From assembly GCA_023078555.1 (NCBI GenBank), contig CM041202.1, positions 5,318,522-5,382,521 of the forward strand: a stretch of DNA of 64,000 bases. The letters run 5' to 3'. Origin of the DNA: Ulva prolifera (taxonomy: Eukaryota > Chlorophyta > Ulvophyceae > Ulvales > Ulvaceae). A program made the position numbers and the translations under genes. The first letter of the stretch is position 1, and each line of letters begins with the position of its first letter. A model generated the notes under the pieces. It had not been told where the DNA came from, searched no databases, and saw nothing but the letters and a program-made list of their open reading frames with translations. Positions 1 through 64,000 of this stretch are shown one piece after another.

Positions 1-1
1 C

Positions 2-2827
2 GTAAGAGGCGACCAGGCGCAAGGCACGAGCCAGGTTATCATGGCCGAGGTCGATGCCCTGTAGCACGAGTGAGGCCGCATGGTCCGCGACCGCGCGCCC
101 CACCTCGCGCTGGGCCGCTAGCAGCTTGCCCGAGACGAACGCGTCCGGCAGGTCGCGGGCATCCGCCTCCCACCCCAGCAGCTCATGCAGCTCGTCGAAC
201 AAGCCTTGCCAGCGCTGCAACAGACTGCCCCGGCTGTGGCCGCGGAGGGGGCGGAGCAGGTCCGGGCAGCCGGCGAGGTTGCGCTCAGCCGTGCCGGCCC
301 CCGACAGGAAAGCCGCGTCAGCGACGCTGTCCACCAGCATCGTCAGTCCGAGCCCGCCATGCCTGACAGGGGACATCAGCCGGTAAGCAAGCCGCCGCGT
401 CTCAGCGTCAGTGGCCGAGTTGTCAGACGCGGCAGCAGCATCCGCAACCTCAGGCGGCAGGCACAGGATTGCGGCGGCACCGCGCCACACAGCGGCCTCC
501 GCCCTGCGCATGTGCGGCTCGAGCACGGCATACGGCACCGTCCGCATCAGGTGCGTCATGCGCACACTCAGGGACACACGCAGCAGGAGGAACTGCGCCT
601 GCACTGAGAGCGGGATGCGCACGAGGGTCTCGACGAGGCCCTCGACCTCGCGCGCCCGCGCGTCCAGCACCTCGGCGACGTACTCCGGGGTGCCCAGCGG
701 CGTGCCGACAGCCTTGAAGCCCGCGTGCAGATCCCGAATGCCGAGCTCTGCGGCCACGGCGGCCGCCGCCTCGGCGTCGGCGCTGTGGACGCCGCATTTT
801 GCCGGGTTCACCTCAAGCCCAATGCTGCGCACGCCGTCAGCTTCCACGCACAGCCGCCGGAACACGGCAGCTCCAGCCGCGAGGTCGCCCGCAATGCTGA
901 TGTCGTCCAGGTACGCCACCACAGGTGCGCCGGCGCCTGACGCGTCGACGCGCTCCAAGACAGGCTGCAGGGTCAACGCAAACAGGAGGGGGCCCAGGGG
1001 GTCACCTTGGCGGACGCCACGTTGGCAGAGGACCGGCTCGACGTCCTCCGGAGCGCCCGCGATGTGCAGCGGGGTCCCGGCGCCGTACGCCCACTGCGTG
1101 AAGGGCAGCAGCGCCGGGGCACGCTCCTTCACGGCAGCGAACATGGCCGCGCGGTCGATGCAGTTGAAGGCGTTCTTCATGTCGACCGAGAACACCGAAG
1201 CGCCCTCGGCCAGAGCAGAAGACAGGCCGTGCACGACTGTCTCGGTCCCGCCCCGTGTGCCAACGCCGACCTGCAGCGGCGCCAGGCTCTCTCCGATGTC
1301 GCGGCCGTACTCGCGCAGGGCGCACACTGCCGCGAACCGGTACCAGGTCTCCCCCACCGCGATCGGCCGCGTGCCACCGTCCGGCTTCTCCAGGCCGATG
1401 AGGAGCCCGTCCAGCAGGAACGTCTCCCGTGGCAGCATGCCGGACAGCATGTGGTTGACGACCGCCAGCAGCGCGTCGGTGGCTGCGTCCGAGGATTGGC
1501 ATGCTGCGCAGATCATCTCGAACGTCCAGCCGGACGGGCCGGCCGACGACCCCCGATGGTGTGCGCTCACGGCGGCCACCGCCGCCACCAGCGCCTCCCG
1601 TGTCAGGCACAGAGCGGGGACATCCGGGTTCGGCTCCAGAGGGACCGGCGGATCTGCTGGCGGGAACAATGCGCGCAGACCGGCTTGGACCTCCGGGGAC
1701 CGTGCATCTGCGGGCTTGCCATCCTGCAATCCGCGGCCAGCTTTGTGAATGGAGCGCTTGATGCGAAAGCATCTGTCGATGTGTTGCGCCCGCAGCTGAT
1801 CTGCAGACATGGGAGCTTTGCGCCTCCCGGGCCAGCGGCCGGGCGGCGTTTCCTCCCACATCTCCACGGGCAGCCCGAGGGCGTAGTCGCGGCACCGCCC
1901 TGCCGCCGCTTTCCCAGAGCGCCGCCCCCTGCTGTACGCTAGCAGGCGCATGGGCAGGCGCATGAGCTCCTCGAAAGCGGCAACAACCTCCTCTCGCGCG
2001 CTGTCGCCGCGCGCATGCGTGCACGCGTCGGCCACCAGCTCCCACACCCTGGTGCACGACTCGGCCCACCCCAGCCGGGCGGCTGGGGGGACATGCTGCG
2101 GCAGGCGCAGCCGTGGGGCCGCGTTGGCCCGCTGCACTGGCGGGGCCGATGCAGCCGCACGGAGCCCGGCCTGTCTGCGGGGGCCCGCCCGCTGCGACTG
2201 GCTACCTGCTCCCCGTCCCTTGCCTTTCTTCTTACCTCCCCGCCGGGCACGTTGCTGCTTGGCGTTGCCGCCCGTGCCCCCACTGGCCTGCGCAGGGGGG
2301 GGTGCGCCGGCGGCTGCTGCGGCTTGGCGATGCGGCCGGCGGGTAGCAGACTGCTTGGCTGCTGCGCCTGCGAGGCCAGGAGGCGGGGGAAGGGGCGGGG
2401 AAGGGGTGTCGGCGGAGGCGGGCGGGGGTGGATGGTGGCACTGTGCACTGCCGTGAGCCCTGTCGTGCTGGTCGTTGCTGGTGGCTGGCGGCTGCTGAGG
2501 GGCAGCCGTGGCGAGCTGAGTCTCACCAGGCACCACATTCAGCGCCGATTTTACCTGTTTGCTTGTATCTGCAGAGAGATGAGCCTCGGTAGCTGTCCCG
2601 CTGGCAGGTGCTGCGCGCCGGCGCTTGGGCTGTGGAGACCCGCGCGGTGACTCGCGCTGCACGACTGCGAGCTGTCCATTGTTGCAGTTAACAACTTCAT
2701 TAGTATCTAGGATGCTACGTTGGTCTGTAATCAATAGGCTAGGTCGCACGGGCGACTGCGAAGCGTGCTGGCGGTTCAGGTCGCTCAGCTTTGCCTTTGA
2801 CGGCTCCTTCCGCTTCGGCTTGCCCAT
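2..2827 (-). CDS. Reverse transcriptase of a non-LTR-type retroelement, C-terminus beyond window
   Basis: One frame stays open for 942 codons from ATG at 2827 to the left edge, with an in-frame TAG just upstream of that ATG. It would copy element RNA into DNA. Residues 1-280 are basic and Pro/Ala/Gln-rich, with a Lys/Gly/Arg patch like a nucleic-acid-binding or nuclear-localisation tract. The polymerase core shows RPIAVGE, FSVDMKNAFN (Asp about 549), RQGDPLGPLLF and YLDD (residues 639-642), followed by GLEVNPAKC. These are palm motifs 2 to D of reverse transcriptases. No APE endonuclease precedes the core; any endonuclease would have to lie C-terminal, off the window. The intact frame suggests a young copy. 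The class is clear, but the exact clade (R2-like or other algal RT family) is not. Confidence 0.88.
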   Translation of the reverse strand, partial: MGKPKRKEPSKAKLSDLNRQHASQSPVRPSLLITDQRSILDTNEVVNCNNGQLAVVQRESPRGSPQPKRRRAAPASGTATEAHLSADTSKQVKSALNVVPGETQLATAAPQQPPATSNDQHDRAHGSAQCHHPPPPASADTPSPPLPPPPGLAGAAAKQSATRRPHRQAAAAAGAPPPAQASGGTGGNAKQQRARRGGKKKGKGRGAGSQSQRAGPRRQAGLRAAASAPPVQRANAAPRLRLPQHVPPAARLGWAESCTRVWELVADACTHARGDSAREEVVAAFEELMRLPMRLLAYSRGRRSGKAAAGRCRDYALGLPVEMWEETPPGRWPGRRKAPMSADQLRAQHIDRCFRIKRSIHKAGRGLQDGKPADARSPEVQAGLRALFPPADPPVPLEPNPDVPALCLTREALVAAVAAVSAHHRGSSAGPSGWTFEMICAACQSSDAATDALLAVVNHMLSGMLPRETFLLDGLLIGLEKPDGGTRPIAVGETWYRFAAVCALREYGRDIGESLAPLQVGVGTRGGTETVVHGLSSALAEGASVFSVDMKNAFNCIDRAAMFAAVKERAPALLPFTQWAYGAGTPLHIAGAPEDVEPVLCQRGVRQGDPLGPLLFALTLQPVLERVDASGAGAPVVAYLDDISIAGDLAAGAAVFRRLCVEADGVRSIGLEVNPAKCGVHSADAEAAAAVAAELGIRDLHAGFKAVGTPLGTPEYVAEVLDARAREVEGLVETLVRIPLSVQAQFLLLRVSLSVRMTHLMRTVPYAVLEPHMRRAEAAVWRGAAAILCLPPEVADAAAASDNSATDAETRRLAYRLMSPVRHGGLGLTMLVDSVADAAFLSGAGTAERNLAGCPDLLRPLRGHSRGSLLQRWQGLFDELHELLGWEADARDLPDAFVSGKLLAAQREVGRAVADHAASLVLQGIDLGHDNLARALRLVASY

Positions 2828-4619
2828 GGGACCCTAGCATTGCAGATATGGCCTAACAAGTATTATCAAATGCCAAGCGCCGAGCCTCCGGGGGCTCGAC
2901 TGCCATGCCGTGGACGAGGTCAATCGACACGACCAACAACAATCGACCAGCAACAAACAGTTTGGTCTCGCGAGTATCATGTGGGTGCTTGTCTCGACGC
3001 GCTCTTGGACGCGCATGCGCACATCCCTGGTCGCCCACGAGCAAGCCGGCCAAGCTTCAGCACGTCCACGATGGTCACTGGTGGTCACCCAAAGCAGACC
3101 AAACGCTACATTCGTGCGACCAGCAATCCGCGAACAAGTCGGCTCATACACCGCGCGCTGGGGGCTTTTCAGTTTCGATCCGCATACTGAACCAAAGCGT
3201 ACGTTGGCGCTCGATTGCACATACGTGTCCTGCTGCAAGGCCGGCGTCGACATGACCAGATTTGCCAGTCGCGCCATCACGCGAGCCCAAGGTGCTAGTC
3301 CAAGGTAGTAGCTGGCTGCAGCAAAGCAGCTGTGCCGTCACGTGGCAGGTGCAGCGAGTGGAGGTGCCGCGCATTATTATGTTCATGTGGAGGCCACACG
3401 TGTCCCCAGGAACCAAAGCAAAATGTTCACACTGACTGGAAGGTGTTAGTCTTGTGCAGACGGCTTCATACAACAACCTTCGCGAGCCAGTGCTTCTGGC
3501 CTTGACGTTGGTCAACCTCCATATGCAGCACCGAGGCAAATGCTGGCAGGAAGAGGCTTACATCGCCATCATGACCATCAACATACGACAAAACTTTCGA
3601 TCAGGTGCCGACGCCGATTGTACGGACTTCGCAAGCGCGTGCACGTCACCAGCTAGCTATGTAAGTACATGTAGTACTGGTACGTGATTCCCTGCGATAC
3701 GTTGTGGAGACGCATTATTAATTCCGCCATCAGCTTGTATAGTGTTCCACTGCACGCGTGTGTGCTTGGAGGAGCCTCACAACGTGTTATGATGGCCACA
3801 GCTGGCGCGAGTGCACATGCAACAATCGCAGCTGCTGCAGCTGCTGCAGACCACGTTGGAAACAACGATACACAATGTTCAGGAAGACATGCACGTCAAC
3901 GCTATCAGATGCAGTGCAGAGGTCCACCAATTCAACAGATTCAGGTGCCTTTCCATCTGCCACAGATATATCTGTTTTGCTAGAGTCATTTGTATCCTGT
4001 ATGCCTCAACTACTTGAGCTGAAGCGGACCAGGTTGTCTTGCAGAGAACAGTGCTCGTCAGACAACAGAGCTCGTCAGACAATAGCAAGAACACATCGGC
4101 ATGTGCATGTGGCACATCTCCACACATCTACCCAACAGTAATGGTGATGGTGATGCTTCACTGTTCTGTTTTGCCTGCAGCATCACTGACAAGCACTACC
4201 CATGTGATGCTATCATACATACACATACACCGAGGCAGCGTCCACAGTGATGCCTCACTCATCTCCGCAGATCCAGATCCCGATTCTACAGATGACAGGT
4301 CGGGCGCAGGGGTGCGAAGGCACCCCTGTCACCAATATCGGCTCAGACACCTATGCAAAGGCCAATTGCATATCCATGGCACCTCATCATGTGGACAAGT
4401 AGGCACCAAGTGGCGACCCATGGATGTTGTAGCCCATGGACGTGGTTGCGCACACCAGCACCACCACAGGCTCTCAAAGAAAAATAGCCAAACTGCCTTT
4501 CATGAAGCACACAAGCACACCGGTTATGCCGAGCAGCCACCTATCCCAGGACTGCATGAGCTCCTTCTAGATCTCTACATGTCACTGGCTGCTGCTGTAC
4601 GCCCTGGCACTGCCTGGTG
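2828..4619. other. Intergenic, no supported gene
   Basis: This is mixed-composition sequence upstream of the reverse transcriptase. Short overlapping ORFs occur on both strands with no recognisable domain. The first few hundred bases presumably hold the 5' untranslated region or promoter of the retroelement, but no motif is diagnostic. Confidence 0.4.
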
Positions 4620-5030
4620 TGTTACAAGGACAATTAAAGGCAGCAAGGCGGGCAGCACCGCGAAAGAAGCAAGCAGACGAAGCACACACCCAGACACCCA
4701 CGCACGCAACACCCACCATGCCCAGAAAACCCATCACCGGCGCAGCAAACGACACAGATCCGCAGACCGCCAAGCACACACCCACACACCCGTACACGCA
4801 CGCACAGACCCCACGGCCCACACACAACACAACCGCCAACACCACAACACCCGCCGCCGTAGGGCAGGGCCACACCCACACGACAGGGCCACACCCAACA
4901 CACTGCTGCCTGAGGCCGCCCATCATGGCCGCCCGACTGCCGTGGGCCGCCCTAGCCCCAAACCCCACACCCACCCCCCCGAGCCACAGCACACCACGCC
5001 AGCCCGGCACACCGCCGCGCAGCCTCGCCG
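4620..5030 (+). repeat. TGTTACA-family dispersed repeat copy
   Basis: It begins TGTTACAAGGACAATTAAAG and continues with a GCAGCAAGGCGGGCAGCACCG block, a CA-rich middle (CACACCC arrays) and a GC-rich end. The same head occurs in other places in the window on both strands, with the closest match at 60113. The long ORFs here are low-complexity translations of the CA-rich tract. Confidence 0.6.
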
Positions 5031-8000
5031 GCCCACGCCGCATCGTACCCAGGACAATGGATCGTGCAAGCCGTCTCCGCAATCCCTGCACATGCCAACG
5101 AAGGCATCCCGCACGCCCATCGGACCCGGCCTGTCTGGTGTGTAGTGAGTCAGGCAGCCCGTCCACAAGAACTGATAATGATGGTTTATGTCTTCACACC
5201 AGCCTTGCCTACACGTTGGTGGTCTGTGTTCTTGTGCTGCTTGCAAAACCAGCAAAGAGCATGAGCGAGCATGCCAGCCCTCACAGGCTGAAGGCTGTGT
5301 TTACAGACTGTGATTCGCAGTTCTTCGGCCCCGGGCAGCAGCACCGCCTCACCGCGTTGCGCGTCAGCCTGTCCGTGTGACACGTCGAGGGCTCCGTGCC
5401 TTCTTCAGCACTGCTGTAGACGTAAGCCATGTAGCGCTTGCGGCCACCGCCGCTGCTGCCGCTGTGGTGCCACATGTGGCCACCAATGCCATGCAATGGC
5501 CTTTGCTCAGACACACGTCACAGGTCTGCCACCCAAAGCGAATGCGAATGCGCAGGTTGCCACCAGGGCTCGTCGGCTTCCAATCTCTGCACATGGCTCA
5601 TTGTAGAATCATTCGAGCACAAGTTGGTGGTGGTAGATATACTCGGGCTAGTGTTGCGAGGGGCGGGGGGCAGGGGGCTGTGCTCTTGGTCGGCATGCGT
5701 GCTACATACCTGATTTTTCGGTTTTCGGGACGGGACTCACCTGGGTGTGAACTCGCAGCTGCAGTAAGCATGGGTCGGCCAAGCAAGATGTCTGAGCAGT
5801 TCCACATTTTTTTTGTCCGGGTGTGCCTCCGGCACAGCAACCAACCCATAACCATTCAGGCATCACGCTACACCACCAACAGCATATCATCATCGGCCTC
5901 CATGGGTGCGGCCACAATACCAAGTCAGGTGAAGTGGTATTGTAGCAAATTCGGTAGTGGCAGCTGAGCGTGGTGTGAGTGTCCATGACCAGCCACACAA
6001 GGCTACCTGCCCCTCCGCCGTGTCTGTGGAACCCTGAGATCTCTGTCATGGCCATTTGTTAACCCGAAACAGGCATCTGGACATTTGGACGCAGGCAATT
6101 GTATTGAGGCCAGTACTGGCTTCTACAAACCCTGGCTTGGCGTGATCGGCCGGTGATCAGAGATCTCCGATCACCGGACATATTGGCATTGTGCTTGAAT
6201 ATCTCTCATGCCTCAGATACCAGGAAGAGCCTGCACAGCGCTTCTGAGCACCTCTGCTGACGTCAGGGCCTCCAGAGCTGATGCTTAGAGCAGTGCTGGG
6301 GCTTGTGCACACATGGGACATTGTCTCATTCCTTGGGTGGCATCATGGGTCGGGCCGTACAATATCTTCTACTGTTTGAAGAATTGGCTGCACAGCGACA
6401 GCAGAACATCGATATGCCATGACAAGGTTGATTAGGAGGAGTGGAAGGCTCATAAATCACATGCCTTGGAGGCCGTGACGCACAGAGGTGGCAAGTCTGA
6501 AAATCTGCGAAATTTGTGTCTGCAGGCAAAGGCCGGTTGCTCTGAAGCATGGTGCAGGGGGAGCGCATGATCATGCCAGAGTCCCTCAGGCAGGTACAGC
6601 CCAGCTGGCAGCCATCAATCCCAGCTGGGATCACAAATGGCTTGCTGATCTGAAGTGCAAGGATGTGTTTTCATGTCCCACTGTGTTGCAATTCCCAGGC
6701 CGGCCACAAAGACAACACTTGTACTTTCTGAGGTAGAAAGTTCACTGTGTGATGCTAAATTATACCACAACTATGCATAATTGTACTATGATACTGGCCC
6801 CAAGGACAGCCCAGCACTGTGGCTCCCGTGAACAGGACCAAGGCAGCTGCTTCAGGTCAACGAAGTAGGAAGTACAGAAGCCTCCACAGGAGCTCCTGCA
6901 AGGCCCACCCACATGGTGCTCCAGAGGCTTCACAAGAGCTCAGCTTCCTGTCTGCTGCTGCTGGGTGACTGCTGCTTGCTGATGTGGTGGCACCCAGCTG
7001 CCTGCCAACCTGGAACACCTTGCTCAGCCATCAGTCTGCTATCCTTACACCTGTTCCAGCCACGAAGCTTCCAGCCATCCTGACACATCATGTTGCAGGC
7101 ATCAGTCTGCAGTCTCAGCACCCCTTTCTGCCATTAGTGTGTCTTGCTGGAGTGCACCTGCCTGTCATGCACAGTGGTGTATCATCCTGTCTCCCATCCT
7201 GACCCCTCTGGTTTGGGGCTGCACAGTGCAACAGCAGCTGCTCTCTGTGGTCCAGAACTCAGACGCACTTTGAGTTGGCCCAGAACTAGGTCAGTGGGAT
7301 CCATCAGTGCAGGAACAGGCTGCAGTCCATATGGCAAGTGGATGCTTAGGATGTGTTGTCACATCACATTCAATCCTGCAGACCTGATCAGGAGCTGCCT
7401 CACCAGATCCAGATCTATGCAACCAGGTGCAACTGAGTGGTGCAGCTACAGAGTGGCTGTAACCAACACCAAAAAGATTGTTTTCTCCTGTTCACTCTTT
7501 TGTAATACACCAAAAAGATAGGTACGGGTAGTACCACCTGTCCCACCAGAGGATGCATCTGGGGTGCCACAGACAACATCACAAATGCAGAGCTGAAAGT
7601 GCCATTGATGCTCATGCAAGGACTCTGCTCAAGTGTCAGTCTGCCTCACCACACACCACATTCATTCAGCAGTGTTCATGGATGAGTATATATGATTCTG
7701 AGCCAGACTGTGCATGCGGGCAGCTGCAGTCGCTGTGAGTAGAAGCTGAGCCCAGCTACGGGCTCACCCAGCCATGTACCGGAAACTGTCTGCGTGGTGT
7801 CGCCCTGTGCTCCCTGCAAGACCTGCGCTGGTTTATTACCAAGCCCAGGAGCCGCAGCCCACGTTGAACCGCAAATAAATTTGACTGCCCAGGCGCTCAC
7901 GCATATCACAATGAAACACAGGCTATACGTGTTTTGTATCAGTTCCTTGCAGTTTCGACCACGGCGTCTAATGATCATGCCAACTGCGCAAGTCCATTGT

Positions 8001-8732
8001 CCACCAATTGCATCTGCCGCGAGGCCATATCGTCTGGCGCCTTGTCACTGAGGTACCCACATAATGTGATGGCTGAACTTCATTGCGACAGATCCTATCA
8101 CAACAAGGAGCGTGATGGCCGCATATGCTATGTGAGAGTTCGCGCCCTCGAAGCAGCTCGGAACCGGGCCTTCGTAATACCTGACCTCGACGCTTGCATG
8201 GGTGGCTTCAGGCGGCCGTCGCTTTTAGGTGCATGCAGCACGTCGCACGGGTCCAATGGCGTGTTGCGCGAGGGGAAATAGACCCATCCCGCATCACGCC
8301 AGAGAGACTTCGCAGCAGTACGCATGATTGCACTGTGGCTTGCATGCCCCGTTTGGATCCGGTCTCCAAGACCCCAAGCACGATGTCCTGCACGATGTCC
8401 TGCATCATGATAGACATCGATGCCTGTGACTATGATGGCAATGCATGTAGCGATGAAGGCTATGCTCACCTGTCTAGGCACTCCTGCAGTGCACTGGGGC
8501 TAGACTCCGTGAAAGATATTTCGTCTGAAACCACTATCCTGTGCTTTTCTAGACCCATCCAGCAGGCTAGCTGTAATGTATAAGCTTATAAGCTTGTATA
8601 TATGCTGCTGCTGCTGCTACAGTACTCAGCAGCGGCATGCGGCATGCGGCATGCGGCGGCAGTGGCAATGCTGCAGGCTGGTGCATTGCCAATGCTGAAG
8701 CCAATGCTTAAGCCAACGAAGCCAATGCTTAA
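5031..8732. other. Intergenic, no supported gene
   Basis: No ORF shows a domain or codon pattern I trust. Fragment 7467-7513 matches the terminal part (CCGTTCACTCTTTTGTAA type) of the inverted-repeat element described at 19453. Short direct repeats precede the MITE at 8733 (GCCAATGCTTAAG units, 8690-8732). Confidence 0.4.
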
Positions 8733-9204
8733 GGCCGTGTTTAGTGGCGAGCGGTCACATTGGCGGTCAAGGGCGATGTGACCGGTCACATTGCCTGCCG
8801 TGTTTAGTGGCGATTAATGCAACCAATATGAACAACTCCTTGACTGCAGAAACCGCTTTGAAACACCTTCATAACACTCTTACACTGCATCTTGAATGCC
8901 TTCGGTGCTACATGATGTCCTGTGGGGTCTCACGATGGAGCGGACGATGTGACCCGGGTCGCGACCGCGAATGTGACCAGGCCATGCGATCCCGGAATGT
9001 GGACCCCCCCTCGGGGGGGTCACATGCCCGGTCGTTCACATTTTAGGTCACATCACGGATCGACAAATAACTCCCGAACAACATCGAACCAAGTCAAACG
9101 AACAATGCAGCAATATTTAAAACATGTTTCTGAGTAACTTTAATGCCTCGGTCGTGCTTTTTACGATTTTTTTGTTTGCCGGTCACGCTCCACTAAACAC
9201 GGCC
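8733..9204. mobile_element. Harbinger/PIF-like MITE
   Basis: The 472-bp segment begins GGCCGTGTTTAGTGG and ends with its inverse, CCACTAAACACGGCC. It is flanked by TAA on both sides (8730-8732 and 9205-9207). A 3-bp TWA-type duplication with GGC..TGTTTAGT termini is typical of PIF/Harbinger and Tourist-like MITEs. It carries no transposase, so it is non-autonomous. A second copy of the terminal motif lies just inside the left end at about 8799, suggesting a terminal duplication. Several GTGACC/GGTCAC motifs occur near both ends. Confidence 0.72.
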
Positions 9205-9351
9205 TAAGCCTTTTTTTCGTGAAGGGGTGCAAATAAATATGCCACAGGCATCTCTCATGGACCACTAGTATTCTGGCATCCACACATGCACACACGTGGC
9301 TTGGCTTCAACTTGAAGTTGTTGCGTGGTGGGCATGCTGCAGTTCCCCTGG

Positions 9352-9404
9352 TTGCTGCTCGTGGTGCTACTAGTACCTGCCTTGCTTGCTTTGTCCTTGT
9401 AACA
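9352..9404 (-). repeat. TGTTACA-family repeat head fragment
   Basis: Read on the minus strand it starts TGTTACAAGGACAAAGCAAG and continues to a GGTAC..AGTAGCACCACG block. It is a short 5' fragment of the dispersed family. Confidence 0.55.
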
Positions 9405-10103
9405 CACGCACACACGTGTGCACGCATGCATCACCACAGTGCCTACAGTCTGGCAACGCATGGGGACCTCAGGCCCCGCATCATCATGAAAATCCTGCGC
9501 ATGCGAGATGGGCCCATACGGTCCACTTTGCAATGTTTCCCAGGTTTACCCCGCTGCATGACGCTGAGAAAAAATATTTTGCGTTGGGATACGCCCACAC
9601 GCAGAGGCCGAATGACTGAGCTGGCTGATAAACAGACACACGCACCGCGGCCTCGCCCATGTACTTGCACGAACCACAGCCACTGCGCCGTGAACAGCCG
9701 CATGAGCGAACTGCAGTGAGGCAGCGGAGATCTCGACAAACAGGCAAATCTAAGGCATGAGCCAGGTTGTCACTGCGCTTCTGGGTCATCTTTGGTTTCC
9801 TGCTTGTACACCATGGCGGGGTCGAGCGCGGCGGCAGCACCTGCAGGGGCGGTGAGGGGGGAGGGCATGTCAGTTGCAACATTGAACCCCAGGCAGTGCT
9901 GCACCGCTATGACGTACATGTCTTCGCCCATGGCGGGGGCGCACTGGCAGTTCCAGCTGGCCCACATGCCAAGCTGCAGATCCGCGCTGCATCAGACCGG
10001 CAAGCCAGCTTGTCCAGTCGTAGGCGGCAGCCGCCCGGGGGGGGTGGGGATGCCCAAATGCATATGCGTGCGCAATGCAGTGCCACGCTCAGCTGCACAT
10101 CCA

Positions 10104-10270
10104 ACCACCTCGCTTAGCACAGGAGGAGGCCCTGTGAGTTGCGTACGGTCGTCTGAGGGGGGTTTCCAGGTGGTTTACCCCTTCGGCATATGTGGTCCCG
10201 TTAATTCGGAGTTGTCAATGTCCAATAGGATACGGCTCAGTAAATTTAGATTTACTTTACTTTACTTTAC
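10104..10270 (+). repeat. tRNA-derived SINE, 5'-truncated copy
   Basis: The body runs ACCACCTCGCTTAGCACAGG to GGAGTTGTCAATGTCCAATA and ends in four TTTAC units (10251-10270). It is nearly identical to the inverted copy at 14218-14475, which keeps the tRNA-like head missing here. 5' truncation and a short 3' tandem tail fit LINE-dependent retroposition. Confidence 0.75.
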
Positions 10271-10841
10271 CCGGGGCTCGGGGTGAGTCGCCACCGCATA
10301 TTTACCTTTGATACTCATGCATGACAAGAATGTCAAGGGATGTTGATTCCAGCCATATCCCGCAAACTCTTGCCCCGCGATGCGTACTTGGCCTGGGCGG
10401 TGCGCCACCCTCCTCCGGGAGCCTGGGTCTTTATATCCTTGCCCCAGTGGCCATGCATATGCGTCCCCGGATCCGCCCTGGCTATGGCGGGCGGCCGGTG
10501 TCTCCAGGATCGGTGTGTCGTGTCCAGGGGTGGCCTCAGCGTTGGGGCGGTTGTGTGGCCCCCGTGGGGTGCACAGGGCATACGCGGGGGCGCAGTGTAG
10601 GGTGGCGAAGCACGGTGTGGGGCTTCGGCTCACCGAGGAGGTTTTGGCCGGAGCAGGGTGACTGACTGCAGCTGGCCAGACTGCCACCTGGACCCCACAA
10701 GGCCCGGTGCGTTGCCTCCGCAGCGTGACAAGTCTCTTGTGCGTCCATGTGGTGCTGCCGGAGCCGCTCGAGCGGCAATGATCATTTCATGCTGCAAATG
10801 CCATAGCACGTGGCATATGCCATAGGGCACAATTTGTGTAC

Positions 10842-10865
10842 GGGGGGGGGGGGGGGGGGGGGGGG
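10842..10865. repeat. Poly-G tract, 24 nt
   Basis: A pure run of 24 G. Similar C runs lie at 18748, 33460 and 55663. Confidence 0.95.
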
Positions 10866-11156
10866 TGTGAGAGTGGAGGCGTATGCAAGTGCGCACTGCC
10901 GGGGGGGTGACTTGCAGGTGATGATGTTGTGGGCGCGGAGTGTGATGGTTTAGCGGCCCTTGCAGTTTTGCAGCTGTGCATGCTTGCTGTGATACAAGGT
11001 CAAAGCATGCAAGGTAGGTAGCACGGTGAGCAACAACCAGGGGAATCGCACACCAACGCAACCAGCCGCACACGTCACACACCAACACACCCACGCAGCG
11101 TCAGCACCCGCGCTGCCCATAGCCACACACCCACACACATACACGAAAGCCCCCCC

Positions 11157-11804
11157 TGATCTCTCGGCGCTCACGGGCCATCCGGCCTGAGCGGCGAGCC
11201 GCCCGCGGCGTCCTCGCCGCTCTCTCGCGGGCCGGGCGCCGTCCGAGGCTCGGACGCACTGATAGGCGGCGTGTGCTGCCTCTGCCGTGTGCCCCAACCC
11301 CCGAACACAGCGCGCCTCGGGCGTGCTTCGTTCCGGGTGGGTCGGCGGATGGGGGCGCCCCCGCGTGTGTTGTTCCGGCGCTCGGGGCTGGCCTGGTCAG
11401 GGCATTGGGGCGGGGGTCCTGGGGGCCCCCGACGGCTTCCGTGTGGGGCAGGCGCCGGCCAGGCCGCTGCATGGGGCTGCCGCTGCCGCACGGACGGCGG
11501 GATCGTGTAGCGTATTGGCGTGTGGGTGTGTATGTTGGGGGTTGGGTCTGGGCCGCGTGCGGGTGCGTGGGTGTGTGGGTCGGGTGTCAGTGTGTCGGTG
11601 CGTTTGGGGGTGGGTGCGTGTGGAGGTGCGTGTGGGGGTCGGTTCGTGTGGTAGTGTGTAGGAGTGTGGGGATGTGTGCGTGCTTGTTGTGCCTTGGCGT
11701 TGGCTGTTGCTCTCCTGCTGCGTGCGCATTGCGTTTCTCGTGCTCTCCGGGCCCTTTTGGTCCTGGCGGTGCTACCGGCCCCTCCGGCTTTTTCCTTTGT
11801 AACA
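11157..11804 (-). repeat. TGTTACA-family dispersed repeat, near full length
   Basis: On the minus strand it starts TGTTACAAAGGAAAAAGCCG, passes through a CA-rich middle (complement of the GTGTGGGTGTG tract) and a GC-rich part. It ends near CGGATGGCCCGTGAGCGCCG then GAGAGATCAG. The end block is shared with the plus-strand copies ending at about 31752 and 33970, giving a family length of about 650-820 bp. Long ORFs here are translations of GC- and CA-rich repeats. Confidence 0.6.
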
Positions 11805-12403
11805 CAAAAGCCCCCCTAGCCTACACCCACACACATCCACACAGCATGCTTGCGGTGTCGATGTACAGTGCTGGGGAATATGTGTCGGATGAGCGTTGCC
11901 TGTGGTGCTAGCTACCCAGAGCTCTGACTTGGTCGACCGAAGATCTTTAAAGATCTTTAAAGACAACTGTAGCAACCTCTCGACCGGAGCTTGCACAGAG
12001 AACAGAAAAGGCATGCAGCCTGCACTGAACGCAGCAGGGCAGAAGCCTGCACATGAGACACTGGAAGTTCAGGTCCTCAGTCGACTCAGGATCCCAGGAG
12101 CCCATCACGCGCAACACCAATGGGAAGTACCCTAGGGCCTGTTTGAACTTCTTGCGGCCTTGACAGGCACATCAATCCCACCATCTATAGATTACTGTGC
12201 TCGCTATGACACAGGCTTGTACTTTGTAGCAATGTACTTGTAGCAAGATACTTTGATGTGTCTAGAGCCTTCCTGAGTATCAAGTGTATCTGAATCCAAA
12301 CAGAATCTGAGCAGCTGCAGCTTCCAGTGCTCTCTAGGCTAAGCATAGTCCTATATACGTACTGCTGAATCTTCAGCTACAGCTACATTGCGATACACCG
12401 CGG

Positions 12404-12503
12404 GCAGGGGGGGCAGCTGGCAGCCGTCAGTGCGCCTGATAATCATTATGACAGCAGGGGGGGCAGCTGGCAGCCGTCAGTGCGCCTGATAATCATTATG
12501 ACA
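12404..12503. repeat. Tandem duplication, 50-bp unit
   Basis: Two adjacent, practically identical 50-bp units start GCAGGGGGGGCAGCTGGCAG and end with a TAATCATTATGACA block. Confidence 0.9.
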
Positions 12504-12579
12504 CGAGCTTGGCGGCATATGTGATTGCGAGCAGGAATGCTTGAATTATGAATGCAGCATATCCAGCTGCAGCACTGCG

Positions 12580-12625
12580 TTGGGAACGTATCTCCGGAGA
12601 TACACATATCTCCGGAGATACACGG
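12580..12625. repeat. Twin palindromes TATCTCCGGAGATA
   Basis: The perfect 14-bp palindrome TATCTCCGGAGATA occurs twice, separated by CACA. The adjacent segment 12646-12712 resembles the right end of the inverted-repeat element at 19453. Confidence 0.8.
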
Positions 12626-12719
12626 GCCCAACAGCTGTGTTTTGAAGTTGATTCGGATGAGATTCGGTTTCAGTGTTTGTTTCCTCCCGTTCACTCTTTT
12701 GTAACACCCCTTGCGGCGC

Positions 12720-14217
12720 ATATTGCCGTCTGACGAAGAACGACGGAGGCCGGCAGGTGATTCATGTGGTAACGTATGCACAATGTAGGGAAGTGTGTGC
12801 TGCACATTGGAAGATCATGATCAATGGAGCTCCTAGGCCGGCCGCGGTGGCTGGGGGCCCGGGACACCCAGCTGCAGGCAGTGCACGTGCAGTGCACGTG
12901 CATGCGCAGCTAGACGCATGCGCATTACTCGTCACATACAGCACAGTGAATGAGCCTGCAGCTGTAGCACAATTTATGCAACACACTGTACATGCGTTGG
13001 CAAGAATCGAGGCGCCGGCGCGATCCATGGCCACCGCTTATATTTAGCACTGCACCCCGGCTTGGCGCCCGTTTGAAGAAACGAAGTCAAGAATCCGCCA
13101 TACGATCGAGCGCACAGACCGCCAGCGGGGCGGGCCCCACGCACGTGTAATCAAGCCAAGTCCACGCTGTGCATATATAGTGCCCATCAATTACGAGGTC
13201 CGGCGAGAACACAATCGCGTGTACGTCGTTGCGCCAGCCGCCGCCTCTCAGGCCTCTGTGTCACACCTCACCGGAGGCATCCGATGAGGCCGATCGAGTG
13301 TCAGATGAACGCTGTCGTTGCTTGGCGTGTTGTTGATTGAGTGTCAGATGAACGCTGGCGTTGCACTAGATAGAGGTCCACCAGATGGAGGTCCACGAGC
13401 AGCCCAATTGGTAATCGGGTGCATGCTGGCGTGTGCAGGTGCAGGTGCTTGCATGAGACCACTTGCATGGCCTTAATTCCAGGCCCGGTGCCTGCCGTTT
13501 CCTGCGGATCTGGGCTATATATAGGTCAGTGCGGGCTGCATGTATACACTACAGTGCTGTTCTACACAGCACAACTCCCTGTGCTTACAAAGTGTTACAG
13601 ATTTAGCACAAGAGATACGTACTAGCTGAAGACAGGAGTCAAGAGTCGCGTGGCAGGCTCACGTCCCAGGTGTGATAAAAAAACCCCGCTGTCTTCAACT
13701 AAGGCTGGCCTCAACTGAGGCTTGCTTGCTCCGAGTCGCGGATGGCAACACGTGTTGCACCTACTTCTGCTTGACGGAGAATGCTCATGTTGGTGTTGGC
13801 AGGTTATCCATCTGACATAGCATCCATGGTTGCAACCTGCAGCTGTGATTGTTCGATTGCTCGCTTGAGATCTGTCTGCCTGACACAACTTCGCTTTCAG
13901 CACCTCACGAGGCCCCGGCTGCTGCTGCTGCTGCACGGGAACACTCCAGTGATCTTGAGGTATTCTCTTCAAGCGCTTTGTAGAAAATTTTGATGTTCTG
14001 AGTTTGGTGCATCCGTGGTGATGGATCAGACTTGCTACAGCTAGGCTGCCCTGTTGCCTGTTGGTGCTGGCACTGCTAGCAGCGCTGCAGATAGCATGCA
14101 AGCTCTGTCTTTGCACTCAGTTGTAGAGGTACATGGAGACAAATATGGGAAAAAACAAAACTACAAAAGCATAAACTGATCCTGGGTAGCTGTTGTTGGA
14201 GAGGCCAGTACTGGTGA
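12720..14217. other. Intergenic, no supported gene
   Basis: No convincing coding exon. A 25-bp direct repeat around GAGTGTCAGATGAACGCTG occurs at about 13297 and 13340. TATATA-type stretches are present, but nothing fixes a transcription start. Confidence 0.35.
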
Positions 14218-14475
14218 GTAAAGTAAAGTAAAGTAAATCTGAATTTACTGAGCCGTATCCTATTGGACATTGACAACTCCGAATTAACGGGACCACATAC
14301 GCCGAAGGGGTAAACCACCTGGAAACCCCCCTCAGACGACCGTACGCAACTCACAGGGCCTCCTCCTGTGCTAAGCGAGGTGGTCACGTACGGCCGTTTC
14401 GATTCCCCAAAGCGCACGCAGAATCGAACCCACGACCTCCTGAAACGGAGTGCACTCACCATGGTGGAGTTGAGA
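14218..14475 (-). repeat. tRNA-derived SINE with pol III boxes
   Basis: Reading the minus strand, the head contains TGGTGAGTGCACTCCG (A-box-like) and GGGTTCGATTCTGCG, a good B box. Then come the body shared with 10104-10270 and a tail of four TTTAC units (the GTAAA run at 14218). This is the layout of tRNA-related SINEs, which are known from Chlamydomonas and other eukaryotes. The body matches the copies at 10104, 23462, 32632 and 59335. Confidence 0.78.
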
Positions 14476-15245
14476 GGCTTACAAGCTAGAGCTGACTCCA
14501 ATCCTGTGTACATAATCAGCAGATAGCTGGAGTTGAAGTTGCCAGTATCTAGTCCTAGCTAGGACCAGGCCCAGCAGCCAGTAGAGTTGCAAAAGCAAGT
14601 GGGAGCTCCCACCTTGAGGTATACCTCTCTATATATCCATGCATGGGATCTACATGTATTACAGGGTGACATCACAGGGATGTACATATGTCATATGAAC
14701 AGCCTCAGCAACCTATCCTGTTAAGAATATACAGCATGCCCTCATTAGTTGGCACATGCTGGCACATGCTGGCATGACGTGGCAGCAGGTAGATCTAGCT
14801 CTCTGTTCCTCAGCATTGCCCCAGCTTCCTGCCCTGCTGCTGGTGGATATCTGTCTGCAGTGGGCCACACATGGCATGCATAGGAGTGAAAGTTTTGCAG
14901 ACTCTGCCCCAGTGCTAGAGGTGTACTAGTCAGCAGTTGCCAAAGGCCCCAACATGGCATGGAGTCAGGCAGTGTCTGAATGTGCCAGCAGTGAACTGCA
15001 GAACATGCCTCTGATCCTGAGTGCCATGCTATCTCTTGAGATATACCTCAGGTTGTGGCACTGCAACACCCAGCAGCCATGGCTCCCAGTCCATGCCCAC
15101 AGCCCACAGCTCCAACTAGCACTTGCACCATGGCATGCAAGTGGACACAAATTCACATGCAAAGAGCTTTGCAGGCTGCGCAATTGCAAGGTCCACATCA
15201 GCATCAAGCTGAAGGATTCAGATCTGTAGAGAAGATAAGTGAGCA

Positions 15246-16370
15246 ATGAAGGCAACATTCTCAACCTTTGGCATGCTCGCCCTGGCGGTGCGCCTCCTGT
15301 CCAACTTCATGTCCAGAGCGGAGTTCAAGATGCAGAGAACTCTGGCAAGTGGAATTGCAAGTGGGGGCGCCGGCCATCGTGGCTGTGTTTTGTGTTTGCC
15401 TGTCTGCCTTCTCATATGTCAACGAGGCAGCATCCCTTGAGGACCCCGTCACTAGTGTGGTGGGTATGCACATGCTATATCATATATGTGTTTTGTGTTT
15501 GCCTGTCTGCCTTCTCATATGATATGCACATGTGCCCATTCAGTGGGTACGTTACGAATACACCTACACATGTGGACAAAGATGGTTGCGTCTGCCGACC
15601 AGAGAGCTGTGTTGACTAATGAGTACTGTAGTTTTGCCTGAACACAGCAGCAGCGTCCAGTGTGCATGCTTGTGGCTTAGAGTGCACACCCATCTGACAA
15701 CAGTTCAGCTCTGTCAACACTGCCAGGTCATCAACTCCACTACTGCGTAGTCGGGAGTGTAAGCCACACCCCCCTATAGCACCCCCCTGTAGCTACGCCA
15801 CACCCACCCAAGCCACACCCAAGCCACACCCGCCTCACAGCGTGCATGCATGTGCAGGCGGCGCTGTCTGCTGACACAACGGCGGCGGAGCCGGTGACAG
15901 ATGGCCTCCAGGCCAGCCGGCGCATGCTGAGCACCGACGGCACGCGCGCCGCGGCACTTGTCGGCGTGGCCGCCGAGGAGGCCCACCGCCGCCGCCTCAA
16001 CTGGTACATCAAGACCAAGGGCGAGGGCGGCAGTGAGGGCGGCAGTGAGGGCGGCAGCGGGGGCGGCGGCGAGGGTGGTGGCAGCGAGGGCGGCGGCAGC
16101 GAGGGCGGCGGCAGCGAGGGCGGCAGCAGCGAGGGCGGCGGCAAGGGTGGTGGCAGCGAGGGTGGCAGCGAGGGTGGCAGCGAGGGTGGCAGCGAGGGCG
16201 GCAGCAGTGAGGGGGGCTTCCCCCCTAAGCCCCCTCCGCCCCCTCCGCCCCCGCCTCCCCCTCCGCCCCCGCCTCCCCCGCCTCCCCCTCCTCCCCCGCC
16301 TCCCCCGCCTCCCCCGCCTCCCCCTCCTCCGCCTCCTCCTCCCCCACCCAAAAAGTACCACTACTGGTAG
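15246..16370 (+). CDS. Secreted Gly/Ser/Pro-rich protein, family copy 1
   Basis: I infer two exons, 15246-15287 and 15858-16370, about 184 residues. Exon 1 encodes MKATFSTFGMLALA and stops exactly before GTGCGC; exon 2 follows TGTGCAG and starts AALSADTTAAEP, both in phase 0. The join makes a typical signal peptide. Next comes a conserved block ending in GVAAEEAHRRRLNWY, then about 65 residues of GGSE repeats, a run of about 45 prolines, and an aromatic end (KKYHYW). Two paralogues at 21706 and 52358 keep the same exon 1, splice phase and conserved block while the tails diverge. I do not recognise the family. Export to the cell wall or surface is inferred from the signal peptide and the polyproline tract. 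Confidence 0.7.
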
Positions 16371-19217
16371 ATGCAACATGGGCGCGCATGGTTTTGAAGC
16401 CACTGCTGCGGCGATCTCGCGGCTGATGTACAGGGCAGCTCCACTGGAGGGAGAGTATGTTGCGTGTAGGCCGTTGAGAGCGACGGGCAGTGCCGTGAAG
16501 CCTCTCACGCGTCTTGGCATGATCAGCTGTACAGTAGTATTTCATCGATATTTTGTTTTGAACAGCGTCTGAACCTGGGGTGGTGTGCACAATTTTACGT
16601 GCTGTGAATGAATATCTTCTGGGATGCCCAGCATTGAGCTCTTTCGGCCTGTCTGCATATATAGTTTGCATGATGCCCTATGTGTCATGCCAACATGTAA
16701 ACCCTTACCATAATTACACTTCTATGCAGAGCTGCCAGTGTGAGCTGGCCATGGCATGCTTGCACTGGCCGCTTTGATTTGATGATTCAATTTGCCAGCA
16801 TGCAAAAGTACATGGATGAAAAAAAAACCTCATATTGTGATACGTCTGAGGATCTTTGAGAACAAATTACAGCAGACACAATCCCGACGAAGTTTAATAC
16901 CACAAAACTCTTATAGAATACACTAGTCTCAGGGTAACGCAGTTCAAATATCTCCTGTGTAATCACCTACGCCACTGTCACTCGACATAGTGCGAGCGGC
17001 ACATATCCGATTGACGTTGACAATTGATGTTGATTGTTAAGTCACACATGGGCACACATGTCAGCCCGAGTCTAGATCAGCAGTGCATCTGCATCCACAC
17101 TTCAATACTGGTGGATGTATTCTTCTGGAGAGATGAGAACGTCCATCCATGCTTAGCAGCTCATCACGGCTGTGCACAGCTATGAACAGTAGTGAACGCA
17201 TGGAGATGCTGTTTGAACTGTGCTGCAACCATACCTTGAACATGGACAAACAGGGTGAATGGCTACAGTGTCTGCCTCACATGTACGTACTGTGTCTCTC
17301 GAGAAGAACACATCCACACAGCTCCAGATGTTCACGTCATAGCCTCCCCAACACAGTGCCTGTGCCCGGCACAGCTGCCTTTGGCTCGCCCATCGGCTTC
17401 CATCATGATCTCCTGGCGCAGTACACTATATAGCACAGCGACTCAGAAACAGAGCTTTGATCTCGTCGCATGCATCCTGCATAACCTAATCACACAGCAG
17501 CACACCACAGCCACCAGATCAAGGACAGGGCGTACACGTGTGTCAACAACGCCTGCAGTCAATGCAAATCTAGGTTCAATTCATGTTTGGTTTTCTGATT
17601 TAGATCGCATTGTGTCATGGCCAACAGGCCTAGGACTGCCACTAGCTGGACCCGTGCAGTGCTGATCATGATGCTGCTGGAACTCGCCCAATCCGCTTGC
17701 TCGCATGCTGCCGGCAGCGCCTCAGCTGATGCGGGACCTGGCTTCGGCACTGAGAGCCCCGTCTATGTCGCAAGCGGAACAGCAGACGGGCGGGCAGCGC
17801 CGCGAGCACAGCAAATGCCCGTGGACCTCTGTGTGCGGCTCTGGCATGTGTGCTGTGATATGTGGCTTCAGGGGGCGTTCAAACTTGGGTGTGCGTGTGC
17901 GCATCGGGCAGTGTGGCACGAAGCTGAAGCACCATCGCACAGGCGGTCCTCAAGAGCATGCTGAACCCTACGGTATACGCTTCGTACGGTGCCCCTCTCA
18001 ACTGCAGGTGGCCTCCAGGAATTATGCTGCAGCTTGCGTCCGCGATGCGGCAGCAGCCGCTGTGGGCTGGCCTAGGCCTATGAGCTCATGATCAGCCCTA
18101 GGCCTACCTGTCTCGGTGCCGCGCAGCTCGTTGCCAGTGTGCGCACTGTGGCACATGTGCGGTGTTTCCAGCTGTAGTGACTAGTCATGACTACATGATC
18201 AGTGCTGTGCTGCTGGCATCGCATCCATGACACGCGTGCTGTTGCTGCAGATGCACCATGGTAAACGCCCCGATCGCTGACGCCACCCCGCGACAGCATG
18301 CCATGCCGGGCAAGCAGTGCATGCATGCAGGTGCTGTGCTATTTTTCAGCGCCGGAGATTGCGGGCCGCTGCACGGCCATCGCCGTGCTTGCAAGCACGG
18401 CTATGCTCAGGTCAACGGAGCGAGAGCGTTGAACGGAGCGAGAGCATGCAGTCACCTAGAGCGAGGCGGGCGTGGACCCCCCAAGCAAGAGAGAAGATGT
18501 AGCAGTGGTCATGTCAGTGCGCTGACAACTGCTACTTCAGCTTTCTTCATGCAGCGAGGCACCGCCGACCCCTGCATGCACTGCTTGCCCTTTTGAAACA
18601 ATTGTTAACATGTACAGCACAAACCCCACACTGTGACACCGCCCCGGCCGACCTCATCAAACGCAGGCAGACACAAGAATAGGCCACCGCCGTCCACAAA
18701 AAGCGCCGGCGGCCCTCAGCCACCAGCTGCAGGCAGCACACCGAAATCCCCCCCCCCCCCCCCCCCCCCCCGTGCCCGCCACAAGGCAAAGCCGTCCCAG
18801 AGCGACATCCAATACACCAACGAGCCAACTGCCCAGCACGCATACGCATACGCCCGATCTGACTCGAACGCCGTGGCGCATCAGGGCGCCCTGACGGCCG
18901 GCAGACTGGCAGAACATCTCAGCCGCGGGTGAGAAAAGCAAGCACATGCGGCACCGCTTTCCAGGCAGAGCTGCGGAACTACTAGTGAACAGCAGAGACC
19001 TGCAGGAGGGCAAGCAAAGCGCGGTTGCCGCTGCTCAGGCCGGCCTAGTGGACAGTGAGCGGCACGAGGGCTGTGTGGTGTGCGCCACGGTGTTGTGGCC
19101 ATGGCCGGCTGCCTGCCATGGGAGAGATGCTCTCAACATATGTTTCAACTAATTAGTTGCTCGATTTTAAATTTGTGTTGTGTTCAAGGTGTTTGAACTC
19201 ATTCACTCTTCTATAGA
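16371..19217. other. Intergenic, no supported gene
   Basis: Only weak ORFs. The ORF at 17617-17964 begins with a hydrophobic, signal-like stretch but has no recognisable domain or paralogue here. A 24-nt poly-C run lies at 18748-18771. The 18600-18960 segment has the CA/GC-rich character of the dispersed repeats. Confidence 0.35.
18748..18771. repeat. Poly-C tract, 24 nt
   Basis: A pure run of 24 C within a GC-rich segment. Confidence 0.95.
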
Positions 19218-19325
19218 TGTGGATGTACAATAAAGCCAAGTGAATCTGGATTTTCGGAGCTGTACCACTATAGTATCTTGTAAAGGAAGTGTTGACAAAT
19301 TCCGAATGAAGGGTACCACAGACCA
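19218..19325 (-). repeat. Diverged SINE-body fragment
   Basis: The stretch around TTGACAAATTCCGAATGAAGG matches the SINE body (TTGACAACTCCGAATTAACG) on the minus strand with many substitutions. This looks like an old copy. Confidence 0.4.
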
Positions 19326-19452
19326 ATGTATCCGGTGAATAGCGATGCAGTGATTGCAGCTACAAGTAAGAGCTATAGTAGATGCATTCTTGCATGACGC
19401 AACGTCGGTTTTGGTTTTTGTCTTCTGCCGTTCACTCGTTTGTAAAGTATAT

Positions 19453-19969
19453 TTACAAAAGAGTGAACGGGAGAAAACAAACACTGAAACCGAATCTCAT
19501 CCGAATCAACTGCAACATACACTCACACATACACGAACACTACAACCGCACTCACAACTCAGTCCGGCAGGATCGCGTCCTCCAGACCCGCATCATACCG
19601 CAACCCCTGCTCCCGAGAGATGACAAGCCCAGACTTCCGATACATATCCGCATTGCCGTGCTGCAATGACACCGACAACACCCGCAGCGCCCACTGGACC
19701 CACGGGTCTTTTACATCAAAACACACTCACACGAACACAACAACCGGGTGTATCGGGGTCTCCGAGTCGTTTTCGCACCCGTGGTTGGGCAGTCGTCTCG
19801 TTCCCCGTCTATATATGCCCTTTCATTGATTACCTTGGCTGGAGGACGCGATCCTGCCGGACTGAGTTGTGAGTGCGGTTGTGGTGTTCGTGTGCGCGTG
19901 GGTGTATGTTGATGTTGATTCGGATGAGATTCGGTTCAGTGTTTGTTTTCTCCCGTTCACTCTTTTGTA
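19453..19969. mobile_element. Inverted-repeat (MITE-like) element with long TIRs
   Basis: The left end starts TTACAAAAGAGTGAACGGGA. About 130 bp from here, through a CCGGCAGGATCGCGTCCTCC block, recurs as its reverse complement ending at 19969. The centre (about 250 bp) encodes nothing recognisable. A matching partial copy lies at 28275-28487 inside an intron of the GRDP-like gene, with single-end fragments near 7467 and 12646. Further end fragments directly abut both borders (19410-19450 and 19970-20010), so copies or ends have inserted into each other. The target duplication is obscured by these nested ends. Confidence 0.65.
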
Positions 19970-20010
19970 TTACAAAAGAGTGAACGGGAGAAAACAAATA
20001 CTCTTTTGTA

Positions 20011-21705
20011 ACCTTGGCTGATCGCGGTGCTCTAGTTATAGCACACAAAGCTGATCTCAAAAGCTTCGATACAAGTCGCGATAATAGTCACGATGTGCTC
20101 GCGTATGCTCACCAAGAGGCAAGCTGCACGGATGCATACGCATTACGGTGATCCGCTTCTTCCGGGCAGAGAACGCAGCACGAGGCACGTGCACGCGTCG
20201 CATGCTGCCCATCGACCAGCCAGCATATGAACGCACAGTAACCTGCACCTGCCAACCATGACTCGAGCGTTTCAAGCTCAAAGCAGGCCGCTACTGTCAT
20301 ATGCTCTTCTGCCAAGGGCCCGAGCTGCACTTGGGTTGGCCCTGAGCCGTATGTCGAGGCCTAGGCACGCACGACAGGCCTCGTCATGCGTGCACGAGGG
20401 TGTGCGCACGTGTCGCCGCCATGCATCAGCCGCTCGCCGCCGGCCACGCATGCACGCCGCAGCCGGCTGCTCCGGATATCAGGTGCCCGGGCACTCTGCA
20501 CGTTACGCTTGGCAGCGCAGCCGCCGTACCTGGAACATATATACCGAGGGCTCTTGCTTCAACAGTACCATTTTATACATTGCTTTCAAAGTTCAACGCT
20601 GCGACTCGCAGGACATCCTACATCCTGTATCGGAACCCCTAGGCCTGAAGCCTCGAGCTGAAGCTGCAACCCAAATTTGCTTAAGCGACACAAACCGAGG
20701 CAGGTGCGAGCCATCTGGATCGACCTTTTGCTGTTATACATCGATCAAAACATGTCAGCTGGGTATAGCTCGAGGATTCCGGGCGTGTCGGGCAGCCTGG
20801 CATAGGCTGTGACAGGTAGCTAGCCGACCGCGCTCCGGTACCGTGTTCGACTTGTCGACGTCACCAGGGAAATCAGTGTCCAGGCACGCCCACAGGTAGT
20901 TGTGTGCGCGTTTGCTGGAAGCATGAGCATCGGAATAGCCATTATTGCAATGGATGTGATGTGTTTCCGCTGCCTGCTGTGGCCTGCACGAGATCTGTTG
21001 GCCAGTACTCATTGGCCACTGCAGTGGCTGGGCTGCTTTCACATGTACAGACTTTGCTGAACCCAGCCACGCATAGCACAGTCCCTGTAAAGGCCTGTAT
21101 GTGCAGCAAATCAATCTCGCTGGTCTGATCAGGAATGAACCATATCAGTTAGCTGGCATCATGTAGTTCAGCCAAGCAGACCCTTATCTTATGATATGCT
21201 ACTGTTACTTCATCTGGTATGTGTTGCATGTACATGCTTCGCATGCATGCTACATCTCAGAGTGCTTATGAGAGCTGACCATGCATATGCAGTGGCAAGT
21301 AAGCTGGACTGAGAGTCGCACCATGCACATTCACATGCACATTGGCATGCATGCTGATATGACTGTTCTCCACCATGAGCTGGTGCCCAGCCAGGTGTGC
21401 ATGAGACACATCTTCATCACTCATAAGGCACACTCACACTCCAGACTCTGCCTCCCAGGTAGTAATTGTCTTTTGGGGGGCTGTTCCAGCATGCACTGCA
21501 GCATGCCATCAACCTGCATACTATGCACATCACCTTGATCATACAGCAGCATGCATCATGAGTAGATTTGTACAGATCAGGTGGACAGCATCCAAACCCA
21601 GAGGCATGTTTGAGTGGGCCACAGCTCACAGTCTGCAGCTTGCCATGGAGGTGCATTGGCTAATGTGACGATTGTGAGCGTGCAGGTAACAGAGCTCAGG
21701 CGAAA
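20011..21705. other. Intergenic, diverged repeat
   Basis: No supported exon. Roughly 20530-20800 resembles 50440-50760 (shared blocks around GAGGGCTC, TATACATTGCTTT, GGACATCCTACAT and GCAGGTGCGAG), so it is an old dispersed repeat. Confidence 0.4.
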
Positions 21706-22833
21706 ATGAAGGCGACATTCTCCACCTTTGGCATGTTTGCCATGGCGGTGCGCCTCCCGCATCCTGAAGCCTGATGCACATGCCTGAGGAACTACCAGCA
21801 TCTCATCACATCGAAGCTGGAACAGCTGCAGCCCGTAGCTGTATCCACCAGTTTCATATGTGGGACATCTGCTGCATGCACCAGTCCATTATTTGATGTG
21901 CAGTACCATCACAGCATGCTCCCCACAGGTCTGACCTTGCGCATATGCATGGCCACTGGGTGCAGCCATGCGGTCACAGCCATGCGGTTCCTGCCGAAAC
22001 ATGTTATGCAAACAAAATAACCATGTTATGCCGGTCCGTGCAGGGCATGTAATACAGCATCAACCAGTGAGCTTTCTACCTCAGTACACAGCCATGGTGT
22101 TCCTGGTTTTTGCCCGCGGTGCTACCTGCCTTGCTTGCTTTGTCCTTGTAGTTAATACAGCCATGTCCACAGCCATGTGACAACTCTGCAGAATTGGCTG
22201 CAGCATTACACAGCTTCGATGCGCCATTTGATCCTGCTTGCCACTTTGCATGCACGCAAATGAATCCGGCTACGAGACCATGCATACACGGGTGTCTGAG
22301 GTCGCGCACGCATGCAGGCCGCGCTGTCCGTTGACGCGACCACAGCGGAGCCGAACACAGACGCAGTCCAGACCAGCCGCCGCTGGATGGCCTCCACCGA
22401 CGCCCGCACCGCCGCGCTTGTCGGCGTGGCCGCCGAGGAGGCCCACCGCCGCCGCCTCAACTGGTACATCAGGACCCACGGCGAGGGCGGCAGTGAGGGC
22501 GGCAGCAAGGGCAGCGGGAGCGGCGGCCGCAGCGGCAGCAGCGGCTCCAAGAGCAAGAGCGGCCGTAGTGAGGGCAGCGAGGGCAGCAAGGGCAGCCAGG
22601 GCAGTGAGGGCAGTGAGGGCAGCAACGGCAGCAAGGGCAGCAACAGCAGCAACGGCAGCAACGGCAGCAACAGCAGCAAGGGCAGCAACGGCAGCGAGGG
22701 CAGCGAGGGTGGCTCCAAGCCCTCATCTCCCCCGCCAAAGCCGCCCACACCTGTTCCCGACCCACCCGGGCCATCTCCCGACCCCCATCCCGTCCCACCG
22801 CACCCAAAGAAGCCCTTCTACTACTGGTGGTAG
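21706..22833 (+). CDS. Secreted Gly/Ser/Pro-rich protein, family copy 2
   Basis: I infer exon 1 at 21706-21747 (MKATFSTFGMFAMA, then donor GTGCGC) and exon 2 at 22318-22833 after GCATGCAG, both phase 0, about 185 residues. The signal peptide is followed by AALSVDATTAEPNT, a TSRRWMASTDARTAALVG stretch and the family block AAEEAHRRRLNWY. Then come about 85 residues of GS, KGS and NGS repeats, a Pro-rich segment and the end KKPFYYWW. Compared with copy 1, the Gly/Glu tail has become Gly/Ser/Asn/Lys and the proline run is shorter. The upstream sequence, including GACGATTGTGA and AGAGCTCAGGCGAAA, is shared with copy 3. Function is unknown; a secreted structural role is inferred. Confidence 0.72.
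22107..22150 (-). repeat. TGTTACA-family repeat head fragment
   Basis: The complement reads ACTACAAGGACAAAGCAAGC then GGCAGGTAGCACCGCGG, matching the family head. It lies inside the inferred intron of secreted-family copy 2. Confidence 0.5.
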
Positions 22834-24640
22834 AAATCATGCCATTTTTATAGCATCTTTTCAATGCTACAATCATGACGACCTCAAGATTAAGGCCTAC
22901 GCCTGCGGCCCTACTTCGTGATCGGAGACTCTCTGCAGGCAGTGAGTGCTGTGCACGCCCTCGCGAGGGTGGTCAGGGTGCCAGCGGTGCAGGGTGCTGC
23001 TTCGAGAGTTGTACGCGTTCATATGTGGTTGTGCGGACATAAAGTTTGCGGACGGCGAGGTACTACGTGGGAGATTTTCCTCACCCTGCGGTGTGCAAGT
23101 GGGTTGTGCAAGACGTCGACGTCGCGAGGAAATATTCTGTCTTTCTTCGTGTTCAAGTTGCAGTATCGACTTGTTTTATCGTTCCTTGCATAGTCTATTG
23201 TGTTCTGGTGTTCCTTTTTTTTGTTTCAGAGTCTTGCCTACACACTGTAAACGCATGTTCAATACAAACCAACAGCATCCAATCGTTTGTAAGCAACCAC
23301 ACATGCTGCACAGCCATGATGCGCACATGCCAGTGGTGAAGCCGTCTCCTCTCCAGGCCAGCTCCACAGCGTCGCTACGTCTGCTGCCAGCAGTCTACAT
23401 CTATAGCAGTCTATATTAGTGCTACATGTATAGTATACATCAAACAAATCCATGGTGGTGGTGAGCCGTGTCCTCATTGGACCTTCACCAACCCAGACAT
23501 CTAAAATTACCTGCCGCGGTGATGAAACACCTGGAACTTTAAATCTGCTCTGGACGACTGTACGCAACTGACGGGGCCTGCTCGTGCTCGAAACGGGGTG
23601 CCTACATAGCTGTTTTGATCACCCAGAGTGCACGCGACATTCAAATTACGACTGACATCCTAAAGGATGGGGATGCTGGGTTGCTTTAACTTCCTCCCCA
23701 ACCCCCTGGACCAACGGGGCGCTATATTGTATTGAGTTGCCAAGATACCCTAGCCACTCGGCTGGAGGAGTGCGGCTCCATGGACACGTAGCTTCCAACG
23801 CTGGCGCGTATTGCATCAATGAACCACTACTTCACCACGCAATGCTCAAACTCTTGTGGCACAACCCCGCATGCCACAGCACTTGTGCATAGCACATCAT
23901 ATCTCAGGTGCTGACAGCTTACCGATGCCATGCAATGATGCTCAGCATGAGTATCAGGAGGACGGGTTCATCGTTGCACTGTATGCTGACATTGTGGATC
24001 CGCAGCGTGCTCACATACATCTCAGATTCGCATCGCGCGGAAGATGCAATTCGCACATCATTACAACGAATTTGCACATGCATGTGCTTCACAAGAACGT
24101 GCGGACACGCAGAGCTGGCCCTCGAGTGGCTGCAGAGTCCTGGCCACATGCAATCGTCTGGGGTGCATGCTTTGTTTTCCTTCCGTGGTTGTGCATAGAT
24201 ATCAGCAGTTTCGTCTGTACAAGCATACATGCAGAACCAACGCAATCCACCACAGCAGCCAGCCCCAGCACAGCCAGGGGCAATGCTTACACACCAGTGG
24301 GCCAGTGCTTGTGGGGCTGTGTGCAGCTGCAGCCATGCGAGAGGCCACTCGCACCGGCCCGGACATCAATGCCAGTCAAAGTACTTGACACAAGTCATGT
24401 GCCGGTTGACATCATGGGCATGGCCTCTGCTGAGCCATCTGATCAAAGCAAAGAAATATGCCCTTTCGCCAGCACGTGTTGGGCCCTCGGCTCCATTCCC
24501 TGTAGCCGCTGACATGCAGTGTGCGGCTTTCATATCGAGCACCTGCATCAGCACTGCCGCGGCATACCTGTACACTACCTGAGCAACAGCGAGCGAGCCC
24601 GTGCCCATGCAGAGACCGCGCGGGGGAGAATCTGACCGAC
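22834..24640. other. Intergenic with diverged SINE
   Basis: The only recognisable item is a diverged minus-strand SINE copy at about 23462-23645 (blocks GAGCCGTGTCC, GACTGTACGCAACTGACGGG and GAAACGGGGTG). The remaining ORFs lack domains. Confidence 0.4.
23462..23645 (-). repeat. Diverged SINE copy
   Basis: It aligns along its length with the SINE at 14218-14475, including body and start of the head, with many substitutions and no clear TTTAC tail. Confidence 0.55.
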
Positions 24641-24648
24641 GTCTGCCC

Positions 24649-25015
24649 TCATGCAAGAAGTGATACCAGTGCACCCACGCCTTCAATCTCTTTGGCGGCA
24701 TCCTCGAACGGCTGTCCCGGATCAAAGTCACTGCCGCGCGGGCCGCCCGCGAAGGCACCCGCCCCGCAGCCGCCGCCGCACGCACCGGCACAACCGGCAG
24801 CTTCGCCTCTCGCCTCTGCGGCGTTGTCCTCTTCCAGACTAAACTGAACCGCGTGCGCCGCGTCGGTCCACTGCCGCTTGCGCTCCGCCATTGTGGCACA
24901 GGGGAACCCCCGACCGGCCCAGTACGCGGCCTCCACCTCGTCCGCCCAGCCTGGCCGCTCGCACGCGTACCACGGCATCATCGCCATAAAGGGCTGCACG
25001 GCACCATATCATCAC
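24649..25015 (-). CDS. Probable last exon of GRDP-like gene (Gly/Cys-rich C-terminus)
   Basis: The minus-strand frame encodes MPWYACERPGWADEVEAAYW, then RKRQWTDAAHAVQF, followed by a Cys/Gly run (CAGACGGGCGAGAFAGG) and an acidic tail before the stop. Plant glycine-rich-domain proteins (GRDP, DUF1399) end in such a Gly/Cys tract. The DUF1399 exon lies about 5 kb upstream on the same strand, so I assign this as the 3' end of that gene. Another candidate exon at about 25530-25690 (reading ADFDAGEGPAAAAEAGRLAA) may precede it. The joins are not resolved. Confidence 0.5.
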
Positions 25016-26199
25016 AGTCGCTCACATCGTGTCAAGCAATGTCAATCCACGGCTTTCGAGATGCTGGCACGAGTTGCCGACGGCCGCCATCCGGACTTGT
25101 GATGGTCCCGAAAGGGACACGGCGTGTGATACCAATTAGTGTACGACTACGTGGACTGAACCGACACGGTCCTGGGAGCCGCTCCTAACGCTGTGTCTTC
25201 TCCGCCCGATGTGCCGCCCATGTGTAAGGTATGTAGGGCGTCAGCAGCAGCATAGCATCTCGAGTCCCTGATGGCGCAGAGCAGATGCAAGCTACGGGGA
25301 GGGGGGAGGGGGGGGAGTCGCACCCGTGTTGGGTCGCCACCGCGGCGCGCATGCAGCGATGTCAGGCGCTTGGCTATGTATCCATTGCTCGGCAGGTGCC
25401 GGCACTGCAGCGCCGGGGTGATATAGCTACTGCTGACGATGTGCAGCGCAGGCGACAGGTCACGCTGGGAGTAGTGGAGCACATGGCGGCCGTCCTGCAG
25501 CAGCTTGATCGACTTTGAGCAGGGCACGGTCATCATGAGGAGGAGACTCCGGGAGAGAGCGATGGCGGCCGCGAGCGCCGCGAGCCGGCCCGCCTCGGCC
25601 GCTGCCGCTGGGCCCTCCCCCGCATCAAAGTCTGCACAACGGCGCTTGTGTCTGCCACGTCCAGATCCGAGAGGCTTCGTGGGCGAATTGTGGCACCAGA
25701 CCAGGCACTGTCTGAGGCAAAACAGCTGCGTGTAGGGGGGCAAGTTGGGCCCTTCTGCAACGTCCGTGCCGTGGTTGCCATTGCACTTGCACAACATACG
25801 GCTCGAATTTCAAGTGCATGGGTGCAGACAGCTGGCGACTGCGGGTTCAAAGAATCGCGACGTCTGTTTGTTGCATGGAAACTACAGCATGATACAACTT
25901 TCAGTACGATGGATAGTGTGGTATATAGGATGTTGGTGCGCCAGCAGGTGCGGAGACGCCATGCACACAGCACCCGCCTGTGGCTGGCGTTGCAGCAGCT
26001 CATGCATAGCAGCACCACTCCTCTGCATGTCGTCGTCCACATCATACGGAACCCATTCGACGTTGGCAGGGTCGTGTCTGGGACATTGATGTCACAAGGG
26101 CTTCAGTGAAATGAACGGGACATCGCAAGAAATTCAGTAGAATGAACACAAACAGACAAGCAAACACATGATCTTGCTTAACGTGACTGGTATGACTGC

Positions 26200-26463
26200 C
26201 AGTGGGGAAAGGCACCAAATTGAGCGCCTCCGAGCTGGAGTCCAGCTGTGAGCGCCAGCTTGAGGCCGTCCGCGCCTCCGCAGGCGGCGCGGGTGCCGCC
26301 CGGCCCGCTCAGCGCCTCTCCTGCATGCTGCGGGCTGCGGTCACAGCTGTGTTACAACTTGTTACACGTGTATCTCAAAAGGACCCAGGCGAAGAGGCTC
26401 GGAGTTTGCGGTGGCCAGTGTGACGCCTGCCGCCAGTGCTGGGACACCTTGCGGCATGTGTAG
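26200..26463 (+). CDS. Uncertain exon-like segment with Cys-pair motif
   Basis: On the plus strand, after TGACTGCCAG, a frame reads KLSASELESSCERQLEAVRA; a shifted frame ends with RLGVCGGQCDACRQCW before a stop. The Cys spacing recalls CXXC-type zinc-binding segments, but it is too short and frame-split to assign. It sits opposite the GRDP-like gene, so it may be an unrelated remnant or chance. Confidence 0.2.
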
Positions 26464-27040
26464 GACCGCCAAACAGACATTCGACCTACAACTTCAAAAC
26501 GTGTTCTTCTTTTTAGACGCTGATGCTGACGCAGTCGCTAACTGGAACAGGTATTTGCTGGACTGCATAAACTAAACTTAGCAGGGTGAGCGCGGGCAGC
26601 AGTGCTGGGTCGTCGTGCCCGATCATATATAACAATTCTGAATATTCAGGTCTACCTTCTGGGTGGCAGCCCTGGAAATGCTGCAGAGCGACCCAACACT
26701 GGCGGGCAGCGCACCAGGGTCAAGCAGCACCAGGCGGGCGTGAGCGCGGCAGTCCTGGCTGCTTGTGTTGCTCCAGACACCTGCATCAGCGCGTGTGGTG
26801 GGTCCCCTGAGAATCTCCGGCACTGCAGTTGAGCACTGGGAGCGCCTCGTGCAGACAAGGAGGCAGAGATGGGGTACGGTGCTCGCGTTCATGACAACAT
26901 GCGCCAGTCTGGCCCCGATGAAACGCATTTGGCTGCCCAGACGTCTGACTGCAAGGCCGGACAACGCACACGTTGGCGCAGCTGCAGCTGACGGCGGTCT
27001 GATAATTTCACAAACCCAGTCATGAAGTATCTAAACAGTG

Positions 27041-27733
27041 CTACATGGCCTTGAAGCCAGGCATCCAGACAGCTGATTGGGCCCCGGGGTTCATCAGGGC
27101 CAGGCTTGAGAAAGTACGCCGCCCCCGCACCTCGCTTCGTCGCCTCCAGCTCAGATCGCCGTACAGCGCACAGTGAAGTCTCGAACACCGCGTTCGCAAG
27201 CACAAGGCATCGCACGACATGCCGTACATGCATGCATACGCCGGGGTCGCACCGTAGAGCACGCCCCAGTCCTTGTCTCCGCTGCGGATGAGGAGCGCGC
27301 GCATGCCCTACATGCATGCATACGCCGGGGTCGCACCGTAGAGCACGCCCCAGTCCTTGTCGCCGCTGCGGATGAGAAATGCGCGCATGCCGTGCTTTAC
27401 ACACAGGCCCATCGCGGCGGGCCCGCACTCCCCGAGGTCGATCTGCTGGCCATCCCTCAACGTCCAAAGTGCAGCGTCGGCGGGCTCCGGCCGGTCGGGC
27501 AGGGTGGTGAGGTTGACGGAGTGAGCGGTAGCTGCCGGGAAGGCGGTGGCTTCCGGGACGTCGCCGCTGGCAAACACCTCGACCGCAGTCGCCAGGTGCC
27601 TCGACGTGTTGGTCACGCGTGCCTGCACCCACCCCATTCGCACTGCATCACATGCATGCGTCGTTTGATGTGTGATTTGGCCGCGTGCGAGTCTCATGCT
27701 GAGACCATTCAATGAGCGTTTGCTCTTGGCCAA
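27041..27733 (-). CDS. GRDP-like gene, internal exon region with duplicated 84-bp unit
   Basis: Minus-strand reading gives WVQARVTNTSRHLATAVEVF, LWTLRDGQQIDLGECG and MRAFLIRSGDKDWGVLYG, which resembles the region after the C2-like parts of GRDP proteins. An 84-bp unit (28 codons, in frame) is tandemly duplicated, with starts about 27225 and 27309, so SGDKDWGVLYGATPAY occurs twice. In the upstream unit the reading ends in TAG (27307-27309) where the other copy has TAC. A shifted frame below about 27220 reads ATKRGAGAAYFLKPGPDEPR, also plausible coding. Either an intron removes the stop or this copy is damaged. Confidence 0.45.
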
Positions 27734-27744
27734 GACAACACACG

Positions 27745-28170
27745 CTAGGCTGTCCTACAGGACCAGGCCAGTCGGAGCGGTGACACTATTGCACACGCAC
27801 AGCACGGCGCCGCAGCACCCGCAGCACAGAAGCGCACCAGCAGCTTGCGGCCAGTGAAGCTGTCGCTGCTGCGCGACGCTGACACGGGCACGAGGAAGGA
27901 GCGGGTCTCTGCGGCGTCCAGGCCCTGGCCGTTGACCGCGTCGGTCGGCAGCAGCAGCTCCGGCTGCGACACGTGCGCCGCCGCGGACGCATGCTCTGCG
28001 TTCACTGCCGCAGGCGCTTGCTCCTTGACCGCCGGCGCCGCCGGGCCGGAGTACAAGGAGCGGTAGCGCGGCGTGAGCGACAGGGTTACAGCCGCCGTGG
28101 TGCGGCCGCGGTGGCCGCGGAGCTTCACCGGCAGCTCCACGACCACCCGCGGTTCGGCAGCCACGGTGGA
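27745..28170 (-). CDS. GRDP-like gene, internal exon
   Basis: An open minus-strand frame reads VAAEPRVVVELPVKLRGHRG, continues with TTAAVTLSLTPRYRSLYSG and ends near DSFTGRKLLVRF. It uses Ala/Gly/Arg codons rich in G/C at the third position, like the neighbouring exons. No start is needed: it follows sequence with an AG acceptor and lies between the DUF1399 exon and the 27-kb exons. It has no strong domain match on its own. Confidence 0.45.
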   Translation of the reverse strand, partial: STVAAEPRVVVELPVKLRGHRGRTTAAVTLSLTPRYRSLYSGPAAPAVKEQAPAAVNAEHASAAAHVSQPELLLPTDAVNGQGLDAAETRSFLVPVSASRSSDSFTGRKLLVRFCAAGAAAPCCACAIVSPLRLAWSCRTA

Positions 28171-28274
28171 GGTTTTCTACATGCAGAGCCCCGCGTTGAA
28201 CGGGGGTGTATGCAGCCGCACACGCAAGGCAATCAACTGCATGCATGTGGTGACGCCCGGCAATGACTACGCAG

Positions 28275-28487
28275 GTCTCGGATAGGTTGCAGCAGGGCAA
28301 TGCGGAGATGTATCGGAAGTCGCGGCTTGTCATCTCACGCGAGCAAGGGCTGCGGGCCTGGAGGATGCGACCCTGCCGGACTGAGGTGCGGGCGCGGTTG
28401 TAGTGTGATTGTGTGTATGTTGCTGCTGTTGTGGATGAGATGCTTTTGTGGTGTTTGTCTTCTCCCGTTGACTCTGTTGTAACATAT
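28275..28487 (-). mobile_element. Partial copy of the 19453 inverted-repeat element
   Basis: The segment from GGCAATGCGGAGATGTATCG through CCTGCCGGACTGAGG to TCTCCCGTTGACTC matches one end plus the adjacent interior of the 517-bp element, in inverted orientation. It lies between candidate exons of the GRDP-like gene, so it would be intronic. Confidence 0.6.
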
Positions 28488-28567
28488 AATCGTGAAAAAA
28501 TGTAGGTCTCAGATAGTGCCACTATCATGCAGTGCATGATTTGGCAAAACTGACAGATTCAACAACA

Positions 28568-28906
28568 TCATCTCACAGAGTCGGAGCGCAATTTGATCTG
28601 AGAGACGCCAAATGCTGCAGTCATAGCGAGGAGATGACATCGCACTTTCAGCCAATCGGCAAAATTGACCGTGGTCGATGCGGTACAGGAGCGCTTGCCC
28701 TGCTGCACGCGGATGCGGAGGGTGAGGTGCACAGCAGATTCTACCTCCAACCGGCTCGGCTGCAGGTTGCATCGCGCTGCTGGCGCCGCAAAGAACGGAG
28801 GAATTGGCGGCTTGGAGATCGTCGCTTCGGACTGCAGTGCTTGACCGGCGCCGCCGCTGGAGCTGCCGTTTGCGGACCATGCGACGCCGCTAAGCTGGAC
28901 GAGCAT
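28568..28906 (-). CDS. GRDP-like gene, candidate internal exon
   Basis: The minus-strand frame includes SKPPIPPFFAAPAARCNLQP, then VESAVHLTLRIRVQQGKRSC. This is plausible for the C2-like beta-rich segment that follows DUF1399 in plant GRDPs. Position and strand agree with the exons on both sides. Exact borders are unresolved. Confidence 0.38.
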   Translation of the reverse strand: MLVQLSGVAWSANGSSSGGAGQALQSEATISKPPIPPFFAAPAARCNLQPSRLEVESAVHLTLRIRVQQGKRSCTASTTVNFADWLKVRCHLLAMTAAFGVSQIKLRSDSVR

Positions 28907-29064
28907 GCTAGATGGGGGCGCCTCTGCACACGATCGCAGGTGAGCTCAGGTGGTTTGAAGTGCGCTGAATTGGCTGTATGCATATGTGTATCTGTAACAG
29001 CACGGTGCTAGTGTTTTTATTGGATTTCTTACTTACATCAGTTTTTATTCTCATTTTGCAAGAG

Positions 29065-29236
29065 GCCTCGCCACCTTTGTCCTTGTGACGCACATCTGTG
29101 CTCCGCAGCTGGCTTGTCCCGAACGGCGCCTGTCCATATCTCGCGATTCTCATACGGAATGATGTAGATAGCCTCGAATACGTCCTCTGTTTTATCATCG
29201 CACAGATGTGCGTCACAAGGACAAAGGTGGCGAGGC
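29065..29236. repeat. 37-bp perfect inverted repeat around a 98-bp spacer
   Basis: Arm 29065-29101 (GCCTCGCCACCTTTGTCCTT and on) is the exact reverse complement of 29200-29236. Each arm is a TGTTACA-family head variant (CACAAGGACAAAGGTGGCG), so two heads face each other. The right-hand copy continues into the GGGCAGCACCGCG block. Confidence 0.85.
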
Positions 29237-29672
29237 GGGCAGCACCGCGAAGAAGAGCACAGATGTGTCTGCATGATCCAAAACCAGTGCGGCTTAACGG
29301 TGTGGGGTGTACTACAAGGCAAAACCTGAAGCGGCAGGTAGCACCGCACAGACCACATGCATCACCAGCACAGGGACACAGCACGATCAAGCCACCACGG
29401 CACGGGGTGTGTAGACAACACTCATACGTGCGCCCTGGCGCCCACGCAAATTCGCCACAACGTGAAGAGCACTGGAACGGCGATGCAACGGTGCTCAACA
29501 CTGCGCCACTCAACACACATTGTACACTCAGCAAATATGAGCCTCATCCAGCTCTTGGGCTGAATCTTGTGGTCCCTTGCACCGCATGCAGTGCTGCGGC
29601 GCATCGTGTCACGGCAGAATACCCCCGCATACTCAAGCCAGAAGTGATCAGTCCCATGAGCTGCAGATTCTG

Positions 29673-30041
29673 TCAGATCGTCCGCACACCGGGCGTGCAG
29701 TCGCGTTGCTGCTGCGGGGTGAGGCGCGTCGGGATGCCTCGGAAGATGCCGCCAGTGCGAAAGAACCTCTCATCGGCGCCCTGGAACAGGCGCTCCATCG
29801 TGCGTTGCAGGCTCTGCAGCTTGGAGCCGGTCAAGCGGTCGTTGATGGAGTCGTCGTGGCTGAGGTGGCGGCCGAGGATGGCCTCGGTGTCGGCCTTGTA
29901 GCGTTGCGGCAGCCTAAGCTCATATGCATGTGAGTGCCACATGAGGTCGATGTCGTACGTCGGGCACAACTGCGCCCCTGGGTTGGCCTCAGGCTGGCGG
30001 AAGGTCAGGAACGTGATGTACCTGCACGAGACGTTGCTCAC
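29673..30041 (-). CDS. GRDP-like protein, DUF1399 exon
   Basis: The frame reads VSNVSCRYITFLTFRQPEAN, then CPTYDIDLMWHSHAYE, YKADTEAILGRHLSHDDSIN, and DRLTGSKLQSLQRTMERLF. The YDIDLMWHSH motif followed by Y..DTEAILG..L.HDDS is the signature of DUF1399 in plant and algal glycine-rich-domain proteins, which are linked in Arabidopsis to development and stress responses. Only the second half of the domain is in this exon; the N-terminal part was not found upstream with confidence. Downstream minus-strand exons (28.9 to 24.6 kb) probably complete the gene, which ends in a Gly/Cys-rich tail. Family assignment is firm for this exon; the gene model is tentative. Confidence 0.75.
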   Translation of the reverse strand: MSNVSCRYITFLTFRQPEANPGAQLCPTYDIDLMWHSHAYELRLPQRYKADTEAILGRHLSHDDSINDRLTGSKLQSLQRTMERLFQGADERFFRTGGIFRGIPTRLTPQQQRDCTPGVRTI

Positions 30042-30159
30042 ACGCCGGCCGATGTCATCGAAATGTCCATATTCAATGAAGGTGGTCGGATGCGATGCAG
30101 GCTTGTGTCGCGAGCTTGATGTGCGAACACGAGCCCAGCGCCGCGGCTCAGCGGCTGAT

Positions 30160-30239
30160 GGAGGGGAAACAGTACCCGCATGCGTGGGCGCCGGTCAGCG
30201 CTGACCGGCGCCCACGCATGCGGGAACTGTCTCCCCTCC
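30160..30239. repeat. 80-bp hairpin, 40-bp arms without loop
   Basis: GGAGGGGAAACAGTACCCGC and the following 20 bases pair with the right arm ending CTGTCTCCCCTCC, with only two mismatches. The centre is GTCAGC|GCTGAC. It lies just upstream of the DUF1399 exon on the minus strand. Confidence 0.92.
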
Positions 30240-30249
30240 GCCACTATTC

Positions 30250-31081
30250 CTGAAAGGCCATGCCAGCACCAGCCCGTACGTGCACAAACACGTCGGTCGA
30301 GAACGCGCAAGGCAGCTAGCTTCGCCGGCCCCCGGGCGCCCGCGGGCCGACGTCGACCGGGCGGGCTGCAGACCGTAAATTATTCACCAGTTGAGATTCG
30401 GACAATCAACTCTAGGGTTTACGGGCTTGGTGTGTTCGCTAACCGGGCTGCACTGAGAGTCTTGCGTGAAACGACGGCGGCAAGCGTGCATATTGTGGAC
30501 AGATTTCTTTCAAAAACTTGGTACCGGTGCTGCGTGCGGCTCCGGGGCTGCGGCAATACCAGACGTGCACTCGTCGATTTGACTGGTGAACTTCGCCGGA
30601 GTCGTCGTTGTCCGTCACATCGCAGCGCCGGCGCCATGACTGCAGTCGACCACTCGGACTTGCCTCCGGAAAAGAATGCGGCCGCATGCTGGGCCCTGCC
30701 GGTTCCGGAACACTCACGGATCCTTTTATATTTGAGGTACGTATCCCAGTACGAGGATGCCGCCTGCCCTTAAGCGCTCATGCATAGATACTGGAATTCG
30801 ATTCTTGGTCACTCACAAATCTTAAAAAGCATGCACTCGGGCTGGAAGAGCTGCTGGACATGCAAGGTTGACAAGTGGGCCTCCATCACATGCAGCTCAG
30901 AGTGCAGCTCCGATCTTGATGGGTAGCTGTTTGGCACTCCACCAAGCCTACAGTATACAGAACCTGCAGTCACATCCACATGCGCACAAACAGCTTGGCT
31001 GAGCATGCTGTGCATGCTCACAAGCTTGAGTCTGATGATGTGGTTGCATGTGGCAGGCATGGGTGGCTGGGTACCGGTGTG
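30250..31081. other. Intergenic, no supported gene
   Basis: The missing first exon of the GRDP-like gene should lie here or further right, but no frame shows the N-terminal DUF1399 pattern. No other recognisable feature. Confidence 0.35.
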
Positions 31082-31752
31082 TGTTACAGGGACAAAGCGG
31101 GATGGGCCGGTAGCGCCACCAGGACAACGAGGAAGCACACGAACAACCCAAAGCACGCGCTCCAGGACAGCGACAGCCACCTCAAATCCGACCAATCTCA
31201 GGGCCACATCACAGCAAGCGCCCGCACACAGCACCCCACCTCAGCCCGACAGGAACCCACAGAACATGCACCCACACACCCCCCCACCACACCCACACAC
31301 CCGTCCCCGGTCAATCTTCCAAATCACGCACCCTGCGCCAGCATATGCAGTACGACCCCGCCACCCGCGCGGCCGCGGCGGCCCAAGCTGGCCGCCCGGC
31401 CGGCGCCGGCCCAGTGTGGAAGCCATCGGGGGCCCCCATGTCCCCCTATCCCATCTCCATCCCCCACTGCCGCCGTCCCCGGCTGCACCCCCGTACCCGG
31501 ACAGATCAGCTCCGAGCCGCCGGTGGAGCAACACGGCACCGCCGCCGTCGCCGAACTCCTCAGAACAGAGCACGCCCAAGGCACAGCACCCACGGAATCT
31601 GTCCGCGGGCCGGGTCACGCGGAAGAGGCGGCGCGCGCTGTCCAACAGTGCGCCCGAGCCGCGGCCGAAGCCCGGTGTGCGAGGGAGGCGCGGGGACGCC
31701 GCGGGCGGCTTGCCGCTCAGGCCGGATGGCCTGTGAGCAGCGAGAGGTCATC
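31082..31752 (+). repeat. TGTTACA-family dispersed repeat, near full length
   Basis: Starts TGTTACAGGGACAAAGCGGG, passes a CACACCC-rich centre and a GC-rich segment, and ends TTGCCGCTCAGGCCGGATGG, then GCGAGAGGTCAT. The end block recurs at 33970 and, inverted, at 11157. Overlapping long ORFs are compositional. Confidence 0.6.
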
Positions 31753-31759
31753 ACATGGG

Positions 31760-32200
31760 ACCACAAGTCCCGTCAAGACTGCCTTGCCCGCGTGGCAGGC
31801 CATCAGCGGGGCAGCGGCGTGAACCTGACGCGTGACGGCGCGGCAGAGATGTCGTGGAGATGTCGCGCATCGCGTTCTCCAGGAACTCAGGCCGCCGTCG
31901 CGAGATCGCGCCCGCCCCGGCCACAGGGCCCTGCAGCCACATTGGCAAGCCTGTTGAGGAACGCAAACGCAGCCGGGCCCACACGCCCGTATGTTTCATG
32001 GACAGCGGGACCAGGCTGAGCCCCCCAACGCCTGCGCGGCCGTACTTATCGCGCTTCCGCCTGTCGGCGGCCTCCGCCGACGCCGTCGCGCAGCGCCGCC
32101 GCGCGAACGTTGAAACGTGCAAGTGGGTGGGTGACACACACGTCGCCGATCACCGGGGCGCTAAAAATGAACGCAAGTATGTCGCCTCGCTGGGCGCCCA
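31760..32200 (-). pseudogene. Frameshifted reverse transcriptase C-terminal remnant
   Basis: Three successive minus-strand frames carry pieces of one conserved C-terminal module. First APVIGDVCVTHPLARFNVRA, then RRKRDKYGRAGVGGLSLVPL, then GPAAFAFLNRLANVAAG. The order (DV.VTHPLA, KR.KY, F/LVPL...G.WG, FLNRLA) is common at the C-terminal end of algal and protist non-LTR-type reverse transcriptases. The reading frame shifts at least twice, so it cannot encode a continuous protein. It may derive from the same broad family as the intact ORF at 2-2827, whose own C-terminus lies outside the window. Confidence 0.55.
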
Positions 32201-33150
32201 TGCGCGACCGGGGGAGGGCGGCCGATGGGGCGCCCTGCTCGGGGCTCGCGTGCGGCTAGCGCTGTCCGTCGCAGGGCAGGCGAGCGGCCGTCGGCGCACA
32301 GGGGAGGTCCCCTGCGGCTGCAGCGGGGCCGGCTGGGGCCTCTGATGCTGGGAGTGGGCGCGTCATCTCATCCGATCCCGTCTCATCCCATCCGAGTCGT
32401 CATCCGTCGACACGACAGCAGCTGCGTAGGTGGTGGGAGGGGGGACCTGGCCATGGGCGCCAAGAGGGGTTGCGGGCGCGACCGAGGCAAGGCAGGCGGA
32501 GGGATCGGGAGGGGCTGCGCATGCTGTAGATGCGGGGGGGCAGAGGGGTCGTGGAGCGTGGCTGGGTGTGTACTTGATTCTTTCGCGGTCCTGCCCGCCT
32601 CGCCACCTAGACCCTTCTAACATACTACAGTCCCGGAATTCGGAGTTGTCAATGTCCAAATGGATACGGCTATGTAATAATGCATACATACACAGTATGG
32701 CAGGCTCTGTAGGAGTGGCTGCGATGACTTGACTGCTGCTTGGACCGGCTTGCATCAGGAGGCAGTGGCGTTACAGGCGCGGGTTGCTTTGCGTGGTGTT
32801 GGTCTTTGAAGGGCTGCATGGTCGGTGGTAGGGTATTGGATGTGGCTTGGTCGTGTGCCGTTATTCTTCAGAACTCCTCGTGCTGCGCACTACTCCTGCT
32901 CCTGCAGTGCTACCCTCCGCCTCATGTGGCGCCTTTGTTTTGGCAGACTGTATTAAGCAGACACGCTCAGGCCGTACGCAGCCCCAAATGCAGGGCGCTG
33001 CATCAAAGGCCGTTCCCTGAGTCAACTAGCACTGTGTGCGGGAGTGGGTGATGTTGTCGATGTGCCATCCCCAGTGGGGGTGATGGATGTTGCCAATGGC
33101 AGTGACTGGCTGCTGAATGCCGCGCGTCCAGGTGTCCACGCAAGCGTGTG
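32201..33150. other. Intergenic with SINE fragment
   Basis: A plus-strand SINE-body fragment (GGAATTCGGAGTTGTCAATG onward) lies at 32632-32685. The rest shows no convincing exon. Confidence 0.4.
32632..32685 (+). repeat. SINE-body fragment
   Basis: CGGAGTTGTCAATGTCCAAA and the following TGGATACGGCT match the SINE body; head and TTTAC tail are absent. Confidence 0.6.
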
Positions 33151-33459
33151 TGTGACAAGCATGATGCTGGAGTGGCCGGCAGCACCACCGGGGCAATGAA
33201 CGCCACCAACTTGCATGCATGACAGCACATGCCCACCAAACGTCAAACCCGACCACGGTGCCCTAGCACACTAGCAGCATGAAAGAGACGCACCGAACAC
33301 GCACACTCACACCCACTCAGTCATGGTACACCCAGCCCCACACCCACACTGCAGCACCCCCCCAACCCACAAGCCGCAAACACACACAGCCCCGGCCCTC
33401 ACACAAAACGGCCCCGCTGCCAGCGCGGCCACGATGGCCCAAGCTGTCAGCGGCGCCAG

Positions 33460-33500
<41 letters not shown>

Positions 33501-33970
33501 CCTTCGCACTCCACATCATTTCATAGATGATCCCCCCTCGCGCATCCCCCCTCGCACAGCCTCCCCGCACCTTCATCCCCTGCAGGTGCTGCCCAGGCTG
33601 TGCACATGTGCACAGCCAGGGTAGCCGCAGCGCTGCGGCGCAGCAACATAGCAGCGCCGTACGGCGTCAGCACGCCTGGGCGTCGTCGTCGGGCGACGTC
33701 AGCACGCCTGGGCCACAGCACGCCCAAGCCGCAGCACACTGTGGCATGTGGCGGCGCGCCTGGGCGTGCCCATTCATCTCACTTAGCATGAGGAGGAATG
33801 GAGTGCACTTGAGCCGGCGCCCGGTGGCTGGCCAAGCGCCCACATTGAGGAGGAAACGCGCGCCTGCATGCATGCACCCTCAGGCCAGCGAGCGCAGGGA
33901 GGCCAGGGTTATGTCGGGGGGCCCGCCGCTCAGGCCGGACGGCCAGTGAGGGCCCGGGGCGAGAGGTCAT
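33151..33970 (+). repeat. TGTTACA-family dispersed repeat with 38-nt poly-C
   Basis: A diverged head (TGTGACAAGC, then GGCCGGCAGCACCACCGGGG) leads to a CA-rich centre and a pure run of 38 C at 33460-33497. It ends CCGCTCAGGCCGGACGGCCA, then GCGAGAGGTCAT, the family end block. Confidence 0.55.
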
Positions 33971-34067
33971 CTCTGAGAGTCACAGGTCTGTTAGCCCCGT
34001 TAGAACAGTCCCGTTATAACAGTCCCGTTGTAAAATAATGAGCTGCGCATGCATGTGTGGACTTGTA

Positions 34068-34075
34068 CTGGTGGC
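34068..34075. repeat. Left 8-bp target-site duplication CTGGTGGC
   Basis: Identical to 46928-46935. It directly abuts the left terminus CTAGGTTGGGT. Confidence 0.88.
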
Positions 34076-34078
34076 CTA

Positions 34079-34165
34079 GGTTGGGTCGAGCCCGATCCCC
34101 CGATGTCGGGATTTTTCAAATCGGGCCCGATAAATCGGGAATTTTCGGCTAGATCCGGATAAAAA
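34079..34165. promoter_or_regulatory. Left subterminal CCCGATAAATCGGG palindrome cluster
   Basis: AATCGGGCCCGATAAATCGG with neighbouring CCCGAT copies repeats the arrangement at the opposite terminus (46850-46915). Such subterminal palindromes are plausible transposase-binding sites; this is inference. Confidence 0.6.
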
Positions 34166-34459
34166 ATTTGAATATGTAGGGATGTCTACAACTGGACGCA
34201 CTTCAGTCGAGCTGCCCAAAGTTTGACATAAAATTGATTCCAATGAAGCGAGAAAACATCATCATAGCGCTTTAATTGTAGTCTTGCATGATTTGTGATG
34301 GATTTATATGAGCAGCATTCACTGATGGCACTGCTATGACTGGCTGCTCGGATGTGTCCAATCATAAGATCGCAACAGCACTCCACAATGCAATCCGGTG
34401 GGTCCAAAGCCACCTGATTAATAATTAATCATTGCATCTTTATATACATATGTGTGTCT

Positions 34460-35542
34460 AATCTAAGAGAGAGCTGACACACTTGTGTGATGATACACAG
34501 AAACCAGGTCCAATTCTGATCACGATTGCGATGGAATTACGAATGTCCAAGATATTAAATGCACTCAGAGACATCAGATACAGTGATTCTTGATCGATTG
34601 CTGCCCTCTCATGGTCGTGCGTAGCCTCATAGACTGCTGACGACACGAATACTTGCCGCAGCCACGGGCCTGAACTAACAAATCTATTGCGAAAGACTTC
34701 TCTGAAACACAATGGACTTTTGCAATGCATTCCTGATGTTTTTGTCCGTTCGCCAGCCGATTGAGCCATGTACTCGTTCGTGCTAGCTCGTTGACGAGAC
34801 CATGAGCAGTACTTGCACGCCATGCCGCAAATCGAGTGTAGCGCTCACACAGTCTTTGACAGGCAAATTGAGCTTTCAAATCTTGCGCAACCGTGCGTCG
34901 CTGAGCACCTGTGGTCGTTTATAGGTCCACGGCGAGCTTAGTGTACATGTGCCTGAGGGTGGTTTTTTTGGGCCGTTCTGGCGAGCCGCGCACAGAGCGA
35001 GCGGCTCCTAGCCGATTCGCGAGCAACTTTGTAGTGTCATGTACGTTCCAAAGGCGCTGCTCGCCAACCTTGAGTGGCTCTGTCATCGATAGGCTCATAA
35101 TTCGAGAGCGGGAAGTAGCTGGCGAGGCCATGTATGGCGCGAGCCAGACGTAGCGGATCAAGTTGTAGTTTACTGACAATTTAAGCTGGATAATTGCTGC
35201 TTCGCTACAGTCGTGCAGCTGTTTGCACACCTCGGCCATGTTGAGGCGGTGCAGTGATGTCCAGCGAAAGGTAAGCGACTTCGTTTCGCGGCTGGCCAAT
35301 GCAACTGTAGTTTCACTTGTCATATCTGCGGTCTGTCGTACAGCGGCCTGTGACATGATCGGCTTTCGCCTGTCCGCCAGTTGATCGTGGTCATTGTGTC
35401 TCTGGCTCACGGAATGTGATGCCTGTTGCGCTTGGCGAATCAAGCAGCAGACATCAAATTTAATTACATGTAACTTGCCAGGCCTGCAAGGCCCATGGCT
35501 GCATGCCTGCGTACCTACAGCTTGCCAAGCCAGCATGGCCAT
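34460..35542 (-). CDS. Unknown ORFs in the left transposon arm
   Basis: A 207-codon minus-strand ORF (34919-35542) begins MAMLAWQAVGTQ, includes LTFRWTSLHRLNMAEVCKQL, and mostly lies in the long internal inverted arm. The right arm carries the same frame but with TAA replacing a Tyr codon (one C-to-A change near 46472), so only the left copy is intact. A further frame, 34574-34879, reads AQFACQRLCERYTRFAAWRA and looks coding-like. No domain is recognised. They may be exons of one accessory gene or a chance frame preserved by arm homogenisation. Confidence 0.35.
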
Positions 35543-35717
35543 GTGGCTCAGCCAGCAGGCAAAGCCAGACGCCTAGCCAGTCCGCATGTGTGCAGCTTGA
35601 ATTCCATTTGATTCCACTGCAGGTCGCTAGCCACCTTTGGAGGACTCGCTGTGGCTGTAACGGCTGTGCTTGGTATGGGCACGACGTGTCGTGCACCACA
35701 GAGGCCTCTTTTCCGCG
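34951..35717. repeat. Left long internal inverted arm of the KDZ transposon
   Basis: The 767-bp arm begins GCCTGAGGGTGGTTTTTTTG and ends at GGCCTCTTTTCCGCG. It is the reverse complement of 45921-46689 with only scattered substitutions and tiny indels. Confidence 0.9.
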
Positions 35718-36212
35718 CCTCTCGGGCCGCTATTGGCCTAGGTTAGCTTATTACATACCGCTGCTGTATACATGCAACCGCAGTGAAGAACTGCGCCTAA
35801 ATTTGTGGACCCATGGAGACCCGTGCTGCGCTGCTGTAATAACTTGGATCTATGTATCGACATCACATTCACACATGCACACCAAACGCCTGTGCGTTTG
35901 GGAGATGATGTTAACATAACGTGGGCATGCAATGGAACACATAATGGGAACATGCAATGGAACGATCAATGGGACATGTTGTAGTCTAGGCAGCCCGGGT
36001 CATTTTCAAATGTAAACCTCGAAAGTGGAATGCATTCATAAGAACAACAATTATGTGCCATACATACACCGGTGGTGTTTGCAGCCTTCGTCTTCTCTGG
36101 AGCCCAATGTGGCTGTCCTAGTTAACATGCATATAAGCAGTCACACATGGTTCTCCCACAGTAAATGTGCGTGTGGAGGCTTCGAGTAGGCGGGGCACAT
36201 CCCTGGCAACTA

Positions 36213-38457
36213 CTATGCCCCTGGGAGCTTCCGCCTGCGTTCTCTGGTGCCTCGCCTCAACTCTTGTGACGGGCCATTGCGTGCAGTCGGGGTGGGTAAG
36301 GGACGTTTCTTCCTTCCGCTTATGGCATCAGTCCTATCATCTTTCATGGCTGCGAGTGCATTTGCAGCAAGTTCAGTATTGGAAGTTAGGTCTGTGCCTG
36401 GATTTCCGGCAAACATGTCATACACGTCGGCCGAACTGTGGGCAGCTGCAGCGGCGAGTGCGAGGGTGGCTCCTGGGGGCAGCACTTCCGGAGGGGATGC
36501 CACCGCTGCTACGGCTACTGGGGGTTGCGCTGTAGGAGGGGCGGCCACAGCTGCCGTGGTCCCTGGGGGCTGTGCTGTAGGAGGGGCGGCCACAGCTGCC
36601 GTGGCCCCTGGGGGCTGCGCTGTAGGAGGGGCGGCCACAGCTGCCGTGGCCCCTGGGGGCTGCGCTGTAGGAGGGGCGGCCACAGCTGCCGTGGCCCCTG
36701 GGGGCTGCGCTGGAGGAGGGGCGGCCACAGCTGCCGCGGCCCCTAGGGGCTGCGCTGTGGGAGAGGCGGCCACAGCTGCCGCGGCCCCTGGGGGCTGCGC
36801 TGTAGGAGGGGCGGCCACAGCTGCCGTGGCCCCTGGGGGCTGCGCTATTGGAGGGGCGGCCACAGCTGCCGCGGCCCCTGGGGGCTGCGCTGTAGGAGGG
36901 GCGGCCACAGCTGCCGCGGCCCCTAGGGGCTGCGCTGTGGGAGAGGCGGCCACAGCTGCCGCGGCCCCTGGGGGCTGCGCTGTAGGAGGGGCGGCCACAG
37001 CTGCCGCGGCCCCTGGGGGCTGCGCTGTAGGAGGGGCGGCCACAGCTGCCGTGGCCCCTGGGGGCTGCGCTGTAGGAGGGGCGGCCACAGCTGCCGTGGC
37101 CCCTGGGGGCTGCGCTGGAGGAGGGGCGGCCACAGCTGCCGTGGCCCCTGGGGGCTGTGCTGTAGGAGGGGCGGCCACAGCTGCCGCGGCCCCTAGGGGT
37201 TGCGCTGTTGGAGGGGCGGCTACAGATGCCGTGGCCCCTGGGGGCTGTGCTGTAGGAGGGGCGGCCACAGCTGCCGCGGCCCCTAGGGGTTGCGCTGTTG
37301 GAGGGGCGGCTACAGATGCCGTGGCTCCTTGGCGACTCTGGACACGTGTAGCGAGGTCGCGAAGCGAACTTCTCTGCTCGTGAATCCAAATCTGTAGAAC
37401 TTTAAGTTTCGCTTCAAATTTACTGACATTGTCTTCCAAGCTGTGGTAGATGTCCTGGTCCATGGTGTGACTGCCATTGGCGAGATGAGACTCGATGATT
37501 TGGAGATTTTCTAGGATAGCACACGACAACCTGTACGCGTAGCAATTGCTGTTGGGACATGTTCGCGGCTTGACCACATGCCGCTGGTGCCAATTGTTGC
37601 ATATACGAGCGGCATTATATATGCACGGGGGACAAGGGCACACACCAATCGACACTCCTTTTTGGCTCCGTAGCAAACAAGTGTGTTATATCTTGGTACG
37701 TGGCTTCACGTTGTTGCATGCGGCTTAAGGATGCAAGCAATTGTTGCACCTTGTCAGATTCAGCAGACGGGGCATCTCCGCTCAAGTCCACGTTTGGCAA
37801 TGTTGTGCCTTGATCGACGCGTGTGATGAAGACCTCGCCTTGTTCTTCAACTCCGCTTAAAGCGTTGGCCCTTGGCGCAGCTGAGGCATCGCCCCATGGG
37901 TCATCATGTATTGAGGCGCCGCCCGAGATTGGACTGGAGAATGTGTTTATATCCGGCAAGCCCTGGAGAGGGTCAAAGGGGGCAAGCCGGGAGGCTGGGG
38001 GCTGGAAGCTGTTCATGAAGTCAAGGGAAGCAAAGTCAAGGGGGCGGGCTGCCAACGGCGGATTTTGTTCGGCATGGAACTCTTCGGTTGAAAGTGCCTT
38101 CTTTGTTGCTCGATTGTGGTCAAGCAACGACTGACGTAACTTAGCTGGGGTATTCAATCCGAATGGAGCGATCAGTGCCACCTCGTCTGAACTGAGTGCG
38201 TCCTGTATTTGTGTCTGCAAGACCTCTTGTCGGAGAAATAGTGAGCGTGGCACGTCAACCTTCTCGTTTATGTAGAGTTCGATCCACTTCAACAAGTGTG
38301 TTAGCTCCAGCATGGCAGTGTATGCTGACTGGGCTGTTGAACCACATGCTTGCGTGACAAGGGCAGCGGCTGGGAATTCCCACCCCCGGAAGATGAGGTC
38401 TACCTTCTCCTGCCCAGTCTTGAGGTAGAACCACCTTAACTCTTGGCCTAGTGGCAT
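36213..38457 (-). CDS. Unknown KDZ-transposon accessory gene with 15-residue Pro/Ala repeats
   Basis: Two overlapping minus-strand frames probably form one gene. Frame A (38457 to about 37650) encodes MPLGQELRWFYLKTGQEKVD and a helical segment LELTHLLKWIELYINEKVDV. Frame B (37676-36213) has a Cys/His patch, CPCPPCIY...CNNWHQRH...CPNSNC, possibly zinc-binding. It then has about 18 copies of the 15-residue unit VAAPPTAQPPGATAA and a basic tail (RRGTRERRRKLPGA). The frames differ by +1, so a short intron or frameshift near 37640-37680 is needed. The gene diverges from the plus-strand Ulp1 and transposase genes. I recognise no domain; an accessory role in transposition is inferred from location. 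Confidence 0.55.
36510..37335. repeat. 45-bp minisatellite inside accessory gene
   Basis: About 18 head-to-tail 45-bp units follow GTGGCCCCTGGGGGCTGCGC, with variants (ACAGATGCC, GGAGAGGCGG, CCCCTAGGGG) distributed among units. The length keeps the 15-codon frame, so the repeat is translated in the minus-strand gene. Confidence 0.93.
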
Positions 38458-38499
38458 TGAGGCGCTTCGGCGCCTTAGGCGCGCGACGCCTCCAGCAAA

Positions 38500-39600
38500 T
38501 TCACCTGCAGGGCCACCTGAAAAGTAGGTTCGTGGACAGGAAGTGCATGTGGCCTAAACTCACTGGCGCTGTGGGCCACACTCCATAGTCAGCCATCATT
38601 TGAGTGCATGGCCACCTCATACAGAATGCATTGGACTCAAACCTGCCTTCGCCGAGAGGACATCGCTCAACCACGGCTCGCCCATGATAAAATCTTGCAG
38701 CCATAGCAACTCGATTGTAGCCGGTCCCTTTCTCTTGGTTGTGTGTGCCTGCACACAATCAGAGAAATAATGCCAGATAGTGAGATGCTCGGTCAGCATG
38801 GGGGATGGGATGAGCACCTGTGGTGGTCCGTCCGGGGCCCCCGGCTTTCGTGCTTCTGTGCACAAGGTAGCGCAGGGCAGTGGCATGCTCTTCACCCAAG
38901 TTAACACCTTCTTGATTGGATCCCGAACGGTGGCCTTGGCACCCCAAGCCCTGAGGGTCGACTCGACACCGTGGAGTCCTAGGTGCTCGGTGGTCAGCTG
39001 CGAAGCCCCCTGAGAGCCGACCACAGCTTCACAGGCCAAGGCTAGAGTGCAGAATTTTGACCAACACACGGTTGCAGTGAATGGGCAGGGGACTGGGCAT
39101 GGCTTGGCTTGCTTTACAATAGCGAATGCCCTGCACATCAAGATACGTCGCCCTAGGCCTGACTGAGTAGGTGTGGCAAACACAGAGGAGATCATGGTAC
39201 GTACATGTCGATTACTTGTGCCACTGTCAAATGGCTGAGTGCCGCATGGGTACATGCGTGGACAAGAGCTTGAAATACCTGCCGCACATCACCGACCTGA
39301 ACGTTCACAGACAAGATTGATGTACAGAGCTTAAACGTGGGTGTTAAGCATTTGATTGAAACCGGTGATCGGTCCGCTTGATGACTCTGCAGACACGGGT
39401 GCCAACCTTGTAAGACTTGGCGTTTGGTTTGGGGATCCCCACATTGCTGATCACACGAACCAGCTGCATTGCAACGTCAAGCTGATGTGGAGTCATGACC
39501 ACCGGAGCTTGATGCCGCTCGGGAGGCATCGAGGACTGGTTGGGGCGTTCGTGCCCGTGTGTCCTGTCAAGTGGTGCCCACATACGTGCGGCCTCAGCTG
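38500..39600 (-). CDS. Unknown minus-strand exons upstream of the accessory gene
   Basis: Minus-strand frames look coding: MTPHQLDVAMQLVRVISNVG (within 39344-39583, followed by a possible AAG|GTTGGC donor), then TTEHLGLHGVESTLRAWGAK and LLWLQDFIMGEPWLSDVL (38617-39255), then MADYGVWPTAPVSLGHMHFL (38501-38600). They sit immediately 5' of the 38457 ORF on the same strand, so may be its 5' exons or a separate gene. No family recognised. Confidence 0.4.
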
Positions 39601-40430
39601 CCTGTGGCGCGGTATGGTGAAATGACCAACCTTTTTCCGGTTTCTGTCTCAGATATCTAGCACGGGTACCTGTAGACCATGGGGGCTGCCAGTGTCAAGA
39701 GCGCAGCACTTGGCACGCGAACTGCAGCTCAGAGGTACCGGCCCGGGCTCGAAGGCAGAGTGAACATGATATACCTTGTCTACAGTCCATTTCGAACCGA
39801 TTCCGGGCGGATGAAGGGGAATTTAAGCTTAGTGCGCCTCCTCGTTGATTGCTGCACGACCACCGAGTGCCGTTCAAGTTGTCAAGATCGGGTGACGGTG
39901 CATAGCGAATACAATGTACACATTAATCTCTGCAACGCATTCATATCGGAGCTGTCGATATCGGGTGACGAGAAAGGCCACGAACGCTACGTGCAAGACT
40001 ATGGAGTCAATTCCGCGGGTCCGAGCAGACGTCGCGCGATCTACTCGTGCTCCCACGCCAGCATATACGTGGTTCAACATGCACACAACGCAAAAGCTGA
40101 TGTGGACAATGGCTGTTACCTTCCATTCAATGGCAGATATGTTCATAGTGCATGTGTGCCTGTACCTCGGGGCACTAGCGCCTCCAGCATTGGCCTGCCT
40201 CACGCCACATCATATGCACGCCCTCCGACTTGAAGTTATGTAGGCTGCTGAAGATCCAGCATAGCGGGCGTCAACGTGCACAAATTGTCACAATGCTATT
40301 GCTGTGGTGCACCGTCTATTGATCGGGACGAGTGTCCAGGACTGTGGACTGCAAACGATCCTCCGAGACGCCACACCACGCTGGACAAGAGTAAGTACAC
40401 CAAGGGGGATTAGGATTTAGACTTATTGAC
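39601..40430. other. Divergent interval between transposon genes
   Basis: ORFs occur on both strands without recognisable motifs. It separates the minus-strand accessory gene from the plus-strand protease gene and probably holds the divergent promoters. Confidence 0.4.
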
Positions 40431-41892
40431 ATGCATAATTACACTCAAGCCTTGGAGGACGCCTGTGCAGCGCAGGATCCGTGCGTGCGGTACGCTGAAC
40501 GAGCCATCGCGCTCATCAAGGTGCACACAGCCATTCCCTCCAACGTGTACTTGCTGCTTGGCGAATGTGCCGAGTATCTGAAGTAGCCTTGGAAACGTGT
40601 ACTTGCTTGCACGTTGCTTGCCTAGGCCTAACGATGCGGGCATGCCTACAGCACGGCGTCAAGCACAACTTCCGCGCGGCCTCGCACATTCGTTGGTACA
40701 CCGTCCGCATCCAACGTCTCCGTTCAAGTCCCGTGGTGGGTCCATTGCCAGTGTCCCTCTTGGAGTACGGGAATGTGGTACAAAAACATTCATGGTGCGT
40801 CTGCGACTCAAGGAATGCCCACATGACCAGGTGTACTGGGGAAGGTGTGAACGCACGTGCCCAACGATCGCAGACATGTGGATGCAGGCAACTCACTACG
40901 GAGCAAGCTTCAGTGATTGAGCTGCTGAAAACCGCATGGTCCATCGATATCGGAGATAAACGCATGGCGACATGTCACCTGCAGAGCACCGGGATGAGAG
41001 AATTGTGCAACGGTGATTGGTTAGAAGACGGCGTCATATCCTGCTACAGTGTGCTCATCAGGGTGCATACTACGTCTTGCTGTTTTGTATTGAGGCACAG
41101 TTGCGACCTCAGCCGCCATGGGGCTGCTGGTACTACTGGTTGTTGTTCCACAACATGTAGGTGTTCCTGCAGAACCGCATGGAGGATTTCATCCCGGCCA
41201 CTGTTGTACTTCTCAACACGCACTTCGGAAGGGGCCTATGGCAAGCCCATGAACCGATCGATCAAGAAGGAACAGTGGACACCGGGGTAAAGATCCTCAA
41301 GACCTACTTTACGCTGCCGAACATGACAAGCCGAGGGGAATCACTGAAGTATCCAGTTTTGGACACATGCTCAAGATTCATCTTCCCTGCATGTCTGAAC
41401 CTCAGCCATTGGGTATGTCCAGCATCACAATGTGGTCACATCAGTTGAATACAATGTGCGTGATGTACACCTTCAGTTGCCCGTGTGCAGGTATTATGCG
41501 TCGTCGACGTAGGAACTGAAGAAATCATGTATATTGATTCTTGCAAGCATACAAACGGTCTTATACGTCATGCTGAATGGGTGAAACAATGGTTTTCTGA
41601 GGAAGTGGAGCGAGAAAGAACGCTGCTGCAACCACACACGGTCACACGGCTACGCAGCATCAAGTGGAAGGTTGATTGCAACCCGGTACACCTGAATGGA
41701 CCTATCCCCAAACAGAAGGATGGGTCTGACTGTGGTGTGTGCACCGCATTCGCCATCAAGGATATACTTGCCAAACGTCCCTTCTCCTATGGACTCACTA
41801 CTGGGTCAGACACCGCGTTTCATTTGCGAAAGCAAATGGCACTCGAGCTTGCTGTTGGATGCCTACTGCCTTTCAATATGTGGTCGCAATGA
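40431..41892 (+). CDS. Ulp1/SENP-type (C48) cysteine protease encoded by the transposon
   Basis: The catalytic core is complete across three exons. It starts LCNGDWLEDGVISCYSVLI (to 41062), continues 41161-41412 with LNTHFGRGLWQ and ending LSHW (His 41407), then 41491-41892 with VGTEEIMYIDSCK (Asp 41535), PKQKDGSDCGV (Gln, Cys 41731) and RKQMALELA before the stop. Introns 41063-41160 (GTGCAT..TGTAG) and 41413-41490 (GTATGT..TGCAG) join in frame. His-Asp-Gln-Cys order and spacing match the Ulp1 fold, which cleaves SUMO or related conjugates. A candidate first exon starts at 40431 (MHNYTQALEDACAAQ). KDZ elements commonly carry such proteases. The 5' end remains uncertain. Confidence 0.82.
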
Positions 41893-42471
41893 TGCCATTG
41901 CCTTCAGCACCTCCGAACATGATAGCTGGTACCCTGGTAGCTGGAACCTGGTAGTTGGGTATCTGATAGCTGGTTGCAGCACAATCACTGCCACAGGCAA
42001 GACAGATGGCAGTTGTAATCTATCAGATGTTGCACTGGAGAGACCTTGCAAGGATGATATCAAAGCAAACATTATTGTTTTTGCCGTGCAATCCGCCAAT
42101 CAGCTATAGTAATAGCTATAGTATACGCTCGGTAGTGCATCGCTACGCCATGTAAAATTCACGCCACTCTCTTGAACGACGCACTGGGGTTGTGTACGTT
42201 CAAGCCCCGTGTCTCTTGCATGTTTCATCACGCTATCAATTTGTAGAACGATTTACTACTCTCATAAAGCAGCGGAGTCTTCATGTACTTGTCATATTCG
42301 GAGCAGTCGATGCTACTGTCGAGCACCTCACGCTCGAGCCTTGAGTCATGTGCAAGTGCTATGTACAACACCAACAATGTCAATATTTGATGGTGTGTTG
42401 ATCATCGACCTTCACCTTAGCGAAGATAGATTCATTCGCACTCGCGCTTCGTTTAAACGGACCGGGTCGAA
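41893..42471. other. Intergenic spacer between protease and transposase
   Basis: AT-richer spacer with short GATAGCTGGT/CTGGTAGCTGG repeats (41918-41975). It likely holds the protease 3' end and the transposase promoter; no defined motif. Confidence 0.45.
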
Positions 42472-45400
42472 ATGGAAGACGAGAAACTCCTTGCAAGCGC
42501 CCTCTTTCAAATTTTAGACCTTCTATACGCACCACTACGAAGAGTCAGAGTGAACTTAAATGTTGTTTCCGCCAGCCATGTTCAAGTAGCAGTGCACGAT
42601 GTCATGGTGGAGGTGCAGAAGAATCAGTCACCCACCTCGCCATTGTCGTCTGTCATTGCGCCCATAATAGAGGCTCTACGAACTATCAATTATAGTGGGG
42701 TATTGAGGGACGCTAGTGCTGGCTTGCCCTGCACGAGTGGCGACCTCAACCTAGCGTGTGCCGCTATTTTCGAGATGAGGCAATCCGAGGTGCAGAAGTG
42801 CCAACATGTGAATCATCCAGAGTTTCGGCTCGGGCTCTTTCCCGTCCTAGAGTGTCTCTCATCCACTTGCCCACATTGTGTCAAACGGGCTGGCACCATG
42901 ACACCCAAGCTCGTCCAGGTAATTACCGAGAGCGGCCGGCCAGACTGGTGTGCTCTTTTAACGACCTGCAGTGCTCTCTGAAGGATACTTTCTGTATGGT
43001 CCATGATGCAACAATCAAAGTATGTTGAGTGGGGCAACATGCAGGTTCGTGTTGATCAAGAGGAGATGCAAACCATGCAGAGTCACCCTATATCCAGGGT
43101 TCTCCAAGTCTGACGAAGTGGTAACACGCACAGAAGCTTCAGACGTAGAATCTCTGCCATATGACGATGCGGAGAACGAGATGGACGATCACTTAGATGC
43201 CAATGAGAGGGGAACACGTACTCTTGCTGCGCCAGGAGGAAAGCACACCACGGTGCACGAGTACTTTGCTGCAGAGATCGAAGCTTTGAACAGTCCCAGC
43301 ACGTGTCCATTCGCGTTTTTGCGTGTCACTGACAATTTGTGGATGCATATCAACTTTGTGGAGACTGAGATACACTTGCCTGTGCGCTCCCTGCATAATG
43401 TCTGCGTGTGGAGTTTTCCCTTGTAGCCTCACCGCCACTATTCCTGATGCACCGCAGATGATGGTAGGTGGTCCCGCCTTTGCCAGGCTTGAAGAAATCT
43501 ACGCTGGGAAATGTGATCTCAAAGGCTGGCTGACGCCGACGACCATTGCATGTGGCAAAGGGAGATCATTTGCAAGAGCATTCAAATTGCATTGCATCAT
43601 CACACTGCTCAATGCTCGAACATGGCCACTCGGACGCAGTGTTCGTGTCGTCAGCCGAGTAGATGCACAAGGGAATCGTCGATGTGGGCTAGAAGCCACA
43701 GCAAAAGAGATTGTGGAACATTATTTACCAGTGGACACCGAACACCGCCAGCACACGTGTGATGTACCTGGTTGTGGAGGCCGTATACACGATGACGCAC
43801 CAGTGAGCAAGTGTCTAGTTATGGATGGTGTTGAGGTGCCCCCCATCGTTGTTGAATTGTGCTACATGTTCTATAACATGCAGCTAAAAAACCCTTCCCT
43901 GCAAAATACGCTTTTAACAATGCCAATGCGTGTGCAGAATTACACTGGTCAGCAGTGCACATTTTTCTCCGAGGGCCAGCATGGATACAACTGCAAGAAG
44001 ATGCCTGCTATTGGGAAGCGATTCTGCCACGAACACAGCAAGCACGAAAAGACTTGTGCAGCATACCGGCCGCTGCCAGACACATGCAAGAGCCTGTCTC
44101 CAACATCAAGTCTAGCGACGATGTCCACTGCATTCCATCGTTTAGGCTCGCATAGCCCTGTGGTGGGAGTTCGATGTGCGAATCCTGCGGAAGAGGGATC
44201 GCTTGCATGTGATGACCCATTGTGTCAGGCGATACTCCTCAAGTTTCGGCAGCGTCCACAGCTGGAAGACGTTCTTCCCGGAGACAACGGCACAAAAGAG
44301 AAACAGGTCCGTGAGTTGTGTTGGCAAAAGATTCATGACAAGCAATTCGTGCCCCGCAATGCCCTCATCGGCTACTTCTTCTATGTTTGCCCATGTGGTG
44401 CGCTTCGACAGACCCAGTGTCGCACATATGGTTCAGGCCCAAATGGTTGGCTGCACATGTACAACATCAACTCTTGCATGTTCTGCTCCGCAGGCGTAAT
44501 AGAAGGTTACTATCCCCAGGAGTGCCCCGAGAACTATACATCCAATTTAGAATTCCTTGACACCAAGTTATTCCCCCTAGAATCCCCCTATGCACTACCG
44601 GATTTCTTGTTTTATGACAGAGCCTGCTTTCTAGCAGCTTGCTTCGGCAAGAGCTTGCAAACATTTTCCGAACGGTGGGCAGGGCTGAAGTGGAGGGTAG
44701 ATCGCTTCCACTTTCTAGGGCACTCTGCCCAGGATCGCCACTGCCGGTTTGTTCCGGCTTCATGTATATTGCACATGCGCGCCCTGAACGTGTACAGAGT
44801 TGGTTGAACCGTGCACCATGTAGGGAGAATTGCAATGCTTTCGAACCGAGGGGAAATCATGGAATTGTGCATGTACTTGACAGCCATGACATGGAGCCAA
44901 ACTCCAAGCGAGACACCGCTTGCGATGGATATCGCAGATCTCGTGCTGGATTCAGAGTACGAAAGGAGACCGTCGGCTCAACCAAGTCGAAGGTCCGCCC
45001 AGTACCCCCCTGCTCTTCTTCCTTGTAAGTCCACCCCTACACAACCACCGTAAAATGTTAGAACTGCAAGCCCCAGTGGTTGCTGCCTATCTTTCAACCA
45101 CTGGTGTGCATGTTCCGCTGGCATCATGCAGAACGAACCAGTGGACGAGGGTTTGTGGGTTTGAGCCATGTGTGCATATGCAAGTTGAGATCCGAGAGTT
45201 CATACGGCCCAAGAAAATACAAAGACTAGGCGAAACAACTCAATGTGGGGCAGCCGCAGCGGTTGGTGGGCCCCTACCGCAAGTCGAGGAACAGGAGGAG
45301 TTGATCCAAGCTGTGATTGGGGTCAACACGGAAATTGCTGAACAGACATTCAAGGAGCTTCGTGCGAGCAGCCCTACCTTGCGGATGATGGGAGTCTGGT

Positions 45401-45546
45401 CTTCAAAGCTGCTCCTCGCATTCCGTGTGCACTGGCTGAATGTACGATCATGCCGGCGGCAAAAGGCTACCGTTGTAGCTAATGGTCCAATAGCTACCAG
45501 ATGGCAGCCGTGCTCTACCCTTGGGCCAACATTGCATTTTGTATAA
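42472..45546 (+). CDS. KDZ-family transposase
   Basis: ATG at 42472 opens MEDEKLLASALFQILDLLY. CPHC and CSLKDTFCMVH flank a 53-nt intron (42919-42971), followed by RRCKPCRVTLYPG, a Cys pattern like KDZ-associated CxC clusters. The main exon (about 43440-44800) has CDVPGCGG, GYNCKKMPAIGKRFCHEH and IGYFFYVCPCGA, then LPDFLFYDRACFL (Asp 44616) and KWRVDRFHFLGHSA (Asp 44700). A last exon carries GVNTEIAEQTFKEL (Glu 45331). YD.AC, VD.FH..GH and NTE..EQ are the hallmark acidic motifs of KDZ transposases (RNase H fold, DDE chemistry). At least three introns are needed; the 43.02 kb and 44.8-45.3 kb junctions are not fixed. All three catalytic acids are present, so activity is possible. Confidence 0.85.
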
Positions 45547-45920
45547 AATTGTCACACCTGTGGAATGCGAAGACTCAAGCAAGGAACCTCAGTGTAAAGT
45601 GTTTGTGCTGTAAATCTAGACACACTGATAAAAAGTGCGTCTAGATTAAATGAGGTGGCATCGACTCATGTGTCACACAAGTCATCCCTCCACCGAAACC
45701 CAATCAGCATGATAGCGTTGAGGATGATCAACTGCTTATATCTGTTACATGCGAGCAGCAAGTTGCATGACTGTAGCGACTTTGCACCTTGGCGTCATGT
45801 GCCAGGTGCCCATACATGAGACAATAGGTACTCTGCACCCCAGTGACTAGCAGCAACCTACGCCATGTGCTATCACATACGCATACAGGCACTCACTCAG
45901 ACCACAGGCGGGCCTGGGGC

Positions 45921-46689
45921 CGCGGAAAAGAGGCCTCTGTGGTGCACGACACGTCGTGCCCATACCAAGCACAGCCGTTACAGCCACAGCGAGTCCTCCA
46001 AAGGTGGCTAGCGACCTGCAGTGGAATCAAATGGAATTCAAGCTGCACACATGCGGACTGGCTAGGCGTCTGGCTTTGCCTGCTGGCTGGGCCAGAGGGC
46101 CATGCTGGCTTGGCAAGCTGTAGGTACGCAGGCATGCAGCCATGGGCCTCGCAGGCCTGGCAAGTTACATGTAATTAAAGTGGATGTCTGCTGCTTGATT
46201 CGCCAAGCGCAACAGGCATCACATTCCGTGAGCCAGAGACACAATGACCACGATCAACTGGCGGACAGGCGAAAGCCGATCATGTCACAGGCCGCTGTAC
46301 GACAGACCGCAGATATTACAAGTGAAACTACAGTTGCATTGGCCAGCCGCGAAACGAAGTCGCTTACCTTTCGCTGGACATCACTGCACCGCCTCAACAT
46401 GGCCGAGGTGTGCAAACAGCTGCACGACTGTAGCGAAGCAGCAATTATCCAGCTTAAATTGTCAGTAAACTAAAACTTGATCCGCTACGTCTGGCTCGCG
46501 CCATACATGGCCTCGCCAGCTACTTCTCGCTCTCGAATTATGAGCCTATCGATGACAGAGCCACTCAAGGTTGGCGAGCAGCTATTTTGGAACGTACATG
46601 ACACTACAAAGTTGCTCGCGAATCGGCCAGCAGCCGCTCGCTCTGTGCGCGGCTCGCCAGAACGGCCCAAAAAAAACCCCCCTCAGGCG
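45921..46689. repeat. Right long internal inverted arm of the KDZ transposon
   Basis: Reverse complement of 34951-35717, beginning CGCGGAAAAGAGGCCTCTGT and ending ACCCCCCTCAGGC. The embedded ORF is interrupted by TAA near 46472. Confidence 0.9.
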
Positions 46690-46844
46690 CTCCTAATGGC
46701 TTAGTCGCACACAAAAACGTCCACAGGTCGAATTTTTTGACAGGAACACTTGCCACAATCCGCAAACATGTTTATCTATCATATGACACCTTAATTAACA
46801 GTTAACAGTCGTCAACAGAGTTCATTCTAGCTCGAAGATGGCCA

Positions 46845-46925
46845 AATCGGGAGATTAATCGGGATTTTTCTCATCTGGCCCGATAAATCGGGAAATTTGC
46901 CCAATCGGGCCCGATCACCCAACCC
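46845..46925. promoter_or_regulatory. Right subterminal CCCGATAAATCGGG palindrome cluster
   Basis: Contains AAATCGGGAGATTAATCGGG, GGCCCGATAAATCGGGAAAT and AATCGGGCCCGATCACCC, mirroring the left end. Confidence 0.6.
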
Positions 46926-46927
46926 AG

Positions 46928-46935
46928 CTGGTGGC
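46928..46935. repeat. Right 8-bp target-site duplication CTGGTGGC
   Basis: Exact match of 34068-34075. Confidence 0.88.
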
Positions 46936-47177
46936 GGTGGAATGGTTGTGGCCTGGGTACCCGCACACCGGTGTGCGGTATTCCTGTCCTTGGTAAACAG
47001 ACAAGTGTCATACGATACAACCATATGCGAACTCTGCTTGGCAGATGTCGCGAGTCCAAGCTTGATGGTCTCTCAGGATCAATCAAGACGGGTGCATGGG
47101 CACTCAGGTGCACTCGAGACACGGCAACACATCCTCATGCGGCTGAAGCTAGTCCGCGGTTTGCAATGGGTCATCGT

Positions 47178-47232
47178 GTTACATGTACAAGGATAAAGGT
47201 GGCAAGGCAGGCAGCACCGCAAAAGAAGCATG
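47178..47232 (+). repeat. TGTTACA-family repeat head fragment
   Basis: TGTTACATGTACAAGGATAAAGG then GGCAAGGCAGGCAGCACCGC then AAAAGAAGCA, closely matching the heads at 4620 and 60113. It lies just outside the 1.6-kb element at 47275. Confidence 0.55.
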
Positions 47233-47274
47233 CAGACCAATGGGTCATCGTGCATGCATGCCGTACCTGCACTG

Positions 47275-48841
47275 AGGGGGGTCGGCACTCAGGCCTCATG
47301 CACGTCCAATTGAACCGCGAGCACCTCAGAAAGCTCCAGACAGCGCGGAAACGTCCTGTAGACTCGCAGTAACCTCTTGAATCGATTACAAGTAGTCTGG
47401 GCGAAACAGGTGAAAACGCCCAGCGAAACCGGGGGTTTTGGACCAAATCCCCCGTTTTGCCCAGCGACGGCTCAGATGGCCTCAAATGGTGCCCAGCGTA
47501 TGCCCATCGTGATCAGTGGGCAGAGAGCACTTGAAAAACACTATAATGCTATGCACCGATGTTCCACTGTCTGCCAACTCCACTTGTGTCACCGTGCGGT
47601 GTTCGCGTCCGACCAGCATCATGGCGGGCTAACATACTGGCGGGATGAATCCCAACGAGTACCATGATTTCCGCGAGCTTACCGAACTATTAGCAAATAT
47701 GCAGCTGTCTTGTGTGGTGAACAATGAGCACATGAACGAGGTGCTCCTTGCAGAGAAAGACTCAAAACATCGCAGCAGCTCCAGTGTTGTGAGCTTCACT
47801 TTAAAACAGTATTGTTGTCAGACTACCTATAATTTGATGCCTGTCCATACAGTACTGCGTGAACCTCCGGATCAGTCAATGCAGCATGCTACACTGCATA
47901 GCAGTGCTCCTTTACACCTTTAGATCGCAGGGACAGCAACACCACCGACCAGGAATGTTCATCAAAAGCGATCAGAATATGAAGTTGGATGTACATGTAC
48001 ATTCCTATCATCAGCATGGACTGCAAGCAGGCACCATTCTACAAAATGGGAGGCTTGCGTAGGCACGTCAATGTTCGCCTGAGTCCACACTCACATGCAT
48101 TAGAGCCACGCACAGTTTTACGAGAGACAGCCTGCCATGGTCCTAAACAGTGCCTGATCTGCTGAAGAGGGCGATACACTACTCTCCAGTGGTACAGAGT
48201 CACACATGTATGCAACAAGGTCGTCACACGTAAGCTGGATGGAAAGAAAGTGTCATATATGCTGTCAGGACGTGCCAATCTTATGTGCTGCAGAGTCTGT
48301 GCCTGGCACTGTCGTGATTGACTGTTGACAACGCCCAGCACTATGGAGTACAAAACGCAGCAGCCAATCTGCCCAGCCAGACCGACAGAGAGCAAGCAAT
48401 AGTCTCGCCAGACCCGAAAAGACATCTCAAATATATCCGGTAATTACTCTGTGCGTGCCAGCTCCTAGGGACGCGGTCGATGGCGTCCCAGGGAAGCAAA
48501 CATGGCAGAGCATGCGCTGTACCGCCGGCAGCAACACAACAGACCATTTATAACGCATCAGGATGCAAAAGAGGCATACTAAGGGTGCTCTGAGCCCATT
48601 GGGCATGCCTCCGGTATCGCTGGGCGCGTTTTCGTGCTCGCTGGGCACAATGGGGCTTTTTGCCCAGCCATGCACGCGGATTTCGGGCCAAAGGTCGATT
48701 TCGCCCAGCGACCTTCAAACAAGACACAGCAGCAATAAGGAAGTTGATGTGAGTCTATAGACGTTACCAGCGCTGTCTCGAGGTTTCTGAGGTGCTCGCG
48801 GTTCAATTGGACGTGCATGAGGACTGAGTGCCGACGCCCCT
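47275..48841 (+). mobile_element. Non-autonomous DNA transposon, copy 1 (8-bp TSD)
   Basis: The 1567-bp element has termini AGGGGGGTCGGCACTCAGG and, inverted, AGGGGCGTCGGCACTCAGT; the terminal similarity continues for about 110 bp (GTCCAATTGAACCGCGAGCA). CTGCACTG directly flanks both ends (47267-47274 and 48842-48849). Subterminal GCTGGGC/GCCCAGC motifs recur at both ends. An 8-bp duplication fits hAT-like (or KDZ/P-like) transposons; no transposase is encoded. A peptide frame near 47645-47810 (YHDFRELTELLANMQLSCVV) is also partly preserved in copy 2. Confidence 0.82.
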
Positions 48842-48849
48842 CTGCACTG

Positions 48850-51800
48850 TATCTCGAATTGAAACTCGACTCGCGTCGATAATTTTGATATCGCACGGGA
48901 ATGCAATTGTGGCGACTTCAAGGGTCATTTTTTCCGGTCCTCAGGCTTCGATCCGTCTCTTGTGTGACTGTCACTGCCAGCTGCCACGTAGGCACCGGTT
49001 GCAGCGCGCCGTGCGTACAACTGTGATACCTCGGCATGCAGCGAGCTTTGAACACTTTTTGAATTGATATGACAAAGCTATTACTTGCTTGCGTCAAAGC
49101 TACATGGCGAAGGCTGAAACGAGCGAATCGTCTGTTTCCGGGGCGTTTGCAACTGCGCACTGGCTTTGGTCACCAGCCTGGTGTTGCCGACGACGCCAGC
49201 TCTGAGCAGATTGACCGTCTCTGCGTTCACAGCCAAACACTCTATCATCATATAATGCTAGAGCTTTGTAAAGAATGCGTGATTGACACCGCGTGAGCGT
49301 TGCAGCGTCAGGCGTAGGCGCACTCTGCAGCATCGTTAACACAGTGACATCCTCACAACGCTACCGAAGCTCGCTACAGCACGGCAGTAAAATCACACCT
49401 AGTGGCTCAAAGTAAATAGCATCGCGTTATACGTGACCGTATGTGCCCTGGCATCGGGAGATGACAGACAGCACTCGCAACGCATTGAATTTACCCATAC
49501 AGCATGCTCCCGCAAAGTGATAATGACGTTGACATTGTATCTGCTTAATAAATTCGGCAGGGCTGTAGCAACGGTCGGGCTTGCGATAGACACTGTACAG
49601 TCGTGCCTTGGCGATACCTCCTTCGCCAAGGCTACAGATCCGCTGCTATCCCAACTTCTTCACGCTACTGTACATATAGAGATTGTATCTACATTGAGTT
49701 GTCACAGTTGCAGATGCGTGCTGCCTCCGGCGCGCAGCGTTACGGCCGTAACAATCGAGCGGCATGACGGCAGCTCTCAGCGTGCACGCAGCATCGTTAG
49801 CCAGTTTGATTACTCAGATACTTCACTGATGTCGTATCTTCACTCTTTCGAACCTATTAGCACTGTTGGGGGCATGTAGTACGGTGGTGGTGGCACCAGC
49901 CGGGCTGCACAGGCTCCATGCATTATGAATGGCGCGGTGCTGACGACATAAGCCATGAGACCAGTTGACACCTGAGGACCGGTTACTCGAGCTCGATCGG
50001 TCTCGATCGAGACCCTGTTGTCTCGTCGCGACGAGTCGACACAGCTTTCGCTCTTAGCGTCCACGCGAACTTGCTGTCAAATCATATGACCAGGCAATGA
50101 CACGCTGATGTTGACGAGGGTCTAAGTATAGCATGTGTGTGTCCCGACCTTCACAGCATATTTCTGACGAGTCACGATAATATTAAAATGTCTGTCCCTG
50201 CAGCCAAAGCAACGACGGCTCCAGAAACAATCAAAATGGTTTTCGTGTCCCGTCCCCGCGGATCTCGCAACGAACCTTTACATTTACTACGGTAGTGCAC
50301 TCTTATCCGCGGTGCCACTTATGCATGCACGGGCACGTGAAATTCGCATTGCGTATGGTGCATGGCGACGTTTCCTCGATCAATCGAAGGTAGCATGGCA
50401 AATCGGGCGGAAATGCGCTCGAAAGCGCAGCAACCGTGCCTGAGTGATCAATACAGAGGGCTCCAGCATCAGCAGTGGCATCGTATACATTGCTTTGTAC
50501 GCTGCGTGTAGGTGGACATCCTACATATTGTATCGTCGACCCTCAGGGCGCAAGCTGTTTTCGACGCTTCAACGTTAACTCCGGGTCAAAGCGCCACCAA
50601 GCGCGATACATAATCGGCAGGTGCGAGTCAACTGTGTCGACGTTGCTGTTAGATATCAAACATTTGGCTGCAAAATATGTCATCTGGACACAGCTCGAAG
50701 GCTCCCGGCGTGTCCGACAGCCCATCATGTACCCTGGCTACCAGTCAGATTGATCCACACCAAAACATCGATCTGCTCCATGTGTGAGCTGTCGAAAAGA
50801 CACCGTGACAAGCCCGTTGACATCGCGAACTGGCAGTTGCTACGCAAGCACCGGGTGCAACCCGAACGGAGTGAACCGTGATGCATCAGCGCGGATAAAA
50901 GGTGATTGCGCCTCACATGAAATATATGGGAAAGTGATGGCTTCTGTTTATAGGACGTTGTCAGGGCTAGCCCTGACAGCTGTACAGCTGGTACGAGCGA
51001 AACGTCAGCGTCAGCGGCGTGGGCAATTGTTGCAACCCTCTCTGCCGGTGGTGTCGCCCGCAGCTCCAGCTCTGCGCGAAACGTCACTGCATTCGCAGCT
51101 GGAGAATTGCTAGTAGCAGATCTTTAGACAGATGTCGTGATTGAGATCGCGCGCTCACGCATCATCCGTTAACGTTTGGAGTTGTGAACAGTGTTAAAAC
51201 AGCAATATGCTCACCGCAAATCCAAAGCGCTCCGCAGCGCGACAATGCGCACGATCTTTGCGAACATGATATCATGATCAAGCTTGTCGTGCTCGTACAT
51301 GTCTGCAGCTATTATAGGGACATGCTGCAAAAGAATGCGCTCGCAACGGCTGACAGTGGCGCGTTCCGCGTGCTTGCTCGATGTGTCACTCACGTCTCAG
51401 CTCATTCTTGTTATGGCAAGCGGCAGGGCTTCACACACGGTCGGGCTTGCTACAGGCAGCCTCGCGTCAGCTTGGGATCCGCCATGCGACAGATCTAGAT
51501 GGCCAAGCCTGCCAACGGCTGCATTCCACACCACTCATCCTGACATCAATGATGATCTACCTGTGCAGTTCGGACATGTGTGCTGCCTCGGGGTCGCAGC
51601 AATGCGGCCTTGACAGCTGTGCCGACTCGGCAGTATCGGGTCGGTACTGGTGCCGGTCTACACGGGGAAGCCTCAATTCACTCACGCTGTATCTTTGAGC
51701 CAGCTATCAAGTAGATCATCATCACATCTTCGTGTCCTCACTGTTTGAGATCAGTAGGCAAGTAGTGTAGGAAAATCGCGCTGGTGGAGGCTGCCCTGCT

Positions 51801-52357
51801 GTTGTGCCCAAAGCATGCATATCTGGAGATCTAATCGACGCAACGCTGACGCGCCATGAAGGCATGTGCTTTCACCCATCACGAGGGTTAACCCTGCTTT
51901 GGCACGCTTGACGCATCGCGTGACAGCTGCCCGCAACATTGTTTCTTGCAGCTGTCACAGCCGCGGCTAGCCGGTTGATAATCACTTCAGATTGTGGCAC
52001 ATGCATGTAGTGCACGACAGACAATACCAAGTTTACTGATGCCTCACACTCTGGAAAGACTTGGTGGCATGTACAACCGCTCGCGTAGTCCAAATGTTGC
52101 TTTGGAACGGTATTTCATTGCCTCGAACTGCAACGTGCAAATGCACTCCAGTAGGATTCCCTGCATTCAGCGAGATGCAAGGAGCCAGTGAAGGCTGCAA
52201 TATTACTGGATCACTGGACTGCCACACTACAGCTCCATGTCCAAGCCACATTGAATCAACTGGCAATTGCCACAATCCCTCTACAGCCAGGTGGCCATGG
52301 AAGTGCATATGCAGTTGTGACGATTGTGACTGTGCAGGTAGCAGAGCTCAGGCGAAA
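48850..52357. other. Intergenic, lower-GC repeat-derived tract
   Basis: No supported gene. The tract contains a palindrome pair near 49994-50040 (GGTCTCGATCGAGACC, TCGTCGCGACGA). A diverged dispersed repeat at about 50440-50760 resembles 20530-20800, and weakly similar blocks occur at 49560-49700 and 51410-51520. Composition differs from the GC-rich surroundings. Confidence 0.4.
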
Positions 52358-53252
52358 ATGAAGGCGACATTCTCCACCTTCGGCATGTTTGCCTTGGCGG
52401 TATGCCTCCTGCATCCTCAAGCCTGTTGTACATGCCTGGCAGCCTCGGCTGCTCCATCACTTGAAAATGTGGACCTGGAACAGCTACAGCTGTGCAGCTG
52501 CATTGATGAGTCTCCATTTGTAGGACACCTTATGCATGCACAAGGTGCCACAGACATGTCCACTTTCCGTTTGCAGCACCATCGCAGCATGCTCGCCGCG
52601 AATCTGGCATCGACTTTGCACTAAGCAATTGCGTGTGGCTGCTATCTGCACTCATGTGGTCACGGCCAAAAAGTGCAGCAGGGCATGATCATGAATTGGA
52701 TGCACCATGCGATGCTGCTACCCAAGTTCAGCAAGCTTCTACTAGCATCCTACTTCACTGATTTCGTATTTCCAGCTATGCGCACACGCCTCAACGATCA
52801 GTGTCTGATGTCGCGCATGCATGCAGGCAGCGCTGTCCGTCGATACGACCGCCGCGGAGCCAAACACGGGCGCCGTCCAGACCAACCGCCGCTGGATGGC
52901 CTCCACCGACGCCCGCACCGCCGCGCTTGTCGGCGTGGCCGCCGAGGAGGCCCACCGCCGCCGCCTCAACTGGCACACCAGGACCCTCAACGATGATGGA
53001 AGTGAGGCCGTCAGCGACGGCAGCATGAGCGGGGCTGGCAGCGGCAGTGGCAGAGGTGGAGGCATTGCAGGCGGCGGTCGCGGCGGCCAAGGACGGGGCG
53101 GCGACTGCGGGCGTGGGCGCGGTGGTGGCAGGGGAGGGCCTGGTGGCCGCGGCGGCCGAGGCGGCGGCGGCAGGGGCTGCGGTGGCGGAGGCGGCCGAGG
53201 CGGCCGAGATGGCCTAGGCGGCGGGCGGGGGGGCCGTGGCCGTGGCCAGTGA
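52358..53252 (+). CDS. Secreted Gly/Arg-rich protein, family copy 3
   Basis: I infer exon 1 at 52358-52399 (MKATFSTFGMFALA, donor GTATGC) and exon 2 at 52827-53252 after GCATGCAG, phase 0, about 155 residues. After the signal peptide come AALSVDTTAAEPNTG, a TNRRWMASTDARTAALVG stretch and AAEEAHRRRLNW, as in copies 1 and 2. The tail is then different: GSGSGRGGGIAGGGRGG and further GGRGG repeats, ending GRGRGQ, with no proline block. RGG-like repeats could bind nucleic acid, but the signal peptide argues for secretion. The conserved head and freely changing tail suggest the head is the functional module. Confidence 0.72.
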
Positions 53253-53375
53253 TTCCACAGCGCCAGGCTCTCCCACCATGTACTTCCAGAGTTCATCGAG
53301 ATGCGTGAAGTGTTTCCGCGGCCGGTCGCACTATCTTATGCAATGAGCCCTCAAGCATGAGTGTGCGTGAGGGGT

Positions 53376-54500
53376 CTGGGCGAGTTCAACTTGCGCAACG
53401 CTTGAGCGAAGCAGATCCATTCTACGTATACGATGGTGTGGCCTCAACATTTAGGCTCTGTGGCCTGCGGCCGAGAGAGTCCGCGGTGTTTGCTGAATGG
53501 CTGTATGTATTTGCGTGTCTCTAATAGCATGGCATGAAGAGGCCGGGTGCTAGATCCAACTTAATTTTGGCTCCGTTCAGTCGTGACCCACAACATCGCA
53601 CGCAGAATGCCCGGAGTCTGAGCGTGCAGCCAGCCATGCATGCCCATGTTCTCTCAGGCCATTTCGACTCCTGGAAGTTTGAGCCTTGTCCGGTGCACCC
53701 ACCTCGAAGCATGTGCGCCCTCTCCGGCATCACGTGCCAAGGCGCACCCTTCCCACGGGGGGCCAGAAATCAGATTTCAATCTGAGATTTGCCTTTCTGG
53801 TCCGTGAGCACAGTGAGGGTCCACATGCGTGGATACAAGGCTACACTGATACAACATAACTTTCGGGAGTTTCTGCATCGTACAGCTGCTCAGTAGTGCA
53901 TGCGCAGCGCCATGATGTGCGGCACAGCTTGCATGGCCAGAGGTGACCCTCACGACGAGGTGCCAACGTTCCGCGACAGCTGGACTCGTTGTGCCTTGGA
54001 ACATGTGATTGATGTTGCGCTCTGCGTGCAGTGGCTGCACCAGTTTGCATTTGTCACCGCCACACTGGCGAGCCGGCTGTCGTGACATACAGTCGCACTG
54101 TTTGAACAAGGACCTTTCAAACAGTGCCTTCGTGCCAGTTCTGCCCCTCACAATGACCAGAATGTTTCAACCTCCAAAGCGGGAAAAATCACAAACGACC
54201 GCTGAGGCTCGCAAGCAGAATGGCCGCGATGACCGACCAGGTACGCGTACGCAACCTAGCCCTGCGGTCCGGATGTGGTCGCTGCTGCTGAAGGCCGGGA
54301 CTCGCCCGCCTCAGCAGAATAGTTTCCTAGAAGGCTGAATTTGCCTGTTTTTGAATGATGGTGTCCGGATTCGAAGACTCGGGCTCGCATCGACCAAGCT
54401 GTCTGCTGGAGTTGAGGACACGCAACTCCCCCGCATGGCAGCCTTTCCACGCGTGATACAGTAAAATTTCCTCCACAGCTGAACTTTTTTGGATTCTGAT
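53376..54500 (+). repeat. Dispersed repeat, copy A (contains the empty site)
   Basis: This segment matches 60255-62800 in the same orientation: GGGCGAGTTCAACTTGCGCA, CACAACATCGCACGCAGAAT, GAGGCTCGCAAGCAGAATGG and ACACGCAACTCCCCCGCATG recur. At about 53650 (GTTCTCTCAGGCCATTTCGA) copy B carries the 1650-bp element, so copy A is the unoccupied version. Candidate frames (e.g. AEARKQNGRDD) are shared, but no domain is recognised. Confidence 0.7.
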
Positions 54501-55089
54501 GCCTTTGCTGCGTTGTGGGCGAGGCAGGGCAGGCGTGCACTCTGGATGAAGTGAAACAGTCGTGCCCGGGACATGGACGCGAGCACCTTCTGTCCTGACA
54601 GTGCTGGTCCACAGTAAGACATATTGTATTTCGGGCGACATGTAGAGGCGTCTGATGGCCAATTTCGCGTAGACCAGATGTGCACTGCAGGCTGGCCCCA
54701 CCACTCAGCCAGCCGGCGTCCTCACTTAACACAAAGCATGCCATCTTGCCAATTTCACCGGATAGCCTCTGTGAGACCGATTCCCGTTGCCTTTGGTCCA
54801 TGACGATACCTGCAGCGCACTTTGATGGACAAGCCCCGCTGTTCCGCATCACCAGTCAGCAGCAGACCTCCATGTGCCTCCTGCAGACAAGCTTTGTGAG
54901 AGTATGCAGGTATGTCAGCTGTCAGCGTGCAGGCTGGCGTCTTGGAACAGCTACCGGCCACTGCGAGGGTGACCCATCGCCATCACCTGCACTTCTCCTC
55001 ACTACACAGGCTCCCCGCCTTGCTGCCTTTCAGGCTTGCACATGGCATATTCAGCCTCGCTTGTAAGATGACGCTCAGCCCACTGCGGG
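54501..55089. other. Region upstream of the OMA1-like gene
   Basis: The promoter and N-terminal exon(s), including any organelle-targeting sequence, are expected here. Frames near 54680-55060 are open but not diagnostic. Confidence 0.35.
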
Positions 55090-58000
55090 CTGTGGCCGGG
55101 CAAAAGATCCCGATATCAAACCGGCGCCACCTGGCACTCATGCCGGAGAGGCTGGACATGTACCTTGGCAACCTCGGCGAGGCTCAGGCATGACCCCGCC
55201 TCCATTCCCTTCAGATGGAGCTCACCTGAACCTTATCCCTTTGATGCTGTTCGAGGTATCCTGCCATGCCATAGCCCGAGCCCATGTACCTGTTCCCTGA
55301 GTTCCGTGACCGCATGGCCCGTAACGCTGGGAGGGGCGGCTGCCTGTGCTCTGCGATGCGGGAGCTATGTGCTCTGCTGTGCCACTGCAAAGCAAAGGCC
55401 ACAATCGCATCAGATGCTCCACCACGGCGGGCTCTACCAAATGGTGTCGGAACCGACAGTAGCCCGCAGAGTGCTAGACACTCGGCTTTGGCGACCATCC
55501 CCCGCTGCACCTCGCGTTTGTTGGACGCAATTCTGTCAGAGTACCTGCGTTTTCGAGATTATCCAAGTTGCGCATCTCCCCTTGCAGTGGCAGTAGACCC
55601 ATGTGCTGTGAGTTAAAGGGGGCTTGAGTGCACCCTGGGCCACCCAGCCACCATGACCAACACCCCCCCCCCCCCCCCCCCCGCCCCGCCCCGCCTTCCA
55701 GCACAATCGCTTCCACCTCCGCTGTGTGCTTGCCTGTGGTGCTACCCGGCTCTTTGGCTTTGTCCCTGTAACACAGTAAAGTAAACCCCAATTGGCCTTA
55801 CTGTTTGTCACACAATCTCCCCCTTGGCACGGCTCACAGCGCTGCTACCCAACACGATCACAGGCACTCCCATGTACATGCACATGCCAGCGCCCAGTCA
55901 CATCGGAGCGCGGCACAGCTGCCTCGCTGAGCAGCTCCATGCATACCGCCAGCGCTCCCCCGGCCGACCTAGACCTCGCCACTGTGTGTGCTCTGCTGCT
56001 ACTGCAGCAACTCCGAACACGCGCGGCCGCTCTGACGTGCGGCTGTGGCTTCAGGTGCGGCGACAGCACACGGCTCTGGCGACCGCCGCCCCGGACGCAC
56101 AGCTCGTGAACCGGGTCGCCCGCCGCATCATCGACGCGTTGCCGCAGCCGAGGGACCCCGCCCACCGCGGCGCGCACCTCAGCCACCTCGCGCGCTGCAC
56201 CTGGCGGGTGACGGTGCTCCGCTCGAACAAAGTCACGGCGCAAGTGACTGCGGGAGGGCAGATCTTTGTTCACACAGGCGCGCCCCGCCCGCAGCCCCAG
56301 CGTAGTTGCAGGGAGGTGGATGTCACACGGTGACTGCCGTGGACTGCTGGTGTATCTACGTGATCATCCGGGTTCCGCAGGGCTCCGTGTGGTTCAGGCG
56401 CCTGTGGACAACCGACAAGGTTGCCTGGTCCTTGCAGAGCAGAGATTTGGTCCGACCACGGTGGCATATTTAGGCTCCGTGAGCTTGGTCTTTGGGCTTA
56501 TTGCTTGGGGCGGGGCATGTTGCGGCCTTGTTGGGGCGGCATGACTGCTAATCGTGGCGACAGCCAAACTGTGGCGACATCCTGTGCTGCTGCGTGCTGG
56601 CATCACCTGGCGTGACACAGCTCTCGAGTGGCGGCATGTCGACCGTTCACAAGGTCACGCTGCCGACACGGGCTGCTTGCACATCAGACGGCTTGCAGTG
56701 TCAGTGCACGGGTGGCGTGCAGGGCTGCTCACCGCAATCGGGCGAGATGAGGACAAGCTGGCGGCCGTGCTGGGCCACGAGGCGGCGCACGTCGTGGCAC
56801 GGCACAGCGCAGAGGGCGTCGGCCTCAGGGTGCTGCTCGGCGGCGCCGGCTGGGTGCTGTTCACGGCGTTCACCTGGCTCTTCACTGACAAACCCGCAGA
56901 AACGTGTGCCTTCAGGTCCTCTGCCTGTGGATGCACTGCTGGGGGTGAGGTGTAAGCCACATATAACGACAATATTGTCGGGTCACCCGACTCGGGTGCC
57001 AGCCTTTGCAGTTGTCCAGTTGAGCCTTGAGCTGCGATTGGACGGCTCGCCGTGGTGGCCAGAAAGTGCAGATGCTTTGGTGGGTGGAAATATCGATCAA
57101 AACTCGGTCCAGTGATACTCTCGCTGTGGCGAAGCCGAGCTCATCTGCACTGGGAGTGATGTGCGGCATTCTTGGTGCGGATTGCCCGCCCGCAGTTGGG
57201 CATTCAGGGCATGGCGGGAAACTGGCGTGCAGGGACGCAGAGCTGGCGGCAAAGCTGGCGCAGGTGGACCGCCGGCGGCTGCAGGGCACATGGGCACATG
57301 GCTGCGCTGTGCGGCGTGTGCGGCAGGAGCACATGCGGGAGCACATCCGTGCCGGACGTGACCCACACCATCGTGGCTGCAAACTGACCGCCAGCTCAGT
57401 GCTGCTGCTGTTCCTCTTGGGCTCGAGGCCGGGGTCGCGCCGCGCAGAGCACGAAGCTGACTTGGTGCGCTACACTCCACGGCTGGCAGCCAAGTCAGGC
57501 CTGGCTTGCCTGCTGGAGCTGTACATGTTGCCCAGATCTATCTCCTACACTGAGAGCTTCACCTATTCTTCTTGTGTGTGCCGACGTCCCGGAGCAGTGA
57601 CCTGGCGAAGCTGATGAGCAGCTGTGTGCAGTTCTGAGTAGTACGAAGTACCTACCTCCTGAGCAAGCAGCTCTAGAGGGTATGGCTCATACGATCACGG
57701 CTCACACGATTATGAGACCGTGTGTGTGCGTGTGGCTACTGCGTGCATTCCTGGACCATTCGCCATAAGGGCAGCAGATTGTGGTTATCATGCAGCTGCC
57801 CTGTGTGTCCACTAGGGAGGTGTGGTGGTAGCTGGCAATTGCAAGCCCTAGGACTACATCCACGGCCCAGCAGGTCACAGACAGCGGGCTGAAGGTGCTT
57901 ACCAGGTTGTCAGGTAGGGTGACTCCACTTGGCCGTTGGCAGCCGGCCTGGGCATGTAGGGGACCATGCGGTCACGCACTCCGGTGAAGCCACCCGGCGC

Positions 58001-58512
58001 AAACCTGCAGCATGCACTGCAGGGAACAGAGGCAGGGCGCGCCTGTAGCCAAGCATCCGTACCCGCAGCCACTTGAGATGATTGCAGTCATGGCTGCACC
58101 ATAGGCGCACAGACGCGTACCCCTGCCTCGACATCCATGTTTCTGGATTGGAATGTGACCGCTGCACGTGCAGACCTGCAGGCCAATGCATGTAGGTACC
58201 TTCAATCCTCGGTGATGTCAGGTGGACCATGATAAACCTGATGTGTGCTGCCTGCAGATTGGACTGAAGATCATGGCAAAGGCTGGCTTCGACATCCGCG
58301 TCGCCCCCTCAGCCTGGGCGGACATCGACAGTGGCAGCACGAGATCTGGATGGCCCAGGGCGTCACGCTCCATACGCCCCCGATGCATGAAGCGCATCAT
58401 TGCCCTGGACAAGGAGGTCGCACGCATGGTGGCGCTCGGGTGGCGTAAGGGCCATGTTCCCCCAACCGTGCTGCAAGACCTGACACCCTTCTTGGGATTC
58501 ATCCGTACCTGA
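55090..58512 (+). CDS. OMA1-like: OMA1-like M48 zinc metalloprotease
   Basis: Plus-strand exons carry the family landmarks in order. KIPISNRRHLALMPERLDMY (55105-55190) matches the PxTGR segment. NRVARRIIDALPQ, CTWRVTVLRSN and GGQIFVHTG lie at 56050-56280. GRDEDKLAAVLGHEAAHVVA, with HExxH at 56776-56790, is followed by a hydrophobic stretch (VLLGGAGWVLFTAFTWLF). RRAEHEADL (about 57445-57462) gives the third zinc ligand. IGLKIMAKAGFD after TGCCTGCAG (58257) runs to a stop at 58510. OMA1 is an inner-membrane stress protease of mitochondria (M48C). Introns are long; the donor after IFVHTG appears to be GC rather than GT. The N-terminus is not found. A damaged gene cannot be excluded, but all catalytic motifs remain. 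Confidence 0.72.
55620..55773 (-). repeat. TGTTACA-family repeat copy in OMA1-like intron
   Basis: On the minus strand: TGTTACAGGGACAAAGCCAA, then GCCGGGTAGCACCACAGGC, then a GC-rich part with a 20-nt G run (C run on plus at 55663-55682). Confidence 0.6.
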
Positions 58513-60112
58513 TGCTGCTGCTGTGAGACCTGCGCCGTGTGCACGGGCACGCATGCCCATGCATGGCCTGCACAGGCCGGTGCACGGCACATAACCATGG
58601 CCACCACCAAAGGCAACAAGATGCGACAGCTGCTACAATCATGAGACACGGGGTTTCATGAGGTCCCAGAGGCTGGACGACTTTGGGATGGACACATGGA
58701 ATAGAACGTGTTCTGGGGAACAACTGAATGGGCTACTCACCGGACCAGCTGACACAAAGAGCTTGTGCTGGTGTACAGCATCAGGTGTACTGTTTTGGCA
58801 GGAGATGCATCATGATGGCAGCCTGGGGCGGAGATGTTGGCATGCCGTGCACACAGATGCGGGCCAGAGTCAATTGCAACTCTGCGGTGCGTTTGTGACG
58901 TTAGGCGCCAACGCTGAAGCCAGGAGAGGCTGGTCGGCCACTCTCCAGATGTCATTGCGTGTGGCCTCGGCGTCCACCACGTGGACGTCGCGGTGAGCAA
59001 GGTAAGTTACAAATGATTGCAAGATCGTCGACGTCTACACGGTCAGATGCAGCTGCAATGGGCAGACTCCTCAAGCCTATGTCAGCAGACTAGTGGCCTG
59101 TAACCAGTGCACTTTACCTGAACACGGGCCAAATGTGGCCGGGCGATTCAAACACATGTCAGCCTGCACGCAATAACCTACTGCCAGACCCTCAGATTCT
59201 GGCAGACCTGAGCTGGTGTGCCATTAAAGTCCTGCCGCACATACAGTACTTAAGCTAATCAACATGCAAAACATAGAGCCGCATATTCTAGCCGAAGCAT
59301 GAGTGTGGGTGTGGTGGGTTGTGGACATGTAACCTCAAAGCTGCGCCCTACTGTGGGCCGGAGGTCATGGGTGCGATTATGCGTGTGTGTCAGCGGCTTT
59401 GCACGGCCGTGCGCAATTACCTTGATGTGCAGAGGAGGAGGCCCTGTACGACATCTCGGGTAGAGGAGCCCTTGCAATTGCAGAGAGAGCACACTGTATT
59501 TGATCAAACAGTCGACTTGTGTCCCGCAGCCAGAGTTGCATTAGTACGTTTCGTGATACAGTACGTTCAGCAAACATACGCGTATGGTACGTTGGCTCCA
59601 ATCTTGGGGGATTGAACAGTACGCTGCATAGGCTACATCACTGGCTTGGCGCCTGAGGCGCCAAGCCGGTCATGGCCAGACTTGGTGGTGCCACGGTCAC
59701 TGTCATCTGTGCTTAGGCACACTATTGCAGAGAACAGTCCAATATAATAACAGTAAATCAGAAGACCAGGTTACTCAGGTTCATCATGCAATGCAAGGGA
59801 TGTTAAAACCTCCTTTCGACTTGTGGCTAGAGGTGCACCACAGTGCAGAGCTCTAGGCTCTCTCAAAACGCGTCAGTCCGAAACGTACGCGCGTACTATA
59901 CGCTGATAACGTACGTTAGAATAAAATACGCGTATCAAACGTACCGAAATCGAAAGATACGCGTATTATTGCAACTCTGCCCGCAGCGGAGCGGCTGCTG
60001 GGGCTGTCTGCATGGTGCCACATGTGTACACGTGGACGGCCTGCCACAGCGACCGCATATGCATGCATGCGTGCGTGCGTGCGTGTGTGCGTTACACGCA
60101 CGGTGCCTGTGT
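58513..60112. other. Intergenic with old SINE and ACGCGT-rich patch
   Basis: A diverged plus-strand SINE head lies at about 59335-59470 (GGAGGTCATGGGTGCGATTA, then GAGGAGGAGGCCCTGTACG). ACGCGT/TACGCGTA palindromes cluster at 59870-59970. No supported gene. Confidence 0.45.
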
Positions 60113-60254
60113 GTTACAAGGACCAAGGCAGCAAGGCGGGCAGCACCGCGAAAGAAGCAAACAGACGAGGCAAACACCGAGACACCCACGCATGCGACAC
60201 CCACCACGTGCACGCCCAGAAACCCCATCACCGTGCATGTGTGCGCGCGCGCGT
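60113..60254 (+). repeat. TGTTACA-family repeat copy
   Basis: TGTTACAAGGACCAAGGCAG, then GGCGGGCAGCACCGCGAAAG, then a CACCCACGCATGCG-type CA-rich stretch. It is the closest relative of 4620-5030 and abuts dispersed repeat copy B. Confidence 0.65.
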
Positions 60255-62800
60255 GCGGGGCCTGGGCGAGTTCAAGTTGCGCAACGCCTGAGCGAACCAC
60301 ATCTATTCTGCGATCGTGTGCGCTCAGCATTTAGGCCGTGTGGTCTGCAATCGAGAGCAGGCGAGCCGGTCCGCTTTGCGCTGAATGGCTGTATGCATGT
60401 GTGGGCCTCTCATAGCACGCGTACGGAATCAAGAGGCCGGGAGCTAGATCCAATTTAAACTTGGCTTGGTCCGGCGTGCACCCACAACATCGTACGCAGA
60501 ATACCCGGAGTCTGGGCATGCAGCCAGCCATGTGTGCCCATGTGCTCTCAGAGGGGGGTCGGCGCCTTATCAGGATATCAGGCCTCATGCACGTCCAATT
60601 GAACCGCGAGCAGCTCAGAACGCTCGAGACATCGCTGGGAACGTCTATAGACTCACAATAACCTTCTGAATGCTGCTGTATCTTTGTTTAAAATCGCTGG
60701 GCGAAATGGACCTTTGGCCCGAAATCCGTGTGCATGGCTGGGCAAAAGGCCCCATTGTGCCCAGCGAGCGCGAGAACGCGCCCAGCGGGACCGGAAGCAT
60801 GCCCAATGGCCTCAGAACACCCTTATATGCCTGTAATGCATCCTAATGCGTTATAAATGGTCTATTGTTTTGCTGCGGGCGGTACTAGTACATGCTCTGC
60901 CATGTTTGCTTCCCTTGGACACCATCGACCGCGTCGTTAGGAGCTGTTACGCACATAATAAAAACCGGAGATAGTTGAGATGGCTTTCCGGGTCTGGCGA
61001 GACTGTTGCTTGCCCGATCTGGCTGGGGGGCAGCTTGGCTGCTGCAATTTGTATACTCCATCATATGATAGCGCTGGGCGTTGTCAACAGTTGATCACAA
61101 CAGAGCCAAGCACAGGTTCTGCAGCACATCAGATTGCCATGTCCTGATAGCATGTGTGATACTTGTCCTTCCATCCAGCGTATGTGTGACGACCTGGTTG
61201 CATATGCATGTGTGACTCTGTACCACTCAGGCTGGAAATCAGTGTATCGCCTTCGTCAACAGATCAGGCATGTTTAGGACCATGGCAGACTGTTAAGGAC
61301 CATGGCAGACTGTCTCTGGTAACACTGTGCGTGGATCTACTGCATGATGGTGTGGATTCAGGCGAACAATGACGTGCCTACGCAAGCCTTAAGAATGGAA
61401 TTCCATTCTGTAGAATGGTGTTTGCTTGCAGACCATGCTGATGATAGGCATGTACATTTCAAATTTGTATCCTGATCGCTTTTGAAGAACATATCTGGTC
61501 GGTGGTGCTGCTGTCCCTTCGATCTTAAGGTGCAAAGGTGCACTGCTATGCAGTGTAGTATGCTACACTGACTGACCCGGAGGTTCCCTCAGTACCGTAT
61601 GGGCAGGCATCAAAGTGTGGGTAGTATCACAACAATTCCATCTTAAGATGAAGTTCACAACACTGGAGCTGCTGCGATGTTTTGAGTATCTCAGCAAGGA
61701 GCACGTCGCCCACCTGCTCTTTGATCACCACACAAGACAGCTGCATATGTGCCAATAGTCCAGTAAGCTGGTCGAAATCATGGTAATCGATGGGATGTTT
61801 CCCGGTAGTATGGACGCCCGCCATGTCGCTGGTCGGACGCGAACACCGCACGGTGCAGTTATGTTTCGAAACATAACTGCACGGTGACACAAGTCGAGGT
61901 GGCAGCCAGTTGAACGTCAGGGCAACATATTATGGTGTTTTTCGAGTGCTCTCTGCCCACTGAGCACGATGGGGATACGCTGGGCACCGTTTGAGGCCAT
62001 CTGAGGCGTCGCTGGGCAAAGCGGGCTCTTTGGTCCAAAAATCCCGGTTTCGCTGGGCGTTTTCACCTGTTTCGCCCACACTACTTACAATCGATTCAGA
62101 AGGTTATTGCGAGTCTATAGGACTTTTCCGTGTGTTCTGGAGCGCTCTGAGGTGCTCGCGGTTCAATTGGACGTGCATGAGGCCTGAGTGCCGACCCCCC
62201 TGCTCTCAGGCAACTTCGTCTCCTGCATATCTTAGGCTTGCCCGGTGCACCGACCGAGCGGGTGTTTCTATCAGCGTAGTTATGTCTCCACTTACATGGC
62301 CAGAGCACCTGCTGAGGCTCGCAAGCAGAATGGCCGCGATGACAAAAAGCCACCTGCAGGTACCTCCACCTCCACCTGCGGTCCGGATGTGGTCACTGCT
62401 GCTGAAGACAGAGACTCGCCTGCCTCAGCCGACCTTTATCCAAGATGAGCTTGAATTTGCCTCGTTGTGGCACAGCCCGGCCGCTCGCTGCACACAGCTC
62501 GCCACATCGGGGCTGCGCCCCGAACCCCGCCCACCCCGGGGCTGCGCCCCCGACCCCGGGCCCCCAAAAAGCGTCGTGGGTGCGGCGGCGCCGCCGGGCA
62601 AAACGCCGGCGGTCGCGCACCACCACGGATGTCGTCAGATTTCGAAGACTCGGGATCGTATCGACGACGCTGTCTGCCGGACTTGCAATTGAGGACACGC
62701 AACTCCCCCGCATGGCAGCCTGTTCACGTGTGATGAAACAAAGTTTCCCAAATTTGAACTTCCTAAGGATTCTGATGGATTGTGTAGCATGGATTGTGTA
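60255..62800 (+). repeat. Dispersed repeat, copy B (hosts the 1650-bp element)
   Basis: Direct match to 53376-54500, interrupted by the element at 60552-62201 and by a GC-rich insert of about 160 bp at 62475-62635 (GGGGCTGCGCCCCCGACCCC). Flanks continue collinearly on both sides of each interruption. Confidence 0.68.
60552..62201 (-). mobile_element. Non-autonomous DNA transposon, copy 2 (8-bp TSD)
   Basis: The 1650-bp element is in inverted orientation relative to 47275-48841. Its ends read AGGGGGGTCGGCGCCTTATC and, inverted, AGGGGGGTCGGCACTCAGGC. GCTCTCAG flanks both sides (60544-60551 and 62202-62209). The left terminus has a small insertion relative to copy 1 (GCCTTATCAGGATATCAGG replaces ACTCAGG). 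The interior is shared with copy 1 (GACCAGGAATGTTCATC-type blocks). The preserved frame on the minus strand at 61627-61890 reads YHDFDQLTGLLAHMQLSCVV. Confidence 0.83.
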
Positions 62801-63431
62801 GCAGGCAGCTGCTGGCCCCGTGCTTGCATGAGCCTCCTGTGCGAAGTGTGTGAGTGAAACAGCACAAACATTTTGGCGGAGTGGCAGATGCAGAGCACTG
62901 CACAGGAAAGTTTAAACTACGTTGGAGACTGTCACCTGCGTCGTGGTGAGGTCGCCACTGCAGTGCATGCTGTGACAGGGCCACGATGTATGGAAAGCTG
63001 TAGCAGTCCCGACATATTGGGAGGCTAGAGGGCACGCCTGGCTGTGATGTCGTCTCATGAACATGTATTCAACAATTTGACTGTTGACAAGGTCTGTTAT
63101 GATCTACGGACAGAGCTGCCTTTGTAAAAGAGGTATACCATTGCGATCCGTTTCACACTAACTCATGAGCCACAGCCACACTGCAGCTCTGCGAAGTGAC
63201 CCAAGTTGTACCAGCATCCCTGCCAGAAGGCACATTCTGCTTGCACTGCTACCAAGATCAACTGGCAAAATTCATGATACCGTGATGTTACACAGTACGC
63301 AGGGCGAGGCTGCCTCACACACAGATATGCCACCGCAGGCTGCTGCACCACCAGGCAAGCTAGTCAAGAAATTCAGACTCAGCCCGATCATCAGAAATTT
63401 CTTGCGTCTGCGGGTGACGTATTTATATCTG
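62801..63431. other. Intergenic, no supported gene
   Basis: Short ORFs only; probably the 3' flank of the minus-strand ankyrin-like ORF. Confidence 0.35.
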
Positions 63432-63995
63432 CTACATGCGCAACCTCGCAGAGAGGCAAACGAATTGATGTTTGTCAAGTTGCTCGAGGACATCCGCGGC
63501 GGGGGCCGCGACGTCCTCCGGCCGCAGATTCTGCGCGTTGCGCAAGCTCAGCACGTCGCACAAATGGTAGTTTCCAGCGTGGATCACTCTGAGCAGGCAG
63601 AGCAGTCGGCCTTGTATGCAGGCGGTCTGCGGCTGCATCAGGAGCACATGCATTGGCGTGTCGTTCATCGGGGGAATCTGCTCATCCACATGGGCGCCAT
63701 AACATATGAGCACCCTCATGACTTCGGCTAGGGCGAGGTCCTCTGCGGCGTCCAGGGTCCTCACCGCGGCAACTTCGTGGAGGAGATTGGAGCCGGTCTC
63801 CGGGTGCGCCCTCCGGGCTAGGCGAAAATCGCGATGAAGGACGGTGCGGACAGTGATGTCGTCGCCGGCACGGGCCGCCTTCCATATCTTCGCCTGTGGC
63901 AGAGAAGGAATGTACGTGATCATGGGCCGTTGCATGAGAGGGTGACAGATCACACGCATTGCAGCCATGGCCTGTGGAGTGTGCAGATGCAGCAT
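63432..63995 (-). CDS. Ankyrin-repeat-like protein, 5' part probably beyond window
   Basis: The 187-codon minus-strand ORF reads KIWKAARAGDDITVRTVLHR, TGSNLLHEVAAVRTLD, EVMRVLICYGAHVDEQIPP and MNDTPMHVLLMQ, then QGRLLCLLRVIHAGNYHLCD. The N(D)TPMHVLL and VLI.YGAHVD pattern is that of degenerate ankyrin repeats: about three repeats, the first and last less regular. The stop is after LSARLRM at 63432. A start ATG at 63995 lies 5 bases from the edge, so more exons may lie outside. Ankyrin proteins are binding scaffolds; no partner is indicated. Confidence 0.6.
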   Translation of the reverse strand: MLHLHTPQAMAAMRVICHPLMQRPMITYIPSLPQAKIWKAARAGDDITVRTVLHRDFRLARRAHPETGSNLLHEVAAVRTLDAAEDLALAEVMRVLICYGAHVDEQIPPMNDTPMHVLLMQPQTACIQGRLLCLLRVIHAGNYHLCDVLSLRNAQNLRPEDVAAPAADVLEQLDKHQFVCLSARLRM

Positions 63996-64000
63996 GCTGA

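Follow-up and report, generated by a model that had tools for sequence, protein, structure and literature searches.

Zisupton elements of fish, Kyakuja elements of fungi and the Ulp1-carrying transposons of plants are the described systems to which the locus reported here can be compared. According to the accessible part of PMC8226300, Zisupton and Kyakuja have both been annotated in Chlamydomonas and relatives, which makes the initial annotation partly outdated where it calls descriptions of KDZ elements from green algae rare. Target duplications of 8 bp are given for Zisupton, which also has terminal inverted repeats (TIRs), and for a Dileera, and 7-bp duplications with CA..TG termini and no TIRs for two Kyakuja families (accessible sections of PMC12730594). 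A cysteine cluster is tied to the Zisupton transposase in the available text of PMC12062965, and Ulp1-like regions are reported for plant CACTA and Mutator elements in that of PMC2528002. A narrow search of open papers found none that pairs Zisupton with Ulp1 or Ulva with Zisupton. The coding element described below, hereafter the inner element, resembles Zisupton in its 8-bp duplications, its inverted repeats and its occurrence in a green alga, and carries a sub-threshold CxC6 match where Zisupton has the cysteine cluster. It differs from Zisupton in yielding no KDZ profile match, in arms of ~790 bp that stand behind asymmetric tips of ~10 nt, and in having two more genes, a separate one of Ulp1 type and one that is read divergently. 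The 8-bp duplications and long arms likewise set it apart from the two Kyakuja families. With the plant CACTA and Mutator-like elements it shares an Ulp1-type gene within a DNA transposon, but its transposase is a different one.

The window, that is the whole stretch of 64,000 nucleotides from Ulva prolifera that was analysed, contains at positions 34068-46935 what had initially been annotated as one 12.85-kb KDZ/Zisupton-type transposon. The presence of a DNA transposon with both ends and target duplications held up, while the borders, size, termini and duplication assigned to it did not. The interval almost certainly consists of two nested DNA transposons, with an inner element of 11,756 bp (34943-46698, plus strand, delimited by copy comparison) lying within an outer element of ~1.09 kb. 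Aligned with uninterrupted copies, the outer element falls into a left part at 34076-34942 and a right part at 46706-46927 (both plus strand), which measure 1,089 bp when joined. Direct reading gave its target duplication CTGGTGGC at 34068-34075 and 46928-46935, its tips, CTAGGTTGGGT from 34076 and ...ACCCAACCCAG ending at 46927, and CCCGAT...ATCGGG palindromes near both outer ends, all as first reported. However, what had been assigned to the coding part as borders, tips CTAGGTTGGGT/CTGGGTTGGGT with CTGGTGGC as flank, belongs to the ~1.09-kb element, which is of a different family. The 8-bp duplication is thus perfect as had been claimed, but it is that of the outer element; the one of the inner element is GCTTAGT, 7 bp long, at 34936-34942 and 46699-46705. 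The left copy was placed by comparison with further outer copies, where the site is empty and reads GCTTAGTC; on the right, this sequence, which is likely the full 8-bp target, extends to 46706. Nesting as such is ordinary, as transposons inside transposons are common.

The inner element begins with the left tip GTACATGTGCCTGAGGG and ends with the right tip ...CTCCTAATG; the tips read GTACATGTGCC... and ...CCTAATG, and the two junctions are GCTTAGT/GTACATG... and ...CCTAATG/GCTTAGTC. Behind the tips lie inverted arms of about 790 bp, the left one at 34957-35746 (plus strand) and the right one at 45892-46681 (minus strand), which are 96% complementary to each other. These arms, which mark the inner element, had gone unmentioned. 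Since the family tip is G[A/T]GTACATG, 2 nt have apparently been lost from the left tip in the window. Judged by this tip, the left junction seems to lack 3 bp, namely the last base of the target and the first two of the element, and for this reason GCTTAGT is likely what is left, 7 bp, of an 8-bp target. With a duplication of 7 instead of 8 bp and a left tip 2 nt short, the inner element of the window counts against a clean case. As to the order of events, the outer element would have inserted first at CTGGTGGC, and the inner element would later have entered it at GCTTAGTC, presumably by cut-and-paste with duplication of the target.

The outer element is abundant. Counting the window, each of its ends has at least 40 scored genome matches (89 and 52 candidates), and the exact tip pattern occurs 40 times compared to twice for the reversed control; the tips are therefore more than chance. 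They mostly read C[A/T][G/A]GGTTGGGTCG (in short C[A/T][G/A]GG, tips of the CAGGGTTGGG type). We examined 47 loci (L022-L068), which are all but four (C2:1740175, C9:1804726, C3:2387604 and C7:1459183) of the other places listed by the end matches. In 30 of them both ends were callable, the other 17 staying outside the duplication count, and 25 of these 30 measure 1,046-1,106 bp. Further copies with the same termini exist in the assembly by the dozen. Of the 30 two-ended copies, 19 have a duplication of 8 bp without mismatch whose position agrees with these tips to within 1 nt. The imperfect 11 comprise two with 7/8 matching positions and nine with 5-6/8, the latter being the level expected from a search that picks, for every locus, the best offset out of 169. 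A 121-bp probe laid over the join in the window gave alignments across the split point in 35 of the 47 copies (68-100% identity, with 100% over the entire 121 bp in L023 and L049), and aligned on one side only or on neither in the remaining 12. The empty site GCTTAGTC was read as a single copy in L022, L023, L025, L026 and L028. A candidate second insertion of the inner family at the same outer site, on C5, was rejected: L060 is interrupted close to the same position, yet the sequence next to the break is no inner tip. Neither part of the outer element in the window wholly contains a reading frame of ≥150 codons.

The inner family is smaller in its coding part. The DNA of the transposase has five matches in the genome, namely the window, C4, C2a, C1b and C3b, and the arm has 36. 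The copy on C4 is nearly identical to that of the window: across about 10.9 kb outside the minisatellite, the two are told apart by 10 substitutions and a single 2-bp indel. It is bounded by the tips GTGTACATG... and ...CTCCTAATG and lies between two copies of the 8-bp duplication CACCGCCG; its surroundings show no resemblance to the outer element, and C4 is absent among the outer-end matches listed. By eye we further read the duplications CGTAAACA in C2a, CCAGCGTA in C1a, CACTTTAC in C3a, TCTTCCTG in C8a, whose right tip has 12 extra bases, and CAATTTGG in C8b. Among the ten copies for which both ends were inspected, six showed exact 8-bp duplications; the other four are the window (7 bp), L077 (7/8), L078 (none) and C2b, which has lost its right tip. 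This count took two-ended copies; of the single-end matches, L079 and L080 had their flanks read. Taken together, the inner family comprises two nearly identical long copies, one diverged long homologue and non-autonomous followers, and is likely to have been mobile recently.

Three genes are predicted in the inner element, their exons joined by hand. Gene (i), with a Pro/Ala-rich end part, lies on the minus strand at approximately 36216-39694 and is read divergently from the other two; its frames are conserved in C2a, and it contains a minisatellite of 19.2 units of 45 bp (36468-37329). In the three frames scanned, Pfam (up to E 1) yielded only an extensin hit, driven by repeats and below the cut-off. 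Gene (ii), at about 41161-41889 on the plus strand, holds the exons of a predicted Ulp1/C48 protease, matching PF02902 with E 0.0014 (19.0 bits vs a cut-off of 20.7) and, as the best solved structure, yeast Ulp1 1euv (E 0.059). The complete-looking Ulp1 triad of the initial annotation was recovered; the motifs LSHW at 41401-41412, YIDS at 41530-41541 and PKQKDGSDCG at 41707-41736 place His at 41407-41409, Asp at 41536-41538, Gln at 41713-41715 and Cys at 41731-41733; all four residues are present in C2a too, where the frame carries one in-frame stop. Gene (iii), at 42472-45546 on the plus strand, is the likely transposase, identified by motifs and homologues and represented by an approximate hand model of several exons. 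Its candidate motifs for a DDE core of the RNase H fold are D1 (CLVMDGVE) at 43812-43835 and the three already annotated, which were in place, D2 (FYDRAC) at 44610-44627, FH..GH (VDRFHFLGH) at 44697-44723 and E (NTEIAEQTF) at 45325-45351. All 3 aligned copies conserve D1 and D2, and the 2 that extend to E conserve it as well.

The 13.3-kb element C2a carries homologues of all three genes in the same order and orientation. Between the window and C2a, dN/dS in seven coding segments of the three genes ranges from 0.17 to 0.41 (0.41 and 0.33 in the two segments of gene (i)), values that come from one copy pair without a significance test and from a core segment that includes a likely intronic stretch. 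Because of these ratios the three genes were likely maintained as proteins. In the five 7.2-kb relatives of the inner element, tblastn (E ≤ 1e-3) matched neither transposase nor Ulp1 (5/5) and recovered only the end of gene (i); C1a and C8b were also read for frames. These relatives are likely non-autonomous, and would have been moved in trans. We predict that the transposase is a DDE nuclease which works on the asymmetric tips of ~10 nt and the long arms behind them, for which the Ulp1-type protein and the third protein may serve as accessory factors.

Two questions concern the outer element, namely whether it is an element of its own and what moved it. A single 12.85-kb KDZ/Zisupton element with the tips CTAGGTTGGGT/CTGGGTTGGGT, from which the 1.1-kb copies arose by internal deletion, would agree with the identical tips and the 8-bp duplications of these copies, and deletion derivatives of transposons are common. 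This is nevertheless refuted, and we give it next to no probability: outer copies exist uninterrupted, the C4 copy of the coding part stops at the inner tips, where an 8-bp duplication of its own and unrelated sequence flank it, and C2a, C1a, C3a, C8a and C8b are likewise bounded there. Moreover GCTTAGT, present on either side of the inner part in the window, is single in the short outer copies, and blastn found no similarity shared between the outer element and the inner, coding part. The outer element, taken as separate, was probably moved by a hAT transposase, because its duplications lean towards nTnnnnAn, a pattern reported for Hermes in the accessible part of PMC2803484. In 20 duplications (19 loci and the window), tested with the hAT pattern in mind, position 2 is T in 12 and position 7 is A in 11 (P = 3e-4 and 2e-3 against flank composition); the key positions agree in 23 of 40 cases, with P about 2e-6. 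Apart from this leaning, its 8-bp duplications and short tips are also those of hAT non-autonomous elements. The dimerisation domain of hAT has 32 matches in the genome at E ≤ 0.1, 19 of them over the cut-off. What sets the outer element apart from such elements is that a limited check brought no autonomous partner to light: none of the 8 hAT loci examined among the 32, with about 1.5 kb of flank each, has its tip pair; the hAT locus L071 has one lone near-match to an outer tip with 2 mismatches. A KDZ-type transposase, perhaps that of the inner element, could also have moved the outer family, as both families make 8-bp duplications. We hold this to be improbable, given that the tips are unrelated, that sequence is not shared, that T at position 2 occurs in none of 7 inner target sites (a small sample), and that hAT domains over the cut-off are present in the genome.

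The affiliation of the inner transposase is a closer matter. A KDZ profile match had been set beforehand as the test of the KDZ claim, and by it this claim fails: PF18758 gave no match at E ≤ 1 in the genome, with 14 control genomes equally silent, and none with the hand-spliced transposase model (in a search where HMMER filters drop most matches above E 0.1). Because of this the inner element is called KDZ-like here and is not filed as a KDZ member. We nevertheless lean towards kinship with KDZ. The best Pfam match of the transposase is CxC6, a cluster that takes its name from KDZ transposases, although it stays sub-threshold with E 0.28-0.52 in the inner family and 0.036 in a relative (14.8 bits at best vs a cut-off of 27.5). 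In the alignment A1 it matches 2 of 3 members, the first with E 0.046, and it is also the best Pfam match of P0002, which reads like C2a, and of P0003, which is 43% identical. The motifs CLVMDGVE, FYDRAC, VDRFHFLGH and NTEIAEQTF follow a D / D / FH..H / E order, which we take to recall KDZ transposases, Kyakuja included. The 8-bp duplications also agree with those of Zisupton and the Dileera (PMC12730594, accessible sections). Less probably, with the nesting unchanged, the transposase stands for a DDE lineage of its own that is similar to KDZ without belonging to it. Such a reading is favoured by the silence of PF18758, by CxC6 scores that remain below the cut-off and by the absence of CxC6 from the fragments P0004, P0005 and P0006, of which P0005 has a sub-threshold DENND3-like hit. 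The scarcity of relatives points the same way: three protein searches in turn yielded 1, 3 and 6 proteins, a number that each time counts the one from the window, and the last profile search scored 2,487 candidates for its six at E ≤ 1. The only named relative, P0005, comes from Ulva mutabilis and shows 37% identity across 37% of the query. Alignment A1 had no sequence match in the PDB at E ≤ 1, and an AlphaFold model of the transposase based on three sequences reached a mean pLDDT of 30.7.

We tentatively suggest that the inner element may found an undescribed KDZ-like lineage in green seaweeds and their kin, characterised by a three-gene module (transposase, SUMO-type protease and third protein), asymmetric tips before inverted arms of ~800 bp, recent mobility and non-autonomous followers of its own. 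Without the corrected borders, repeat libraries could take up a spurious 12.85-kb hybrid whose tips and duplication would both be wrong. The useful result is a correctly bounded KDZ-like family that was likely mobile in recent times, and since it includes long copies as well as followers, the function of its tips, the role of the Ulp1-type protein and the kinship with KDZ become testable.

The copies of the inner, KDZ-like element in the window and on contig C4 are nearly identical except at a 45-bp minisatellite (window positions 36468-37329), which lies in the minus-strand gene (i) and varies more than any other part of this element. Two further copies of this family are short and retain both tips, one of about 1.0 kb (C1:7929990-7931120) and one of about 1.5 kb (C2:3530300-3531890), and are MITE-like.

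Among the copies of the outer element, L036 (C7:5037600-5043900) is stretched to a length of 5.1 kb, likely by another nested insertion, because a retroelement-type integrase frame is present inside the stretch or just upstream of it (locus positions 1389-2762). This frame matches the domains Integrase_H2C2 and SH3_Tf2-1 (E 5e-15 each), while its rve match is under the cut-off for that domain. A rearranged outer copy (C9:3189900-3191800) shows its left end followed by a right end in inverted orientation. Two other outer copies, L051 (C9:2046000-2048000) and L052 (C9:2056800-2058700), are spaced about 10.7 kb apart and both end at outer base 867, exactly where the window's outer copy is interrupted by the inner element. 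The sequence around the break is identical between them, and beyond base 867 both continue with unrelated sequence reading GTCCTCG...

In regard to hAT transposases, we found an open frame of 485 aa with a DUF659 and a hAT dimerisation domain in the region of C4:6825936 (locus L070), which shows that long open hAT frames are present in this genome.
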